From: Gemmobacter serpentinus
Lineage (GTDB): Bacteria; Pseudomonadota; Alphaproteobacteria; Rhodobacterales; Rhodobacteraceae
Reading direction: 5' to 3'
NCBI RefSeq assembly: GCF_008973825.1
Contig: NZ_WCHR01000017.1
Span: 62,001-126,000 of the forward strand
Length of the DNA: 64,000 bases
The translations under genes were made by a program, and so were the position numbers. Under the pieces are notes generated by a model. That model did not search any database. It saw nothing but the letters and a program-made list of their open reading frames with translations, and was not told where the DNA came from. This document shows positions 1-64,000 of the stretch, piece after piece (within the stretch, counting starts at the first letter, position 1; each line of letters begins with the position of its first letter).

Positions 1-2
1 TT

Positions 3-422
3 TCCAATGACCTCAGCCCGGCGGGGGAAGAGCAGATGGCTGACGCGGGCGAGGCCTCGACCGCAGAGGCACCCGGTGCGGACCCTGTCACCCTCAAGGT
101 CTGGAACACCAGCCGCATCACGCTCAGTTTCGAGGACGGGCCGACAGGTCTTGGCTTTGCGCTACCTCCCGGCTGGGGCGCGGATGAGCCGTTCTTTTAT
201 GAAACTGCGGGCGGGGTTCGCGCCGACAATCCCACAATGGGGTTCTGGCTCAAGGATGATCTCGGGCAGGGGGCGCTGATCCTGCTGAACCCGATCCGAC
301 AGGCACCCGGACCCTGTATCGCGACCGCCGCCGGTGATCTGTGCCATGTCGGAACCGTAGCCGCGCTGGCTGCTGCCGAGGCCATCGCCCCGACGCTCAG
401 CGTGAAGGGAGCGGCAGAGTGA
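3..422 (+). CDS. Hypothetical protein, 5' end outside window
   Basis: The frame is open to the left edge of the window, so the true start is probably upstream; 139 residues are visible. An internal ATG at 36 would give a 128-residue product. I do not recognise the family. The visible part is a soluble-looking, Gly/Ala/Pro-rich sequence with two cysteines near its C-terminal third (GPCIATAAGDLC) and no membrane segment. Its TGA stop overlaps the GTG start of the next gene (GTGA), so it is very likely co-transcribed and translationally coupled with the two secreted-protein genes downstream. No function can be assigned from sequence alone. Confidence 0.6.
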   Translation, partial: SNDLSPAGEEQMADAGEASTAEAPGADPVTLKVWNTSRITLSFEDGPTGLGFALPPGWGADEPFFYETAGGVRADNPTMGFWLKDDLGQGALILLNPIRQAPGPCIATAAGDLCHVGTVAALAAAEAIAPTLSVKGAAE

Positions 423-1099
423 AGCGCCTTCTTTTTCTGTTCATCCTAGCGGCATTGCCGATGGCCGCTAAGGCCGAAGGCAAGATGATCCTCGCCTCCT
501 GCGCGGAAGGCCAGGGTTGTTCCTGCCGACTGTCAGAGATCACCCTCTCCGAGGCCATCGTGGTCCTTGGGCTGGAAGGGGGCGCGGGTGATGTCGTGGT
601 CGAGGCCCCCGACGGTTCCCTTAGCCTCAGCACCGAGCACCCCGATGATCTGAACCGCCGCTATGGCGGCAGCGGCAATTGCAGCATCACGCTGTTCGAT
701 CCGCCGGTGCCGCAGGACGGGCTCTGGAGCTTTACCCAGCGGCCCCTGACCACGCGCGGCGCCTGCCTGCCGCAGGTCAAACCCATGGTCGATCCCATGA
801 TTGCGGCTATGGCGGCGGCGAGGCGGATCGTGTGGGGCGGCAGTTTCCACCCGGACCGGTTCCGTTTGTCCGAGGGCGGCAGCCCGCTGGTCTGGCACCA
901 GACCGGGCCGGTTGATTACGCCTCTGAAGTTCGGGCGACCGATAGCCCGATGATCACCGCACGCTACCGTGCCACCCTGCTATCCGAGACCACGGCCCTT
1001 GCCACGGTCGACATCCTGCTCAGGGGTGGGCCGGCAGCACTTGGCATGGAGAATTGCACTTTCACGGCCGTGCTTGATGCCCGCCAGAGCGGTGACTGA
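419..1099 (+). CDS. Hypothetical secreted protein
   Basis: The product is 226 residues from a GTG start that overlaps the preceding stop. This start is preferred over an upstream ATG at 341 because it places a clean signal peptide at the N-terminus: KR, then LLFLFILAALPMAA, then AKAEG. The mature protein starts with a cysteine-rich stretch (CAEGQGCSC) and has further cysteines that could form periplasmic disulfides. There are no transmembrane segments after the signal. The family is not recognised. The position between two unknown genes on the same strand suggests a small envelope-related operon (3-1688). Confidence 0.6.
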   Translation: MKRLLFLFILAALPMAAKAEGKMILASCAEGQGCSCRLSEITLSEAIVVLGLEGGAGDVVVEAPDGSLSLSTEHPDDLNRRYGGSGNCSITLFDPPVPQDGLWSFTQRPLTTRGACLPQVKPMVDPMIAAMAAARRIVWGGSFHPDRFRLSEGGSPLVWHQTGPVDYASEVRATDSPMITARYRATLLSETTALATVDILLRGGPAALGMENCTFTAVLDARQSGD

Positions 1100-1124
1100 G
1101 TTTTCAACCTTAATGAGATCCAAG

Positions 1125-1688
1125 ATGAAACGCATTTTCCTTTCCGTAATCCTTGCCGCGCTTCCGCTTGCGGCGCAGGCTGATGAGGTGACCGATGCCC
1201 TTGCGGCGGCGCAGACTGCCTATGCTGCGGGTGATCTGAACGGGACGGCGGCGCAGATCACCACAGCGTCCAAGGCAATCCTTGCCCTTCAGGCGGCAAA
1301 GCTGGCGGGCTTCCTGCCGGAGCCGCCAGAGGGCTGGACGCGCGAAGTCGATGCCTCCGCCGCCGAAGGCATGGCACTGATGGGAATGGCTGGCAATTCC
1401 GTTCAGGCGCGCTACGAAGATGCCCAGGGCAAGGCCTTCACCCTGACCCTGACGGCCGACAGTCCTTTGGTGGCGCAGATGGCTGGCATCCTTGGCAACC
1501 CGCAGATGATGGCGATGATGGGCAAAGTGGTGAAAGTCGCGGGCCAGGACATGCTGGAACAGGACGGCTCGCTCTCTGCGCTGGTCGGGAGCCGGGTGCT
1601 GGTCCAGGCGCAAGGCGCGGACAGTGCCACCATGCAGGGCGTGCTTGGGGCAGTCGATTTCACCGGCCTCGCGCATTACGACAGCTGA
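1125..1688 (+). CDS. Hypothetical periplasmic protein
   Basis: The product is 187 residues and begins with a typical signal peptide (MKRIFLSVILAALPLAAQADE, cleavage after AQA). An in-frame ATG at 1113 would add four residues and cannot be excluded. The mature part starts with an Ala-rich helix (about residues 22-55), followed by a Met-rich region (residues about 85-150) with repeated MM/MAM motifs. No cysteine pattern, metal site or known domain is evident. It lies 25 bases after the preceding gene on the same strand and is followed by a strong hairpin, so it is probably the last gene of this short operon. Confidence 0.6.
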   Translation: MKRIFLSVILAALPLAAQADEVTDALAAAQTAYAAGDLNGTAAQITTASKAILALQAAKLAGFLPEPPEGWTREVDASAAEGMALMGMAGNSVQARYEDAQGKAFTLTLTADSPLVAQMAGILGNPQMMAMMGKVVKVAGQDMLEQDGSLSALVGSRVLVQAQGADSATMQGVLGAVDFTGLAHYDS

Positions 1689-1710
1689 GAAGGCCGGCAT
1701 CGAAAGCAGC

Positions 1711-1738
1711 AGGCCGGGGAGCGATCCCCGGCCTGTTT
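1711..1738. terminator. Intrinsic terminator with GCGA tetraloop
   Basis: A perfect 10-bp stem (AGGCCGGGGA / TCCCCGGCCT) closes a four-base GCGA loop and is followed by GTTTCATTT. It lies between convergent genes (stops at 1688 and 1759) and can serve the upstream operon. Confidence 0.7.
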
Positions 1739-1758
1739 CATTTCTGTCGGAAGGGCGC

Positions 1759-3180
1759 TCAGTCCCAGATCTCGTGATCCACGCCCTTCGAGATCGCCGG
1801 GTGATCGGCGGCGCGGAACTTCGGGTCCAGTCCGGCGCGACGCTGCTCGAAGTAGTTCTTCGTCAGCGCCACGACTGTCCCGGAAAGCGCGAGGATCGCG
1901 ATCAGGTTGATCGTCGCCATCAGCCCCATCGAGGCATCGGCAAGGTCGAAGACCGTCGCAACTGCCTGAAGCGCGCCCCAGACCACCATGCCCAGCACCA
2001 CACAGCGCAGCACCATCAGGCCGGTCTTGCTGCCGATCCCAAGGAAGGACATCGCCATTTCCGAATAGGCATAGTTCCCGATGATCGAGGTGAAGGCGAA
2101 GAAGAAGATCGCCACCGCCACGAAGACCGGGCCGACAGCGCCGATATGATCGGCCAGCGCCGATTGCGTCAGCTGGGTGCCGGTCAGCTCGCCCCCCGGG
2201 ACATAGACGCCGGACAGCAGGATCATCAGCGCCGTCGCCGTGCAGACGAGGATGGTGTCGATGAAGACCCCGAACGCCTGGACGAAACCCTGGCTGGCCG
2301 GGTGATGCGGATTGGGCGTGGCGGCGGCCGCAATGTTCGGCGCAGATCCCATGCCGGCTTCGTTCGAGAAGAGGCCGCGCTTCACGCCGTTCAGCATGGC
2401 GGCAGCGACACCTCCGGTCACCCCGCCGGCAGCCTCGGCGAAGCCGAAGGCATTGCCGATGATATGCCAGAGCATCGCGGGCACTTCCGTGATGTTCATG
2501 ATGACGACGATGATCGCCACCAGCAGGTAGATCCCCGCCATGAAGGGGACGACATATTCCGCCACCTGTGCGATCTGCCGGATGCCGCCGAAGATCACCA
2601 CGGCGGTCAGGACAGCCAGGCCGAGGCCGGTCGCGATTTTCGGCAGACCGAAGGCACCCTGCATTGCATCGGCGATCGAATTGGCCTGAACTGCGTTGAA
2701 GACCAGCCCGAAGGACAGGATCAGACAGACCGAGAAGACAGCCCCCAGCCAGGGCATCCCGAGGCCCTTCGCGATATAGAAGGCGGGCCCGCCACGATAG
2801 ACGGCCGAAGTGTCACTTGTGTCCTTGACCTTGAAAAGCTGCGCGAGCGTCGATTCCGCATAGGCCGTGGCCATGCCGACAAAGGCTACCACCCACATCC
2901 AGAAGATGGCACCCGGCCCGCCAAGGACCAGAGCCACCGCCACGCCGGCGATATTGCCGGTCCCCACGCGCGAGGCAAGGCTGGTGCAGAGCGCCTGGAA
3001 CGGCGAGATGCCCTGCCGGTCCGTCGAAGGTGCGGCGGTGATCGAACGGATCATCTCGCCGAAATGCAGGATCTGCTGAAAGCGCAATCGGATGGTGAAA
3101 TAGATCCCCACCGCGATAAGCCCGTAAATCAGGACATAGCCCCAGAAGACGGTGTTCAGGAAATTGATGATCGTCGTCAT
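1759..3180 (-). CDS. Alanine/glycine:cation symporter (AgcS family)
   Basis: The 473-residue inner-membrane carrier matches the sodium:alanine (or glycine) symporter family in length and in its hallmark region GNIAGVAVALVLGGPGAIFW, followed by MWVVAFVGMATAYAESTLAQ. About ten to eleven hydrophobic segments are visible, starting with FLNTVFWGYVLIYGLIAVGIYF. The family imports small neutral amino acids with Na+ or H+. The start is set at ATG 3180 because AAGGAG lies seven bases upstream; a GTG at 3186 lies too close to that ribosome-binding site. It is a stand-alone gene with a terminator beyond its 3' end. The precise substrate (Ala, Gly or D-Ala) cannot be read from sequence. Confidence 0.9.
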   Translation of the reverse strand: MTTIINFLNTVFWGYVLIYGLIAVGIYFTIRLRFQQILHFGEMIRSITAAPSTDRQGISPFQALCTSLASRVGTGNIAGVAVALVLGGPGAIFWMWVVAFVGMATAYAESTLAQLFKVKDTSDTSAVYRGGPAFYIAKGLGMPWLGAVFSVCLILSFGLVFNAVQANSIADAMQGAFGLPKIATGLGLAVLTAVVIFGGIRQIAQVAEYVVPFMAGIYLLVAIIVVIMNITEVPAMLWHIIGNAFGFAEAAGGVTGGVAAAMLNGVKRGLFSNEAGMGSAPNIAAAATPNPHHPASQGFVQAFGVFIDTILVCTATALMILLSGVYVPGGELTGTQLTQSALADHIGAVGPVFVAVAIFFFAFTSIIGNYAYSEMAMSFLGIGSKTGLMVLRCVVLGMVVWGALQAVATVFDLADASMGLMATINLIAILALSGTVVALTKNYFEQRRAGLDPKFRAADHPAISKGVDHEIWD

Positions 3181-3538
3181 CCGCACGCTCCTTACTGTTC
3201 TAGATCACAGATCTGTTACGTTAGGCTCTTCTGAAAGGGATACCAGAGCAATCTTCGGTCTGCCTGGTGGGTGCTGGACGGGCTCTGAACCGGAGATGCA
3301 GCTGCGTGGGGGCAATCGATCAGGACGGTGGGAGAGCTCGGTCAATTGTGGCGAGCCCTGGCTTGATGTGCTTCGGCCCATTGCGGACGGTCAGGCCCGA
3401 TCATTTTGCCCGCGACAGCTTTTCCGAAGCAATCGTCCGCGTTTGGGTGCTGCGTACCAAGGGTTCAAACGTCCGCTGTACGCTAATCATGGACCGGCGG
3501 CGCATAGCGCGTCAGTCATCCGCTCGGGGCCACGCCTC
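3181..3538. other. Gene-free stretch before the accessory patch
   Basis: This 358-base interval separates the symporter start from the HNH gene. Apart from the AAGGAG ribosome-binding site at its left edge I see no convincing coding frame, RNA or repeat. Composition is less GC-rich and codon periodicity is weak compared with the flanking chromosome, so it may be decayed island DNA. Confidence 0.4.
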
Positions 3539-4060
3539 TCAGGAAGGCTGGGCTTCTGCGGCACGGCTGGCGTCCTCAGATGCGCAGAAGCGGTCCCAGT
3601 GGTTGAGGAGGAGAAGCTGCGAGGCAGAAGCCGTCAACCGCCTACCCTCGATGCCGTGGTAGTACTCTGGGAAACTAGGCAACAGCCGCCTTGCGAATCG
3701 CACCTGCGAGATCTCCGGATCGATGCTCCACCACAGCCCGTCATAGAGGCCATGGAGATCTCGTCTGAGCGGCAGGCCGTTCTCCGGGCGGTCCCAAGCC
3801 GGGTCACCATTGTGTGGGACCACGTGTGCTGCATCAAGCGCATCCTCTATCGAACATCCGGAGAGGAGGCACGCGACCCCCTTCAGCGCGAAGACCGCGC
3901 GGCGGAACTGCTGTTGTGCAGGCCGGGTCGCCATGTTCCGCCGCATCCGCTCCGGCGCCGGCAAATTAAGCCGGCGTTCGAGTGCGCACTGCCAGAAACT
4001 CTCATCGCAGCTCTCTAGCCGCGCGCCGGCATTCGCGAGGACGGCTTCCAGTTCGCTCAC
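3539..4060 (-). CDS. HNH endonuclease domain protein
   Basis: This 173-residue protein carries an HNH nuclease motif of the restriction-like HNH_2 type. A Cys-x4-Cys pair (CLLSGC, near residue 65) is followed by the His motif AAHVVPH, the Asn in ENGLPL and the final His in LRRDLHGLYD. A conserved C-terminal tail follows (YYHGIEGRRL). Such domains nick or cut DNA using one metal ion. The start is a GTG at 4060 without a good ribosome-binding site, and an in-frame stop lies a little upstream, so the N-terminus may have been lost. It sits among pseudogenes in a lower-GC patch. No methylase or partner gene is present. The target and biological role are unknown. Confidence 0.7.
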   Translation of the reverse strand: MSELEAVLANAGARLESCDESFWQCALERRLNLPAPERMRRNMATRPAQQQFRRAVFALKGVACLLSGCSIEDALDAAHVVPHNGDPAWDRPENGLPLRRDLHGLYDGLWWSIDPEISQVRFARRLLPSFPEYYHGIEGRRLTASASQLLLLNHWDRFCASEDASRAAEAQPS

Positions 4061-4080
4061 CTTGGCGACGTCGAGCGATC

Positions 4081-4295
4081 ATGCCCCATGTTTCCACACT
4101 TTGGCTCCACGGCAGCAATGACCCATATTACAGCATCGCCCATTGCGTGAAAACCATGCACAGTTTCTGGAGGCGGGCGGCCTGGGCCAGTTTATCGCCC
4201 TGCGTGCAGGCCACGCGCTGATGTTCAAACCGGCACTCTGGGCAGTCCATATGGACGAAAATATCGACGCTCAGTTCCCGTTCCGAGCACCCTAG
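4081..4295 (+). pseudogene. Remnant of a dienelactone hydrolase-like alpha/beta hydrolase
   Basis: Only the C-terminal part of an alpha/beta hydrolase is left. The frame beginning at 4081 reads TLWLHGSNDPYYS, which resembles the strand with the acidic catalytic residue. After about position 4160 the match continues in another frame as LEAGGLGQFIALRAGHALMF, where the His of GHA fits the catalytic histidine, and ends at TAG 4295. Joining the two parts needs one missing base. Nothing resembling the N-terminal part or the nucleophile elbow is visible upstream, where the HNH gene lies on the other strand. The assignment is by motif resemblance only. Confidence 0.55.
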
Positions 4296-4305
4296 CCCCT
4301 ATGTC

Positions 4306-4658
4306 TCATATTCCCGCCAGAAGTGTGCCAAGCGCCAGTAGCGCGGGCAGCGTCTGGATGAACAGGATCTTGCCTGTCACTGTCGTCGCACCGAAAATCC
4401 CTGCAACTGCCACACAGATCAGAAAGAACAGTTTGAAAGCCATCCCGGTCGGCCCCATCGCAAGGCCCGTGATAAGCCCGCTGCCAGAAACCCGTTGTAA
4501 AGGCCCTGATTGGCGGCCATCACTTTGGTCTTCTCTGCGAGCTCTTCGGTCAGATTGAACGCGCGCCGGGCCCTCGGTATGGTCCAGAGAAACATCTCAA
4601 TGACCAGTATATAGAAGTGAAGCGCCGCGATCAGAGCGATCAGAATGTTGGCGATCAT
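4306..4658 (-). pseudogene. DUF1304 membrane protein, frameshifted
   Basis: The gene starts at ATG 4658 behind a strong AGGAGG site. It encodes MIANILIALIAALHFYILVI and the family signature ANQGLYNGFLAAG. Near position 4476 the frame is lost. With one base added, the protein continues as LITGLAMGPTGMAFKLFFLI, then CVAVAGIFGATTVTGKILFI, and ends with LPALLALGTLLAGI and TGA at 4306. The restored product has about 117 residues and four hydrophobic segments, the normal DUF1304 length. Function of the family is unknown. A sequencing error at one base would also explain the break. Confidence 0.75.
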
Positions 4659-4713
4659 GGACGAACCTCCTTCAGCTTCGGTGTTTCCGACGTATCCCGG
4701 TAGATCGCCCCTA

Positions 4714-5800
4714 TCACTCAGCTGCGAAGGTGTGGGCGGGGTAGGGCGCTCGCGCAGAAACAAGACCGTGCAGAGCTTCAGGACGAATATGGGTATATCG
4801 ACGTAGAATCTTCCAATCCTTGTGCCCTGTCACAGAGCAACTTGTTCGATGGAAAGACCAAACTCGAACAATCTGCTCGTGCCCTCATGTCGCAGGTCAT
4901 GAAAGTGCAGGTCTTCGACCTCGACCTCGGCGCATGCGCGACGGAACGCTGTGCCTACGGATCGGGAATTGTTCGGGAAAATCGCTCCTTTCGGGGTCCC
5001 AACGTGCATGGCTTGTTCCATTGCCAAGGCCCATGCGTGGAACCCAGTCGCAGCAAACAGAGGGATCCTTTGATCATTACCAGTTTTTTCCGAGGATCTT
5101 TACGGTCGCGGATCACCAACATACGCCGCCCTATGTCTAGATCATTCCAATCAACCCGACAAATTTCGTCGAGATGGAGCGCGGTCGCGATGGCAAACTG
5201 TACGATGCGGGACATTGGCATCGTCAAACGTGCGTTATCATCAAAGCAACGGAAAAGGCGGTTGAGTTCAGCCGTTGTCGGTCGGCGATCTCTCTCGACG
5301 CCCTTCCCGATCAGACCGAGCCGCTTGAGCGCCACGCGGGCGAGATCGACGGGTTCAGCTGAAATCTCCAGCCCGTGAACAGCGGCAGCATGGGTAAGGA
5401 TCATCTTGATCACGCCGATGTCGATGCCGAGGGTTACAGGGCCGGCACCCTGATCCGCGCGCTTGCGACCATACTCGATCAGCTCGTGTCGATCGAGGTG
5501 ACCTACCTTATCCTTGCCGAGGTTGCGCTTGAGTGTCGCAAGGGTAGCTTTCTTGCTGCGGCGGGGTGGTTTCCCTACCGCACACATATCGGCTATATGA
5601 AGGTCAATCAGGTCACCGAAGGTGTGCAGACGAGAGATGGACAATCTGTTGGGGGGAAGCCCCTGATCGACGAGCGTCTCAGCTTGCCGGGCCCATTTCA
5701 GCGCGTCTTCCCGACGCAGGAAAGTCTCGCTCGCGTAGCGGCCTTTCCGTCTGATCTGGACTCGGTATGCGCCGGATGGAAGCTTGGAGGTCGAGGCCAT
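4714..5800 (-). pseudogene. Degenerate tyrosine recombinase (dusA-associated integrase)
   Basis: A phage-type integrase reads from ATG 5800. The SAM-like core-binding domain covers about residues 50-150. The catalytic domain is broken twice. Near 5080 a run of six A bases shifts the frame; one more A restores RKKTGNDQRIPL. The next frame carries the HDLRHE box and stops at VAL near 4830. One more added base restores VTGHKDW and the tyrosine box RRYTHIRPEAL, ending at 4714. The position of the first catalytic arginine reads ALHLDEI instead of the usual R-L-x-E, an Arg to His change. The gene is divergent from dusA with 113 bases between start codons, the arrangement of dusA-linked island integrases. 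It is almost certainly inactive. Confidence 0.85.
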
Positions 5801-5884
5801 TTTCGTGTGCGCTCTGTGCGCAATGAGTCGTCGTATAGGGGGAAATTCGGGGATATCAGGGCGAAACCTGGCGTAGGGACAAAC

Positions 5885-5975
5885 TGGGTCAACGGATTGA
5901 AGATACTATAAAAATGAATAAAAATCAATCACATAGAATATCTGTGGCCCCGATGATGGATTGGACGGATCGCCA
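5885..5975. other. Probable integration junction at the 5' end of dusA
   Basis: The last bases before dusA and its first ten codons are strikingly AT-rich (ACTATAAAAATGAATAAAAA), then composition jumps to the local high GC from the conserved VAPMMDWTDRHC segment onward. Integrases of this class recombine within the conserved 5' end of dusA and supply a new start. The exact core repeat cannot be fixed because I found no second copy in the window. Confidence 0.5.
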
Positions 5976-6915
5976 TTGCCGTTTCTTCCACCGGCTGATG
6001 ACACGGAGGGCGATGCTTTACACCGAGATGGTGACCGCGCCCGCGATCATCCACGGGCCGAAGGCGCGGCTTCTGGATTTCAGCGAACAGGAACATCCCG
6101 TCGCGTTGCAGCTTGGCGGATCGGATCCGCGCGAGCTGGCACAGGCCACCGCCATTGCCCGCGACTGGGGCTATGACGAGATCAACCTGAATTGCGGCTG
6201 CCCCTCGGATCGGGTGCAATCGGGCTGTTTCGGTGCGGTGCTGATGGAAAAGCCGGACCTGGTTGCCGAATGTATGCGCGCCATGGCGCAGGAAACGGAT
6301 GTGCCGGTCACGGTGAAATGCCGCATCGGGGTTGACGATCAGGAGCCCGAAGAGGTGCTGCCGCGCTTTATCGAAACCGTGGCCGCAGCGGGGGTCACCC
6401 ATTTCGTGATCCATGCCCGAAAGGCATGGTTGCAGGGCCTGTCCCCCAAGGAAAACCGCGAGATCCCGCCGCTGAATTATCCGCTGGTTCTGGCGATGAA
6501 GCAGCGTTTCCCGGAGCTGACGATCTGCATCAATGGCGGCATCGCCGCGCTGGCGCAGGCGCGGGATCTGCTGGGTCAGGGGCTGGACGGGGTGATGATC
6601 GGGCGCGCGGCCTATCATGATCCGGGGCAAAGCCTGATCGGGGCGGATGCGCTCTGGGGTGATGATTTCGCCCCCGATGCCTTTGATGTCGTGGATCAGA
6701 TGAAGCCCTATATCGCGGCCCATATCGCGGCGGGCGGGCGTCTGCACCAGATATCACGCCATATGCTGGGGCTGTTTTCCGGGCGACCCGGCGCAAGGAT
6801 CTGGCGCCGGGTCATATCCGAGGGGGCAAGCAAACCCGGCGCGGGCGTCGAACTGATCGACCGCGCCGTTGAGGAGGTCCGGCTTGCAGCTCAGGCGGTG
6901 GCTGCGGCCTCCTGA
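5914..6915 (+). CDS. dusA: tRNA-dihydrouridine(20/20a) synthase DusA
   Basis: This 333-residue FMN enzyme reduces uridine to dihydrouridine in the D-loop of tRNAs. The N-terminal TIM barrel shows the DusA signature SVAPMMDWTDRHCRFFHRL (residues 10-28). The active-site box NCGCPSDRVQSGCFG contains the catalytic Cys near residue 96, and HARKAWLQGLSPKENR and NGGI follow. The C-terminal helical domain ends with Ala-rich sequence. Residues 1-9 (MNKNQSHRI) are AT-rich in codon use and not conserved, which suggests a start supplied by the neighbouring island. No clear ribosome-binding site precedes the ATG. The last 25 bases overlap the convergent exporter gene. Confidence 0.93.
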   Translation: MNKNQSHRISVAPMMDWTDRHCRFFHRLMTRRAMLYTEMVTAPAIIHGPKARLLDFSEQEHPVALQLGGSDPRELAQATAIARDWGYDEINLNCGCPSDRVQSGCFGAVLMEKPDLVAECMRAMAQETDVPVTVKCRIGVDDQEPEEVLPRFIETVAAAGVTHFVIHARKAWLQGLSPKENREIPPLNYPLVLAMKQRFPELTICINGGIAALAQARDLLGQGLDGVMIGRAAYHDPGQSLIGADALWGDDFAPDAFDVVDQMKPYIAAHIAAGGRLHQISRHMLGLFSGRPGARIWRRVISEGASKPGAGVELIDRAVEEVRLAAQAVAAAS

Positions 6916-8093
6916 GCCGGCAGCCGCGCCACCACCAGCGCAAGGACCAGTGCAATGGTCGCACAAAGCGCGATGGCGGCCAGCATCGGCAGCACGGTGC
7001 CATCAAAGAACGGTCCGCAGGCGGTAATCATCACCCCGCCCGCCAGCATCTGCAATGTGCCGCCCAGCGACGAGGCGAGGCCCGCAATCGGCCCATGCTC
7101 ATCCAGCGCCATGACCATCGCGGTCGGGATCACCAGACCAAGGCAGGCATTGGCCAGGAACAGCCCCGCCATGGTGACCCAGAGATTGGCAAGCCCCAAA
7201 AGCCCCAGCCCGAACAGCGCGATGGCGAAGGCGGCAAAGCCAAGCGTCGCCCGCACCATCACCACCCGCGCGCCATAGCGCATTCCGAGCCGCGCCGCGA
7301 CTTGCGAACTGGAGAAGAAGCCAAGCGCATTCACCGCGAAAGCCAGCGAGAATTGCGTCGGGCTCAACCCGAAATCCTGCCCGTAAACGAAGGGGGCAGA
7401 GGCGAGGAAGACGAAGAAACTGGCCATGCCAAAGCCGCCAAGGAAGGTCAGCGCCATGAAGGTGCGATGGGTCAGCAGGAACTTCGCGCCTTTCAGCGTG
7501 GCCGCCATCGAGACCGGCTGACGCTGTTCCGGCGGCAGGGTCTCGGTCAGCAGAAAGCGCGTCATGGCAAGGCTGATCAGGGTGGCAAGGGCAAGCACGC
7601 CGAAGATTGCGCGCCAGCTGCCGATTGCCATCAGCCCGGCACCCGCCAGCGGGGCAAGGAAGGGCGATACCGAGATCACCAGCATGATCGCGGCCATCAT
7701 CCGTGTGGCATCATGGCCGGTGGTCAGGTCGCGGATGACTGCGCGCGGCACCACCATCACGGCTGCACCACCAAGACCCTGGACGAAGCGCCCGGCCAGC
7801 AGGGCTTCGGTATTGGGGGCAAAGGTGCAGATCAGCGTGCCGATCAGGAAGATCACCAGACCGGCATAGATCGGTGTCTTGCGCCCGGCCTGATCGGCCC
7901 AGGGGCCATAGATCAGCTGAGCCAGACCGAAGGCCAGGAAATAGCTGGAGATTGTGGCCTGCATGGCGGGCATACTGGCACCAAGATCGGCACCGATGCT
8001 CTCCATTGCAGGAAGATACATATCGATCGCGAAAGGACCGACGGCGGAAAGCAGCCCCAGAACAAGGGCGGGACGCATAAGCGAGCTAGACAT
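6891..8093 (-). CDS. Bcr/CflA family multidrug efflux MFS transporter
   Basis: This 400-residue, 12-segment major facilitator belongs to the drug:H+ antiporter-1 family. The first helix reads LGLLSAVGPFAIDMYLPAME, typical of Bcr/CflA proteins, and the loop 2-3 motif A appears as GPWADQAGRKTPI. A GRFVQGLGGAAVMVVPRAVI segment gives the motif of helices 4-5. Several upstream start codons exist; ATG 8093 is chosen because the preceding residues lack helix character, with a weak GGAATGG site. The gene converges with dusA and overlaps its last 25 bases. Substrates such as bicyclomycin, chloramphenicol or sulfonamides are known for the family but cannot be predicted here. Confidence 0.88.
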   Translation of the reverse strand: MSSSLMRPALVLGLLSAVGPFAIDMYLPAMESIGADLGASMPAMQATISSYFLAFGLAQLIYGPWADQAGRKTPIYAGLVIFLIGTLICTFAPNTEALLAGRFVQGLGGAAVMVVPRAVIRDLTTGHDATRMMAAIMLVISVSPFLAPLAGAGLMAIGSWRAIFGVLALATLISLAMTRFLLTETLPPEQRQPVSMAATLKGAKFLLTHRTFMALTFLGGFGMASFFVFLASAPFVYGQDFGLSPTQFSLAFAVNALGFFSSSQVAARLGMRYGARVVMVRATLGFAAFAIALFGLGLLGLANLWVTMAGLFLANACLGLVIPTAMVMALDEHGPIAGLASSLGGTLQMLAGGVMITACGPFFDGTVLPMLAAIALCATIALVLALVVARLPAQEAAATA

Positions 8094-8489
8094 GGAAAGA
8101 ACCATTCCGTTCAGACAGGGTTTCATGCGCGACGGCTGACGCAGGACGGCGGCGCGCATCTATTCGGCGAAGGACCGGATCGGGGAAGGGGCAGTAGGCG
8201 GCACTGACCGGCCGCAAGGCGATAAGAAAAAAGATGGTGGCCTCAGAAACGCATGATGGCCAAGCAGGCCGCCGCGGCGTTGGTGAAAACCGGACACCCT
8301 GAGTAACCTTTTCTCCCGCCAGAGGCAATCGGGCTCTGGCACCCGCCGCAGCAAGGCTCTAGCCTGTGCGCGGGATGCAACAATCCGGCCATGCGGGGCG
8401 ATGGGCCCGCGCCGGTGCGCAGCACGCCCTTTGGCATTTTCTGCCGCTTTGTTCTGCCGCCCCGTCGACCCCTTTGCCCGAGGACCCCG
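8094..8489. other. Intergenic region between divergent transporter genes
   Basis: This 396-base interval lies between the start of the MFS exporter and the start of the TauE/SafE permease. It must hold both promoters. I see no palindromic operator, no riboswitch-like structure and no convincing small gene in it. Confidence 0.4.
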
Positions 8490-9308
8490 ATGCCCGACCT
8501 TGCCACCCTCTCGCCGATGCTTCTGCTGCTGATCGTGATCGGAGGGCTGGCCGGGGTGATCGCTGGGCTTCTGGGCGTGGGTGGCGGTATCGTGCTGGTG
8601 CCAGCCTTCTTCTATGCCTTCTCGCATCTGGGATATGAGGGCCCGCAGTTGATGCAGGTCTGCCTGGGCACATCGCTGGCCACGATCATGGCGACCGCGA
8701 TGCGATCCGTGAAGGGGCATGATCGCAAGGGCGCGGTGGATTGGGCGGTGCTGAAGGGCTGGGCCCCCGCGATTGCCATTGGCGCGGTCGCGGGGTTCCT
8801 GCTGGCCACGCGATTGAAATCGGTGACCTTGCAGGCGCTGTTTGGGGTGCTGGGGCTGATTGCGGGTCTGTGGATGGCCTTTGGTCGTGCCGATTGGCGG
8901 CTTGGCGCGGCGCTGCCGGATGGGCCCGGCAAATGGGCCATGGGCGGCGGGCTTGGCTTCCTGTCGGTGCTGATGGGCATTGGCGGCGGCACCTTTGGCG
9001 TCCCGATGATGACGCTGTTCGGTGTGCCGATCCATCGCGCGGTCGGCACCGCCTCGGGCTTCGGGTTGATCATCGCGATCCCCTCGGCCCTTGGATTTCT
9101 GACCATGAACATCGCTGATGCCCCGCCCTATACGCTGGGTGCGGTGAACCTGCCCGCCTTCGCGGTGATCGTCGTGATGACGCTTTTGACCACGCCACTG
9201 GGCGTGAAGCTGGCCCATGCGATGGACCCCAAGCCCTTGAAGCGCGCCTTTGCCGCCTTCCTGATCCTTGTCGCGCTGAACATGTTGCGCAAGGCCGCCG
9301 GATACTGA
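8490..9308 (+). CDS. TauE/SafE family sulfite exporter-like permease
   Basis: The product has 272 residues with about eight transmembrane segments in two similar halves, each containing the Gly-rich family motif: GVIAGLLGVGGGIVLVPAFF near residue 25 and FLSVLMGIGGGTFGVPMMTL near residue 155. These are the two halves of the TSUP fold. Members export or import small anions such as sulfite, sulfoacetate or carboxylates. The start at ATG 8490 is favoured by AGGA six bases upstream and by the helix that begins soon after; an ORF extension to 8391 adds a non-membrane, Arg-rich piece. It stands alone. The substrate is not determined. Confidence 0.85.
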   Translation: MPDLATLSPMLLLLIVIGGLAGVIAGLLGVGGGIVLVPAFFYAFSHLGYEGPQLMQVCLGTSLATIMATAMRSVKGHDRKGAVDWAVLKGWAPAIAIGAVAGFLLATRLKSVTLQALFGVLGLIAGLWMAFGRADWRLGAALPDGPGKWAMGGGLGFLSVLMGIGGGTFGVPMMTLFGVPIHRAVGTASGFGLIIAIPSALGFLTMNIADAPPYTLGAVNLPAFAVIVVMTLLTTPLGVKLAHAMDPKPLKRAFAAFLILVALNMLRKAAGY

Positions 9309-9397
9309 ACGGCGATCCATGGGCGACGGGCGGAAGTTGCGCAACGGTCCTGCGACGAAGGCCGGAAACTGAATGGCGATCCTTCGACGAAGGATCG
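9305..9397. repeat. Duplicated segment plus palindromic repeat after the TauE gene
   Basis: The motif CTGAACGGCGATCC at 9306 recurs as CTGAATGGCGATCC at 9369. The second copy leads directly into a perfect palindrome CGATCCTTCG-A-CGAAGGATCG at 9377-9397. This is one member of the dispersed NGATTTTTCG-N-CGAAAAATCN family seen elsewhere in the window. Confidence 0.65.
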
Positions 9398-9403
9398 TGG
9401 GTG

Positions 9404-9583
9404 CTAGTCCTGTGACCGCAGCGCGCGGGCGGGCAGGTCGGCCATCACGGCGCGGCGCGCCTCGGGGCTCATGCTGGACCAGAGGCCGATTTCCTCCAGC
9501 GTGCGGTGGCATCCGGTGCAGCTTCGGGTCACCGGATGCAGCTGGCAGCGTTTCACGCAGGGGCTCTCGACCGCGCTATTCAT
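9404..9583 (-). CDS. DUF1289 domain small cysteine-rich protein
   Basis: The 59-residue protein has the DUF1289 pattern: [11 protein letters not shown], then [19 protein letters not shown]. Four conserved cysteines (C-x3-C and C-x2-C) could bind a metal or Fe-S centre. The family function is unknown. The ATG lies inside the end of ruvX (overlap of eight bases), so it is translationally coupled to ruvX and is the last gene of the ccmI-ruvX-DUF1289 operon. Confidence 0.8.
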
Positions 9584-10091
9584 CTTCTTGCGCGGCAAGG
9601 CGGGCGGCGTGCTCGGCTTCGCGCCGCAGATGCGCCAGTCGGTCCAGCGCGCCCTGCAGGATGAAGCCCGCCGCCACATGGTCGATCACTTCGGCGCGTT
9701 TCTTGCGCGAGGTATCGGCCTCCAGCAGCGCGCGTTCGGCGGCAACCGTCGACAGCCGTTCATCCCAGAACAGCACGGGCAGCGGTGACAGCGGTGCCAG
9801 ATTGCGCACGAAGGCGCGGGTTGATTGCGCGCGCGGGCCTTCTGACCCATCCATATTGCGCGGCAGGCCGATCACGATGCCGACCACCTGCCGGGCGGTC
9901 AGCAGTTTCAGCAAGGCCTCGGCATCCTTGGTGAATTTCTCGCGCCGGATGGTCTGGCTGGGGGTCGCCACCCCGCGCATCACGTCTGATATGGCAACCC
10001 CGATGGTCTTGGTGCCCAGATCCAGACCCGCCAGCGCGCCGCTGCGGGGCAGGGTGGTCACAAATTCTGTCGCATCCTCGAAACCGCTCAT
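9576..10091 (-). CDS. ruvX: Putative Holliday junction resolvase RuvX (YqgF)
   Basis: The product has 171 residues, slightly longer than average, with an RNase H-like fold. The first acidic strand is [19 protein letters not shown], the central strand [17 protein letters not shown], and later come [12 protein letters not shown] and the final [10 protein letters not shown] with the catalytic Asp. RuvX/YqgF is an essential nuclease implicated in 16S rRNA 5'-end maturation and in junction resolution. The start at ATG 10091 overlaps the ccmI stop (ATGA), so the long N-terminal extension that could be drawn upstream is rejected. Confidence 0.88.
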
Positions 10092-11335
10092 TGCACCACC
10101 CCTGCCTGTTTGGCGGCGGACTCCAGTTGGGCCAAATCTTCCGCACGCCCCTCGAACCGCGCCTGCGCCTCGGCATAGATCGCGCGGGCGCGATCCGTCT
10201 CGCCCAGGACCCCAAGCGCGGAAATCAGTCGCGCCCATTCTTCCGCGCTGCCCCCATCGCGCGCAAGCCGGTCGTTCAACTGCGTGACCATGCCTTCGAT
10301 CATGGCCTGACGGTCGGCCTCCGACATCTCGGAGGCTGCGGCGACGGCCGCGGCATCCGGGCCGGGCAAGGCGGAGCCGGGCAGGGTGGTCGCCTGCCCT
10401 GGCGGCAAGGCGTAACGCACCCCGGCAAATTGCGCGAGCTGTTCGATATCCTGCCGGATGGGTGCCACCCAGGGCGCATCGGGGGGCGAGACCTCCAGCA
10501 GATCGCGCCAGATCGGAAAGGCCAGATCCGGGCGCCCGGTCTGCATCAGCATCAAGCCGGAATAGAACCGGGCCGAGCCATTGGTCGGATCGCGTTGCAG
10601 CGCGGCTTGCAGCGCCGCCTCGGCCTCGGGCGAAACATAGCCGCCTGCGGCAAAGACCATAAGCTCCGCCTGCACGGCGTAATCCTCGGCGGTTGCCTGA
10701 TCGCCCTTGATGCGGATGATCTGGGCCTGTGCCCGCTGCGCTGCACCATAAAATCCAAGCCGTGCCTCGTTCTGCGCCAGCAATTCCTGTCCGCGCAGAT
10801 CATCGGGGCGGGCTTTTGTCGTTTCGCGCAGACGCTCCATCAGGGTCAGAAACTCAGGATCCACCTCTTCGGGTGCGACAGGCAGCGGGGCCTCCGCCTC
10901 GGCCAGTGCCTGGCCGGGGCGATTGAGCCGGGCCTCCTCGGCGACAGCAATGCGGGCGGCCAGCGGCAGGTCGGGGTAAAGCGGTGCGCCAAGTCGTGCC
11001 TGATAGAGCCAGATCGACCCTGCCACCATCGCAAGCATGACTGCGCCGGTCAGGGCAATGCCCGGCCCCTTGGCGCGGGCGGCGGTGCCTTGCGCCTGTT
11101 TGTCTGCCTCCAGAATGCGGCGCGATACCTCGATGCGCAGCCTTGCGGCCTCTTCAACCGACAGGGTGCCGCGCGCGGCGTCACGGTCCACTTCAGCCAA
11201 TTGATCACGATAGATGCGCAGGTCGACCTGCGTCTCGGGCATTTGATCCTGTGCCCGTCCCCGCCACAGCCCGAGAAACAGCGCAGCGCATGAGGCCACC
11301 ACCAGCCCCGCCGCCGTTACCCAGAACATCGCCAT
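10088..11335 (-). CDS. ccmI: c-type cytochrome biogenesis protein CcmI
   Basis: The product is a 415-residue membrane protein of the System I cytochrome c maturation apparatus. The N-terminus has two transmembrane helices ([20 protein letters not shown] at residues 3-22 and [19 protein letters not shown] near 100). Between them is a cytoplasmic leucine-zipper-like loop ([20 protein letters not shown]). The C-terminal half is a periplasmic TPR region that holds apocytochrome for the CcmF/CcmH haem ligation complex. The start at ATG 11335 has GGAG six bases upstream. It heads the ccmI-ruvX-DUF1289 operon. The other ccm genes are not in the window. Confidence 0.88.
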
Positions 11336-11597
11336 CGCTTTCTCCGTTCGCTCCATGCGCAAGGCCCCATGTAACCTTCCCTGCCGCGTGGCAAAAGGGG
11401 CTTGGAGTCGCAGGGGCGGCAACGGGGCAGCAAGGCCTGCGTCCCTTGCGACGACCATGTCGCAATTTTCCCCATTGTGCCGCTCCGCTTGGCGGAACAT
11501 TTTGCGGTTCAGGGCATGATTCAACCATGGCGTTCACCACGCCAGACTTTCGGGGCCACACCCCCGGGGCCTGACAGATGCGGGAGCAAGATATCCA

Positions 11598-12848
11598 ATG
11601 AAACGCTATTCGGTCTTTGCGATTGCCCGAGAAGCCATGCGCTACCATCAGGGATGGGAAAAAGCGTGGCGCGCCCCGGTGCCGAAAGCCGCCTATGACG
11701 CGATCATCGTGGGCGCGGGTGGCCATGGTCTGGCAACGGCCTATTACCTTGGCAAGAATTACGGCATTACCAATGTAGCGGTGATCGAAAAAGGGTGGCT
11801 CGGCGGCGGCAATACCGGGCGCAATACGACCATCATCCGCTCCAACTATCTGCAAGACTGCTCGGCCGCGATCTATGACAAGGCGCTCAGCCTTTACGAA
11901 AATCTCAGCCAGGACCTGAACTACAACGTGATGTTCAGCCCGCGTGGCCTGTTGATGCTGGCGCAGACCCATCACGAGGTGCGCGGCTACAAGCGCACCG
12001 TTCATGCCAATGCGCTGCAAGGCATCTCGAAAACCGAATGGATCGGGCCGGAACAGGTCAAGGAACTGGTGCCGATCATGAATATCGACGGGCCGCGCTA
12101 TCCGGTGCTTGGCGCGCTCTACCAGCCGCGCGGCGGCACCGCCCGCCATGACGCGGTGGCCTGGGGGCTGGCCCGTGCCTGCAGCGATATGGGGATGGAC
12201 ATCATCCAGCAGACCGAAGTGACCGGCGTCCGCTCCGAGCAAGGCCAGGTCGTGGGGGTCGAGACCTCGCGCGGCTTCATCGGCTGCAAGAAACTGGGCA
12301 TCGTGGTCGCGGGCCATTCCGGCCAATTGGCCGAGATGGCGGGCTTCCGCCTGCCGGTCGAATCGCTGGCCCTTCAGGCGCTGGTCTCCGAGCCGATCAA
12401 GCCCTGCATCGATGTCGTGGTGATGGCCAATACCGTGCATGGCTATATGAGCCAGTCCGACAAGGGTGAGCTGGTGATCGGCGGCGGCACCGACGGGTTC
12501 AACAACTTCACGCAACGCGGCAGCTTCCACCATATCGAGGAAACCCTGCGCGCGCTGGTCGAGACCTTCCCGATCATCAGCCGGGTCAAGATGCTGCGGC
12601 AATGGGGCGGCATCGTCGACATGACCGGCGACCGTTCGCCCATCATCTCCAAGACGCCCCTTGGCAATTGCTTCATCAATTGCGGCTGGGGCACCGGCGG
12701 CTTCAAGGCGATCCCCGGCTCCGGCTGGGCCATGGCCGAGCTGATGGCCAAGGGCGAGCCCGGGCCGCTGGCGGCCGAGTTCAACATGTGGCGCTTCCGC
12801 GAAGGGCAGTTCATCGATGAATCGGTGGCCGCCGGGGTGGCGCATTGA
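11598..12848 (+). CDS. soxB: Sarcosine oxidase beta subunit
   Basis: This 416-residue flavoprotein subunit of heterotetrameric sarcosine oxidase oxidises sarcosine (N-methylglycine) to glycine, formaldehyde or methylene-tetrahydrofolate, and H2O2. The dinucleotide motif IIVGAGGHGLATAYYLG (residues 36-52) binds FAD. GGGNTGRNTTIIRSNYL is the usual beta-subunit motif. His184 in TARHDAVAWG fits the histidine that carries covalent FMN in this family. The C-terminus contains the GTGGFKAIPGSG loop. A GGGAG site lies upstream of the ATG. It is the first gene of soxBDAG and is divergent from ccmI, so its promoter lies in 11336-11597. Confidence 0.95.
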   Translation: MKRYSVFAIAREAMRYHQGWEKAWRAPVPKAAYDAIIVGAGGHGLATAYYLGKNYGITNVAVIEKGWLGGGNTGRNTTIIRSNYLQDCSAAIYDKALSLYENLSQDLNYNVMFSPRGLLMLAQTHHEVRGYKRTVHANALQGISKTEWIGPEQVKELVPIMNIDGPRYPVLGALYQPRGGTARHDAVAWGLARACSDMGMDIIQQTEVTGVRSEQGQVVGVETSRGFIGCKKLGIVVAGHSGQLAEMAGFRLPVESLALQALVSEPIKPCIDVVVMANTVHGYMSQSDKGELVIGGGTDGFNNFTQRGSFHHIEETLRALVETFPIISRVKMLRQWGGIVDMTGDRSPIISKTPLGNCFINCGWGTGGFKAIPGSGWAMAELMAKGEPGPLAAEFNMWRFREGQFIDESVAAGVAH

Positions 12849-12858
12849 TGCAGGGCAC

Positions 12859-12879
12859 CGATTTTTCGCCGAAAAATCG
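12859..12879. repeat. Dispersed palindrome (GATTTTTCG-N-CGAAAAATC family)
   Basis: A perfect 10-bp inverted repeat around a single central C lies 10 bases after the soxB stop, in the 81-base gap before soxD. It is inside the operon, so it may act as an mRNA hairpin rather than a full terminator. Confidence 0.75.
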
Positions 12880-12929
12880 CAGGCAGCATGTCTTCACCGA
12901 AGAGATGCGTTTCGCACAGGACAAGACCG

Positions 12930-13253
12930 ATGCTTCTTCTTGAATGCCCCTATTGCGGCGTGAAGGCCGAGGAAACCGAGCTGAGCCCCGGTGGTGAGGC
13001 GCATCTGAAACGCTTCGGCCCCGGCTCGACGGCCGAGGAATTCGAGGCCTATATGTTTGCCCGCAAGAACCCCAAAGGCGTGCATTTCGAACGCTGGCGC
13101 CATGCCTATGGCTGCGGCAAGTGGTTCCTGGCCGCGCGTTGCACCGCCACGCTCGAGGTCTTCGGGACCTATCCCGCCCAGACCACCGAGCCGCCCGCCG
13201 ACATTATCGACAAGATCAAGGCCAAGCGGCCGGACTGGAAGGGTTGGAAATGA
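12930..13253 (+). CDS. soxD: Sarcosine oxidase delta subunit
   Basis: The 107-residue zinc-binding subunit matches SoxD in length and ligands: Cys6 and Cys9 (LECPYCG), then His58 and Cys62 in WRHAYGCGKW. The delta subunit stabilises the heterotetramer and lies near the site where methylene groups pass to folate. The ATG at 12930 is chosen because the cysteine motif normally begins at residue 6; an upstream ATG at 12888 would add an unconserved basic segment. Its stop overlaps the soxA start (ATGA), showing tight coupling. Confidence 0.93.
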   Translation: MLLLECPYCGVKAEETELSPGGEAHLKRFGPGSTAEEFEAYMFARKNPKGVHFERWRHAYGCGKWFLAARCTATLEVFGTYPAQTTEPPADIIDKIKAKRPDWKGWK

Positions 13254-16228
13254 GCACCCGTCTCGCCAAAGGTGGCCGTCTGATCGACCGCACCACCGCC
13301 TATGAATTCAGCTTCAACGGCAAGCGCCTGAAGGGCTATGCCGGCGATACGCTGGCCGCGGCCCTGCTGGCCAATGACCAGATGCTGGTCGGGCGCAGCT
13401 TCAAATATCACCGCCCGCGCGGCATCGTGGCCTCGGGCGCGGAAGAGCCGAACGCGCTGGTGAATATGGGCGAGGGCGGCCGGTTCGAGCCGAACCAGCG
13501 CGTAACCACGACCGAGCTGTTCGACGGCTTGACCTGCCGGTCGCAAAACCACTGGCCCAGCCTTGAGCTGGATGTGGGCGTTCTGAACAACTATGCCGCC
13601 CGCTTCCTGCCTGCGGGCTTCTACTACAAGACCTTCATCCATCCGCGTTTCGCCTGGAAACATGTGTTCGAGCCGGTGATCCGCCATTCGGCGGGCCTTG
13701 GCAAAGCGCCGAAGGAGCAGGATGCCGACCGCTATGAGCAGGCCTATGCCTTTTGCGACCTGCTGGTCGTGGGCGGCGGCATTGCCGGTCTTCAGGCCGC
13801 ATTGGTGGCGGCCCAGGCGGGCAAGCGCGTCTGGCTGGTGGAGCAGACCGCGCATTTCGGCGGTCGTGCCATGGTAGACGGGGCCGAGATCGACGGCCAA
13901 CCTGTCGAGGCCTGGGTCAAGGCCACGCTGGCAAAGCTGGAAGGCTTCGACAACGTGACGATCCGCGCCCGCTGCATGGCGGCGGGGTCTTACGATCACG
14001 GCTATGTCCTGCTGGATGAAAAGATCGCCGACCACACCCCCGGCGACGGGCGCCCGCGTCATCGCCTGTGGCGTCTGCGCGCGGGTCAGATCGTCGCCGC
14101 AACCGGCGCGATCGAGCGCCCGCTGTCGTTTGCGGGCAATGACATTCCCGGCGTCATGCTGGCCTCGGCCGTGCGCGACTATGTGGTGAATTTCGCCGTG
14201 GCCCCTGGCGACCGCACGGTCGTCGTGACCAACAATGACGATGCCTATCGCACCGCCATCGCGCTGAAACAGGCAGGGCTTGAGGTGCCGGTGATCCTTG
14301 ATGCCCGCGCCACCGCCAATGGCGATCTGCCGGCACAGGCCCGTGCCCTTGGCATCCGGGTCGAGACCGGCAAGGCCATTGCCAAGGTGAAGGGCGGCAA
14401 GCGTGTGACCGCCGTCGCGATCTGCGCGCAGGCCGGTCAAGGAGCCGTGCAGGAAGAGATCGCCTGTGATGCGGTCGCCATGTCGGGTGGCTGGTCGCCG
14501 GTCGTCCATCTATGGAGCCATTGCGGCGGCAAGCTGACCTGGGATGCGGCACAGGCGCAGTTCGTGCCCAATCGCGAACAGCCGCCGCGCAACCACGACG
14601 GATCGGCGCTGGTGGTGACAGCGGGCACCGCCTCGGGCCTGCTGACCACGGCGGAGGTGCTGGCAGACGCCACGGCCTCGGTCGGCGGTGCGCAGGCACC
14701 CGCAGCGCAAGGCCCGGCAGAGGCCGCGATGGAGCCGGTCTGGGTCATGCCGCAAGGTGCCCCGATTGCGCTGCGCGCCAAGATGTGGCTGGACTATCAG
14801 AATGACGTGAAGGTCTCTGACGTGCAGCTTGCGGCGCGCGAAGGCTATACTTCGGTCGAACATACCAAACGCTATACCACGCTGGGCATGGCAACCGATC
14901 AGGGCAAGCTCAGCAATATCAACGGTCTGGCAGTTCTGGCTGACAGCCTGTCGGCGGCGATTCCGCAGGTTGGCACCACCACCTTCCGCCCGCCCTATAC
15001 GCCGGTGACGCTTGGTGCCCTGGCAGGCGAGGCGCGCGGCGAGATCTTCCAGCCGCTGCGCCGCAGCCCGGTGCATGACTGGCATGTGTCGCAGCGCGCC
15101 TATCTGGAGCCTGTGGGCCTGTGGCAGCGTCCCTATTGCTATCCGCGCCCCGGCGAGACCCATGAACAGGCGGTTCACCGCGAGGTGAAGAACACCCGCA
15201 GCAATGTGGGCCTGCTGGACGCCTCGACCCTTGGCAAGATCATCGTCAAGGGGCCGGATGCGGGCAAGTTCCTCGACATGCTTTACACCAATGTCATGTC
15301 GACCCTGCCGATCGGCAAATGCCGTTACGGGTTGATGTGCAACGAGCAAGGGTTCCTCAGCGATGACGGCGTGGTTGCGCGCATCGACGAGGATACCTGG
15401 CTGTGCCACACCACCTCGGGCGGGTCGGACCGCATCCACGCCTGGATGGAAGACTGGCTGCAATGCGAATGGTGGGATTGGCAGGTCTATACCGCCAATG
15501 TGACCGAACAATTCGCACAATTCGCGGTGGTCGGCCCCAATGCCCGCAAGGTTCTGGAAAAGCTGGGGGGCATGGATGTCTCGAAAGAGACGCTGCCCTT
15601 CATGCAATGGGCTGATGGTGTGCTTGGCGGCTTCCGCGTGCGGGCCTACCGCATCAGCTTCTCGGGGGAGCTGTCCTACGAGATTGCGGTTCCCGCATCC
15701 GAAGGCCGCGCCTTCTGGGACGCGCTGCTGGCCGCTGGGACCGAGTTCGGCATGATGCCTTACGGCACCGAGGGCCTGCATATCCTGCGCGCCGAAAAGG
15801 GCTTCATCATGATCGGGGATGAAACCGATGGCACGGTGATCCCGCAGGACCTGAACCTTGGCTGGGCGATCTCCAAGAAGAAGGCGGATTACCTGGGCAA
15901 GCGCGGGCAGGAACGGCCCTATCTGGCCGGGACGGATCGCTGGACGTTGGTCGGCCTTGAAACGCTGGATGGCAGCGTGATCGAGGATGGTGCCTATGCG
16001 GTGGCCCCGGGCACCAATGCCAATGGTCAGCGCAATACACAGGGGCGCGTGACCTCCACCTATTTCTCGCCGACCTTGGGCAAGGGCATTGCCATGGGTC
16101 TGGTGAAAGGGGGCCTTGCCCGTCTGGGCGAGGTGGTCGAGATGACCAAGCTGGGGGGCGGCACCGTGCAGGCGAAGATCGTCGATCCGGTCTTCTACGA
16201 CAAGGAAGGGGCAAAGCAGAATGTCTGA
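13250..16228 (+). CDS. soxA: Sarcosine oxidase alpha subunit
   Basis: The 992-residue alpha subunit has the expected order: an N-terminal 2Fe-2S ferredoxin-like fold without iron ligands (residues about 15-110, RSFKYHRPRGIVASGAEEPN), an NAD+-binding Rossmann part (LLVVGGGIAGLQAALVAAQA near 168), a disulfide-reductase-like region, and a GcvT-like folate-binding domain from about residue 600 (NTRSNVGLLDASTLGKIIVK onward). The folate domain converts the methylene unit to 5,10-methylene-tetrahydrofolate. Start ATG 13250 overlaps the soxD stop and gives the normal N-terminus MSTRLAKGGRLIDR. Its 3' end overlaps soxG by eight bases. Confidence 0.95.
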   Translation: MSTRLAKGGRLIDRTTAYEFSFNGKRLKGYAGDTLAAALLANDQMLVGRSFKYHRPRGIVASGAEEPNALVNMGEGGRFEPNQRVTTTELFDGLTCRSQNHWPSLELDVGVLNNYAARFLPAGFYYKTFIHPRFAWKHVFEPVIRHSAGLGKAPKEQDADRYEQAYAFCDLLVVGGGIAGLQAALVAAQAGKRVWLVEQTAHFGGRAMVDGAEIDGQPVEAWVKATLAKLEGFDNVTIRARCMAAGSYDHGYVLLDEKIADHTPGDGRPRHRLWRLRAGQIVAATGAIERPLSFAGNDIPGVMLASAVRDYVVNFAVAPGDRTVVVTNNDDAYRTAIALKQAGLEVPVILDARATANGDLPAQARALGIRVETGKAIAKVKGGKRVTAVAICAQAGQGAVQEEIACDAVAMSGGWSPVVHLWSHCGGKLTWDAAQAQFVPNREQPPRNHDGSALVVTAGTASGLLTTAEVLADATASVGGAQAPAAQGPAEAAMEPVWVMPQGAPIALRAKMWLDYQNDVKVSDVQLAAREGYTSVEHTKRYTTLGMATDQGKLSNINGLAVLADSLSAAIPQVGTTTFRPPYTPVTLGALAGEARGEIFQPLRRSPVHDWHVSQRAYLEPVGLWQRPYCYPRPGETHEQAVHREVKNTRSNVGLLDASTLGKIIVKGPDAGKFLDMLYTNVMSTLPIGKCRYGLMCNEQGFLSDDGVVARIDEDTWLCHTTSGGSDRIHAWMEDWLQCEWWDWQVYTANVTEQFAQFAVVGPNARKVLEKLGGMDVSKETLPFMQWADGVLGGFRVRAYRISFSGELSYEIAVPASEGRAFWDALLAAGTEFGMMPYGTEGLHILRAEKGFIMIGDETDGTVIPQDLNLGWAISKKKADYLGKRGQERPYLAGTDRWTLVGLETLDGSVIEDGAYAVAPGTNANGQRNTQGRVTSTYFSPTLGKGIAMGLVKGGLARLGEVVEMTKLGGGTVQAKIVDPVFYDKEGAKQNV

Positions 16229-16787
16229 CGCGATGAACACCCGCATCACCAGCGCTCTTGGCGGCGCTGTCGCTTCGGGCTTTGCCAGTATCCGCGAGAT
16301 CGGCCCGCAAGGCATGATCACGCTGCGCGCCAAACCCGATGTGAAAGGGCTGGCCGCCGCCGTGAAGGCGGTGACCGGCACCAAACTTCCCGAAGCCCGG
16401 CGGATCGAGGTGGCGGGCGACAAGGCCGCAGGCTGGATGAGCCCGGACGAATATCTGCTGGTGCTGCCCTATGCCGATGTGGCGGCCGCGCTGGCCACGC
16501 TGGCCGAGGAGCTGGCAGGCCAGCACCATCTGGCGGTCGATGTGTCGGATGCGCGCGCGGTCTTTCGCATTGAAGGGGCGGATGCGGGACAGGTGCTGAT
16601 GAAACTGGCCCCGGCAGACCTGTCAGAGCTGGAGCCGGGCGAGCTGCGCCGCACCCGTATCGCGCAGGTCGCAGGTGCGTTCTGGGCCGATGAGGGCGGC
16701 TTTACACTGGTCTGTTTCCGGTCCGTCGCGGGCTATGTGATGGGGCTTTTGTCGCATTCGGCGAAACCCGGTAGCGAACTGTTTTAA
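16221..16787 (+). CDS. soxG: Sarcosine oxidase gamma subunit
   Basis: The 188-residue gamma subunit is a GcvT-like domain without catalysis that packs against the folate domain of SoxA. Typical segments are IREIGPQGMITLRA, AGWMSPDEYLLVLP, VDVSDARAVFRIEG and the C-terminal SVAGYVMGLLSHS. It overlaps the end of soxA and is the last gene of soxBDAG. No folate-metabolism genes (glyA, purU, folD) follow, unlike in many relatives. A strong hairpin comes 38 bases after its stop. Confidence 0.93.
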   Translation: MSDAMNTRITSALGGAVASGFASIREIGPQGMITLRAKPDVKGLAAAVKAVTGTKLPEARRIEVAGDKAAGWMSPDEYLLVLPYADVAAALATLAEELAGQHHLAVDVSDARAVFRIEGADAGQVLMKLAPADLSELEPGELRRTRIAQVAGAFWADEGGFTLVCFRSVAGYVMGLLSHSAKPGSELF

Positions 16788-16824
16788 GGCGGAAAATTCC
16801 CCTTGGCATTGCCTTTGAAGGTTG

Positions 16825-16858
16825 TAATCTCCCGATGTTAACACGCATCGGGAGATTA
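16825..16858 (+). promoter_or_regulatory. 13-bp inverted repeat covering the next gene's ribosome-binding site
   Basis: TAATCTCCCGATG and CATCGGGAGATTA form a perfect 13-bp stem around an eight-base loop (TTAACACG). The right arm contains GGGAG, which is the likely ribosome-binding site of the gene starting at 16864. No T-tract follows. It may be a soxG terminator, a translational switch or a protein operator. Confidence 0.6.
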
Positions 16859-16863
16859 TCTTC

Positions 16864-17322
16864 GTGTTCAAAAGTGCCGTTGTCAAAAGTGCCTTTATCT
16901 GTGCCGCCGCTCTTTTCCTGACGGCGGGATCTGTTTCTGCAAAAACTGCGCCAGAATTCACTGGCTATGAATGTTCCATCAAGGCCTCGCAAGCCGGCAT
17001 GGGATGGATTGCACCGACCATTATCTTCGCCATGCAGGGTGACCGCGTGGCGGTGATCGACGGGATCGTGCACGCCAAGAACAATGGTAAGCCAGTGGAA
17101 GCAACCGTTGTCGAACAAACCGACAAGAAGCTGGTGCTGCGCTGGGAACTTGCCTTGTCCAACCGTGGCCAGTCCACGATCATGCGCTATCGTGCCGTGC
17201 TGTTCCACGAGACCGGGAAGATCACGGTGGATGCCCGCCCGGCAGGCTATGACAACAAGTTGCAGGATCGTGGCACATGTCAGCGGATCACCGCCAAGCC
17301 GGGCAAAAAGTCCAAGGGCTGA
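16864..17322 (+). CDS. Hypothetical secreted protein
   Basis: The product is 152 residues from GTG 16864, with GGGAG ten bases upstream. The N-terminus is a signal peptide (KSAVVKSAFICAAALFLTAG, cleavage after VSA). The mature domain is small and beta-rich with two cysteines (YECS near residue 38 and GTCQ near residue 141) that could form a disulfide, and a basic tail ending KPGKKSKG. The family is not recognised. It sits between soxG and sodB on the same strand, and its ribosome-binding site lies in a strong hairpin, which suggests regulated translation. Confidence 0.6.
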   Translation: MFKSAVVKSAFICAAALFLTAGSVSAKTAPEFTGYECSIKASQAGMGWIAPTIIFAMQGDRVAVIDGIVHAKNNGKPVEATVVEQTDKKLVLRWELALSNRGQSTIMRYRAVLFHETGKITVDARPAGYDNKLQDRGTCQRITAKPGKKSKG

Positions 17323-17376
17323 TCCGCCTGTGGCCAAATCTCGGGGTGGTTCTGTCGGAAATACAGTGACCGCCCC

Positions 17377-17406
17377 TTGACCTTACCATCCCGCACCCTC
17401 TTATTG
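17377..17406 (+). promoter_or_regulatory. Candidate promoter of sodB
   Basis: TTGACC (17377-17382) and TTATTG (17401-17406) are separated by 18 bases and lie 37 bases before the sodB ATG. The match is moderate and inferred by eye. Confidence 0.4.
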
Positions 17407-17442
17407 GGCAGCAAAGGACCAATCCCGAACAGGAGAAAGACC

Positions 17443-18045
17443 ATGGCCTTCACGCTTCCCGATCTGCCCTATGCCCATGACGCGCTGGCCGCGCTTGGCA
17501 TGTCGAAAGAGACGCTGGAATATCACCACGACCTGCACCACAAGGCCTATGTCGACAATGGCAACAAGCTGATTGCCGGCACCGAGTGGGAATCGAAGTC
17601 GCTGGAAGAGATCGTGGTTGGCACCTATGCCGCCGGCGCCGTGGCGCAGAACGGCATCTTCAACAATGCCTCGCAGCACTGGAACCACAACCTGTTCTGG
17701 GAAGTGATGGGTCCGGGCGAAGACAAGAAGATCCCCGGCGCGCTTGAGAAAGCCCTGACCGAATCCTTCGGTTCGGTCGCCAAGTTCAAGGAAGACTTCG
17801 CCGCCGCAGGTGCGGGCCAGTTCGGTTCGGGCTGGGCCTGGCTGGTGAAAGACAAGGACGGCGCGCTGAAGGTCACCAAGACCGAAAACGGCGTGAACCC
17901 GCTTTGCTTCGGCCAGACCGCGCTTCTGGGCTGCGACGTGTGGGAACATTCCTACTACATCGACTTCCGCAACAAGCGCCCGGCCTATCTCACCAACTTC
18001 CTCGAGAAGCTGGTGAACTGGGAAGCGGTTGCCGCCAAGCTGTGA
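17443..18045 (+). CDS. sodB: Superoxide dismutase [Fe]
   Basis: The 200-residue cytoplasmic enzyme converts superoxide to O2 and H2O2. Metal ligands are His28 (LEYHHDLHHKAY), His82 (WNHNLFW), Asp165 and His169 (DVWEHSYYIDFRNKRP). Gln78 in FNNASQHWNH is the outer-sphere residue typical of Fe-type enzymes, as is the spacing of the motifs, although cambialistic activity is possible. Start ATG 17443 has AGGAG seven bases upstream; the upstream extension is not conserved. A strong bidirectional terminator follows. Confidence 0.93.
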   Translation: MAFTLPDLPYAHDALAALGMSKETLEYHHDLHHKAYVDNGNKLIAGTEWESKSLEEIVVGTYAAGAVAQNGIFNNASQHWNHNLFWEVMGPGEDKKIPGALEKALTESFGSVAKFKEDFAAAGAGQFGSGWAWLVKDKDGALKVTKTENGVNPLCFGQTALLGCDVWEHSYYIDFRNKRPAYLTNFLEKLVNWEAVAAKL

Positions 18046-18065
18046 TCTGACGATCCCCTGAATGG

Positions 18066-18100
18066 AAAAGGCCTGCCGGAGCGATCCGGCAGGCCTTTTC
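18066..18100. terminator. Bidirectional terminator with GCGA tetraloop
   Basis: A perfect 15-bp stem (AAAAGGCCTGCCGGA and its complement) closes a GCGA loop. A-tract on the left and T-tract on the right allow termination of sodB on the plus strand and of the convergent LOG-family gene on the minus strand. Confidence 0.9.
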
Positions 18101-18153
18101 TATTGGTGACACGTTGCAGGAAGAAACGGCAAGCTATTGTTTTTGAACGGATA

Positions 18154-18708
18154 TCAATTCAATTCGTCGTGGATTGCCTGGCGCAGCGTGGCGATATCAG
18201 GTACGGCGGTGAAATGGCCAAGCAGGCTTTCATCGGCAAAGCCTTCCGCGATCACATGGTTCACAAGACCGATCAGGGGTTGCCAATAACCATCTGTATC
18301 CAGAAGGAAAATCGGCTTCCGGTGCAGGCCGATCTGCGCCCAGGTCACCACCTCGAAAAATTCATCCAGCGATCCTGCACCGCCCGGCAGCACCACGATC
18401 GCATCGGAGTTCATGAACATGACCTTCTTGCGTTCATGCATGTCCTCGGTGATCACCATCTGGGTCAGGTCGCGCTTGCCGATCTCGCGCTTCATCAGAT
18501 GGGTCGGGATGATGCCCATGGTAATGGCCCCTGCCGCCTGCGCGGCGCGCGCGACCTCGCCCATCAAGCCGACATCGCCTGCGCCGTAAACCAGCCGCCA
18601 GCCCTCTGACGCCAGCATGGTGCCGGTATCCCGGGCGGCCTGTGCGTAAGAAGGCCGCGCGCCAGGGCGCGATCCGCAGAAAACGCAAACGGAATGGGTG
18701 AAGGACAT
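18154..18708 (-). CDS. LOG family protein (TIGR00730 type)
   Basis: The 184-residue Rossmann-like protein resembles cytokinin-activating LOG phosphoribohydrolases, which release free base from nucleoside 5'-monophosphates. Signature parts are CVFCGSRPGARPSYAQAA at the N-terminus, RLVYGAGDVGLMGEVARAA, and the active-site loop LPGGAGSLDEFFEVVTWAQ, in which Ser replaces the Thr of the usual GGxGTxxE. In bacteria the role is probably nucleotide salvage rather than hormone synthesis. Start ATG 18708 has CCGAGG upstream; ATG 18735 would add nine residues. It is divergent from the LysM gene. Confidence 0.85.
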   Translation of the reverse strand: MSFTHSVCVFCGSRPGARPSYAQAARDTGTMLASEGWRLVYGAGDVGLMGEVARAAQAAGAITMGIIPTHLMKREIGKRDLTQMVITEDMHERKKVMFMNSDAIVVLPGGAGSLDEFFEVVTWAQIGLHRKPIFLLDTDGYWQPLIGLVNHVIAEGFADESLLGHFTAVPDIATLRQAIHDELN

Positions 18709-18801
18709 GGGGGCCTCGGAAATATTGGTTGCCATTTCGGATCTATCGGGGTTCCTCTGAAAGAGAAAGCGGCGCCGGGCAAGAGCGCGCGGAGGGATGC
18801 G

Positions 18802-20130
18802 ATGGTGAAGGAAGCGGGGGCAGGCGGCGCGGTTTCGGGCAGCGCCGTTGCGGGGCTGGCGATTGCGGCTGTGGCGGCGATCACTGGTGGGCTGGTCTGG
18901 TATGTCCAGCGACCTGCGGAGCCGGAGGCCCCGGTCGCGCTTCTGTCGCCGGGTCCCACACCTCAGACGCCAGTTGCAGAGACACCCGCCGCAAAGACAC
19001 CAACAACGGCAAGTCCAACGACAGCGAAGCCGCAGACAGCGGCCTCCGCCGCCAGCCCCGAGGCCGCTGCCGCAGCACAGATCCCGCCGGGCTTTGATAC
19101 CGTTCGCGTCACGCCCGAGGGCCAGGCGCTGGTGGCCGGGCGGGCCCGTCCGGGGGCAGAGGTGCAATTGCGCATCGATGATGCCGAGGTGGCGCGGGCG
19201 ACGGCGGACGGGCAGGGCACCTTCGTGGCGCTGTTCGATCTGGCCCCATCTGACGCGCCGCGTATGCTGACCCTGGTGCAACTGGGCACGCCAGAGGTTC
19301 CGGGCCGCGATTCGGTGGCCCTGGCCCCGACCTCTGCGCCCGCGACCACGGCTGCGGCTGAGGCTGAGGCTGAGGGCAATGTTGTGGCGGAGGCCGTGTC
19401 ACCAGCGCCAGCGCCAGCCCCCCTTCTGGTTAACGATCAGGGGGCGACGGTTCTGCAATCCGATCTGCCGCCGGGCATGGTCAGCATCGCCTCGATCGCC
19501 TACACGCCGGGGGGCGGGGTGCAGTTGGCAGGCCAGGGCGATGGCGGGGCCAATTTGCGGATCTATCTGGACAATGCGCCGGTGGCTGAGGCGCTGGTTG
19601 CGACCTCGGGCCAGTGGTTTGCCACGCTGCGCGATGTCACGCCGGGCCTTTACACGCTGCGTGCCGATCAACTGGATGCCAGTGGCAAGGTGACCGCCCG
19701 GTTCGAGACCCCCTTCCTGCGCGAGACACCCGAGGCGCTTGCCGCCGCGCTGAAGCCGCGGGCGACCCCCGGCCAACCGCTTGCGGCATCGACCCAACTC
19801 CCTGAAGCTCCTGTGTCCGGCACATTGCCGCGTCCGGTGCAGGCCGCGCCCAGCACGATAGGCGCGCGCCCCGCTGTCGCCAGCCTTGGCGCGCCATCCG
19901 ATGTGGTGGCTGATCCCGTCGCCGATGTCACCCGAGCAGAGCCCGCCCCGGCCGAGACTGGCGCCGCACCGCTGACGGTAACGGTGCAGCCCGGCTTCAC
20001 GCTCTGGCGCATTGCCCGCGAAAACTTTGGCGATGGGGTGATGTATGTGAAAGTGTTCGAGGCCAACAAGGCCCAGATCCGCAATCCGGATCTCATCTAT
20101 CCCGGTCAGGTCTTCACGATTCCGCAGTAA
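18802..20130 (+). CDS. LysM domain envelope protein
   Basis: The 442-residue protein has one N-terminal transmembrane helix (GSAVAGLAIAAVAAITGGLV), then a long Pro/Thr/Ala-rich linker (residues about 40-100) and two Ig-like or carboxypeptidase-regulatory-like repeats (VRVTPEGQALVAGRARPGAE and IAYTPGGGVQLAGQGDGGAN) separated by another Ala-rich linker. The C-terminal LysM domain (TVQPGFTLWRIARENFGDGV to LIYPGQVFTIPQ) binds peptidoglycan. It probably tethers membrane and cell wall. Start ATG 18802 has GGAGG six bases upstream. The last 17 bases overlap the 3' end of the convergent arsR gene. Confidence 0.82.
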   Translation: MVKEAGAGGAVSGSAVAGLAIAAVAAITGGLVWYVQRPAEPEAPVALLSPGPTPQTPVAETPAAKTPTTASPTTAKPQTAASAASPEAAAAAQIPPGFDTVRVTPEGQALVAGRARPGAEVQLRIDDAEVARATADGQGTFVALFDLAPSDAPRMLTLVQLGTPEVPGRDSVALAPTSAPATTAAAEAEAEGNVVAEAVSPAPAPAPLLVNDQGATVLQSDLPPGMVSIASIAYTPGGGVQLAGQGDGGANLRIYLDNAPVAEALVATSGQWFATLRDVTPGLYTLRADQLDASGKVTARFETPFLRETPEALAAALKPRATPGQPLAASTQLPEAPVSGTLPRPVQAAPSTIGARPAVASLGAPSDVVADPVADVTRAEPAPAETGAAPLTVTVQPGFTLWRIARENFGDGVMYVKVFEANKAQIRNPDLIYPGQVFTIPQ

Positions 20131-20482
20131 GGGTATCGGCCAGTCCCGCTGCCTCATCTTCCGGCGGGCAGGCCGAGCAGCAGGCCCGCACCTCCGGGTG
20201 ATCCAGACAGCAATCAGCCAGAAGGTAGGAAATCGTGCCGCCGATCCCCTGCAGGTCGGCGCTGTAGATCACGTTGCGCGACACCCGGCGCGAGCGGATC
20301 AACCCGGCCTGTTCCAGCGCCGCCAGATGGAACGACAGCCGTGAGGCCGAAAGGCCAAGCGCGCGCGCGATCTCGCCCGCAGGCAGGCCGTCATCGCCAT
20401 GCGGCACCAGCAGGCGCACCAGTTCCAGCCGCGATTCATGCGCCAGCGCCGAGAGGCTTGCGAGGACTTTACCTTGCTCCAT
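20114..20482 (-). CDS. ArsR/SmtB family metalloregulator
   Basis: The 122-residue winged-helix repressor has the recognition helix ASRLSFHLAALEQAGLIRSR and a beta wing (RNVIYSAD). The C-terminus is unusually Cys-rich: LADCCLDHPEVRACCSACPP, five cysteines in seventeen residues, a plausible arsenite, cadmium or other soft-metal site. Family members leave DNA when metal binds. It is divergent from the Atm1-type exporter gene 85 bases away, with an inverted repeat between them, so it likely controls itself and the exporter. Its 3' end overlaps the LysM gene. Confidence 0.87.
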   Translation of the reverse strand: MEQGKVLASLSALAHESRLELVRLLVPHGDDGLPAGEIARALGLSASRLSFHLAALEQAGLIRSRRVSRNVIYSADLQGIGGTISYLLADCCLDHPEVRACCSACPPEDEAAGLADTLTAES

Positions 20483-20484
20483 AT

Positions 20485-20508
20485 TTCAACTACTCGTGAA
20501 GCGTTGAA
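20485..20508. promoter_or_regulatory. Candidate ArsR operator
   Basis: TTCAAC (20485-20490) and GTTGAA (20503-20508) form an inverted repeat with a 12-base spacer, starting three bases before the arsR ATG and facing the exporter gene. The TTCAA...TTGAA form resembles known ArsR/SmtB operators. The assignment to this regulator is an inference from position. Confidence 0.55.
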
Positions 20509-20567
20509 TTGACCCTGCATAACCCAAGCCCCGCCGCCAATCAACCGGCAAGGGCCAGGAACCCGAC

Positions 20568-22475
20568 ATGGCAGCCCCAGATACGATCCCGGAAAACGAT
20601 ACCCCCACGACGACAGGCTGGGAGACGATCCGCCGCGTCTCGCCCTATCTCTGGCCCAAGGGCGAGGGCTGGGTGAAGCGCCGTGTCGTGCTGGCACTGG
20701 TCATGCTGACGCTGGCCAAGATCGTCTCGGTTTCCACCCCGTTCTTCTTCAAGGCGGCGGTGGACAAGCTGGCGGGCGATGCGCCATCGGGCGCAATGCT
20801 GATGGGGATCACGGCGGTCGGCCTGACGCTGGCCTATGGCATGGCGCGGCTGGGGGCTGCGGCCTTTGGCGAATTGCGCGATGCGATCTTTGTGCGGGTT
20901 GGCCAGCGGGCGCTGCGCAAGCTGGCGCTGGAAACCTTTACCCATATCCACCGCCTGTCGATGCGCTATCATATCAGCCGCAAGACCGGGGGGCTGTCGC
21001 GCATCATCGAGCGGGGCGTGAAGGGCGTCGATTTCCTGCTGCGCTTCCTGCTGTTCTCGATCGGGCCGCTAATCCTCGAACTGAGCATGGTTTCGGTGCT
21101 GTTTGCGGTGCTGTTTGGCTGGCAATATATGGTCGTCGTGGTGCTGACCATCGTGCTCTATGTCTGGTTCACCTTCAAGGTGACCGAATGGCGCGTGGCG
21201 ATCCGGCGCGAGATGAACGACCAGGACACCGATGCCAATCAGAAGGCCATCGACAGCCTGCTGAACTTTGAAACCGTGCGCTATTTCGGGGCGACTGCGC
21301 GCGAGGGGGCGCGCTACGATCAGGCGATGGCGCGCTATGAAATTGCGGCGGTGAGGACCGGGCAGTCGCTGGCGCTGCTGAATGGCGGGCAGGCGCTGAT
21401 CATCACAGTGGGTCTGGTCATTGTCATGGTGATGGCTGCCATGGGCGTGCAGGCCGGGCAGTTGACGGTCGGCGATTTCGTCATGGTCAACGCCTATATG
21501 ATCCAGATCACCATGCCGCTCAGCTTTCTTGGCACGGTGTATCGCGAGATCCGCCAGGCCCTGGTCGATATGGGGCAGATGTTCGGTCTTCTGGCGCAAC
21601 CGGCCGAGATTACAGACAAATCAGACGCGCAGGCGCTGCGGGTGCAGGGTGGCACCGTGCGGTTTGAGAATGTGGGCTTTGCCTATGACAGCGAGCGCCC
21701 GATTCTGCGTGGCGTCAGTGTCGAGGTGCCTGCTGGCCAGACTGTGGCGCTTGTGGGCCCCTCTGGTTCGGGGAAATCCACCATCGGGCGGCTGCTGTTC
21801 CGCTTTTATGATGTGACGGCGGGCGGCGTCAGCATTGACGGGCAGGATATCCGGGACGTGACGCAGGACAGTCTGCACGCGGCCATCGGTGTCGTGCCGC
21901 AGGATACCGTGCTGTTCAACGACACGATCTATTACAACATCGCCTATGGCCGCCCGGAGGCCAGCCCGGCAGAGGTGGAGGCCGCGGCAAAGGCCGCGAA
22001 GATCCATGATTTCATCCTGTCGCTGCCCGATGGCTATGGCACCACGGTGGGCGAACGTGGTCTGAAATTGTCAGGTGGCGAGAAGCAGCGCGTGGGCATT
22101 GCCCGCACCCTGCTGAAGAACCCGCCGATCCTGCTGCTGGATGAGGCAACTTCGGCGCTGGATACCCAGACCGAGGCCGATATCCAGCAATCTCTGCGCG
22201 AGATGGGGCAGGGCCGCACCGTGATCACCATCGCGCACCGCCTGTCCACCATCGCCGATGCCGACCGCATCGTGGTGCTGGAGGCGGGGCGGGTGATCGA
22301 AGAGGGCACGCATGAGGCGCTGCTGGATCTTGGCGGGCGCTATGCCGCCATGTGGGCGCGTCAGGCGGCCGAAGACGGTGCCGCCGAGGCTTTGGCACAG
22401 GAGGCGGCGGCAGAGGCCGCAGCAGAAGCCGACTTGTGCCAGTCCGAGCGTCGCAATCCCGGCACGGCGGCCTGA
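20568..22475 (+). CDS. Atm1-type ABC exporter (heavy-metal/glutathione conjugate)
   Basis: The 635-residue half transporter has six membrane helices (about residues 40-310) and one ATPase domain. The membrane part has Atm1/HMT1 hallmarks: MRYHISRKTGGLSRIIERGV and SLLNFETVRYFGATAREGAR. The ATPase has Walker A GPSGSGKST, Q-loop VPQDTVLF, signature LSGGEKQRV and Walker B ILLLDEATSAL. Bacterial homologues export glutathione-metal or Fe-S-related conjugates as homodimers. The Cys-rich ArsR gene next door suggests metal-induced expression. An Ala/Glu-rich tail (EALAQEAAAEAAAEAD) is lineage-specific. Confidence 0.88.
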   Translation: MAAPDTIPENDTPTTTGWETIRRVSPYLWPKGEGWVKRRVVLALVMLTLAKIVSVSTPFFFKAAVDKLAGDAPSGAMLMGITAVGLTLAYGMARLGAAAFGELRDAIFVRVGQRALRKLALETFTHIHRLSMRYHISRKTGGLSRIIERGVKGVDFLLRFLLFSIGPLILELSMVSVLFAVLFGWQYMVVVVLTIVLYVWFTFKVTEWRVAIRREMNDQDTDANQKAIDSLLNFETVRYFGATAREGARYDQAMARYEIAAVRTGQSLALLNGGQALIITVGLVIVMVMAAMGVQAGQLTVGDFVMVNAYMIQITMPLSFLGTVYREIRQALVDMGQMFGLLAQPAEITDKSDAQALRVQGGTVRFENVGFAYDSERPILRGVSVEVPAGQTVALVGPSGSGKSTIGRLLFRFYDVTAGGVSIDGQDIRDVTQDSLHAAIGVVPQDTVLFNDTIYYNIAYGRPEASPAEVEAAAKAAKIHDFILSLPDGYGTTVGERGLKLSGGEKQRVGIARTLLKNPPILLLDEATSALDTQTEADIQQSLREMGQGRTVITIAHRLSTIADADRIVVLEAGRVIEEGTHEALLDLGGRYAAMWARQAAEDGAAEALAQEAAAEAAAEADLCQSERRNPGTAA

Positions 22476-22844
22476 TCGCCGGGGCGCGACCACGCGGCGG
22501 CATGTCATCGGCGGTCAGGCTCGGGCCGCCGATCCCTGCGGGGTGCCCTTGATCAGCTGGGCGAACGGTCACGGCCATTCCGCCTTGAACCTGTATCGGC
22601 TTGCACCTTAGCCGCGATCCTGCCAGGGCGTCACCCGCGGGCCCAAGTCTTGTCGCGCCGCGCAAAGACCACGCAGAACAGAGACGGGGTCATGAAGGAC
22701 GCCGTCCTTTTCTGGCCATGATCCGCCGATCTGGCGGTCTGGAAGGTCATCGCAGGGCCGGGCCAAACCCTTTCGCACCGGGGCAAGGCTTGGCAAGCGC
22801 GCGGCCTTGCGTGTAAGACGGGGACGAATGATGGGAGAGACTTT
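22476..22844. other. Intergenic region with a short terminator-like hairpin
   Basis: This 369-base interval follows the Atm1-type gene. A hairpin AAGGAC-GCC-GTCCTT followed by TTCT at 22695-22713 could end that transcript; just after it CCGCC-GATCT-GGCGG forms a second small hairpin. The right end must carry the promoter of the yfgM-like gene. I see no coding frame in it that looks real. Confidence 0.4.
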
Positions 22845-23492
22845 GTGAGCAACCCCGATAGCTTCATCGACGAGGTGACCGAAGAGGTGCGCCGGGACCG
22901 GCTTTTTGCAGCCATGCGCAAATATGGCTGGATTGGCCTTGTGCTGGTTGCCGCCGTCGTCGGTGGCACGGCTTGGCAGGAATGGCAGAAATCCGAACGC
23001 GCGGCGCAGTCGCGTGCCTTTGGTGACGCGATTCTGAAGGCAACCGAAAGCGGCACGGCCGATGAACGCCGTGCGGCCCTTGCGGCCATCCCGGCAGCGG
23101 GCGAACAAAAGGCCGTGCTGGATCTGCTGCTCGCTTCGGACCCGGAGGAAAACCCTGCCGCGACGCTGGAGGCGCTGCGTGCGATCGAGGCCGATCTGAC
23201 CTTGCCGCAGCTCTGGCGTGATCTGGCGGTGCTGCGCCGTGTCGGCCTGCAAGGCAAGGAACTGCCCCTATCTGAGCGTCGTGCAGCCCTTGAACCGCTC
23301 GCGGTGCCGGGACGCGTTTTCCGCCCGATGGCCGCAGAGCAGCTGGCCTATCTGCTGGTCGAGGAGGGGAAGTCGTCCGATGCGATTACGGCGCTGCAGG
23401 CGCTGACGCAGGATCAGGATGCGCCCGGGGGCTTGCGCAACCGCGCCGCGCAGATGATTGTCGCCCTTGGGGGCGTGCCCGAACAGGGCTGA
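22845..23492 (+). CDS. YfgM-like tetratricopeptide membrane protein
   Basis: The 215-residue protein has a short cytoplasmic N-terminus, one membrane helix (YGWIGLVLVAAVVGGTAWQE) and a periplasmic helical-repeat domain. It matches the YfgM/AncD family (TPR_21), which in E. coli binds the SecYEG translocon and PpiD to assist outer-membrane and periplasmic protein folding. The gene order yfgM-bamB-der is the same as in gammaproteobacteria, which supports the call despite low similarity. The GTG start at 22845 has GGGAGA upstream. Confidence 0.78.
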   Translation: MSNPDSFIDEVTEEVRRDRLFAAMRKYGWIGLVLVAAVVGGTAWQEWQKSERAAQSRAFGDAILKATESGTADERRAALAAIPAAGEQKAVLDLLLASDPEENPAATLEALRAIEADLTLPQLWRDLAVLRRVGLQGKELPLSERRAALEPLAVPGRVFRPMAAEQLAYLLVEEGKSSDAITALQALTQDQDAPGGLRNRAAQMIVALGGVPEQG

Positions 23493-23565
23493 GGCCTGAA
23501 TCGCCGAAAGGCAATGCCGCAGGCGCGGGCCCGCCCGCCGTTTGCGTTGATACGGAGTGCAGAGC

Positions 23566-24909
23566 GTGCCGCCGATGAAAACCGCGATCTCCAGCCTGGC
23601 GCTTCTGGCGCTGCTTGCCGCTTGCGAGAAGGAGGTCATTCTGCCGGGTGAGCGGTTCGGCACCAGAACCCCACTGGAAGACAGTGTGGCGACCACGACC
23701 AACCCTGCGCCGCGCGATGGTCAGTCCGTGCAGGTGAATCAGTCGGTGCCGATCGCGCTGCCCGCCGCAGTCGCCAATGCCGATTGGACCCATCGTGGTG
23801 GCAATGCCCGTCACCTGCCACCGCATGGCGCATTGTCGGCCGCCCCCGTGCGGATCTGGAGCGCGAGTATCGGCCAGGCCTCGACCCGTCGCAACCGGAT
23901 CTCTGCCGCGCCTATCGTGGCCGATGGCCGGATTTTCACGCTGGATGCGGAAATGGGGCTGCACGCGACCGCGCTGAACGGTGCGCCGCTGTGGGGCAGC
24001 GATTTGACCCCGCAGGGCGACCGCCGGTCGGAAGTGTCGGGCGGCGGCATCGCCTATGGTGCGGGCCGGGTGTTCGTGGCAACCGGCTATGGCGAGCTGA
24101 TCGCGGTGGAACCGGCATCGGGCCGGGTGATCTGGCGCCAGCAGCTTGGGGCCTCGGTCGCAGGTGCGCCTGCGGTTGAGGGCAATACCGTTTATGTCGT
24201 CGGCCGTGACAGCGCCGGATGGGCGGTGAATGCAACCGACGGCAAGGTGCTGTGGCAGATCGACGGGACCACCGCCAATACCGGGATGGTCGGATCCTCG
24301 GCACCGGCGATCACCGACCGTCTGGTGATCCTGCCGATGCCGTCGGGCGAATTGCGGGCCGTGCTGAAATCGGCCGGGGTCGAGGTCTGGGAGGCCGAGA
24401 TTGCCGGCGGTCGTCTGGGGCGCGCCTATGCGCTGATCTCGGATGTCACGGGCGATCCGGTGGTTGTGGGCGACACGATCTATGCCGGCAATGCCTCGGG
24501 GCGCAGCTATGCCGTCTCGGGCAATGGCGAGACGTTGTGGTCGGCCCCCGAGGGCGCGCTTGGCCCCGTGCTGCCGGTGGGCGGATCGGTCTTTCTGGTG
24601 AATGATCAGGCAGAGCTGGTGCGTCTGGATGCGGCCACCGGGACGGTGATCTGGAAAGCCGAGATGCCCTATTTCGATGCGGTGAAGCCCAAGAAGCACA
24701 AATCGATCACCGCGCATTATGGCCCGGTTCTGGCGGGCGGCCGCATCGCGGTCGCCTCTGGCGACGGGGTGCTGCGCTTCTTCTCGCCGCAGACGGGGGC
24801 CATGGTCGGCAGCGCCGAGATCCCCGGCGGGGCGGCGGCCCAACCGGCTTTGGCGGGGGGCATGTTGCTCGTTGTTGGCCAGAACGGGCAACTTCACGCT
24901 TTCCGTTGA
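23566..24909 (+). CDS. bamB: Outer membrane assembly lipoprotein BamB
   Basis: The 447-residue product is a lipoprotein beta-propeller of the BAM complex. The signal peptide ends in the lipobox LLAAC, so Cys is lipidated. Pyrrolo-quinoline-quinone-type blades follow, with motifs such as VWSASIG-like starts, DGRIFTLDAEMGLHATALNG, VEGNTVYVVGRDSAGWAVNA and GDTIYAGNASGRSYAVSGNG. The GTG at 23566 has GGAG eight bases upstream; the ATG at 23575 is a possible alternative that leaves the lipobox intact. It lies between the yfgM-like gene and der, as in E. coli. Confidence 0.87.
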   Translation: MPPMKTAISSLALLALLAACEKEVILPGERFGTRTPLEDSVATTTNPAPRDGQSVQVNQSVPIALPAAVANADWTHRGGNARHLPPHGALSAAPVRIWSASIGQASTRRNRISAAPIVADGRIFTLDAEMGLHATALNGAPLWGSDLTPQGDRRSEVSGGGIAYGAGRVFVATGYGELIAVEPASGRVIWRQQLGASVAGAPAVEGNTVYVVGRDSAGWAVNATDGKVLWQIDGTTANTGMVGSSAPAITDRLVILPMPSGELRAVLKSAGVEVWEAEIAGGRLGRAYALISDVTGDPVVVGDTIYAGNASGRSYAVSGNGETLWSAPEGALGPVLPVGGSVFLVNDQAELVRLDAATGTVIWKAEMPYFDAVKPKKHKSITAHYGPVLAGGRIAVASGDGVLRFFSPQTGAMVGSAEIPGGAAAQPALAGGMLLVVGQNGQLHAFR

Positions 24910-24980
24910 CCCGTTTTGGGTGTAACGGCAGGCGCTTGACCGTATGACAGGCCCCAAGGGGCGCGCCCACGGAGGGCCAG

Positions 24981-26450
24981 ATGACCTTTACACTCGCCAT
25001 TGTCGGCCGCCCCAATGTCGGCAAATCGACGCTGTTCAACCGGCTGGTCGGCAAGAAGCTGGCGCTGGTCGATGACCAGCCCGGGGTGACGCGCGATCTG
25101 CGCGAGGGCGATGCAAAGCTGTTCGACATGCGCTTTACCGTCATCGACACCGCAGGCCTTGAGGAAATAACCGATGACAGCCTGCAGGGCCGGATGCGCC
25201 GCCTGACCGAGCGCGCGGTGGACATGGCCGATATCTGCCTGTTCATCATCGACGGCCGGGTGGGGGTGACCGCCACGGATGAGGTCTTTGCCGATATCCT
25301 GCGCAAGAAGGGGGCCAAGGTCATCCTTGGCGTGAACAAGGCCGAGGGCAAGGCGGGTGACGCGGGCGCGCTGGAGGCCTATAGCCTGGGCCTGGGTGAG
25401 CCGGTTCGCATGTCTGCCGAACATGGCGAGGGGATGGATGATCTCTATTACATCCTGCGCCCCCATAGCGAAGCGTTCGAGGAACGTGCCGCATTGGATG
25501 CGCCGCTGGTCGATGTCGATATCCCGGAAGACGAGGCCGAGCTGGAGGCGGATGAAAACGCCCATAAGCCGACCGAACGCCATCCGCTGCAAATCGCGGT
25601 GATCGGGCGCCCGAATGCCGGGAAATCGACGCTGATCAACAAGATCATCGGCGAAGACCGGCTGCTGACCGGGCCCGAGGCCGGGATCACCCGCGACGCG
25701 ATCTCGGTGCGCAACACCTGGTTCGGCACGCCGACCCGGATCTTCGACACTGCCGGGATGCGCAAGAAGGCCCGCATCAACGACAAGCTGGAAAAGCTGT
25801 CGGTGGCGGACGGGTTGCGCGCCGTGCGCTTTGCCGAGGTCGTGGTGGTGCTTCTGGATGTGGAAATCCCCTTCGAGGTGCAGGATCTGCGTATCGCGGA
25901 CTTCGCCGAGACCGAGGGCCGCGCCGTGGTGGTTGCGGTCAACAAATGGGATCTGGAAGGCGAGAAACAGGAAAAGCTGGCCGAGCTGAAAGAGATGTTC
26001 GAACGTCTCTTGCCGCAGCTGCGTGGTGCGCCGCTGATCACCGTATCGGCCAAGACCGGCCGGGGCCTCGACCGTCTTCATGCCGCAATCCTGAAGGCGC
26101 ATGACATCTGGAACCGCCGCATCCCGACCGCGCGACTGAACAGCTGGCTGGGTGCCATGACCGAGGCGCATCCGCCGCCGGCACCGGGCGGCAAGCGTAT
26201 CAAGCTGCGCTACATGACGCAGGTGAAGACCCGCCCGCCGGGCTTTGTCGCCATGTGTTCGCATCCCGATCTGATGCCGGAAAGCTATCGCCGCTATCTG
26301 GTGAACGGGCTGCGCGACCATTTCGACATGCCGGGCACCCCGATCCGGGTGACCTTCCGCGGGCAGGGCGACAAGAACCCGTTCAAGAACGCGAACAAGT
26401 TCCGCACGCCCTCGCGCCTGCGCAAGCATATGGAAGGCCGCAAGGACTGA
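24981..26450 (+). CDS. der: Ribosome biogenesis GTPase Der (EngA)
   Basis: The 489-residue protein has two consecutive GTPase domains and a C-terminal KH-like domain. G1 motifs are GRPNVGKS (residue 8) and GRPNAGKS (about residue 210); each domain has DTAG and NK-D motifs (NKAEG, NKWDLE). Der binds the 50S subunit and is essential for its maturation. The linker is acidic ([14 protein letters not shown]). Start ATG 24981 has GGAGG upstream. A perfect palindromic repeat follows the stop after 14 bases. Confidence 0.95.
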
Positions 26451-26464
26451 CACTCCGGCACGCG

Positions 26465-26485
26465 CGATTTTTCGTCGAAAAATCG
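26465..26485. repeat. Dispersed palindrome (GATTTTTCG-N-CGAAAAATC family)
   Basis: This is a perfect 10-bp inverted repeat around a central T, 14 bases after the der stop. It is identical to the soxB copy except for the central base. Confidence 0.75.
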
Positions 26486-26551
26486 TGGCCATTTGGTGGA
26501 TGGTCTTTCAAAGGTCCAAATTCGGTCATGCCGGGATGCCATCGTCCCGGC

Positions 26552-27055
26552 ATGATGGTTTTGAAATCCCTTGATTATGAACGCTCTGCCCGCCGCGACC
26601 TGACGGTCTGGCTGATGCTGCTGGTGGGTCTGGGGTTTCTGGCGGCGGGTCTAAGCGTGGTGCCGGAGGAAAACTGCAATGCCGCAGGCGAATGCGCGCC
26701 ATGGCTGGTGCCGGTTGCCAAATGGATGGGGGCGGGTTTCGCGCTGATGGCGGCGGGGCAATTGCTGGCAAATCCAACGCGCGGATGCCGGATCGATCCC
26801 GAAAGCGGGGATCTGATCTGGTGGAAGAACCGCAATGCCGCATTTCCGGGGCAGGCGGGGCGGATCGCGCCCGCGCAGATCGCCCGCATCACCCTGCGTC
26901 GGGTCAGCGAGGGCGATGATGCGATCAGCCTGTTTGATCAAGATGGCCAGCGGCAGTTCTGGTTCGATGCCGAGGTGCTGCCCTGGCCACAGGATCGTTG
27001 GCTGAAGGCGCTCGTCGCGCGCCATCCGCATATCAAGCTGGAGATCAGCGGCTGA
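26552..27055 (+). CDS. Small membrane protein of unknown function
   Basis: The 167-residue protein has two transmembrane segments (VWLMLLVGLGFLAAGLSVV and VAKWMGAGFALMAAGQLLAN) separated by a short loop with two cysteines (NCNAAGEC), then a cytoplasmic beta-rich domain ending in HIKLEISG. The C-terminal part (IDPESGDLIWWKN, ISLFDQDGQRQFWFDAEVLP) resembles small PH-like membrane-associated domains, but this is only an impression. The start is uncertain; ATG 26552 and ATG 26555 are adjacent and lack a good ribosome-binding site. It converges with the AraC gene. Confidence 0.55.
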   Translation: MMVLKSLDYERSARRDLTVWLMLLVGLGFLAAGLSVVPEENCNAAGECAPWLVPVAKWMGAGFALMAAGQLLANPTRGCRIDPESGDLIWWKNRNAAFPGQAGRIAPAQIARITLRRVSEGDDAISLFDQDGQRQFWFDAEVLPWPQDRWLKALVARHPHIKLEISG

Positions 27056-27064
27056 AGCGGTGCC

Positions 27065-27859
27065 TTACTGCTCACGCCGGAAGGCGGTTGGCGATTTGCC
27101 GACCTGATGCTGGAAGGCGCGGGTGAAATAGGCGGGCGAGTTGAAGCCAAGGCTTTCGGCGATGATGCCCACCGGCAGATCGGTCTCTTTCAACAGTCGC
27201 CGCGCCTCGAAAATCAGCCGGTCATGCAGCAGCGCCGAGGCGGGCCGGCCATTGGCCTGACGGCAGCAGCGCGTCAGATGGGTCGGTGTCACGCCCAGTT
27301 GCGCGGCAAATTCCGCAACGCCGCTGCCGGAGCGAAAGTCACGCTCCAACAGGGCCGTGTAGCGCGCAACCAGCCGCCGCGCGGCATCGGGCCGGCTTTC
27401 GGGGCTGGATTTCGCAATCTGGCGTTCCAGCCACACGCCCAGCAGGCCAAGATAGGCCTGTGCCGCGCGGTCGCTGGCCGGGCTGTCCGAGGCCAGCTCA
27501 CGCCCGATGGCGTCGAGGGTGACGTTCAATTCCTGCGCGGCAAAGGTCTCGCGGATGCGCAGATGTTGCGGCTCTTTCGGCAGGGTGACTGCGCAGTCAC
27601 GCCCAAAGAACACAGCCGTTCCAAAGACTTGCGGGCCAACCTCAAAGCCGTGCATCACGCCGGCCGGGATGAAGATTGCGTTATGCGCGGTATAGCCCCG
27701 CGTCACACCCGCCACGGTGATCCGGCCCTGACCCTTGGTGAACCACAGCAGGCAGGCCTCGGAATAGGCGCGCATCGCCTCCACCCGCCAGCGACCGCCC
27801 GCCGCAAGGCGCGGGATAGCGACAAGACGCAACGAGGAGGGGGCGGAGTGGTCTTCCAT
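27065..27859 (-). CDS. AraC family transcriptional regulator
   Basis: The 264-residue protein joins an N-terminal cupin effector domain (residues about 20-110, with YTAHNAIFIPAGVMHGFEVG) and a C-terminal double helix-turn-helix domain. The latter shows GVAEFAAQLGVTPTHLTRCC and the family signature LPVGIIAESLGFNSPAYFTR followed by FQHQVGKSPTAFRREQ. The ligand is unknown; the cupin layout is that of AraC regulators that sense small organic molecules. Start ATG 27859 is chosen over an upstream ATG at 27907. No obvious target gene flanks it. Confidence 0.87.
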   Translation of the reverse strand: MEDHSAPSSLRLVAIPRLAAGGRWRVEAMRAYSEACLLWFTKGQGRITVAGVTRGYTAHNAIFIPAGVMHGFEVGPQVFGTAVFFGRDCAVTLPKEPQHLRIRETFAAQELNVTLDAIGRELASDSPASDRAAQAYLGLLGVWLERQIAKSSPESRPDAARRLVARYTALLERDFRSGSGVAEFAAQLGVTPTHLTRCCRQANGRPASALLHDRLIFEARRLLKETDLPVGIIAESLGFNSPAYFTRAFQHQVGKSPTAFRREQ

Positions 27860-28019
27860 GATGGGCTTTCGGCAGCAACGGCTTCGGAACGGGGCAGATA
27901 ACGGCAACCAATCACAAGGCGACCCCGGCAGTTAACCCGTAGGAAGCAGATAACCCAAGCAGAAATATGGCGAAACCGGCGGCATGTGCAGAAAGTCGCG
28001 TCTTATCCCCGGGCTTCTG

Positions 28020-28907
28020 TCAGCCTGTGGATAAGTCTGGTCGAATCTCGGTCCAATCGGTCATGCGGGCACGGAACCAGCTGCGTTGCCGCTTGGCATA
28101 TTGCCGCGAGGCGAGCTTGGCGGCCGCAACCGCAGTCTCCAGCGGCATTTCGCCCTGCAGATGCGCGATCAACTCCGGCGCGCCGATCGCGCGCGCCGAG
28201 GGGCGCAAGGGTTGCCAGAAGGGCAGTTCTGCCCGTGCTTCCTCCAGCGCGCCCTGTGCCATCATCTGGTCGAATCGCAGATTGATCCGTGCATTGAGCC
28301 AATCGACAGCCGGGCGCAGCACGAAAGCCGCGCAAGCGGTGCGCGGCAAAAGCGGTGGCGGCGTATCGCGCTGCCATGCCGCCAGGCCTCGGCCTGTCGC
28401 GCGCAACACTTCCCAGGCGCGCTGGACGCGGGCCAGATTGGCCAGATCGGTGCGCGCGGCTGTGGCTGCATCCAGCGCCGCAACCATTGCTGCCGGATCA
28501 CGCTGGCGCAGGGCGTCGCCCTCGGCGCGGATATCGGCGGGAATCGGTGGGATCTCGGCCAGCCCCTCGGTCAGCGCCATGAAGTAAAGCCCGGTGCCGC
28601 CCACGATCACCGGGCGCGCGCCTTCGGCAAGGATCCCTGCAACCTCGCGCAGCCAATGCCCGACAGAATAGGCATCATCGCGTCCGATATGGCCATAAAG
28701 CCGATGCGGCGCCGCGGCCTCTTCGGTGGCGGAGGGACGCGCCGTCAAAAGTCGCCAGCAGTCATAGACCTGCAAGGCATCGGCATTGACCACGACCCCG
28801 CCCTGCGCCGCCACGATGCGCATCGCCAAGGCCGATTTGCCGCTGGCCGTCGGCCCCGCGATCAGGACCGGCTGATCGGGCGCGAGTGTCGCCAAAACCT
28901 CGTCCAC
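28020..28907 (-). CDS. miaA: tRNA dimethylallyltransferase MiaA
   Basis: The 295-residue enzyme transfers a dimethylallyl group to the N6 of A37 in tRNAs reading U-starting codons. The P-loop GPTASGKSALAMRIVA is followed by NADALQVYDCWRLLTARPS, the region that recognises the substrate adenosine, and by VIVGGTGLYFMALTEGL. The C-terminus contains RQYAKRQRSWFR. The start is placed at GTG 28907 because AAGGAG lies five bases upstream; the ATG at 28931 lies upstream of that site inside a dispersed repeat. It is divergent from pyrH. Confidence 0.9.
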   Translation of the reverse strand: MDEVLATLAPDQPVLIAGPTASGKSALAMRIVAAQGGVVVNADALQVYDCWRLLTARPSATEEAAAPHRLYGHIGRDDAYSVGHWLREVAGILAEGARPVIVGGTGLYFMALTEGLAEIPPIPADIRAEGDALRQRDPAAMVAALDAATAARTDLANLARVQRAWEVLRATGRGLAAWQRDTPPPLLPRTACAAFVLRPAVDWLNARINLRFDQMMAQGALEEARAELPFWQPLRPSARAIGAPELIAHLQGEMPLETAVAAAKLASRQYAKRQRSWFRARMTDWTEIRPDLSTG

Positions 28908-28920
28908 GCCTGCTCCTTCT

Positions 28921-28938
28921 TCATCTTCCAAATATTCC
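28921..28938. repeat. TCATCTTCCAAATATTCC intergenic repeat
   Basis: This AT-rich 18-mer sits just upstream of miaA and runs into a G/C-rich stretch (GGGGGCGGGCCCC). Related sequences occur at 61495-61514 (inverted) and 61536-61555. Confidence 0.5.
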
Positions 28939-29188
28939 GGGGGCGGGCCCCACCTTCAACAACAGTCTCGGACGGCCCCCGTCCTGCCCCAAAGGCCCAG
29001 GCTGGCCCTCGCCTGTGCCATTCGTGGGATGGCCGGTGTTTTCGGGCTTGTCCTCTGGTCCGGCCCGGCGATTTGCCATTCCCGCCGTCAGGCTTTGCGT
29101 CCCCGGTTGAACCTTGCGCCGTTTTCCGACATTTTGCGCCGCGACAAAAGCCCCACAATCCAGATTTGCCAACCAGAAGGGATCCCCC

Positions 29189-29926
29189 ATGACCGCTGCC
29201 GATGCCGCCACCCCAGCCGTGAAATACAAGCGCGTCATGCTGAAGATTTCCGGGGAGGCGCTGATGGGCGATCAGGGCTATGGCCTGCACCCGCCGACCG
29301 TCGCGCGCATCGCGCAAGAGGTGAAATCGGTGCGCGACATGGGCGTCGAGGTCTGCATGGTGATCGGCGGCGGCAATATCTTCCGCGGCCTTGCCGGATC
29401 GGCGCAGGGGATGGAACGCACCACCGCGGATTACATGGGGATGCTCGCCACGGTGATGAACGCGCTGGCCATGCAATCGGCGCTGGAGCAGATGGGCGTC
29501 TTTACCCGCGTGATCAGCGCAATCCCGATGGATCAGGTCTGCGAGCCCTATATCCGCCGGCGCGCCGTGCGCCACCTGGAAAAGAAGCGCGTCTGCATCT
29601 TCGCGGCAGGCACTGGCAACCCCTATTTCACCACCGATACGGCCGCGACCCTGCGCGCCAATGAAATGGCCTGCGAGGCGATCTTCAAGGGCACCAAGGT
29701 GGATGGGGTCTATGACAAGGACCCCAAGAAGAACCCCGATGCCAAGCGGTATGACACGGTCAGCTATGATGAATGCCTGGCCAAGCATCTGGGCGTGATG
29801 GATGCGTCAGCCATTGCGCTGGCGCGCGACAATGATCTGCCGATCATCGTCTTCAGCTTGGATGAGCCGGGCGGCTTCCGCACCATTCTGGCGGGCGAGG
29901 GCACCTATACCAAGGTCACCGGCTGA
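29189..29926 (+). CDS. pyrH: Uridylate kinase PyrH
   Basis: The 245-residue UMP kinase makes UDP from UMP, the committed step toward UTP, CTP and nucleotide sugars. The amino acid kinase fold is clear: [51 protein letters not shown], and [20 protein letters not shown]. The start at ATG 29189 follows AGAAGG. In most bacteria it lies with rpsB-tsf and frr; here it is upstream of frr but separated by 512 bases, and the translation-factor genes are not in the window. Confidence 0.95.
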
Positions 29927-30438
29927 GACCGGCATCCGGGCCTGTGCGATTTTTCGCCGAATAATCGTGCCCCCACCCGGATGCGATACATCCCGAGAGG
30001 GCCCGCCGTGATGCGGGCCTTGTGGCTTTGCCCGGCCCGGATCGCAATGACGGCATCGGAAAGGTGTCACCATGTGGGCACCACCGGCAATGTGCCTTTG
30101 GAAACAGGGGATTGGGCGCGGGCATTGCGGGACGCCCCGGCATCCGGGCTTGACGCCCCGGCACAGGGGGGCATCACAGCCGATCGGCGCTGCCCGTTTT
30201 GTCTACGAAGCCTGATCCAGTTGGCACAAGGTCGCCCGGCCTTGCGCATCCCCCGACCGGGTGCCCGGTTGGCCGGCCGCCGGAACGCCGCAGCCCCGTG
30301 GCGCAGGACGCGTTGGTCCTGCATCGGCGGCAAGATGATCAGGCCGCTTGCGGGGCTCTATACCCGATGGACGCCATGTCTTATAGAAGCGTAAACCTCC
30401 CGGCTGTAAGCCGGTCGGCAGAATTAGGAAGGATCCCC
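29927..30438. other. Long gene-free stretch between pyrH and frr
   Basis: This 512-base interval begins with an imperfect copy of the dispersed palindrome (29947-29967) and a GGCCCGC/GCGGGCC hairpin at 30000-30019. The middle is GC-rich without a convincing frame on either strand. The right end must carry the frr promoter and an AGGAAGG ribosome-binding site. Confidence 0.45.
29947..29967. repeat. Dispersed palindrome, one mismatch
   Basis: CGATTTTTCG-C-CGAATAATCG, 20 bases after the pyrH stop. One A to T change breaks an otherwise perfect palindrome of the same family as those after soxB and der. Confidence 0.65.
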
Positions 30439-31002
30439 ATGTCTGACGATCTCGAGATCGACCTTGACGCCATCGAGCGCCGGATGGATGGCGCAATGAA
30501 CGCGCTCAAGATGGAATTTGCATCGCTTCGCACCGGCCGTGCCTCGGCCCAGATCCTCGATCCGATCCAGGTCGATGCCTATGGCCAGATGACTCCGATC
30601 AACCAGCTTGGCACTGTCAACGTGCCCGAGCCGCGCATGGTGGTCATCAATGTCTGGGACAAGGGCATGATTGCCAAGGTCGAAAAGGCGATCCGCGAAT
30701 CCGGTCTGGGGATCAACCCCGTCACCGACGGGCCGCTGATCCGCCTGCCGATCCCCGAACTGAACGAAGAACGCCGCAAGCAGCTGACCAAGGTCGCTGC
30801 GGGTTACGCTGAGGCCGCCAAGGTCGCGATCCGCAATGTGCGCCGTGACGGCATGGACCAGATCAAGAAGGCCAAGGCTGCCGGCATGGGCGAGGATGAC
30901 CAGAAGATGTGGTCCGACGAGGTGCAGGACCTGACCGACAAGCATATCGTGCAGGTCGACAAGGCGCTGGAAATCAAGCAGCAGGAGATCATGCAGGTCT
31001 GA
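30439..31002 (+). CDS. frr: Ribosome recycling factor
   Basis: The 187-residue factor splits post-termination ribosomes together with EF-G. The three-helix-bundle domain and the inserted beta domain are both present: [20 protein letters not shown], then [20 protein letters not shown], then [20 protein letters not shown] and the C-terminal helix. Length equals the family norm. Start ATG 30439 has AGGAAGG upstream. The gene leads the run frr-uppS-cdsA-dxr-rseP on one strand with very short gaps. Confidence 0.95.
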
Positions 31003-31021
31003 GGACCTGCGTGATCCGCGC

Positions 31022-31789
31022 ATGAGGGGCAGATCCTTGGCCACCCGCGACACCGCCTCAACCGCCGCCATTGCCGGGTCCGGCCGCAAGGTGGAGCATG
31101 TCGCCATCATCATGGATGGCAATGGCCGATGGGCGACCGAACGCGGCTGGCCGCGGCTGGTCGGCCACCGCAAGGGTGCCGAGCGCGTGAAAGAGATCGT
31201 GCGCTGTGCGCCCGATCTCGGCATCCGCTGGCTGACGGTCTATGCCTTTTCGACCGAGAACTGGAAACGTTCCACCGAAGAGGTTCTGGGGCTGATGGCG
31301 ATCTTTGCGCGCTATATCGAGCGCGAGGCGGATCGGCTGGCGGCGGAATCGGTGCGGATGCGCTTCATCGGCGACCGCTCGCGTCTGGACCCCAAGCTGC
31401 AACGCCTGATGGCCGGGATCGAGGCGCGCACTGCTTCCTATGACCGGCTGAACTTCACCATCGCAATCAATTACGGCGGCCGGGATGAGATCACCCGTGC
31501 GACGCGTGACATCGCGGCGGCTGTGGCGGCAGGGCTGTTGAAGCCCGAACAGGTGACCGACCAGTTGATCGCGCAGCATCTGGATACCGCCGATCTGCCC
31601 GACCCCGATCTGGTGATCCGCACCTCGGGCGAAACCCGAACCTCGAATTTCCTGCCCTGGCAGGCGGCCTATGCCGAATACGAATTCACCGAAACGCTCT
31701 GGCCCGATTTCAGCCCGGCCGAGCTGGAGCGTATCGTGTCGCGCTTTGGCAACCGGGAACGTCGCTTCGGCGGGGTAGTGGGCGCATGA
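31022..31789 (+). CDS. uppS: Isoprenyl transferase (undecaprenyl diphosphate synthase)
   Basis: The product has 255 residues and belongs to the cis-prenyltransferase family that makes C55 undecaprenyl diphosphate for peptidoglycan and lipid carriers. The diphosphate-binding loop VAIIMDGNGRWA carries the catalytic Asp, followed by YAFSTENWKRS and the C-terminal RTSGETRTSNFLPWQAAYAE. The start is uncertain: ATG 31022 gives an extra N-terminal tail, while a TTG at 31037 lies behind GAGGGG. Its stop overlaps the cdsA start (ATGA). Confidence 0.93.
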   Translation: MRGRSLATRDTASTAAIAGSGRKVEHVAIIMDGNGRWATERGWPRLVGHRKGAERVKEIVRCAPDLGIRWLTVYAFSTENWKRSTEEVLGLMAIFARYIEREADRLAAESVRMRFIGDRSRLDPKLQRLMAGIEARTASYDRLNFTIAINYGGRDEITRATRDIAAAVAAGLLKPEQVTDQLIAQHLDTADLPDPDLVIRTSGETRTSNFLPWQAAYAEYEFTETLWPDFSPAELERIVSRFGNRERRFGGVVGA

Positions 31790-32574
31790 GCGGGGGCAGC
31801 TGGACCGACCTGATGCCACGCGTCGTCTCTGCCGCCGTCATGGTGGTGATCGGGGGGGCCGCAATCTGGCTGGGCGGGGTGCCCTTCGCCGCATTGGTGA
31901 TTCTGGCGGTTGGTGCCATGGCATGGGAACTTGCGCGCATGACCGCAGGCCCGGGCACCGTGCCAGCAACGGTGATCGGCCTGCTGGCAGCGGTGGCCAT
32001 GGCGGGGCTGGTCACCATTCCCGGCTATGCCCGTCTGGCGCTTTTGCTGGTTCCCGCACTGGTGGGCAGTTTTGGCAACCGTCGTGATCCAGGTCTCTAT
32101 GTGGCCTATGCGCTGCTGATCATGCTGACCGGGATCGGCCTTGTGCTGCTGCGCGAGCTGGGCATCGTGATGATCCTGTGGATCGTTACGGTCGTGGTGA
32201 CCTCGGATGTGCTGGGCTATTTTGCCGGGCGCAGCCTTGGTGGGCCAAAATTCTGGCCAGCAATCAGCCCGAAGAAAACCTGGAGCGGCACCGTTGCCGG
32301 CTGGATTGGCGCGGCGCTGATTGGGACCGGCTTTTTTCTTGCGGGATATGGCGGGATCAGCCTGATCTGGATTTCCGTCCTTGTGGCCTTTGCGGGCCAG
32401 TTGGGGGACATTGCTGAAAGCGCGATCAAGCGGCGGGCAGGGGTCAAGGATGCCTCCAACCTCTTGCCGGGTCATGGCGGGGTGATGGATCGGTTCGATG
32501 CACTCTCGTTTGCCGTGGTGCTGGTGATGATCCTGCTGTTCATCCTGCTGCCGCAGGGCTTCGTCGGGGGCTGA
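31786..32574 (+). CDS. cdsA: Phosphatidate cytidylyltransferase
   Basis: The 262-residue, roughly eight-helix inner-membrane enzyme makes CDP-diacylglycerol from phosphatidic acid and CTP, the precursor of all phospholipids. The signature SAIKRRAGVKDASNLLPGHG, then GVMDRFDA, is intact and carries the metal-binding acidic residues. ISPKKTWSGTVAG precedes it, as in other CdsA proteins. The ATG overlaps the uppS stop, so the two are translationally coupled. Confidence 0.94.
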   Translation: MSGGSWTDLMPRVVSAAVMVVIGGAAIWLGGVPFAALVILAVGAMAWELARMTAGPGTVPATVIGLLAAVAMAGLVTIPGYARLALLLVPALVGSFGNRRDPGLYVAYALLIMLTGIGLVLLRELGIVMILWIVTVVVTSDVLGYFAGRSLGGPKFWPAISPKKTWSGTVAGWIGAALIGTGFFLAGYGGISLIWISVLVAFAGQLGDIAESAIKRRAGVKDASNLLPGHGGVMDRFDALSFAVVLVMILLFILLPQGFVGG

Positions 32575-32578
32575 TCGG

Positions 32579-33769
32579 ATGCGGCGGATTTCGATCTTCG
32601 GTGCCACCGGCTCCATCGGTGAGCAGACCATTGACCTTATGCGCCATTGCGGCGGCGCGCAGGCCTTTCACACCGTTGCTTTGACCGGCGGGCGCAATGT
32701 GGCGCGGCTGGCCGAACAGGCGCGCGAGCTGCGGGCCGAGATCGCGGTCACCGCCTATGAGGATTGCCTGCCCGCCTTGCGCGCGGCGCTTGCGGGCAGC
32801 GGCATTCCGGCGGCGGCGGGCGAGGCGGCATTGCTGGAGGCCGCGGACCGCCCGGCGGACTGGATCATGTCGGCCATCGTGGGGGCGGCCGGGCTGGCCC
32901 CGGGCTTCCGGGCGCTGCGCCACGGCACCACGCTGGCGCTGGCCAACAAGGAAAGCCTTGTCACCGCGGGCCCGCTGCTGCTGGCCGAGGCCGCGCGGCA
33001 TGGTGCCCGCATCCTGCCGGTGGATAGCGAACACAGCGCGATCTTTCAGGCCCTTGTCGGTGAGGATATGGCGGCGGTCGAACGGATCGTGCTGACCGCC
33101 TCGGGCGGGGCGCTGCGCGACTGGCCGCTGGAGCGGCTGGCGCGCGCCACCGTGGCCGAGGCTTTGGCCCATCCGAACTGGTCAATGGGGCAGCGCATCA
33201 CCATCGACAGCGCGTCGATGTTCAACAAGGCGCTGGAGGTTATCGAGACCCGCGAATATTTCGGCGTGGCCCCCGAACAGGTCGAGGTGATCGTTCACCC
33301 GGAATCGATCATCCATTCGATGGTGGGTTATCGTGACGGCGCGATCATGGCGCATCTGGGCGTGGCCGATATGCGCCATGCCATCGGCTATGCGCTGAAC
33401 TGGCCCGCGCGGTCGGCGCTGCCGGTGGCGCGGCTGGATTTCACCACGCTTGGCAGCCTGACCTTCCGCCCGGCCGATGAGACCCGCTATCCGGCGCTGC
33501 GCCTTGCACGCGAGGTGATGGCGGTGCGGGGCCTGGCGGGAGCTGCCTTCAATGCCGCGAAAGAGATCGCTCTCGATCATTTCATTGGCGGTGGCATCGG
33601 CTTTGCCGATATGGCCGGGATCGTCGAGGAGACGCTTGACTTTCTTTCGGGCGGTGGGGGTCTTGGAAATGCCCCATTGTCGCTGGATGACGTGCGGGAG
33701 ATGGACCGGATCGCGCGGGCCAAGGCGGCGGCATGTGCCGCCGGGTTGACGGCGCGGCGCGCGGGCTGA
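32579..33769 (+). CDS. dxr: 1-deoxy-D-xylulose-5-phosphate reductoisomerase
   Basis: The 396-residue NADPH enzyme of the MEP pathway converts DXP to MEP, feeding isopentenyl diphosphate to UppS. The N-terminal Rossmann motif is ISIFGATGSIGEQTIDLM. The metal and substrate site appears as ALANKESLVTAGP and VDSEHSAIFQ, and the C-terminal part includes SMFNKALEVIETREYFG and VHPESIIHSMV. It starts four bases after the cdsA stop. Length is normal. Confidence 0.95.
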   Translation: MRRISIFGATGSIGEQTIDLMRHCGGAQAFHTVALTGGRNVARLAEQARELRAEIAVTAYEDCLPALRAALAGSGIPAAAGEAALLEAADRPADWIMSAIVGAAGLAPGFRALRHGTTLALANKESLVTAGPLLLAEAARHGARILPVDSEHSAIFQALVGEDMAAVERIVLTASGGALRDWPLERLARATVAEALAHPNWSMGQRITIDSASMFNKALEVIETREYFGVAPEQVEVIVHPESIIHSMVGYRDGAIMAHLGVADMRHAIGYALNWPARSALPVARLDFTTLGSLTFRPADETRYPALRLAREVMAVRGLAGAAFNAAKEIALDHFIGGGIGFADMAGIVEETLDFLSGGGGLGNAPLSLDDVREMDRIARAKAAACAAGLTARRAG

Positions 33770-33792
33770 GCAGATAGGGACAACAGGGTAAC

Positions 33793-35124
33793 ATGGTCGG
33801 TTTGCTGCCGGATTTCGGCAATTTCGCCCTGACGGTGCTGGCATTCATTGCGGCGTTGTCGGTGATCGTCGCGGTGCATGAATATGGCCATTACATCGTC
33901 GGACGCTGGACCGGCATCCATGCCGAGGTGTTCAGCCTTGGTTTCGGGCCGGTTCTGGCCAGCCGGGTCGACCGGCATGGCACGCGTTGGCAGATCGCGG
34001 CGCTGCCGTTTGGCGGCTATGTGAAATTCCTTGGCGACAGCAACGCGGCCTCGGGCAAGGATGGTGAGGCGATCTCGGCGCTGACACCCGCTGAGCGCCG
34101 GCACACCATGCATGGTGCGCCGCTTTGGGCGCGCGCTGCGACCGTGGCGGCGGGGCCTGTCTTCAACTTTGCCATGTCGATTGCGATCTTTGCCGCGTTC
34201 TTCTGGGTGAACGGGATCGCAACAGATCTGCCGGTTGTGGGCAAGCTGACAGCGATCCCCGGTGCCGTGCAGGAATTGCAGCCGGGCGACCGCATCACCA
34301 GCGTCGATGGCACCGCGACCCCGGACCTCAAGACCTTCTCGGACGTGATCGAATTGCTGCCGCCCGCCGCTTCCGCCCGTTATGGGGTGGAACGCATGGG
34401 GGCGCAGACCGAGGTGACCGGCCCCTATCCTTTCCCGCCGCTGGTCAGCCAGGTGCAGCCGCTGTCGGCCGCCGCCGAGGCCGGGATGCAGGATGGCGAT
34501 TATGTGCTGGCGCTGAATGGCACGCCCGTGCAGGCCTTCAACCAGATGCGCGACATCGTGGGTGCCTCCGATGGTCAGCCGGTTACGCTGTCGATCCTGC
34601 GGGCGGGCCAGCCGATGGAAGTGGTGGTGATGCCCAAGCGCGTCGATCTGCCCAAGCCCGAGGGCGGATTTGAAACCCGCTGGCTGCTTGGCCTGTCCGG
34701 CAGGTTGATGTTCGACCCCGAAACCCGGGTGCCGGGGCCGCTGGAAGGTGCCTGGCTGGGCGTGAAACAGGTCGGCAATGTCATCTCCACCAGCCTGTCG
34801 GGGCTGGGGCATATGGTGGCGGGTCAGATTTCCACCTGCAACATGCAGGGGCCCATCGGCATCGCGAAAACCTCGGGCGCGGCGGCCTCGATGGGGCTGT
34901 CCAGCTTCATCTGGTTCATTGCCCTGCTGTCCACCGCCGTCGGCATGATGAACCTGTTTCCGATCCCGGTGCTGGATGGCGGGCATCTGCTGTTTCACGC
35001 CTATGAGGCGGTGATGCGCCGCCCGCCGTCAGATGGGGCGATGCGGGTTCTGATGGCGACAGGATTGGCGCTGCTGCTGAGCCTGATGCTGTTCGCGCTG
35101 CGCAACGACATCTTCTGCCCCTGA
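33793..35124 (+). CDS. rseP: RIP metalloprotease RseP
   Basis: The 443-residue site-2 protease cleaves membrane-bound anti-sigma factors and leftover signal peptides within the membrane. The zinc motif HEYGH lies in the first helix (residue about 32), a PDZ region occupies residues about 130-290 and the LDG motif occurs late as NLFPIPVLDGGHLLFH. The product has four transmembrane segments. It starts 23 bases after dxr on the same strand and precedes bamA, the usual arrangement. Confidence 0.94.
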   Translation: MVGLLPDFGNFALTVLAFIAALSVIVAVHEYGHYIVGRWTGIHAEVFSLGFGPVLASRVDRHGTRWQIAALPFGGYVKFLGDSNAASGKDGEAISALTPAERRHTMHGAPLWARAATVAAGPVFNFAMSIAIFAAFFWVNGIATDLPVVGKLTAIPGAVQELQPGDRITSVDGTATPDLKTFSDVIELLPPAASARYGVERMGAQTEVTGPYPFPPLVSQVQPLSAAAEAGMQDGDYVLALNGTPVQAFNQMRDIVGASDGQPVTLSILRAGQPMEVVVMPKRVDLPKPEGGFETRWLLGLSGRLMFDPETRVPGPLEGAWLGVKQVGNVISTSLSGLGHMVAGQISTCNMQGPIGIAKTSGAAASMGLSSFIWFIALLSTAVGMMNLFPIPVLDGGHLLFHAYEAVMRRPPSDGAMRVLMATGLALLLSLMLFALRNDIFCP

Positions 35125-35225
35125 GGCGCGTGACCTGACCCCGCCTGCCGAATGGCTGGCGGGTTTCCGCCCATATCCTGCCACATTTCCCGGCTATTTT
35201 CGGCGAAACAACTGAGGGTGTCGGG

Positions 35226-35366
35226 ATGCAAACCGTTGTCAAAGGCTATCGCGGGTTGAGCTATCTTGTCGGGCTCAATTGGGACATGATCTTCGTTCTG
35301 GCGACCTTGGGTGCGGCGCTTTCGGTGGGCGCGTTTCTGGGTCTGCAAATGGCTCCGCTGCGCTGA
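35226..35366 (+). CDS. Conserved small membrane protein, 46 residues
   Basis: This short frame encodes MQTVVKGYRGLSYLVGLNWD followed by one hydrophobic segment (MIFVLATLGAALSVGAFLGL) and a short tail ending APLR. TGAGGG precedes the ATG. The basic N-terminus with a single helix points to an inner-membrane protein with the N-terminus inside. Similar tiny frames near rseP-bamA exist, as I recall, in related Rhodobacterales. The position between rseP and a terminator hairpin supports it being a real gene. Function unknown. Confidence 0.6.
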   Translation: MQTVVKGYRGLSYLVGLNWDMIFVLATLGAALSVGAFLGLQMAPLR

Positions 35367-35425
35367 CGGCGCGATCGGATCACCCCCTGGTCCGGTTGAT
35401 CTGGCCGCATCATGCAGGAATATTG

Positions 35426-35455
35426 AAGGGCGCGCCAAGGGGCTGCGCCCTTTTT
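35426..35455 (+). terminator. Intrinsic terminator
   Basis: AAGGGCGC pairs with GCGCCCTT, extended inward by GCC/GGC with one bulged T, and is followed by TTTTT. It ends the frr-to-rseP operon and the small membrane gene. Confidence 0.75.
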
Positions 35456-35663
35456 GCGTTTTCGGACCGGCTTGGTGGTCCGGCGCGGGGGCAGGTTCGG
35501 GGATTGTCGCTGAGCGGATGCACGCGGATCGACTGGGCGCCGCAGGGCCTTGATCTGCCAGCGGATACCGGCCGCGCATCGCCTCTATTCACAGCAATCT
35601 GACCGGGCTTTGCCGCAGCTATGGTGGCTGCTGCGCCTTGGGCCGCAAATGCTGGTCTGCCTT

Positions 35664-35692
35664 TTGACAAGGCGGGGCTTTCAAGCTAGTCA
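35664..35692 (+). promoter_or_regulatory. Candidate bamA promoter
   Basis: TTGACA (35664-35669) is a perfect -35 box. A -10 hexamer at 17 bases (TAGTCA) is a poor match, so an activator or alternative sigma factor may be involved. Confidence 0.35.
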
Positions 35693-35725
35693 GGTGGCAA
35701 CATTTTGCATCGGATAGGACGGGCC

Positions 35726-38116
35726 ATGGGTGAGGCATTGCGGGCGCAGTCGCGTGGGAGCAGGATCAGGGCCCGGTTGCTGCGTGGCGTGGCTGTCAGT
35801 GTTTTCCTTGGCGCAGCAGGGGTTTCGCTGCCGATCTTTGGACAGGCGCGGGCGCAGGGCTACAGCTTTTCGACGGTCACCGTCGAGGGCAACCAGAATG
35901 TCGACGCCGCGACAATCGTGAAACTGACCGGAATCGGGCGTGGTGAATCCATCAGCGCGGGTCAGTTGAATGACGCCTATCAGGGCCTGCAGAAATCCGG
36001 GCTCTTCGAAGAAATCGCGATCGAGCCGCAGGGGGCGCGCCTGGTGATCCGGGTCAAGGAATATCCGATCGTCAATGCCATCAACTTTGAGGGCAATGCC
36101 CGGATGAAGGATGAGGTGCTGGCGGGCGTCATCCAGTCCAAGGCACGCCGTGTCTATTCGCCCGCATTGGCCGAGGCGGATGCCGCCTCGATTGCCGAGG
36201 GGTACCGCGAGCAGGGCCGTCTGGCCGCCACGGTGACCCCCAAGATCATCCGCCGCACCGCCAATTCGGTCGATCTGGTGTTCGAGATCACCGAAGGCAA
36301 GACGGTCGAAATCGAGCGGCTGTCCTTTGTCGGCAACCGCGCCTTCACCGACCGCCGTCTGCGCCAAGTTCTGGAAACCAAGCAGGCCGGCCTGTTGCGC
36401 ACCTTCATCAAACGCGACACCCTGCGCCCTGAACAGCTGGAGTTGGACAAGCAGCTTCTGCGCGATTTCTACCTGTCGCGGGGCTATATCGACGCGCAGA
36501 TCCTGGATGCTGCCGCCGAGGTCGCGCGTGAGCGGGACGGGGTCTTTGTGACCTTCACCATGCAGGAAGGCCAGCAATTCCGATTCGGCACCATCTCGGC
36601 GGTGAGCGAGATCGAGGGGCTGGACGCGGCCGAGTTCGAGGCCGCGCTGCGCGTGTCTTCGGGCGGCGTCTATTCGCCCGCCGTGATCGAGAACAATATT
36701 GCGCGTCTGGAAAACCTTGCCTTGCGCAAGGGGCTGAACTTTGTCTCGGTCGAGCCGGTCATCACGCGCAATGAGCGGGACCGCCTGCTGGATGTGGCGT
36801 TCACCCTGAAGCGCGGCCCCCGTGTATTCGTGGAGCGCATCGATATCGAAGGCAATACGACGACTCTCGATCAGGTGGTGCGCCGCCAGTTCCGCACGGT
36901 CGAAGGCGACCCCTTCAACCCGCGCGAAGTGCGTCAATCCGCCGAACGTATCCGCGCACTTGGCTACTTCGCCGATGCCAAGGTCAATTCCGAACCGGGT
37001 GGTGCGCCCGATCAGGTCGTGGTGAACGTGGATGTCGAGGAACAGCCGACCGGGTCGCTGTCCTTCGGGGCCTCGTATGGGGTGGCCTCTGGTGTGGGCT
37101 TCAATATCGGCCTGCAGGAAACCAACTTCCTCGGTCGTGGCCAGACCGTGGGCTTCAGCGTCTCGACCGGCTCGGACAGCACCGACAGCTCGATCACCTT
37201 CATCGAACCCGCATTCCTTGGCCGTGACCTGCGTTTCAAGTTCAACGCCTTCTACCGCGTCACCGACAATGACAATGCAACCTATGATACCCGCTCGATC
37301 GGGATCATTCCGGCCATCGAATTCCCGATCAGCGAGAATGGCCGGCTGGAAACCCGCATTTTTGCCAAGGAATCCAAACTTTCGGATCTCTATGCAGGGC
37401 GGATCGACGATCCCGACACCACGGATGTGGATGAGTTCGATCTTGGCACTTCCCCCATCATCGTGCGCGATGCGGATCGTGGCGGGCTGCTGACCACGGG
37501 CGTCGGCATGACCTATAGCTATGATACCCGTCTGACCGGGTTGAACCCCAATGGCGGTGTCCTGCTGCGCTTTGGGGTGGATTATGGCGGGCTCGGCGGG
37601 GATCTGGATACGGTGACAGCGACGGCGCTGGCGCTGGCCGAGACCCGCGTCTGGAACGAAGAGGTCGCGATCCGCGCCATCTTTGAGGGCGGTGCCATTC
37701 ACATGCTGGATGACGAAAACAGCCGCATCACCGACCGCTTCTTTGGCGGCAGCAAGATCCGTGGCTTTGAGCCGGCAGGGATCGGTCCGCGCGATCTGGC
37801 CTCTGACGATGCACTGGGTGGCAATATGTTTGCCGTCGCGCGGTTCGAGGCTGATTTCCCGATCGGTCTGCCCGAGGAATATGGCATCAAGGGCGGTGTT
37901 TTCGCCGATTTCGGCTCGGTCTGGAGCCTGAATGACGTGGCGGGCTGGAATGGCGTCACGGTGGATGACGGTTTCCATCTGCGTTCGGCGGTTGGTTTCT
38001 CGGTGTTCTGGGATACCCCGATCGGGCCGCTGCGCTTCAACTTCTCGAAGGCCTTGGCGAAACAGGATTACGACAAGGAACAGAACTTCGACCTGACGAT
38101 CTCGACCAAGTTCTGA
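35726..38116 (+). CDS. bamA: Outer membrane protein assembly factor BamA
   Basis: The 796-residue core of the BAM complex inserts beta-barrels into the outer membrane. A signal peptide ends at about residue 44 (GQARAQG). Five POTRA domains follow (first: YSFSTVTVEGNQNVDAATIV; later ones start near VNAINFEGNARMKD, ERLSFVGNRAFTDRRLR, FGTISAVSEIEG and VFVERIDIEGNTTT). The C-terminal barrel carries the KIRGFEPAGIGPRD loop with the conserved RGF motif, and ends in Phe. Start ATG 35726 is preferred to a TTG upstream. It begins the second half of the envelope cluster. Confidence 0.95.
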   Translation: MGEALRAQSRGSRIRARLLRGVAVSVFLGAAGVSLPIFGQARAQGYSFSTVTVEGNQNVDAATIVKLTGIGRGESISAGQLNDAYQGLQKSGLFEEIAIEPQGARLVIRVKEYPIVNAINFEGNARMKDEVLAGVIQSKARRVYSPALAEADAASIAEGYREQGRLAATVTPKIIRRTANSVDLVFEITEGKTVEIERLSFVGNRAFTDRRLRQVLETKQAGLLRTFIKRDTLRPEQLELDKQLLRDFYLSRGYIDAQILDAAAEVARERDGVFVTFTMQEGQQFRFGTISAVSEIEGLDAAEFEAALRVSSGGVYSPAVIENNIARLENLALRKGLNFVSVEPVITRNERDRLLDVAFTLKRGPRVFVERIDIEGNTTTLDQVVRRQFRTVEGDPFNPREVRQSAERIRALGYFADAKVNSEPGGAPDQVVVNVDVEEQPTGSLSFGASYGVASGVGFNIGLQETNFLGRGQTVGFSVSTGSDSTDSSITFIEPAFLGRDLRFKFNAFYRVTDNDNATYDTRSIGIIPAIEFPISENGRLETRIFAKESKLSDLYAGRIDDPDTTDVDEFDLGTSPIIVRDADRGGLLTTGVGMTYSYDTRLTGLNPNGGVLLRFGVDYGGLGGDLDTVTATALALAETRVWNEEVAIRAIFEGGAIHMLDDENSRITDRFFGGSKIRGFEPAGIGPRDLASDDALGGNMFAVARFEADFPIGLPEEYGIKGGVFADFGSVWSLNDVAGWNGVTVDDGFHLRSAVGFSVFWDTPIGPLRFNFSKALAKQDYDKEQNFDLTISTKF

Positions 38117-38117
38117 C

Positions 38118-38813
38118 ATGTCGCGCCCGGGGAAAGATCGCGGGATGCGGGGGGGGGGCTTTCCCGGCCCTTTCATCCCCGCCCGTCATGCTTTTGGGCG
38201 CAGGAAACGCGGCTGCGCGATTGTGACACTTGTGGCGCTGCCGCTTGCTCTGCTGGCCAGCCCGCTTGCGGCGCAGCACGCTGGCGGGCAGGCGGGAAGT
38301 GGTGGCCCTGCTGTCGCGCCGCAGGCCTATTCCCGCATCGCGGTGATCTCGCGCGAGGATCTGTTTCTGCGGTCGGCTTTCGGTGCCGCGATGCTGGCGC
38401 GCAGCGAGGCCGAGCGTGACGCCCTGCAAACCGAGAACCAGCGTCTGGATGCTGCCCTTGAGGCCGAGGAACGCGATCTGACCACCCGACGCGCGGGCCT
38501 GCCTGCGACCGAGTTCCGCAAGCTGGCCGCCGCCTTTGACGAGCGGGTGCGCGGCATCCGTGCGGCGCAGGAAACCAAGGCCCGCGATGTCACGCGCCGG
38601 GCCGAGGAGGATCGCGCCACTTTTGGCCGCGCTGCCGCCCCGGTGATTGCGGCGCTGATGGCTGATCTGGGGGCCTCTGTCGTGCTTGACAAGTCAACGG
38701 TGGTGCTGTCGCTGGATGAGGTCGATATCACCGATCAGGCCATTGCCCGCATCGATGCCGTGCTGGGGGCAGGACCTGCAGCACCCGATGCGGCGCCTGC
38801 CGCCAATCCCTGA
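38118..38813 (+). CDS. OmpH/Skp family periplasmic chaperone
   Basis: The 231-residue protein has an N-terminal basic stretch and hydrophobic signal region (IVTLVALPLALLASPLAAQ), then a short beta strand (YSRIAVISREDLFLRSAFG), a long charged coiled coil (residues about 100-180, rich in Glu, Ala and Arg) and a closing strand ASVVLDKSTVVLSLDEVDIT. This is the Skp/OmpH fold, a trimeric jellyfish-like holdase for outer-membrane proteins. It starts one base after the bamA stop, consistent with joint function. The first 30 residues before the signal are unusual, so the true start may be internal. Confidence 0.82.
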   Translation: MSRPGKDRGMRGGGFPGPFIPARHAFGRRKRGCAIVTLVALPLALLASPLAAQHAGGQAGSGGPAVAPQAYSRIAVISREDLFLRSAFGAAMLARSEAERDALQTENQRLDAALEAEERDLTTRRAGLPATEFRKLAAAFDERVRGIRAAQETKARDVTRRAEEDRATFGRAAAPVIAALMADLGASVVLDKSTVVLSLDEVDITDQAIARIDAVLGAGPAAPDAAPAANP

Positions 38814-38876
38814 CCATCCTCTGACCCGAACCCGATCCGCTGCCGCGTGACCGCGCAGCCCCGACAGGAGACCTAC

Positions 38877-39338
38877 ATGTCCGAGACTGCCCCGCTTTCT
38901 GCCGATATGGCGCTGATCCAGCGGATCCTGCCGCATCGTTACCCGTTCCTGCTGGTCGACAAGGTGCGCGACATCTTCGTCAATGAAAGCTGCGTGGGCA
39001 TCAAATGCGTCACCATGAACGAGCCGCAATTCACCGGGCATTTCCCGGATATGCCGGTCTTTCCGGGCGTGCTCATCATCGAGGCCATGGCGCAGACCTC
39101 GGGCATTCTGGTCGGTTTGTCGATGGATCTGGTGGACAAGAACGCCAAGGTCTTCTTCATGGGTGTCGACAATTGCAAATTCCGCCGCAAGGTTGGCCCG
39201 GGCGACGTGCTGGAACTGCATGTGAAGGCGCTGCGCGGTGGCGGCAAGGTCTGGAAATTCGAGGGTCGCGCCATGGTCGATGGCGAACTGGCCTGCGAGG
39301 CCACTTTCATGGCCATGATCGAAGTGCCGAAGGCCTGA
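38877..39338 (+). CDS. fabZ: 3-hydroxyacyl-ACP dehydratase FabZ
   Basis: The 153-residue hot-dog-fold enzyme removes water from 3-hydroxyacyl-ACP in fatty acid synthesis. The active site is intact: His55 in [20 protein letters not shown] and Glu69. Start ATG 38877 follows CAGGAG. Here it lies directly after the skp-like gene and before lpxA. In E. coli lpxD sits between skp and fabZ; no lpxD is present in this cluster. Confidence 0.95.
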
Positions 39339-39342
39339 TGAC

Positions 39343-40137
39343 ATGAGCGAAACCGAAACCCGCATCCACCCGATGGCCGTGATCGAACCCGGTGCCGAAA
39401 TCGGCCCGGGTTGCGAGATCGGCCCCTTTGCCGTGATCGGTGCCGAGGTCACGCTTGGCCCCGGTGTGGTGGTCAAGCCGCATGGCGTGGTCACCGGCTG
39501 GACCGAGGTGGGCGCGGGCACGGTGATCTTTCCGGGTGCCGTGGTGGGCGAGGTGCCGCAGGATCTGAAGTTTCGCGGCGAGCGCACGCGTCTGAAGGTC
39601 GGCGCGCGCTGCAAGATCCGCGAGGGGGCCACGCTGAACACCGGAACTGAGGGTGGCGGCGGGCTGACGCAGATCGGCGATGACGTGCTGATGATGACTG
39701 GCAGCCATGTCGGCCATGATGCGATTGTGGGCGACCGGGTGGTGCTGGCCAATCAGGCCGCCATTGCCGGGCATTGCCATATTGGCGATGACGTGATCGT
39801 GGGCGGTCTGTCGGGCGTGCATCAATGGGTGCGCGTCGGGCGCGGCGCGATCATCGGCGCGGTCACCATGGTGACCAATGACGTGGTGCCCTATGGCCTC
39901 GTGCAAGGGCCGCGCGGCGTGCTGGACGGGCTGAACCTTGTCGGCCTGAAGCGCCGCGGGGTGGAGCGGTCGGAGATCACCGCCCTGCGCGCCGCCTATC
40001 AGATGCTGGCGCAGGGCGAGGGGTCGTTTCTGGATCGCACCCGGCGTCTTGCCGATGAAACCGAAAGTGTCCATGTGCGCGAGATGACAGATTTCATTCT
40101 TGCTGCCACCGACCGCAGCTTCCTGACGCCGAAATGA
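39343..40137 (+). CDS. lpxA: UDP-N-acetylglucosamine acyltransferase LpxA
   Basis: The 264-residue trimeric left-handed beta-helix enzyme starts lipid A synthesis by acylating UDP-GlcNAc. Hexapeptide repeats run from residue 8 to about 190 (IHPMAVIEPGAEIGPGCEIG and similar). The catalytic His is His125 in GSHVGHD, the same number as in E. coli. The C-terminal helical domain follows (ERSEITALRAAYQMLAQGEG). It starts four bases after fabZ and its stop overlaps lpxI (ATGA). Confidence 0.95.
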   Translation: MSETETRIHPMAVIEPGAEIGPGCEIGPFAVIGAEVTLGPGVVVKPHGVVTGWTEVGAGTVIFPGAVVGEVPQDLKFRGERTRLKVGARCKIREGATLNTGTEGGGGLTQIGDDVLMMTGSHVGHDAIVGDRVVLANQAAIAGHCHIGDDVIVGGLSGVHQWVRVGRGAIIGAVTMVTNDVVPYGLVQGPRGVLDGLNLVGLKRRGVERSEITALRAAYQMLAQGEGSFLDRTRRLADETESVHVREMTDFILAATDRSFLTPK

Positions 40138-40934
40138 GCCGGATCGCCATCATTGCGGGCGCGGGCCGCCTGCCTGTAACCCTCGCTGCGGGGCTGAATG
40201 CGCCGCTGATCTGCGCGCTGGATGGCTATGCGCCCGAAGGGCTGGCGGTAGATTTGACCTTCCGTGTGGAACGGCTGATGCCTTTCCTGCGCGCCCTTGC
40301 GGATGAGGGGGTGGAGCAGGTCTGTTTTGCCGGCGCGGTGCAGCGCCCGCGGCTTGACCCTTCGCTGTTCGATCCGGCCACGGCGCAGATGGTGCCACGG
40401 CTGCTGGCGGCGATGCAGGGCGGTGATGACGCCACGCTGCGCGCGGTGATGGCGCTGTTCGAGGAACATGATTTCGCCGTTGTGGCGGCGCAGGACCTGC
40501 TGCCCGAGCTGGTGCCTGGGCCGGGCGTGCTGGTGGGGGAACCCGGTGACGCTGACCGGCGCGACGCGGATCGCGCGGCCAGCATCGTGGCCGCCCTTGG
40601 TGCGGTCGATGTGGGGCAGGGCGCGGTGGTGGCGCAGGGGCTTTGCCTTGCCGTTGAGGCCCTGCCGGGCACCGATGCCATGCTGGACTTTGTGGCCAGA
40701 ACGGCCCGTCGCCCCAACCCCAATGGCGCGCGCGGGGTCTTCTTCAAGGCCCCGAAACCGGGGCAGGATCGCCGCATCGATCTGCCGGTGCTGGGGCTTG
40801 ATACGCTCGCGCGCGTTCATGCGGCGGGGCTTGCCGGCATCGCCTTTCAGGCGGGTGGCGTGATGCTGCTGGACCGTGCCGCGATGCTGGCCGAGGCCGC
40901 GCGCCTTGGCCTGTTCCTCTGGGCGCGGGAATGA
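40134..40934 (+). CDS. lpxI: UDP-2,3-diacylglucosamine pyrophosphatase LpxI
   Basis: The 266-residue DUF1009 protein hydrolyses UDP-2,3-diacylglucosamine to lipid X. LpxI replaces LpxH in many alphaproteobacteria. Recognisable parts are the N-terminal IAIIAGAGRLPVTLAAG, VCFAGAVQRPRL, and the C-terminal catalytic region VFFKAPKPGQDRRIDLPVLG and AAGLAGIAFQAGGVMLLDR. Overlapping start and stop codons with lpxA and lpxB (ATGA both times) show a coupled unit, and no lpxH is seen. Confidence 0.93.
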   Translation: MSRIAIIAGAGRLPVTLAAGLNAPLICALDGYAPEGLAVDLTFRVERLMPFLRALADEGVEQVCFAGAVQRPRLDPSLFDPATAQMVPRLLAAMQGGDDATLRAVMALFEEHDFAVVAAQDLLPELVPGPGVLVGEPGDADRRDADRAASIVAALGAVDVGQGAVVAQGLCLAVEALPGTDAMLDFVARTARRPNPNGARGVFFKAPKPGQDRRIDLPVLGLDTLARVHAAGLAGIAFQAGGVMLLDRAAMLAEAARLGLFLWARE

Positions 40935-42055
40935 CGCTGTTTCTGGTCGCCGGAGAACCTTCAGGCGACCGGCTGGGGGCTGCGCTGATGGCCGGTCTGC
41001 GGCAGCTGGAAACGGATGTCCGTTTCGCCGGCGTCGGCGGGCCGATGATGCAGGCCGAGGGCATGACCAGCCTGTTCCCGATGGAAGAACTTTCGGTGAT
41101 GGGCATTGCCGAGGTGCTGCCGAAGTATTTCCACCTCAAGCGCCGCATCCGTGAGACGGCCGAGGCGGTGATTGCGTCCGGCGCGCGGGCGCTGGTGACC
41201 ATTGACAGCCCGGATTTCTGTCTGCGCGTCGCGCGGCTGGTCAAGGCCGCGCGCCCGGATCTGCGCTGTATCCATTATGTCGCGCCCTCGGTCTGGGCCT
41301 GGCGACCGGGGCGCGCGGTCAAGATGGCCGAGGTGATCGACCATGTTCTGGCGATCCTGCCGTTTGAGCCGCCCCTTATGACCGCCGCCGGGATGAGTTG
41401 CGATTTCGTGGGCCACCCGGTGGTGGCAGAACCGCTGGCAAGCCCGGCGGAACGCGCGGGCTTTGCAGGTGACGGCCCGCTGATCCTGACCCTGCCGGGG
41501 TCAAGACGCGGTGAGGTCACGCGGCTGGTGCCGACCTTGGGTGCGGTGCTGGCGCGGGTGCAGGCGGTGCATCCCGGCCTGCGCGTGGCGCTGCCCACTG
41601 TTCCGTCAGTAGAGGGGCTGGTGCGCGAGATGACGGCAGCCTGGCCAGTCAGGCCCCAGATCATCACCGATGCGGGCCAGAAGCGCGGGGCCTTTGCGAG
41701 CGCCGATCTCGCGCTTGCAGCCTCTGGCACGGTGTCGCTGGAACTGGCCGCCAATGCCTGCCCGATGGTGATTGCCTATCGGCTGCACCCGATCAGTTTC
41801 TGGTTGATGCAGCGTGCGGCACTGATCGATACGGTGACGCTGGTCAATCTGGTGTCAGAAAGCCGGGCCGTGCCGGAGTTTCTCGGCCCTGAATGTCGCG
41901 TTGAGACGATCACGCCCGCGGTTCTGGATCTGCTGGCAAATGGCGCGGCCCGCGCCGCGCAGATGGCTGCGATGGATCTGACCATGCAACGTTTGGGCCG
42001 GGGCGGTGAGGCCCCGGGCCTGCGCGCGGCGCGTTCGGTCCTTTCGGTTCTCTGA
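40931..42055 (+). CDS. lpxB: Lipid-A-disaccharide synthase LpxB
   Basis: The 374-residue membrane-associated glycosyltransferase (family GT19) joins lipid X and UDP-2,3-diacylglucosamine to form the beta-1,6 disaccharide of lipid A. The N-terminus LFLVAGEPSGDRLGAALMAG is typical, followed by FAGVGGPMMQAEGM, CIHYVAPSVWAWRPGRAVKM and LTLPGSRRGEVTRLVPTLGA. The ATG overlaps the lpxI stop. It is the last gene of the envelope cluster; a tandem set of palindromic repeats follows. Confidence 0.95.
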   Translation: MTLFLVAGEPSGDRLGAALMAGLRQLETDVRFAGVGGPMMQAEGMTSLFPMEELSVMGIAEVLPKYFHLKRRIRETAEAVIASGARALVTIDSPDFCLRVARLVKAARPDLRCIHYVAPSVWAWRPGRAVKMAEVIDHVLAILPFEPPLMTAAGMSCDFVGHPVVAEPLASPAERAGFAGDGPLILTLPGSRRGEVTRLVPTLGAVLARVQAVHPGLRVALPTVPSVEGLVREMTAAWPVRPQIITDAGQKRGAFASADLALAASGTVSLELAANACPMVIAYRLHPISFWLMQRAALIDTVTLVNLVSESRAVPEFLGPECRVETITPAVLDLLANGAARAAQMAAMDLTMQRLGRGGEAPGLRAARSVLSVL

Positions 42056-42067
42056 CCGCGAGGCACG

Positions 42068-42165
42068 CACGGATTTTCGACGAAAATCCGTAGCCCTGAA
42101 TGGAGCATTTTCGACGAAAACCCGGCGTCCTGAACGGATCATCTTGACGAAAATCCGTAGCCCCT
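42068..42165. repeat. Three tandem degenerate copies of the dispersed palindrome
   Basis: The first copy (42070-42090) is a perfect palindrome, CGGATTTTCG-A-CGAAAATCCG. A second, partly decayed copy (ATTTTCG-A-CGAAAAC) lies at 42107-42121, and a half copy (GACGAAAATCCGTAG) at 42146-42160. Copies are separated by related CTGAAYGGA spacers, so the array looks like a tandem duplication between the convergent lpxB and mnmA genes. Confidence 0.7.
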
Positions 42166-42189
42166 AGGCGACCCGCAGCCCTGATCCGA

Positions 42190-43326
42190 TCAGCGGCCGC
42201 GCCAGATCCAGCCGCCGCCCAGGATGCGCGAGCCTTCGGGGGCGTAGAACACGCAGGCTTGACCGGCGCTGACGCCGTCTTCTGGGTTCAGCAGTTCCAC
42301 CTCGGCCTCGGTCGCCGAGATCGGACGGATCACCGCAGGCCGCGGTGGCCGTGTGGAGCGCACCTTCACATTCACATGCCATTCCGCCTGACTGTCGAGC
42401 GGCGCATCGCCCAGCCAGTTCACCTCGCGCACCGGCACGATGCGGGTCGACAGCGATTCTTTCGGGCCGACCACGACGCGGCGCAGATCGGGGTCCAGGC
42501 GCACCACATAGACCGGATCGCCAAGGCCCCCGATGCCCAGACCCTTGCGCTGGCCGATGGTGTAATGGATGACGCCGCGATGCTGCCCCAGCACCCGGCC
42601 CTCCAGATCGACGATCTCGCCGGGCTCTGCCGCGCCGGGCCGCAGCTTCTCGATCACCGCCGCGTAATTGCCGTTCGGCACGAAGCAGATATCCTGACTG
42701 TCGGGCTTGTCAGCAACCGGCAGCCCGTATTTCGCAGCCAAGGCCCGTGTCTCGGCCTTGGAGTGCAGATGCCCCAGCGGAAAGCGCAGGTAATCCAGCT
42801 GTTCCGGTGTGGTGGAGAACAGGAAATAGCTCTGGTCGCGATTGGCATCGGCCGCGCAATGCAATTCGGCACCAGTATCACCCATCTTGCGCTGGATGTA
42901 ATGTCCGGTTGCCATGCAGTCGGCCTCCAGATCGCGGGCGGTGGCCAGCAGATCCTTGAACTTCACCCGCTCGTTGCAGCGGATGCAGGGCACCGGCGTC
43001 GCCCCTGCCAGATAGGCATCGGCGAATTCCTCGATCACCGCCTCGCGGAAGGTGTTCTCGTAATCCAGCACATAATGCGGAAAACCCATGGTCTCGGCAA
43101 CGCGGCGCGCGTCATGGATATCGCGCCCGGCACAGCAGGCCCCCTTTTTCGCCAGCGCCGCACCGTGATCGTAAAGCTGCAAGGTGACGCCAACCACGTC
43201 ATAGCCCTCGTCCTTCAGCATCGCCGCCACGACAGAACTGTCGACGCCACCTGACATGGCGACGACCACACGGGTCTCGGAAGGGGGTTTGGGCAACCCC
43301 AACGAGTTCAAAGGCAGATCGAGCAT
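42190..43326 (-). CDS. mnmA: tRNA-specific 2-thiouridylase MnmA
   Basis: The 378-residue ATP-dependent enzyme puts sulfur on U34 of Glu, Gln and Lys tRNAs. The PP-loop is [20 protein letters not shown]. Catalytic cysteines are Cys117 ([11 protein letters not shown]) and Cys214 ([11 protein letters not shown]). The C-terminal beta domains have [13 protein letters not shown]. Length is within the family range. It is alone on the minus strand and divergent from the SciP-like gene. Confidence 0.95.
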
Positions 43327-43466
43327 GGGTCCGGGTCCGATGGCCCTGCGCAGCGCGCGCGGGCGATAGGCTGCAATATATGAAAATGCTGTGCAGTCTC
43401 AAGATGCGGCTTCACCCTTGTTTAAGCGCGATCGCGGAAACTGGCGCAAGTCAGAAGGGGTCGGAT

Positions 43467-43745
43467 ATGTATCTCAAACGTGTTGATGGGCCGCGCCAGA
43501 TCACGCTGCCGGATGGGACCATCCTGTCGCGGGCTGACCTACCACCGGCCGATACCACCCGCTGGGTGGCTTCGCGCAAGGCTGTGGTGGTGAAGGCCGT
43601 GCAATATGGGCTGCTCGCCGAGACAGAGGCGCTGGAACGGTATGCCCTGTCGGAGGAGGAATTCGCGCTTTGGCGCCAGGCAGTGGAAAAGCACGGCGAA
43701 AAGGCCCTGAAAGTGACGGCGATCCAGAAGTATCGACAACTTTAA
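43467..43745 (+). CDS. sciP: SciP-like DUF1153 protein, CtrA antagonist
   Basis: The 92-residue helix-turn-helix protein matches DUF1153. Conserved blocks are LPPADTTRWVASRKAVVVKA and YALSEEEFALWRQAVEKHGE. In Caulobacter the homologue SciP binds CtrA at promoters and blocks RNA polymerase recruitment; the functional transfer is by homology. Start ATG 43467 has AAGGGG upstream; the longer reading from 43380 has no good site. It lies directly upstream of ctrA in the same direction, with a CtrA-type box in the 94-base gap. Confidence 0.85.
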   Translation: MYLKRVDGPRQITLPDGTILSRADLPPADTTRWVASRKAVVVKAVQYGLLAETEALERYALSEEEFALWRQAVEKHGEKALKVTAIQKYRQL

Positions 43746-43772
43746 GTTGTTTTTCGTTCCGCCCATGGCAGA

Positions 43773-43789
43773 GTAACCGCCAGTTAACC
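43773..43789. promoter_or_regulatory. Candidate CtrA-binding box upstream of ctrA
   Basis: GTAA-CCGCCAG-TTAACC fits the CtrA consensus TTAA-N7-TTAA in all but the first base. It lies 51 bases before the ctrA start, the position expected for self-regulation. Confidence 0.6.
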
Positions 43790-43839
43790 ATTGCCACGCA
43801 GTATCAGTGATGTGTTTGGCGCTGGAGCGGAGAAACCTG

Positions 43840-46876
<3,037 letters not shown>

Positions 46877-46877
<1 letters not shown>

Positions 46878-48961
46878 TGAGCCGCCCGGCAGAGCTTTTC
46901 CCGCTATTTGCCGGGCTGGAAACGCTGGAAGGCGTCGGCCCCAAGACGGCCAAGGCCATGGCGGGGCTGGGGGTTGAGCGTCCGCGCGATCTGCTGTTCG
47001 TTCTGCCGCATTCGGTGGTGGACAGGCGGCGCCGCGCCTCGCTGCGCGAGGTGATGCTGCCGGCCATTGCCACGGTCGAGGTCGAGGTCGGCGCGCATCT
47101 GCCCCCAAGGACTCGCGGCCGGCCTTACCGGATCAACGTGCAGGATGCCGAGACCGATTTTCAACTCGTGTTCTTCCATGCGCGTGGCGACTATCTGATG
47201 AAGCTGTTGCCGCCGGGCACGCGGCGGCTGGTCTCGGGTAAGGTCGAGTTTTTCGATGGCATGGCGCAGATGGTGCATCCAGATCACGTCCTGCCCCCGG
47301 ATGAGGCTGGCGATCTGCCGCAATTCGAGCCGGTCTATCCGCTGGTTGCGGGTGTCACGCAAAAGGTTCTGGCGCGGGCGGTGCAGGGCGCGCTGACGCG
47401 GTTGCCGGATGTGCCGGAATGGATCGACGGGCCGCTGAAGGCGCGTGAAGGCTGGCCGGATTGGGCGGATGCCTTGCGCACGGCACATGCCCCCGAGGCG
47501 GCAGGTGACCTGTCGCCAACTGCATCTGCGCGCCAGCGTCTGGCCTATGACGAACTGTTCGCGCATCAGATCACGCTGGCCCTGGCGCGGCTGCAAGCCC
47601 GGCGCGGCAAAGGGCAGGCGACGCGCGGCACCGGGATCTTGCAGGCCCGGGTTCTGGCGGCGCTGCCCTATCAGCCGACCGCGGCGCAGAGGCGTGCGGT
47701 GGCCGAGATCACCGCCGATATGGCATCGGACCAGCGGATGAACCGGCTGCTGCAAGGGGATGTCGGGGCGGGGAAGACTTTGGTCGGCTTTCTTGCGCTG
47801 CTGGCGGCGGTGGAGGCGGGCGGGCAGGGCGTCTTGATGGCTCCGACCGAAATCCTCGCCCGTCAGCACCTGGAGGGCTTGCAGCCCTTGGCCGAACTTG
47901 CCGGACAACGGCTGGAGATTTTGACCGGCCGCGACAAGGGGGCGGAACGGGCGGCAAAGCTGCGGGCGCTGGCCGAGGGGGAGATCAAGGTTCTGGTCGG
48001 CACCCATGCCGTTTTTCAGAAGGACGTGTTTTTCAACGACTTGCGGCTGGCCATTGTGGATGAACAGCACCGTTTCGGCGTCTCGCAACGGATGGAGCTG
48101 GGGGCAAAGGGCGCGGCGGCGGATGTGCTGGTGATGACCGCGACGCCGATCCCGCGCAGCCTCGCGCTGGCCAGCTATGGTGATATGGATGTCTCGGTGC
48201 TGGATGAAAAGCCGCCGGGCCGCAAGCCGGTGAAGACGGTTCTGATCACCACGCAGCGTATCGACGAGGTGGTGGCCCATCTTGCCCGCGCCATCGCCGA
48301 GGGGCGGCAGGCCTATTGGGTCTGTCCACTGGTCGAGGAGAGCGAGGTGCTGGATTACGCCAGTTCCGAAGCCCGGTTCGAGCATCTGCGCGCCGCCCTT
48401 GGCGATTGCGTGGGTCTTGTGCATGGCCAGATGGCCCCGGCTGACAAGGATGCCGCGATGGCGCGGTTTGTCGCCGGGGAAACCCGGGTTCTGGTCGCAA
48501 CCACAGTGATCGAGGTGGGCGTGAACGTGCCCAATGCCTCGATCATGGTGATCGAGCGGGCCGAGATCTTTGGTCTGGCGCAGTTGCACCAGTTGCGCGG
48601 AAGGGTTGGCCGCGGGGCCGCGCAATCGACCTGCCTGCTGATGTATCAGGCCCCGCTGAGCGAGGGCGGAGAGCGCCGCCTGACCATTTTGCGTGACACC
48701 GAAGACGGGTTCCGCATTGCCGAAGAAGATCTGGCGATGCGCGGGGCGGGGGATCTGATCGGCACCGCGCAATCCGGCTTGCCGCGATTTCGAATCGCGG
48801 ATCTGGAACGTCAGACCGCCTTGATGGATATCGCGCAAAGCGATGCCCGGCGTTTGCTGGCGGATGACCCCGATCTGACCGGCCCGCGAGGCCGCGCGGT
48901 GCGCAGCCTGCTCTGGCTGCTGGATCAGGATCGGGCGATCCGGCTGATTTCTGTCGGCTAA
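46877..48961 (+). CDS. recG: ATP-dependent DNA helicase RecG
   Basis: The 694-residue helicase reverses stalled forks and processes Holliday junctions. The N-terminal wedge/OB domain is followed by two RecA-like domains. Walker A is LQGDVGAGKTLVGFLALLAA, Walker B reads IVDEQHRFG, motif III is VMTATPIPRSLALASYGDMD, and motif VI lies in QLHQLRGRVGRGAAQSTC. It shares one base with the end of ligA, so the two repair genes are translationally coupled. Confidence 0.95.
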
Positions 48962-49018
48962 ACAATTCAAGCACTTGTGACCCTTTTGGCGCGGAACCCT
49001 GCGGCGTTCCGAGGCGTT

Positions 49019-49080
49019 GTTCTCATATGTTCTGAAATGTTCTCAAAAAGTTCTTTACAGGTTGTGAACAATATGAGAAC
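49019..49080. promoter_or_regulatory. GTTC/GAAC repeat array, probable LexA-controlled promoter
   Basis: Four GTTC boxes start at 49019, 49029, 49039 and 49050 at helix-turn spacing (10, 10 and 11 bases). The last pair is GTTC-N7-GTTC (49039-49053), the LexA motif known from Rhodobacter. A pair GAAC-N7-GAAC (49066-49080) gives the same motif on the other strand. The outer arms form an inverted repeat of TTGTTCTCATAT. A small membrane-protein gene starts 31 bases later. Confidence 0.6.
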
Positions 49081-49111
49081 AATCAGGCATCAGAGAGCAG
49101 AGGAGGTTACC

Positions 49112-49234
49112 ATGCTGAAGGAAGTGAAAAACATCTTCGCCCGGTCGTCCACGCTGGTGGAGGACGCGATCGGCACCGCTGCTATCTTCGCACTTTTGAT
49201 TGTCGGGCTGCATCTGCTGCCCGCGACGGTTTGA
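49112..49234 (+). CDS. Small membrane protein, 40 residues, possibly SOS-controlled
   Basis: This short frame encodes MLKEVKNIFARSSTLVEDAI followed by a hydrophobic helix (GTAAIFALLIVGLHLL) and PATV. An excellent AGGAGG site lies six bases upstream and a strong terminator follows, so it looks like a complete single-gene unit. The layout (amphipathic basic N-terminus, one helix) resembles tiny inner-membrane regulators or SOS-induced membrane peptides, but this is only an analogy. The GTTC array in front of it suggests control by LexA. Function unknown. Confidence 0.65.
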   Translation: MLKEVKNIFARSSTLVEDAIGTAAIFALLIVGLHLLPATV

Positions 49235-49344
49235 TCCCGTCACGTCTTTGAGTTTCTGCCTGCGATCTGACTATCGGCTCGCATCGACCCCAAGCGATGC
49301 CCGCGTCACTGTCCCGACGCATCTTGCCCATCAGATACGCGACT

Positions 49345-49377
49345 GCCGCCGCGAGCCATGCTCGTGGCGGTTTTTTT
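49345..49377 (+). terminator. Intrinsic terminator
   Basis: CCGCC-G-CGAGC pairs with GCTCG-T-GGCGG around a CAT loop and is followed by seven T bases. It ends the small membrane-protein transcript. Confidence 0.85.
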
Positions 49378-49385
49378 ATGCGCAA

Positions 49386-49814
49386 TCAGGGCTTTGCTGC
49401 GTCCAGCAGGGCCGCGATGCTGGCATCCAGCGCCAGCAGGATCGAGGCGTGGCGATTGGTGTAATCGCGGGCAGGGGTCAGCACCTCATAGGCAGGAAAA
49501 GGCGGGGGGGCACCTGTGGTCAGCATGGCCGCAAGCCCCGCCCGCGCGCTTTGCAATTCGGGCAGATTACGCCCGATCACCTCATCGCCGAGGATCGCCG
49601 CCGAGGCCTGACCAAGCGCGCAGGCCCGCACCTCTTGCGCGAATTGGGTGATGCGACCGTTCTCCGCCATGACATCGACGGTGATGGTCGAACCACAAAG
49701 CGGCGCGCGGCATTTCGCGCTTCCATCCGGGGCGGGCAGGCGGCCCTGATGCGGGATATTGGCGGCCAGTGCCAGAATCCGGCCGGAATAGAGTTTCACC
49801 AGATCGTCGCTCAT
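49386..49814 (-). CDS. IscU/NifU-like iron-sulfur scaffold protein
   Basis: The 142-residue protein has the NifU N-terminal fold that holds nascent Fe-S clusters. Possible cluster ligands are the Cys in APLCGSTITVDV and the Cys in RACALGQASAAILGDEVIGR, which keep the IscU-like order CG...CAxxxAS. An additional Cys precedes (SAKCRAPLC). Start ATG 49814 has GGAG in front. It is divergent from hisI, 66 bases apart. SUF-type clusters in alphaproteobacteria often use such a stand-alone scaffold, and no other suf genes are near. Confidence 0.8.
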   Translation of the reverse strand: MSDDLVKLYSGRILALAANIPHQGRLPAPDGSAKCRAPLCGSTITVDVMAENGRITQFAQEVRACALGQASAAILGDEVIGRNLPELQSARAGLAAMLTTGAPPPFPAYEVLTPARDYTNRHASILLALDASIAALLDAAKP

Positions 49815-49880
49815 CGCTTTTCTCCGCCGCCTGAAGCGCCTAGATAAGCGGCGATCCCCGGATTTGCAAAGGAGCCGCGT

Positions 49881-50240
49881 ATGGCCTTCGATCCCGCCAG
49901 CCTGAAATATGACGCCCATGGGCTGATCCCGGCCATCGCCCAGGACTATGCCACGGGCGAGGTGCTGATGATGGCCTGGATGAATGCCGAAAGCCTTGCC
50001 CGCACACTGGCCGGCGGCAATGTCACCTATTGGTCACGCTCACGCCAGGCGTTCTGGGCCAAGGGCGAGACTTCGGGCCATGTGCAGCGGCTGGTGGAAT
50101 TGCGGGTGGATTGCGACCGTGATTGCCTGCTGCTGAAGGTGACGCAGGAAGGGCCGGCTTGCCACACCAACCGGCGCTCGTGCTTCTATACGCTGGTCGA
50201 AAACGGTGTGGAGCGCATTACAGCCGATCCAATGTGTTGA
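49881..50240 (+). CDS. hisI: Phosphoribosyl-AMP cyclohydrolase HisI
   Basis: The 119-residue zinc enzyme opens the adenine ring of phosphoribosyl-AMP in histidine synthesis. Signature segments are [48 protein letters not shown] and [13 protein letters not shown]; Asp, Cys and His residues in these blocks bind Zn2+ and Mg2+. It is the monofunctional form without the HisE domain. Its last 23 bases overlap the convergent nucleotidyltransferase-fold gene. Other his genes are absent. Confidence 0.94.
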
Positions 50241-51243
50241 GGCGCGCCGCCGTCTCTGGCAGGCGGGCGAGACTGCGCCCGATATGGTCACGCCATTTCG
50301 GGCCGCGCGCCATCGCACCGGCATAGGCCTCGGCCAGCTCATCTGGGCGATCCTCGGCCAAGGCGGCAATCAGGAAGGCGGCCTGACGGCGGTCCTTTTC
50401 GGATTTAAGCGCATCCGGCCCGCCGCGCCGCCGGTCGGCCACGATCAGCTTGTGGATCGCAAAAGCCTCCGGTCGCGGGATCTGGATCAACACGCCGGAG
50501 CGATACAGAAGTGCCGCAGGGATCGGCTGCGCGATCAGGTAATTCAGGAAATGCAGCGACTGTGCCGAGACCCCGAGCGCGGGCAGTGGACGGATATCCT
50601 CCTCGGGCCGGAAGGAGGGGGTCAGGAATTCGACCAAGGTGCCGGAACTGCTTTGCCGCCAGCGCCAGACGGCGCTGTCCTGCAGGGATGGCACGGGATC
50701 AAAGGCAAGGCCCCGAAACGTCTCTGCCAGATCCTCCTCGACATGATCCCCAAGTGCGACAGAGAGGCGTTCAAACGAGGCAATGTCGAGATCATCGGTT
50801 TGCGCCATGGCGTCGATGCCGTAGCGCAGACCCAACTCCATCTCGTAAAGCCGGAAGGCCTGCGTGCCGACCACCGTGCCGCCGAGCCGGAACACCCCAT
50901 TGCGCGCCAGCGCCGACAGAAGCGCGCCGGTCATCCGGTCGGCCATGGGTGCCCCCTCGGCGCGCAGCAGACGGATCAAGCGGCTGCGTTCGCGGCTGCG
51001 GGCCTCGGCTTCGGCTTGCAGGGCGGTGTGACGGGCGATCCTGTCGCGCAGCTCCGGGCTGTCCTCACCGATATAACGGTTCTGCACCGAGGATCCGAGG
51101 CGGAAAAGATCATACCAGTAGGCCTTCCCGCCACGCTCCACCAGATGGGGCTTGCCAAGGATTGCGCTGGTGCCATCGTCACGCAGCAGGCGCTTCAGGT
51201 CGAGATAGGCGCTATGTGCGATCAGGGAATGCGGTTGGGTCAT
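50218..51243 (-). CDS. GSU2403-type nucleotidyltransferase-fold protein
   Basis: The 341-residue protein fits the NTP_transf_8 (GSU2403) family. A conserved N-terminal helical part ([20 protein letters not shown]) is followed by a nucleotidyltransferase core: [20 protein letters not shown] and the acidic motif [19 protein letters not shown], then [20 protein letters not shown]. The C-terminal part ([17 protein letters not shown]) is helical and basic. Members belong to the polymerase-beta superfamily together with AbiEii/MenT-type toxins, but the activity of this family is unknown. Its promoter carries two perfect palindromes. The stop overlaps hisI. Confidence 0.75.
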
Positions 51244-51267
51244 GGTGTGTTCGACAATGGATGATCA

Positions 51268-51347
51268 TGTATAGCATGGATCGTGCTATACTCCAATCGT
51301 ATATGTATAGCAGGCGTGTGCTATACTGTAGATTCCTGCGTATAGCA
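51268..51347 (-). promoter_or_regulatory. Tandem palindromic operators over the promoter of the nucleotidyltransferase-fold gene
   Basis: GTATAGCA-N7-TGCTATAC lies at 51269-51291, GTATAGCA-N6-TGCTATAC at 51305-51326, and a third GTATAGCA half-site at 51340-51347. They repeat every 35-36 bases. On the minus strand TTGGAG (51291-51296) and TATACA (51268-51273) with a 17-base spacer form a promoter whose spacer and -10 box are the first palindrome. A start near 51261 would give an 18-base leader. Confidence 0.7.
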
Positions 51348-51357
51348 TGACTCAGCC

Positions 51358-51396
51358 CAAAGAAAAACCGCGCGAAGGTTGCCCCTCGCGCGGTTT
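51358..51396 (-). terminator. Terminator of the rpsF-rpsR-rplI operon
   Basis: On the minus strand AAACCGCGCGA and TCGCGCGGTTT form an 11-bp stem with a ten-base loop, followed by TTTCTTT. It lies 18 bases beyond the rplI stop. Confidence 0.85.
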
Positions 51397-51413
51397 CAGG
51401 TCTGTCGGTGCGA

Positions 51414-51983
51414 TCACTCGTCCGAAGCGGCAGCGCCGACTTCGTCGAACAGCTCGGCGATCTCGAACTCGGCCGCGGCTTCTGCCTCGGCTGCCAGTTC
51501 CTGGATCGATTTGCCCGAGGCTTGCAGCTCGGCTTCTTCAACCGAACGCGCGACATTGATGGTCACGCGGACGCTGACTTCCGGGTGCAGCACGACGCTG
51601 ACCGAATGCAGACCGAGGTCCTTGATCGGACGGTCGAGCACGACCTGGCCACGGGCCACGGTGAAACCGCCCTCGGTCGCGGCTTCCGCCACGTCGCGGG
51701 TGGTGACCGAACCGTAAAGCGCACCGGCGTCGGAGGCCGAACGGATGACGATGAAGGCCTGGCCGTCGAGCTTTTCGCCCACGACTTCGGCTTCTTTCTT
51801 CGTTTCCAGGTTCTGCACTTCGAGCTGGGCCTTGCGGGCCTCGAAGCTCTTGATATTGGCGTCGGTCGCGCGCAGCGCCTTGCCTTGCGGCAGCAGGAAG
51901 TTCCGGCCGTAGCCGTCCTTCACCTTCACCACATCGCCCATTTGGCCAAGTTTGGCCACGCGCTCAAGAAGGATGACTTGCAT
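51414..51983 (-). CDS. rplI: 50S ribosomal protein L9
   Basis: The 189-residue protein binds domain V of 23S rRNA near the L1 stalk. The N-terminal domain is highly conserved ([20 protein letters not shown], then [18 protein letters not shown]), joined by a long helix to the C-terminal domain ([30 protein letters not shown]). An acidic Ala/Glu-rich tail of about 40 residues makes it longer than the E. coli protein (149), a common alphaproteobacterial feature. It is the third gene of rpsF-rpsR-rplI, followed by a terminator. Confidence 0.96.
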
Positions 51984-51995
51984 GTTCGTCGCTCC

Positions 51996-52223
51996 TTATT
52001 TCACGGCATAGGGCAGCAGGGCGAGGAAGCGGGCACGTTTGATGGCTTGCGCCAGCTCACGTTGCTTCTTGGCCGAGACTGCGGTGATGCGCGACGGCAC
52101 GATCTTGCCACGCTCGCTGATGTAGCGTTGCAGCAGACGCACGTCCTTGTAGTCGATCGCCGGAGCATTCTCGCCCGAGAAGGGGCAAACCTTGCGGCGG
52201 CGGAAGAAGGGTTTATTCGCCAT
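51996..52223 (-). CDS. rpsR: 30S ribosomal protein S18
   Basis: The 75-residue protein of the small subunit platform pairs with S6. Conserved stretches are [30 protein letters not shown] and the C-terminal [13 protein letters not shown]. Length is normal. It lies between rpsF and rplI with gaps of 23 and 12 bases, the standard order. Confidence 0.96.
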
Positions 52224-52246
52224 GATGAGGTCCTTTCCCTGTCAGA

Positions 52247-52663
52247 TCAACGACGACGGTCGCCGCCGCCGAAGCTGCGCTCACGACGTTCGCCGCGCTC
52301 GCCCTCGGGACGGTCGCCACGGTCACCGCGCTCGCGCTCGTCGCGCTTTTGCATCTGGACGGACGGGCCTTCGACATGGGCGTCGACCTTGATGGTCAGC
52401 ACGCGCATCACGTCATCATGCAGGCGCATCAGGCGTTCCATTTCCTGAACGGCAGCGGCAGGCGCGTCCGATTTCAGGAAGGCGTAATGGCCCTTGCGGT
52501 TCTTGTTGATCTTGTAGGCCATCGTTTTGACGCCCCAGTACTCGTTTTCAACGACTTTGCCGCCGTTATCTGCGAGGACGGTGGAGAAATGTTCGATGAG
52601 GCCTTCAGCCTGCGCGTTGGACAGATCCTGACGCGCGATCATGACATGCTCGTAGAGAGGCAT
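52247..52663 (-). CDS. rpsF: 30S ribosomal protein S6
   Basis: The 138-residue protein binds S18 and the central domain of 16S rRNA. The ferredoxin-like fold is recognised by MPLYEHVMIARQDLSNAQAE, then GGKVVENEYWGVKTMAYKIN and HYAFLKSDAPAAAVQEMERL. The tail is a charged, disordered Arg/Glu/Gly-rich extension (from about residue 108: RDERERGDRGDRPEGERGER) typical of alphaproteobacteria. Start ATG 52663 has GGAG in front. It is the first gene of the ribosomal operon. Confidence 0.96.
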   Translation of the reverse strand: MPLYEHVMIARQDLSNAQAEGLIEHFSTVLADNGGKVVENEYWGVKTMAYKINKNRKGHYAFLKSDAPAAAVQEMERLMRLHDDVMRVLTIKVDAHVEGPSVQMQKRDERERGDRGDRPEGERGERRERSFGGGDRRR

Positions 52664-52982
52664 GTAAGCTCCGTATATAAGGCGCATTTCATAGGGCGGG
52701 CCTTTGGCCTTCCACGGCCCGTCCACGAGAGGCTGCGCCGGTTCATGGGTTTGCGGAAGGATACGCGCCTATACACGCGCGCACCCTCTGTCGCAAGCCT
52801 TATGCGCGCCTGGCCGGGCTTGTGCAGCGTTTCGGCGGGGATTGGCGCATGGTGCGGGCATGTCAGCCGCTATCGGCGCTTTGCTATGGCATATCAAGCG
52901 GCATTCGGCTTTGGCTGGGGGCAAGTCAGGAACCCGAAGCGTGGTTATGCGTTGGGTCAGGCGAATCGTGAAAGGACTGCCT
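52664..52982. other. Divergent promoter region between rpsF and the OmpA-domain gene
   Basis: This 319-base interval holds the rpsF promoter (52768-52796) and must also carry the promoter of the OmpA-domain gene. I see no additional gene or repeat. Confidence 0.5.
52768..52796 (-). promoter_or_regulatory. Candidate rpsF operon promoter
   Basis: On the minus strand TTGCGA (52791-52796) and TATAGG (52768-52773) are separated by exactly 17 bases, giving a start near 52761 and a leader of roughly 100 bases. Such leaders may carry the S6:S18 autoregulatory site, but I did not identify one. Confidence 0.5.
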
Positions 52983-54863
52983 ATGAGACGGCTTCTCATC
53001 GCAACCACCGCGCTTTCTGTGGCGCTTTCCAGTATCAATCCAGGCTTGGCGCTGGCCGAGTCCAATCCGGGGCAGGTCTGCCCGGCGATGCCCGATGGCA
53101 AATGCGGCCCCGATTTCAGCAAGCCCGCCAAGAAGCCCGCAAAGCCCGCGGGCGAGGCAGCAGGCAAGAAGCCGGCCAAACCCGCCGAAGGCAAGCCCGC
53201 CAAGCGCAAGGGAGAGGGCAAGCCCGCGGAAGGCCAGGGCAAACCGGCGAAACCGGCGGGCGAAGGCGCGGGCAAGAAGCCCGCAAAACCGGCTGATGGG
53301 GCAAAGCCCGCCAAGCGCAACGGCGCAGGCAAGCCTGCCGAGGGGCAGGCCAAGCCCGCGAAACCTGCGGGTGAGGGCAAACCGGCCAAGCCCGCCAAGC
53401 GCAACGGCGAAGGCAAGCCCGCCGAAGGTCAGGCCAAACCCGCGAAACCCGCAGGTGAGGGCAAGCCTGCCAAGCCCGCGAAACCTGCCGAGGGTCAGGC
53501 CAAGCCCGCAAAGCCCGCCGCCAAGCCGCAAGAGGCCAAGCCCGCGCGCCCGGAAGGTCCGTCTTTCGCGCTGCCCGAGGGGCAACGCGCCTCTGGTCAG
53601 GCCGAGGCTCCGGCCCGCAAGCCGCGCCCGCTTGATCCGCCGGCCAAGGATGCGCAGACTGCGCTGGACGATATTTTCGCACAGCCCGCGCCTAAGCGCG
53701 GCCAGGATGGCAAGCGTGCCCAGGAAGGGCAGGCTGCGGCCCGCGATCAGCAGGATGCGCCGCGCCGCAAACCTGCCGCAGCCCTGGCTGAAGGCAAGGG
53801 GGACCGCGCCCGTTCCAGCGAGGATGGCAAGCCCTCGGGTGCGCGCAAGCGCATCACCCGCGATGACGTGCGGCGTTCTGACCAGGACTTCTCTGCGCTG
53901 TTTGCACAGCGCGATCAGGCTGACCGTCCGGGTCAGGCACCCAGTGAGCCGCAGGCGAAGAAAAAGAAAGGTGGCCTGTCCGATCTGGAGAAAGCCGGTC
54001 TTGTCGTGTTGGGGGCTCTGGCGGTCGGCGCGCTGATGAAGAATGGCGACCGTGTGGTGTCCAACAGCGGCGACCGTGTGGTGGTCGATCGCGGCGACGG
54101 GCGCTATGTCGTGCTCAAGGATGATGACACGCTGCTGCGCCAGCCCGGCACCGATGTCGAAACCGAGAGCTTTGTCGATGGCTCCACCCGCACCACGGTC
54201 TATCGCGCCGATGGCAGCCGGGTGATCACCGTGCGCGACGCCGCCGGGCGGGTGTTGCAACGGGTGGCGGTGGATCGCGCCGGCCGCGAGACGCTGCTGA
54301 TCGACGATCTGGCGCGAGAGGTGCGCCCGGTTGATGTGACGACGCTGCCGCGCGCGGTGCCGCGTCAGGTGTCGGTGTCATCTTCGGATCAGGATGCGGC
54401 GCTGCGCGCGGCCCTGGCCCGGGCGCAGACCGAAGAACTGGGGCAGAGCTTCACACTGCAACAGATCCGCGACTATCCGCAGGTGCGCGCATTGGCCCCG
54501 ACCATCGACGTGGAAAACATCGGCTTTGCCAGCGGATCTGCCGCGATCGACCCGGCCGAGGCGCGCAAGCTGTCGGCGCTTGGGACCTTCATGGCCGATA
54601 CGATCCGCGCAAACCCGGCCGAGATGTTCCTGGTCGAAGGCCATACCGATGCCGTGGGCGATGCCGCGATGAACCTTGCCTTGTCGGACCGCCGGGCGGA
54701 AAGCCTGGCATTGGCCCTGACCGAATATTTCGGGGTGCCGCCGGAAAACATGGTGGTGCAAGGCTATGGCGAGGGCGAGTTGCTGATCCCGACGGAGGCC
54801 GCAGAGGTGCAGAACCGCCGCACAGTTGTGCGGATGATCTCGCCGCTGCTGGCGCGTGACTGA
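52983..54863 (+). CDS. OmpA-domain protein with Lys/Pro/Ala repeat region
   Basis: The 626-residue protein has a signal peptide (MRRLLIATTALSVALSSINP, cleavage after LALA), then about 160 residues of KPAKPAEG-type repeats, a mixed-charge linker, a hydrophobic segment (AGLVVLGALAVGALM), a beta-rich middle with GDRVVVDRGDGRYVVLKDDD, and a C-terminal OmpA-like peptidoglycan-binding domain (IGFASGSAAIDPAEARKLSA, VEGHTDAVGDAAMNLALSDR, NRRTVVRMI). It probably spans the cell wall. The start at ATG 52983 follows AAGGA. The basic repeat region is unusual and may bind acidic polymers such as teichoic-like or LPS components, which is speculation. Confidence 0.85.
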   Translation: MRRLLIATTALSVALSSINPGLALAESNPGQVCPAMPDGKCGPDFSKPAKKPAKPAGEAAGKKPAKPAEGKPAKRKGEGKPAEGQGKPAKPAGEGAGKKPAKPADGAKPAKRNGAGKPAEGQAKPAKPAGEGKPAKPAKRNGEGKPAEGQAKPAKPAGEGKPAKPAKPAEGQAKPAKPAAKPQEAKPARPEGPSFALPEGQRASGQAEAPARKPRPLDPPAKDAQTALDDIFAQPAPKRGQDGKRAQEGQAAARDQQDAPRRKPAAALAEGKGDRARSSEDGKPSGARKRITRDDVRRSDQDFSALFAQRDQADRPGQAPSEPQAKKKKGGLSDLEKAGLVVLGALAVGALMKNGDRVVSNSGDRVVVDRGDGRYVVLKDDDTLLRQPGTDVETESFVDGSTRTTVYRADGSRVITVRDAAGRVLQRVAVDRAGRETLLIDDLAREVRPVDVTTLPRAVPRQVSVSSSDQDAALRAALARAQTEELGQSFTLQQIRDYPQVRALAPTIDVENIGFASGSAAIDPAEARKLSALGTFMADTIRANPAEMFLVEGHTDAVGDAAMNLALSDRRAESLALALTEYFGVPPENMVVQGYGEGELLIPTEAAEVQNRRTVVRMISPLLARD

Positions 54864-54889
54864 CGCCGCAGACCAGATCGCAATATGAG

Positions 54890-54918
54890 AACGGGGGCCG
54901 CAAGGCCCCCGTTTTCGT
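54890..54918 (+). terminator. Terminator with GCAA tetraloop
   Basis: AACGGGGGCC pairs with GGCCCCCGTT around a GCAA loop, followed by TTCGTT. It lies between the convergent OmpA-domain gene and infC. Confidence 0.85.
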
Positions 54919-54945
54919 TCTGGTCATTCGTTTCGGTGATTGCGC

Positions 54946-55485
54946 TTATTTCGGCGCGATCATCATCACCATCTGGCGGCCCTCAAGCTTGGGCATCGAC
55001 TCGATCTTGCCGGTCTCGGTCACGTCGGCGGCAACCCGGTTCAGCAGTTCAAGGCCAAGTTGCTGGTGCGCCATTTCGCGGCCCCGGAAGCGCAGGGTGA
55101 TCTTCACCTTGTCGCCTTCGCCAAGGAATTTCTGCACGGCGCGCATCTTCACATCGTAATCGTGGTCATCGGTCCCGGGACGGAACTTGATTTCCTTGAT
55201 CTCGATGATCTTCTGCTTCTTGCGCGCCTCTGCCTCGCGCTTCTGGGTCTCGTATTTGAATTTGCCGAAATCCATGATCTTGCAGACCGGCGGCTCCGCA
55301 TTGGGCGAGATCTCTACCAGATCAAGCCCGGCTTCCTCTGCCATCGCCAAGGCGCGCGCCGGGGTCACGACACCCACATTCTCGCCATCGGCGCCGATCA
55401 GGCGGATTTCAGGAGCGCGGATACGTTCGTTCACACGGGGGCCCGTCTCGCGCTGCGGCGGGGCGTTGTGGGGTCTGCGGGCTAT
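54946..55485 (-). CDS. infC: Translation initiation factor IF-3, probable AUA start
   Basis: The 179-residue factor prevents premature subunit joining and selects the initiator tRNA. The N-domain ([20 protein letters not shown]), linker, and C-domain ([40 protein letters not shown]) are complete. The best start is an AUA codon at 55485: AAGGA lies eight bases upstream and the product begins (M)[12 protein letters not shown], the usual Rhodobacterales N-terminus. An in-frame ATG at 55506 would put that ribosome-binding site inside the coding region. Non-AUG starts are a hallmark of infC autoregulation, since IF-3 rejects them. It converges with the OmpA-domain gene. Confidence 0.92.
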
Positions 55486-55748
55486 GGCTGTGATCCTTCT
55501 TGCCATGAAATTCCGGCGCAAAATAGTGCTGCACCGCGCCCATTTCAACCGGAATCGCCATGATTTCAGGGGGGATCGGGCATTCGGCTGTCATTGAATC
55601 GTGATTTCGCGGGGCGTGGCGGTGCGCCTGATGCGGAAATGGGTGAATTCCCCCCGGAAATCACCGGAAAGCCCTTTCAATCTTGCGCCGTGACTGCCAT
55701 CTGAATGCCAGCCGTGCGGTGAAACACGGGTCTGGATTGGAGTATCAC

Positions 55749-56606
55749 ATGAACAGCAAGGTCATCATCGGTGGGGTCGTGATCGCGGCAGCGGCTGCGG
55801 GCTATTACCTCTACGGACAGAATGCCGGCCAGGTGGCGCAGGAAGCGACCCAGGCCGCCACCGAAGCTGCGGGCGCTGCGACCCAGGCGGCACAGGATGC
55901 AACGACCCAGGCCGCGACCGCGACCGAGGCGGCGGCTGATGCCGCGCAAGGCGCAGGTGAGGCGGCCGTGACTGCCGCCACCAATGCCGCCGAGGCCGCA
56001 GGGGCCGCCGCGAATGAGGCCGCCACCGCCGCAACCGATGCCGCTTCGGCCGCAACCGAAGCCGCCTCCGAGGCGGTGAATGATGCCGCGAATTCCGTGG
56101 GCGATGCCGCCTCGCAAGCGGCAACCGATGCCGCCGCCGCCGCAACTGCCGCAGCCTCTGCTGCAGGCGAGGCAGCCAGCACCGCGGCGGATGCCGCCAG
56201 CACCGCAGCCACCGCAGCGACCGAGGCTGCGGGCGACGCCGCTGCCGCCGTCGGCACCGCCGTCGATGATGCGGCCACCGCCGCAGGCGCGGCTGCCACT
56301 ACGGTGACCGGGGCTGCGACCGAGGCCGCGAATGATGCCGCAGCCACCGCAACGGCGGCCGCAAGCGAGGCCTCGGCCGCTGCCGCCGATGCGGCCGCTG
56401 CCGCCGACAAGGCCGCGACCGATACGCTTTCGGTGCTGGACCCGGCAAACTTTGACGCGGCCAAGGTGAACGCGCTGATCGACGCTGCGACGACGATCGA
56501 TGACAGCACCAAATCCGTGCTGAAGGCCGCCGTCGATGGCGCAGCCAAGAGCCCCGCGCTGGTCGATGCGGCGCTGAAGCAGGTCAAGACCGCGCTCGGT
56601 CTCTGA
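55749..56606 (+). CDS. Membrane-anchored, extremely alanine-rich coiled-coil protein
   Basis: The 285-residue protein has a single N-terminal helix (MNSKVIIGGVVIAAAAAGYY) and then about 210 residues made almost only of Ala with Thr, Glu, Asp and Ser in an 11-mer or heptad-like pattern (AATEAAGAATQAAQDATTQA and so on). The C-terminal 60 residues are a normal small domain (LSVLDPANFDAAKVNALIDA, then DSTKSVLKAAVDGAAKSPAL). The Ala-rich part should form a very long amphipathic helix reaching into the periplasm. Function unknown. TTGGAG precedes the ATG; a strong terminator follows. Confidence 0.72.
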   Translation: MNSKVIIGGVVIAAAAAGYYLYGQNAGQVAQEATQAATEAAGAATQAAQDATTQAATATEAAADAAQGAGEAAVTAATNAAEAAGAAANEAATAATDAASAATEAASEAVNDAANSVGDAASQAATDAAAAATAAASAAGEAASTAADAASTAATAATEAAGDAAAAVGTAVDDAATAAGAAATTVTGAATEAANDAAATATAAASEASAAAADAAAAADKAATDTLSVLDPANFDAAKVNALIDAATTIDDSTKSVLKAAVDGAAKSPALVDAALKQVKTALGL

Positions 56607-56630
56607 TCCAGCCGGCAGGGCAAAAGAAGA

Positions 56631-56659
56631 CGCCGCGAGGAAACTCGCGGCGTTTTTCC
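56631..56659 (+). terminator. Terminator with GAAA tetraloop
   Basis: ACGCCGCGAG pairs with CTCGCGGCGT around a GAAA loop, followed by TTTTCC. It ends the Ala-rich protein gene. Confidence 0.9.
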
Positions 56660-56731
56660 ATATTGCGTCTGATGGTCCGGTGTCTTCTGGCGGCAGGACA
56701 GGCAACCGATGCGGGGCCTGTCTGCGCAGCT

Positions 56732-57556
56732 TCAGATGCCGTCGCCGACAAAGGCCTTTTCGACCACATATTCGCGCGGTTCAGAATTGGCACCTTCGCG
56801 CAGGCCGAAATTCTCCAGCACTTCCATGACATCCTTGTTGAAGGCAAGGCTGCCGCAGACCATGGCGCGATCGGTTGCCGGGTCCATCGGCGCAAGGCCC
56901 AGATCGGCAAAGACCTTGCCCGAGGACAGGTTGTCGGTGATGCGGCCCATATGGTGGAAATCTTCACGCGTGGTGGTCGGGTAATATTTCAGCTTGTCGC
57001 CGACAAGCTCGCCGATCAGCGGATCATCCTTCAGGCTTTCCACCAACACGCGGCCATATTCCAGCTCATCCACCGTGCGGCAGGTGTGCATCATGATGAC
57101 TTCGTCGTATTTCTCGTAGGTCTCCGGCTCGCGCATCAGCGATGCGAAGGGCGCAAGCCCGGTGCCGGTGGCCAGAAACCAGATCCGCTTGCCAGGCAGC
57201 AGCGCGTCATGGACCAGCGTGCCCACGGGCTTGGGGCGCAGGATGATCTGATCGCCGGGCTGGATATGTTGCAGCTTGGAGGTCAGCGGACCTTCCGGCA
57301 CCTTGATCGAATAGAACTCCAGTTCCTCATCCCAGGCGGGCGAGGCGATGGAATAGGCGCGCAGCAAGGGTTTGCCATTGTCGCCCATGAGGCCGATCAT
57401 GACAAATTCGCCAGATCGGAAACGCAGCGAGGCCGGACGCGCGACGCGGAACGAGAACAGGCGATCCGTCCAATGCTTCACCGTGGAAACGGTCTGCGCA
57501 TCGGGCAGGGTGACTTTGGCAGCATTTGTATCGGACACGGGTTTTTGCTCGGTCAT
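56732..57556 (-). CDS. fpr: Ferredoxin--NADP reductase
   Basis: The 274-residue FAD enzyme exchanges electrons between NADP(H) and ferredoxin or flavodoxin. The FAD-binding motif LLRAYSIASPAWDEELEFYS and the NADP-binding parts WFLATGTGLAPFASLMREPE and DRAMVCGSLAFNKDVMEVLE are clear; the C-terminus (YVVEKAFVGDGI) ends as in bacterial subclass I enzymes. It lies 51 bases downstream of the DUF934 gene on the same strand, so it may supply reduced ferredoxin to the sulfite reductase encoded upstream. Confidence 0.93.
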   Translation of the reverse strand: MTEQKPVSDTNAAKVTLPDAQTVSTVKHWTDRLFSFRVARPASLRFRSGEFVMIGLMGDNGKPLLRAYSIASPAWDEELEFYSIKVPEGPLTSKLQHIQPGDQIILRPKPVGTLVHDALLPGKRIWFLATGTGLAPFASLMREPETYEKYDEVIMMHTCRTVDELEYGRVLVESLKDDPLIGELVGDKLKYYPTTTREDFHHMGRITDNLSSGKVFADLGLAPMDPATDRAMVCGSLAFNKDVMEVLENFGLREGANSEPREYVVEKAFVGDGI

Positions 57557-57607
57557 GGTTTATCCCTTCCTGAATAGGTCAGCCGTGGACAGGAAGAAAG
57601 CACGAAA

Positions 57608-58009
57608 TCAGGCGCGCAGGCGCGACTGATAATCATGGGCCTTCCAGTTGGCACGGAATTTCCACTGATCTTCAGGCTGGCGTTCGGCGAGCGCATCAGG
57701 GATTTCCACCGCGTCAAAGCCGACGCGGCGGGCCATTGCATATTGATCGGAGATGACTGGGCCAAGGGCGCGCAATTCGCCCGTGTAGCCCAGCATCCGC
57801 AAACGGCGTGCGATGGTGAAGGCGCGGCCGTCGCTGAAGGACGGGAAGGCCACGCGGATCAGCGTCAGTTGCGCCAGAAGCGGCTCCAGCGCGGTCGGGT
57901 CATCGGTATGGGCCAGATCGACGGCCGCGCCGGTGCCCAGATCGGCCAGGCCGGGGTTCACGGTGTCGGCGACAGGGGTGAAGCCGGTATCGGTGACGAT
58001 CACGCTCAT
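57608..58009 (-). CDS. DUF934 protein of the sulfate assimilation cluster
   Basis: The 133-residue protein fits DUF934 (also named CysX-like in some genomes): VDLAHTDDPTALEPLLAQLT, VAFPSFSDGRAFTIARRLRM, GYTGELRALGPVISDQYAMA, and a C-terminal DQWKFRANWKAHDYQSRLRA. It is always found beside cysI/cysH and has no catalytic residues that I can identify, so a structural or regulatory role in sulfite reduction is likely. Start ATG 58009 overlaps the cysH stop (ATGA). Confidence 0.88.
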   Translation of the reverse strand: MSVIVTDTGFTPVADTVNPGLADLGTGAAVDLAHTDDPTALEPLLAQLTLIRVAFPSFSDGRAFTIARRLRMLGYTGELRALGPVISDQYAMARRVGFDAVEIPDALAERQPEDQWKFRANWKAHDYQSRLRA

Positions 58010-58782
58010 GCCGCGTTCTCCTCGGATTTGCCGGTGACGGCATTGCTGCGCACCGGCTTGCCATTGATGAAATGGATGCCGCATTCAGTTTTCTGGCTGC
58101 CGCGCCAGCGGCCCGCCCGCGGATCTTCGCCCGGCTTTACCGGGCTGGTGCAAGGCGCGCAACCGATGGAGGGGTAGCCCTTGGCGACCAGCGGATGCCG
58201 GGGCAGGCGGTTGTTGACGATATATTCCTCAAGATCCTCGCGGCCCCAATGGGCCAGCGGGTTGACCTTGATGCGTGTCTCGCCCTCGGCCTCGAAAAAT
58301 TCGACCTCCTGCCGCGTGCTGCCCTGAAAGCGCTTGCGCCCGGTGATCCAGCCATCGAATTGCGACAGGGCGCGCTCCAGCGGCTCCACCTTGCGCACGG
58401 CGCAGCAGGCATCGGTGTTGAACTGATGCAGCGTGCCGTCCGGGTCCTCGAACTCCACCTTCTTGGGATGGGCGCGGATGGTGCGGATGTCGCAAAGCGC
58501 CAGCTTCTCGGCCAGCTCGCGCTGGTAATCCAGCGTTTCCTGAAACAGCATCCGCGTGTCGACGAACAGCACCGGGGTTTCCGGCGCGATCACGCTGACC
58601 AGATGCAACAGCACCACCGATTCCGCCCCGAAAGACGAAACAAGGGCCACGCGGCCAAGATCGGGGTCGCCAAGCGCGCGTTCCAGCACCGTCGTCGCGC
58701 CGTGATGGCGGTAGCGGCCGTTCAGCGCAGCGACCCGCTCGACCACAGAGCCAAGCGGACCATGCGATGTATCACGCGGCAT
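58006..58782 (-). CDS. cysH: Adenylyl-sulfate (APS/PAPS) reductase CysH
   Basis: The 258-residue thioredoxin- or glutathione-dependent enzyme reduces activated sulfate to sulfite. The PP-loop-like SSFGAESVVLLHLV is followed by VDTRMLFQETLDYQ. The Cys pairs CC (TDACCAVRKVEPL) and CAPC (YPSIGCAPCTSPV) form a 4Fe-4S site, which marks the plant/bacterial APS reductase type. The redox Cys lies in TECGIH near the C-terminus. Start ATG 58782 overlaps the cysI stop by eleven bases. Confidence 0.93.
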   Translation of the reverse strand: MPRDTSHGPLGSVVERVAALNGRYRHHGATTVLERALGDPDLGRVALVSSFGAESVVLLHLVSVIAPETPVLFVDTRMLFQETLDYQRELAEKLALCDIRTIRAHPKKVEFEDPDGTLHQFNTDACCAVRKVEPLERALSQFDGWITGRKRFQGSTRQEVEFFEAEGETRIKVNPLAHWGREDLEEYIVNNRLPRHPLVAKGYPSIGCAPCTSPVKPGEDPRAGRWRGSQKTECGIHFINGKPVRSNAVTGKSEENAA

Positions 58783-60442
58783 CCTTCGCCCCTTCCGCCG
58801 GGTAAAGCGCGGCCTTGAACGGCGCGAGGCCGAGGCGGCGATAGGCCTGAAGGAAGGTTTCGGCCGGGCCGTCGCGATGTTCCAGATAGGCCTGAACAAT
58901 GCGCTCGATGGCGGGGACGATTTCGTCATAGGCAAAGCCGGGGCCGGCGCGCTCGCCGATCACCGCCGTTTCGGTGCCGTCGCCACCCAGCGTGATCTGG
59001 TAGTTTTCCACGCCCGCGCGGTCCAGCCCGAGGATTCCGATATGGCCGACATGGTGATGCCCGCAGGCATTGATGCAGCCCGAGATCTTGATCTTCAGCG
59101 GCCCGATCTCGTGTTCCAGCTTCAGCTCGTCAAAGCGCAACGCGATCTGCTCGGCCACCGGAATGGCGCGGGCGGTGGCCAGTGCGCAGTAATCCATGCC
59201 GGGGCAGGCGATGATATCCGAGATCAGCCCGACATTGGCCGTGGCCAGCCCGTGCTGCGACAGGATCGCATGGATCTTGGGCAGGTCCGATTTGTGGACA
59301 TGCGGCAGGATCACGTTCTGCTCATGGCTGATGCGCAGCTCGTCATGGCCGAACTGTTCGGCCAGATCGGCCAACACGCGCATCTGTTCGCCCGTGGCAT
59401 CGCCCGGGGTCTTGCCATGCGCCTTCATGCTGACGGTCACGATGGCATATTGAGCATTGCGATGCTCGGCCAAGTTGGTATCGGCCCAAGCCCGGAACAC
59501 CGGATCGGCCTTGTAGAAGGCGTCATAGGCATCCACCGGCGCATTGCGGAAGGCGGGCGGGGCAAAGGCCGCGCGGATATCGGCCAGCAATGCCTGGTCA
59601 TGGCCACCAAACAGCGGGCGCAGTTCGGCAAAGCGCGCCTCGATCAACCGGGTGATCTCATCCTTGCCGGTCTCGTGCAGGGTGATCTTGATGCGGGCCT
59701 TGTATTTGTTGTCGCGCCGTCCCAGCGTGTTGTAGACGCTCAGCACCGCCTCGACATAGGGCAACAGGTCTTCGATGGGCAGGAATTCCCGCACCACCAT
59801 GCCGACCATCGGCGTGCGACCCAGACCGCCACCCACCAGCACCTCGAACCCGGTGACGCCCTTGTCATTCTTCACCATGCGCAGGCCGATATCATGCGCG
59901 CGCGTCACCGCACGGTCATTGGGGCTGCCGGTGATGGCGATCTTGAACTTGCGCGGCAGGAACTGGAATTCCGGGTGGTCTGTTGACCACTGGCGCAGCA
60001 GCTCCGCATAGGGGCGGGGGTCTTCCAGCTCATCGGCGGCGGCACCGGCAAAGTGATCCGAGGTCACGTTGCGGACGCAATTGCCCGAGGTTTGGATCGC
60101 GTGCATCTCCACATCGGCCAGTGCCGACAGGATCGCGGGCACGTCGGGCAGTTTCGGCCAGTTGAACTGGATGTTCTGCCGCGTGGTGAAGTGGCCATAG
60201 CCCTTGTCCCAGGTCTCGGCGATCATCGCAAGCTGGCGCATCTGGCGCGGGTTCAGCGTGCCATAGGGGATGGCCACGCGCAGCATATAGGCGTGCAGCT
60301 GCAGATAGAGCCCGTTCATCAGGCGCAGCGGGCGAAATTCCTCTTCGGTCAGCGCGCCCTCTAGGCGGCGCTCCACCTGCTGCGAGAACTGCGCCACACG
60401 GCTGCGCACGAAGGCTTCGTCAAATTCGGAATAGCTGTACAT
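58772..60442 (-). CDS. cysI: Ferredoxin-type sulfite reductase (nitrite/sulfite reductase family)
   Basis: The 556-residue enzyme reduces sulfite to sulfide with six electrons. It has the two-fold repeat of the family: first half YGHFTTRQNIQFNWPKLPDV and SGNCVRNVTSDHFAGAA, second half with the 4Fe-4S/siroheme cysteines in IACPGMDYCALATARAI and KISGCINACGHHHVGHIGIL. Nitrite reductases share these motifs, but the cysH neighbourhood decides for sulfite. No NADPH-flavoprotein CysJ is encoded, so ferredoxin from the fpr system is the likely donor. Confidence 0.92.
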   Translation of the reverse strand: MYSYSEFDEAFVRSRVAQFSQQVERRLEGALTEEEFRPLRLMNGLYLQLHAYMLRVAIPYGTLNPRQMRQLAMIAETWDKGYGHFTTRQNIQFNWPKLPDVPAILSALADVEMHAIQTSGNCVRNVTSDHFAGAAADELEDPRPYAELLRQWSTDHPEFQFLPRKFKIAITGSPNDRAVTRAHDIGLRMVKNDKGVTGFEVLVGGGLGRTPMVGMVVREFLPIEDLLPYVEAVLSVYNTLGRRDNKYKARIKITLHETGKDEITRLIEARFAELRPLFGGHDQALLADIRAAFAPPAFRNAPVDAYDAFYKADPVFRAWADTNLAEHRNAQYAIVTVSMKAHGKTPGDATGEQMRVLADLAEQFGHDELRISHEQNVILPHVHKSDLPKIHAILSQHGLATANVGLISDIIACPGMDYCALATARAIPVAEQIALRFDELKLEHEIGPLKIKISGCINACGHHHVGHIGILGLDRAGVENYQITLGGDGTETAVIGERAGPGFAYDEIVPAIERIVQAYLEHRDGPAETFLQAYRRLGLAPFKAALYPAEGAKDAA

Positions 60443-60523
60443 GGCGTGGCTCTTCGGGTGCGTGGCGGATCAGGAGGGGGGCGGATCAGAGGGGCGGCTA
60501 CGGTCAGGATGCGGGGGGCGCAG

Positions 60524-60823
60524 TCAGATCAGTTCGGCCTGTTTGCCAAGGAAGTAATTGGACGGGCCGCGGGTGCGGAACACTTCGCGGAAATGCGCAG
60601 GCTCCGGGCCGTTGGGGCCGGGTTTGGCATCAGCCAGATAGGCCCCGACCACGATCTTGCCCTGACCCATTGCATAGAGCAGGCGCAGCTGGGCATGGGC
60701 CTCGTCATCCAGATACTCGGCCTCCTGATGGCGGCGCGACCAGCGATTGTCGGCGGTCAGATAGACCACATCGCCCTCGACGAGCGCATTCGCGGTCACG
60801 ACCTTGGGGGTGAAGCGGGCCAT
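60524..60823 (-). CDS. DUF2849 protein of the sulfate assimilation cluster
   Basis: The 99-residue protein starts at ATG 60823 behind GGAGG. Conserved stretches are PKVVTANALVEGDVVYLTAD, HAQLRLLYAMGQGKIVVGAY and HFREVFRTRGPSNYFLGKQA. The DUF2849 family accompanies cysI and cysG in alphaproteobacteria; a direct function is not known. Here it is the first gene of the cluster and no cysG is next to it, so siroheme synthesis must be encoded elsewhere. Confidence 0.82.
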   Translation of the reverse strand: MARFTPKVVTANALVEGDVVYLTADNRWSRRHQEAEYLDDEAHAQLRLLYAMGQGKIVVGAYLADAKPGPNGPEPAHFREVFRTRGPSNYFLGKQAELI

Positions 60824-60860
60824 ATGTGCCTCCGGGTTGAAAACTCTGACCAGTATATAG

Positions 60861-60914
60861 GATATTTTCCCATAATCCGGCCAGATACCCCTTGCAGATA
60901 AGGAAATATGTTCC
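60861..60914. promoter_or_regulatory. AT-rich regulatory stretch between cys cluster and Lrp gene
   Basis: GGAT-N11-ATCC at 60861-60879 and GGAA-N5-TTCC at 60902-60914 are two near-palindromes in a locally AT-rich 140-base gap between divergent genes. They are candidate sites for the Lrp/AsnC protein encoded next door. Confidence 0.35.
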
Positions 60915-60964
60915 ATTGTGGCGTCGGAATGGGACATGGTTCTTGTCAGCATAGGAAAATCGGA

Positions 60965-61426
60965 ATGACAGCCCGCCTGGACGAGATCGACCGGAAAATC
61001 CTTGCCGAGTTGCAGGAGGATTCCGGCCAGTCACTGGATGAAATCGCGCGCAAGGTCGGCTCCAGCAAGACCCCGGTCTGGAATCGGATCAAGCGCATGA
61101 AGGAAACCGGGGTGATCACCCGGCAGACCGCGATCCTTGACACCGAGGCGCTTGGGCTGGAGGCATGTTTCTTCGTGTTGATCCGCACCTCGGAACATGA
61201 GGCCGACTGGCAGCGCAAATTCCTGCAAACGTTGCGGGATCGCCCCGAAGTGCTGGAGGCGCATCGCCTGGCCGGGGATATCGATTACATCCTGAAAGTG
61301 CGGGTCAAAAACGCCCGCGCCTATGACCAGTTCTATCAGGCGCTGATCGCGCAGGTGAAGATCCACAACGTCACCGCGCTGCTCAGCATGGAAGAGATCA
61401 AGTCGACCACGGCCCTGCCGTTGTAA
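60965..61426 (+). CDS. Lrp/AsnC family transcriptional regulator
   Basis: The 153-residue regulator has an N-terminal HTH (LDEIDRKILAELQEDSGQSL, then SSKTPVWNRIKRMKETGVIT) and a C-terminal RAM effector domain (ACFFVLIRTSEHEADWQRKF, EAHRLAGDIDYILKVRVKNA). Family members form octamers that bind amino acids. It is divergent from the cys cluster, so cysteine or a sulfur-containing amino acid is a plausible ligand, by inference only. Start ATG 60965 is the one giving a normal MTARLDEIDRKIL N-terminus. Confidence 0.9.
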   Translation: MTARLDEIDRKILAELQEDSGQSLDEIARKVGSSKTPVWNRIKRMKETGVITRQTAILDTEALGLEACFFVLIRTSEHEADWQRKFLQTLRDRPEVLEAHRLAGDIDYILKVRVKNARAYDQFYQALIAQVKIHNVTALLSMEEIKSTTALPL

Positions 61427-61447
61427 GGCCGAAGGCGCGCGCCAAAG

Positions 61448-61607
61448 AGGGGGGCTTTGCGCCCCCCGCCTCCGTGCCGGAGGCGCCCCCCGCAGGATAT
61501 TTTTGAACAGATGAAATGGGGGCGGATCTGTCCGCTCACCTGTTTTCAAATATCCCCCGGGGTGAATGGGGCCGTAGGGCCCCAGAGGGGGCGGGTAGCC
61601 CCCTTTT
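61448..61607. repeat. Complex intergenic repeat element with hairpins and terminators
   Basis: The interval between the Lrp and P450 genes is packed with structure: GGGGGGC/GCCCCCC and GCCTCC/GGAGGC hairpins at 61449-61487, then an inverted pair GGATATTTTTGAACAGATGA (61495-61514) and TCACCTGTTTTCAAATATCC (61536-61555) flanking GCGGA-TCTG-TCCGC, then GGGGCC-GTAG-GGCCCC and GGGGGC-GGGTA-GCCCCC followed by TTTT (61568-61607). Related AT-rich cores occur near miaA. The last hairpin is a good terminator for the plus strand. Confidence 0.7.
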
Positions 61608-61648
61608 CTCAATCGCGCGGGCGTGATGGAACATGGCCTGCGCCGCGT

Positions 61649-62842
61649 TCAATCTGCCCGCACCATCAGGCGCGTCAGCCCGTGGAAATGGTAGACATCG
61701 CCATAGACCGGCGCTTCGGTCAGCCGCAGTTTCGGCAGGCGGTCAAACAGGATCGGCAGCGCGATCTGCAATTCCATCCGTGCCAGCGGCGCGCCGACGC
61801 AGAAATGCACGCCCGCACCGAAGCTCGCATTGGGTTTGACCGGGCGGCCGGGGCGGAACGTATCTGCATCCTCCCACACGCCCGGATCACGGTTGGCGGC
61901 GGCCAGCAACAGTTGCAGCTCGGTGCCCTTGGGGATCAGGGTGCCCATCACCTCGATATCCTCATAGGCCCAGCGGGTGAAGATATGCAGCGGCGGATCG
62001 AAGCGCAGGGTTTCTTCCACCGCGGCCTCGATGGAATTGGGGCCAAGTGCCGCAAGCGGGGTCGCGGTTTCCAGCAGCGTTTTCACCCCGTTGCCGATGC
62101 TGTGCACCGTGGCCTCATGCCCGGCATTCAGCAGCAGGATGCAGGTGGTGATCAACTCATCGGTCGACAGCTTCTCCCCCGCCTGTTCCGCCGCGATCAG
62201 GGCGGAGATCAGATCGTCGCGCGGCGTGCCGCGGCGTTCCTCCACATAAGACCGCATGAAAGCCACGAAATCCTCGGTCGCCTGTACTGCCCGGTCTTCG
62301 CGCGCGCGGTCGCGGCCCGCCATATACATGCCGACCATCGCATTGGACCAGCGCAGCAGGTCGTCGCCCATCTCCTCGGGCACGCCCAGCAGGCGGGCAA
62401 TGACGGTGACCGGCAGGCGTTGCCCGAAATGCTGCAGCAGGTCAAATTCGCCTGTTGGCAGGGCATCGACCAGATCATGACACAGTTGGGTGATTTCCGG
62501 TGCCAGTGCCGCGATCCGGCGCGAGGTGAAGGCGCGCAGCACAAGGCCGCGCAGCCTTGTATGGCGCGGCGGCTCCAGCTCCAGCATGGAATGCGCCTCG
62601 ACCGCGTAGAAGGGTTTCAAGTGATCGGGGATCGGGCTTTGCCGATCTGCCGGCACCTCTCGGCCAAAGCGGCGGTCGCGGAAGATCGCGTTCACCGCCG
62701 CCGCATTGCCGGTCGCGATATGGCCGTAATCCTGCCAGTAGAAGAACGGCCCCTGCGCCCTTGCGCGCTCATAAAACGGATAGGGGTTCTGCACGAAACC
62801 CGGATCGGTCGGCGACTGGTGCAAGATGGCGAGGTCCGGCAT
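61649..62842 (-). CDS. Cytochrome P450, soluble class I type
   Basis: The 397-residue haem monooxygenase has no membrane anchor. The I-helix motif is LLNAGHEATVHSIG (residues 237-250; Gly-His-Glu-Ala-Thr in place of AGxDT), the K-helix EXXR is EETLR (276-280), and the haem loop is FGAGVHFCVGAPLARME with Cys348. It needs ferredoxin and ferredoxin reductase, which are not adjacent. The substrate cannot be predicted; related bacterial P450s act on fatty acids, terpenoids and macrolides. It shares strand and neighbourhood with the EamA permease (42 bases apart). Confidence 0.93.
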   Translation of the reverse strand: MPDLAILHQSPTDPGFVQNPYPFYERARAQGPFFYWQDYGHIATGNAAAVNAIFRDRRFGREVPADRQSPIPDHLKPFYAVEAHSMLELEPPRHTRLRGLVLRAFTSRRIAALAPEITQLCHDLVDALPTGEFDLLQHFGQRLPVTVIARLLGVPEEMGDDLLRWSNAMVGMYMAGRDRAREDRAVQATEDFVAFMRSYVEERRGTPRDDLISALIAAEQAGEKLSTDELITTCILLLNAGHEATVHSIGNGVKTLLETATPLAALGPNSIEAAVEETLRFDPPLHIFTRWAYEDIEVMGTLIPKGTELQLLLAAANRDPGVWEDADTFRPGRPVKPNASFGAGVHFCVGAPLARMELQIALPILFDRLPKLRLTEAPVYGDVYHFHGLTRLMVRAD

Positions 62843-62884
62843 GGGGCAATCCTGTGGTCAGACGGTCTTTGGCTTGCTGCGCTA

Positions 62885-63829
62885 TCAGGCCGCAGCCGGG
62901 CGGTAAAGGGCGGGGCGGCTTTGCGCGATCAGCACCCCAAGCCCCACGATCAACGCGCCGAAGGTCTGGGTCCAGCTCCACTCCGCGCCCAGCAGGAAGG
63001 TGAAGATCATCACATAGAAGGGGGCGGCATTCAGGTGAAGCGAGGCAAGCCCGATGCCCAAGGGGCCGACGCCCGCAATCCACAGCAGTTGCGTCAGGGC
63101 AAGGCCGATCACGCCGAAGACCAGGAGCGCGGCCCCTTGTGTCCAGCCAAGCGCCGGCCATTGCGGCGCGGGCAGGCCGAACCCGGCTCCGATCAGCGCC
63201 AGCATCACCATCACGCCCGCCGCCCCGGCAAGGGTGATGGTGCTGCGGCCCAGCGGGCTCATCCCCGGCAGGCTGGTGATCGTCAGGCGCGAGCCAAGCG
63301 TGTAGAAGAAGACCGAACCGAAGGCCGCCAGTGCCCCAAGTCCAAATTCGACCTGACCCAGCGTATCCGACAGCGCGAAGACCCCGCCCGCCAGTGTCAG
63401 GCCAAGGCCAATCACCAAGGCGGGTGTGATGCGGCGGCCGTCAAACAGCGTTTCCAGCGTGATGCCGATGATTGGCGAGGTGGCCGAGATCACCGCGACG
63501 GTCACCGCATCGGTGCGGGCCTGCGCGACGACGATCAGAAGGCCCGGCAGGCCGAGCATGACAAGTCCGATCAATGTGCCACGCCACCACGGCGCGCGGC
63601 CGAGTGTGGGCGCGCCTTCGACCATCAGCCAGAACGGCACCAGCATGATTGCGGCCACGCCAAGTCGCGCCGCAGCCAGGGGCAGGGGCGGAACAAGCCC
63701 GATCAGCAGATCGGCCGCGGGCAAGCCCATGGCCCAGGCGATCATCGACAGCAGGCAGAACAGGTTGGCCCGGAAAGCCGACATGGAAGCAGGCGCGGTG
63801 GAGGCAGGCGACATGGAAACAGGCGACAT
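62885..63829 (-). CDS. EamA/DMT family permease
   Basis: The 314-residue, ten-helix transporter has two EamA repeats (LFCLLSMIAWAMGLPAADLL for helix 1; FGSVFFYTLGSRLTITSLPG beginning the second half, and LALTQLLWIAGVGPLGIGLA). Members export metabolites or amino acids. The N-terminus is odd: MSPVS-MSPAS-TAPAS-MSAF comes from three imperfect 15-bp tandem repeats, so ATG 63784 could also serve; ATG 63829 is chosen because GAGGG lies seven bases upstream. It lies just upstream of the P450 gene on the same strand. Confidence 0.87.
   Translation of the reverse strand: MSPVSMSPASTAPASMSAFRANLFCLLSMIAWAMGLPAADLLIGLVPPLPLAAARLGVAAIMLVPFWLMVEGAPTLGRAPWWRGTLIGLVMLGLPGLLIVVAQARTDAVTVAVISATSPIIGITLETLFDGRRITPALVIGLGLTLAGGVFALSDTLGQVEFGLGALAAFGSVFFYTLGSRLTITSLPGMSPLGRSTITLAGAAGVMVMLALIGAGFGLPAPQWPALGWTQGAALLVFGVIGLALTQLLWIAGVGPLGIGLASLHLNAAPFYVMIFTFLLGAEWSWTQTFGALIVGLGVLIAQSRPALYRPAAA
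63785..63829 (-). repeat. Three 15-bp tandem repeats at the start of the EamA gene
   Basis: On the minus strand ATGTCGCCTGTTTCC, ATGTCGCCTGCCTCC and ACCGCGCCTGCTTCC follow each other and are joined to ATGTCGGC. Each in-frame unit encodes MSPxS or TAPAS, and two of them bring their own ATG. Confidence 0.75.
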
Positions 63830-63950
63830 GGCAGACCCTCATCGCGCGACATATGCCGTGACGATGCTGGGCAATCTGGTCCGGGGCTTTGTCATCTGCG
63901 ACGGATTCTGTCGCGGTTGAGCTGCCGATTGCGGCGGGTCAACCCGCAGA

Positions 63951-64000
63951 TCAGGCCGAAAGCGCCGCGACGATGGCACCGAAATCGGCGGCCTTCAGGC
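63951..64000 (-). CDS. Partial gene, last 15 codons only
   Basis: A minus-strand frame enters from the right edge and ends with LKAADFGAIVAALSA and TGA at 63951. The periodic codon use fits the end of a real gene, but fifteen residues are too few to identify it. Confidence 0.35.
   Translation of the reverse strand, partial: LKAADFGAIVAALSA

Follow-up and report, generated by a model that had tools for sequence, protein, structure and literature searches.

SidA and DidA of Caulobacter crescentus are described as small transmembrane proteins that block division through FtsW/I/N (excerpts of PMC4211646 and PMC12700426). The excerpts of PMC12700426 further report that loss of lexA in this species leads to filamentation through sidA, and that about 97 percent of its SOS promoters carry a single LexA box. 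The LexA motif of alphaproteobacteria and of Caulobacter is given as GTTC-N7-GTTC (excerpts of PMC8565304 and PMC12700426). RNAs can act on the same process: DinR of Klebsiella is reported as a LexA-controlled 3'-end RNA that is directed at the ribosome site of ftsZ and blocks this gene (excerpts of PMC10907235), and the dicBF locus of Escherichia coli encodes the small protein DicB together with the sRNA DicF, both acting on division (excerpts of PMC10448788). Rhodobacter sphaeroides possesses the RNase E-matured sRNAs UdsC, CcsR and SorX; UdsC, which is 67 nt long and has an RpoHII-dependent promoter, derives from the 3' UTR of an mRNA for a hypothetical protein (excerpts of PMC8625941 and PMC9779115). 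The words LexA and recG do not occur in the main text of PMC9779115. DinQ of E. coli is a single-helix membrane peptide linked to SOS (excerpts of PMC3567139). Our searches of the open-licence PMC literature found no SOS division inhibitor of Rhodobacteraceae and, as far as titles and the starts of abstracts tell, no description of the peptide and RNA presented here.

Here we analyse a locus of Gemmobacter serpentinus that lies in a 64-kb stretch of DNA, hereafter the window. SidA is under LexA, and as described in the excerpts the locus shares with it a small membrane protein, a GTTC-N7-GTTC LexA-type site and the bacterial class, a likeness at the level of description. Unlike the single box of Caulobacter, the operator usually has three phased half-sites, and four in the window; the predicted transcript includes a structured RNA, whereas the passages on sidA mention none. 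With DinR, as excerpted, it has in common a LexA-type mRNA that encodes a small protein and has a structured 3' end and an intrinsic terminator, all known here by sequence. DinR directs one Klebsiella-specific stretch against ftsZ, whereas several conserved loops occur here and mraZ is the better-supported candidate target; the proteins and RNAs of the two systems are unrelated. The dicBF locus is alike in pairing a small protein with an RNA, but it is a cryptic prophage locus, and the families are separate. We propose that the locus produces a LexA-repressed dual-function SOS transcript, which would supply both a SidA-like division inhibitor and a DinR-like 3'-end RNA, and we put the probability of this reading at about 0.45.

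Results

A dense SOS-type operator precedes a 40-codon gene

An earlier, sequence-only reading of the window had reported four GTTC boxes at steps of 10, 10 and 11 bases and two GAAC boxes within 62 bases, among them two GTTC-N7-GTTC pairs in opposite orientations, in front of a 40-codon gene that has an AGGAGG site and a terminator and follows ligA and recG. All of these features were confirmed (Table 1), with ligA named from its sequence and recG by Pfam. The 62 bases (49019-49080) hold six GTTC/GAAC words. When the window was resampled 200 times (first order), no resample reached six in any 62 bp, and the largest count was 5. Both matches to GTTC-N7-GTTC in the window fall within the array; the pair count alone is unremarkable for 64 kb (expected 1.26; two or more in 33 of 100 shuffles). 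The sequence at the proposed -10 matches GCTANAWC, which we take to be the alphaproteobacterial form of this element. That the array is denser than the usual single LexA box was also borne out by comparison with Caulobacter (excerpts of PMC12700426). Elsewhere in the window, a long frame (52704-54863) contains a low-complexity KPAKPAEG-type region and, judged by eye, an OmpA-like end.

Table 1 Features of the locus, in window coordinates
Feature	Position	Strand	Details
recG	46877..48961	+	Upstream neighbour; named by Pfam
GTTC half-sites	49019, 49029, 49039, 49050	+	Steps 10, 10, 11; array span 49019..49053
Full GTTC-N7-GTTC LexA-type box	49039-49053	+	Directly 5' of proposed -35
Proposed promoter	49054..49080	+	-35 TTTACA 49054-49059; -10 ATGAGAAC 49073-49080
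GAAC words	49066, 49077		Read on the + strand
Second GTTC-N7-GTTC box	49066-49080	-	Opposite strand
Probable 5' leader	49078..49111	+	AACAA..GGCA-like stretch; putative start of transcription; AGGAGG 49101-49106
Peptide gene	49112..49234	+	40 codons, stop included in span; AGGAGG 5 nt before ATG
Conserved structured RNA element	49252..49343	+	Single-stranded UUUCUGCCUGC
Closing helix of RNA element	49262-49269/49332-49340	+	Read by eye
RNA hairpin	49281-49300	+	Read by eye
RNA hairpin with loop CUGUCCC (49309-49315)	49303-49320	+	Read by eye
Intrinsic terminator	49346-49377	+	Hairpin and T7; conserved

recA and lexA share the GTTC-N7-GTTC motif

The sequence-only reading had pointed to recA and lexA of the same genome as the comparison for its LexA assignment. 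Both genes carry the same GTTC-N7-GTTC motif just upstream, GTTCCCATCTTGTTC at recA (L027) and GTTCTGCCCGCGTTC at lexA (L025), and the assignment is not refuted. Genome-wide, the motif occurs at 90 sites versus 142 for the reversed control, so most of the 90 are attributable to chance. We examined 20 of the 90, hand-picked for A/T-rich spacers: one lies 5' of a gene for a Y-family polymerase (IMS), one 5' of a gene for an EAL protein and two 5' of genes for radical-SAM proteins, and the remainder lie inside frames, next to unnamed frames or near no frame. The radical-SAM proteins (L118 and L121; G000:C15 and C22) are encoded downstream of their sites, and one of them resembles a putative DNA modification/repair family. 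The EAL-domain protein gene (L122; G000:C30) stands directly behind its site, in agreement with the LexA site predicted at the c-di-GMP hydrolase gene pde2 of Dinoroseobacter shibae (excerpts of PMC6473078). Additionally, similar GAAC-N7-GAAC sites were seen 5' of two related frames (..ALQPDLAQGFQIDAL..), on L113 (G000:C6) and L129 (G000:C57), at about base 900. The one frame of this pair that was scanned had no Pfam match; the two are possibly a duplicated SOS-type gene.

Conservation of the gene and its operator in Rhodobacterales

The 40-residue frame is a conserved gene, as judged from its distribution among sequenced genomes. A single-sequence search located the peptide in 23 of 61 genomes, our own included, and a 21-row profile was then applied to 292 genomes of the order, of which 256, representing 106 of 112 genera, gave a match. 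When 289 genomes across the class were searched, strong profile matches were confined to the four members of the family Rhodobacteraceae among them; eleven other genomes gave matches at E 0.01 or worse, which we regard as noise. Among the 36 genomes of the order missed by the profile, 20 were searched, and 17 of these retain the operator together with a diverged hydrophobic frame, for example MTREFLSDLLGVTALSVITGVMLWLPAILQA; such frames measure 31-46 aa, varying with the start chosen. The other three (G168, G199 and G255) lack both the profile match and the operator pattern, and these may be true losses.

The operator also led back to the gene. Scanning named genomes for the operator, without reference to the peptide, returned at least 117 stretches, of which 80 were listed. 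Among the 80 listed, 75 belong by title to genera that we take to be Rhodobacterales-type, four are titled only Alphaproteobacteria/Pseudomonadota and one is from Thermolongibacillus; the peptide lies within 230 nt of 77 of them. The listed matches that lack it are the one in Thermolongibacillus, one in a record that ends 72 nt past the site, and one in Paracoccus amoyensis, which has a diverged 32-aa frame.

We compared 94 homologous loci. In 89 of them the peptide gene is preceded by a recG-like C-terminus, and GTTC-N7-GTTC occurs no more than 220 nt upstream in 92, versus 0 of 94 for the reversed control CTTG-N7-CTTG. A third half-site, at N6, is present in 75 loci, and the four-site form of the window in 25. 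In 83 loci the box is followed directly by TTTAC, with AACAA at constant spacing. The operator consensus of the 92 loci reads GTTC.CaAATGTTCTcAaAAAGTTCTTTACa....gt.....ataTGAGAACAAag.ggcAACA. The complete opposite-strand box, GAAC-N7-GAAC, is found in just 17 of the 94 loci and is not general; the well-kept part of it is the distal half TGAGAAC (49074-49080). Array and frame are both kept across the family, and this second check named by the earlier reading did not refute it either.

The peptide is a predicted single-pass membrane protein

AlphaFold models the peptide as two helices, residues 2-11 and 13-39 (mean pLDDT 86, pTM 0.47), giving a layout of a basic N-terminal helix, a break at residue 12 and then a hydrophobic helix, in line with the one hydrophobic helix recognized earlier. 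Hydropathy is 2.33 over 18 residues. None of 73 peptides measuring 38-42 aa has a K, R, D or E beyond residue 22, and the first 18 residues hold on average 2.66 K/R and 1.41 D/E, so that the N-terminus is net positive. Across 45 sequences, D18 and G21 never vary. From the hydropathy, the charge bias and the AlphaFold helix we infer that the peptide is probably an N-in single-pass inner-membrane protein. Searches of Pfam, NCBIfam, PHROGs and PADLOC returned no peptide family, and the single match among solved structures (E 0.82) was not convincing.

A structured RNA lies between the stop codon and the terminator

The suggestion that the gene encodes an SOS peptide is supported, at the level of inference, by the features above, but it overlooked that the predicted message also contains a structured RNA. 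The downstream sequences of relatives reveal a conserved segment that falls after the stop codon and before the terminator. In a first set, 80 RNA bodies folded alone gave a mean z of -2.60. They contained the words TGYCY/GTCCC 6.0 times per body, versus 1.77 in dinucleotide shuffles, and the unpaired probability of the words was 0.72 versus 0.37 elsewhere (higher in 79 of 80). Because the word had been chosen after the sequences were viewed, the analysis was repeated on 78 held-out bodies not used before. These gave a mean z of -2.36, with 5.17 words versus 1.85 in shuffles and an unpaired probability of 0.69 versus 0.40 for the rest (higher in 77 of 78); 14 diverged loci in this set were weaker (z -1.32; words 2.79 versus 1.66). 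In 76 control stretches of equal length past the terminator, z was -0.20 and the words numbered 0.54 versus 0.59. The exposed loops are CUGUCCC/CUGCCUG-like, and a CUGYCY word is often found in the terminator loop as well.

Covariation was scored on pairs of which those in the closing helix and first hairpin depend on our own reading, because these were named by hand and then counted. With the terminator, 40 sequences scored 0.275 versus 0.140 when shuffled (0 of 500; slid versions at most 0.117), and the outermost three pairs were formed in only 45 percent of cells. Without the terminator, 18 sequences scored 0.364 versus 0.213 (0 of 500; slid versions at most 0.158). RNAalifold recovered the terminator and nothing else from the broad set of 40; applied to 12 own-genus-type sequences it returned the closing helix, but the covariation term was close to zero. 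Nine Paracoccus-type loci retain the RNA design with a different terminator. A search of Rfam with 601 bases around the gene yielded three matches, all far below gathering scores. By these comparisons, the stretch is a covarying structured element, new to Rfam.

We also searched 20 genomes with an RNA profile, R1, trained on sequences of G062 and G239. Strong matches were limited to the two training genomes. Beside the peptide gene, R1 also matched in G013 (E 3.7e-4), G003 (0.094) and our own genome (17.8 bits, 0.094); a match in G338 at 1e-4 is not counted among those adjacent to the peptide. The best matches in G256 (0.005), G107 and G236 lie away from the operator, six of the 20 genomes gave no match, and no second strong copy was seen in the 20. 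The 3'-UTR sRNAs of R. sphaeroides come from the order of our host, and UdsC was considered as the same RNA; it was rejected, as its length and promoter, given in the excerpts cited above, differ.

mraZ and ftsZ as candidate RNA targets

The word GGGACAG, the exact antisense of the loop CUGUCCC, sits beside the start codon of mraZ. When 81 gene starts of G062 were scanned, mraZ came first (-18.5; next -12.1). Between positions -30 and +9 of mraZ, GGGACAG was present in 14 of 30 genomes and then in 21 of 48 of a second set, which was gathered after the prediction had been noted and contains partly the same genera (35 of 78 in total; absent from 43). Control gene starts, taken from our simple gene caller, contained it in 2 of 344 and 1 of 227 cases (3 of 571). 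With site accessibility included, and with control starts for the q values drawn from our own genome only, mraZ was among the top 5 percent for 12 of 26 and 12 of 40 genomes; at a cut of 10 percent the counts were 14 of 26 and 24 of 40. In our own genome, mraZ was not outstanding (q 0.227).

The RNA word and the mraZ word were further compared across 66 genomes: 31 have both, 22 only CUGUCCC in the RNA, 1 only GGGACAG at mraZ and 12 neither (Fisher p 0.0013). RNA-mraZ pairs from the same genome scored above permuted pairs (p 0.0008), with same-genome residuals below zero in only 38 of 66 (Wilcoxon p 0.04); all these p-values are too small, because the genomes are related and shared ancestry inflates such tests.

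For ftsZ, the word CAGGCGG, partly antisense to CUGCCUG, is found in the ribosome site in 16 of 16 genomes (L286-L301); among control starts it occurs in 3 of 344 and 2 of 227. Full-length RNA-ftsZ duplexes gained nothing in energy over shuffled ones (mean z -0.04, n=15), and accessibility scores did not single ftsZ out either. It was among the top 5 percent for only 2 of 15 genomes, and it ranked 14th of 344 in our own genome and 32nd of 146 in G107. As a genome-wide target list, CAGGCGG-N4-9-ATG was rejected: it occurs at 282 sites in our own genome, too many for gene starts. We infer that mraZ is a candidate target with better support than ftsZ, which is weakly supported by its ribosome-site word.

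Discussion

The LexA-repressed dual-function transcript that we favour is built on the array, its conservation, the peptide topology, the RNA and the complementarity, each taken from sequence. In undamaged cells, LexA dimers would bind the phased half-sites, which lie on either side of the -35 and reach into the -10, and repression would be tight. A multi-site operator fits a product that needs silence, because a single box serves nearly all SOS promoters of Caulobacter and loss of lexA there causes filamentation through sidA. DNA damage would lead to cleavage of LexA and thereby induce a transcript of roughly 290 nt. The peptide would then insert into the inner membrane as a single N-in helix and would most likely restrain the divisome, like SidA, perhaps by way of its conserved D18-x-x-G21 face. 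The message's 3' part, closed by a strong terminator, may be freed by RNase E, as with other 3'-end RNAs. Once released, it would fold as a multi-hairpin RNA whose CUGUCCC/CUGCCUG loops could pair with the ribosome sites of division genes, mraZ first and perhaps ftsZ. As mraZ is the first gene of the division cluster and MraZ is a repressor, the sign of such silencing is uncertain; silencing mraZ alone could relieve repression of the operon.

A broader form of this proposal extends it to the whole family, in which a single transcript would act as an SOS division brake with two tiers. A peptide of ~31-46 aa would stall the divisome, a 3' multi-loop RNA would repeat a short antisense word against mraZ, with ftsZ second, and a phased multi-half-site LexA operator would control both. 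We offer this generalization as a speculative one, doubtful as it stands.

Among the alternatives, the one that survives best is that the peptide alone matters, as an SOS-induced SidA-like division inhibitor, while the 3' structure protects the mRNA and the complementarity to mraZ arises from MraZ-binding repeats or from the ribosome site. This is possible, though on balance we think it unlikely. Peptide and operator are indeed the most widely kept parts of the locus, and the pairing with ftsZ is weak. The mraZ leaders are rich in GGG words, and MraZ binds G-rich repeats upstream of its own gene. If GGGACAG were an MraZ-binding word, this would account for its being conserved but not for its occurring together with the RNA word; moreover, the enrichment and exposure of the loop words exceed what a mere hairpin would give.

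Far less probable is a type I toxin-antitoxin system. TisB of E. coli is an SOS-linked single-helix membrane peptide and a type I toxin, and a peptide of the TisB/DinQ kind would depolarise the membrane and bring dormancy, not a division block, with translation restrained by the folded mRNA or by an antisense RNA. A small hydrophobic SOS-type peptide with a structured mRNA would suit such a system. However, TisB and DinQ are under antisense RNA control, whereas the gene described here has no known antisense RNA and is widespread and syntenic, with mostly one match per genome, and single-sequence tblastn, a method of limited reach, found no peptide match in plasmid and phage collections. Pairing of the 5' leader with the 3' element was likewise considered and rejected: over 80 loci, the same-locus energy was -23.0 versus -23.4 kcal/mol across loci, and the same-locus pairing was better in only 30.

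Least probable of all is a protein sponge resembling CsrB, which titrates CsrA: about six copies of the short word per RNA, mostly exposed and often present in the terminator loop too, could titrate an RNA-binding protein through their CUGYCY loops during SOS instead of pairing with mRNA, but the word is complementary to mraZ starts, and in part also to those of ftsZ, and there is no candidate protein.

At this locus, a LexA-type operator of unusual density, a membrane micropeptide and a conserved RNA with several loops come together. If the dual-function reading is true, RNA and peptide would work jointly from a single SOS message. Rhodobacteraceae are common aquatic bacteria, and the DNA-damage checkpoint of the family becomes directly testable through a locus kept in so large a share of the genomes sampled (256 of 292).
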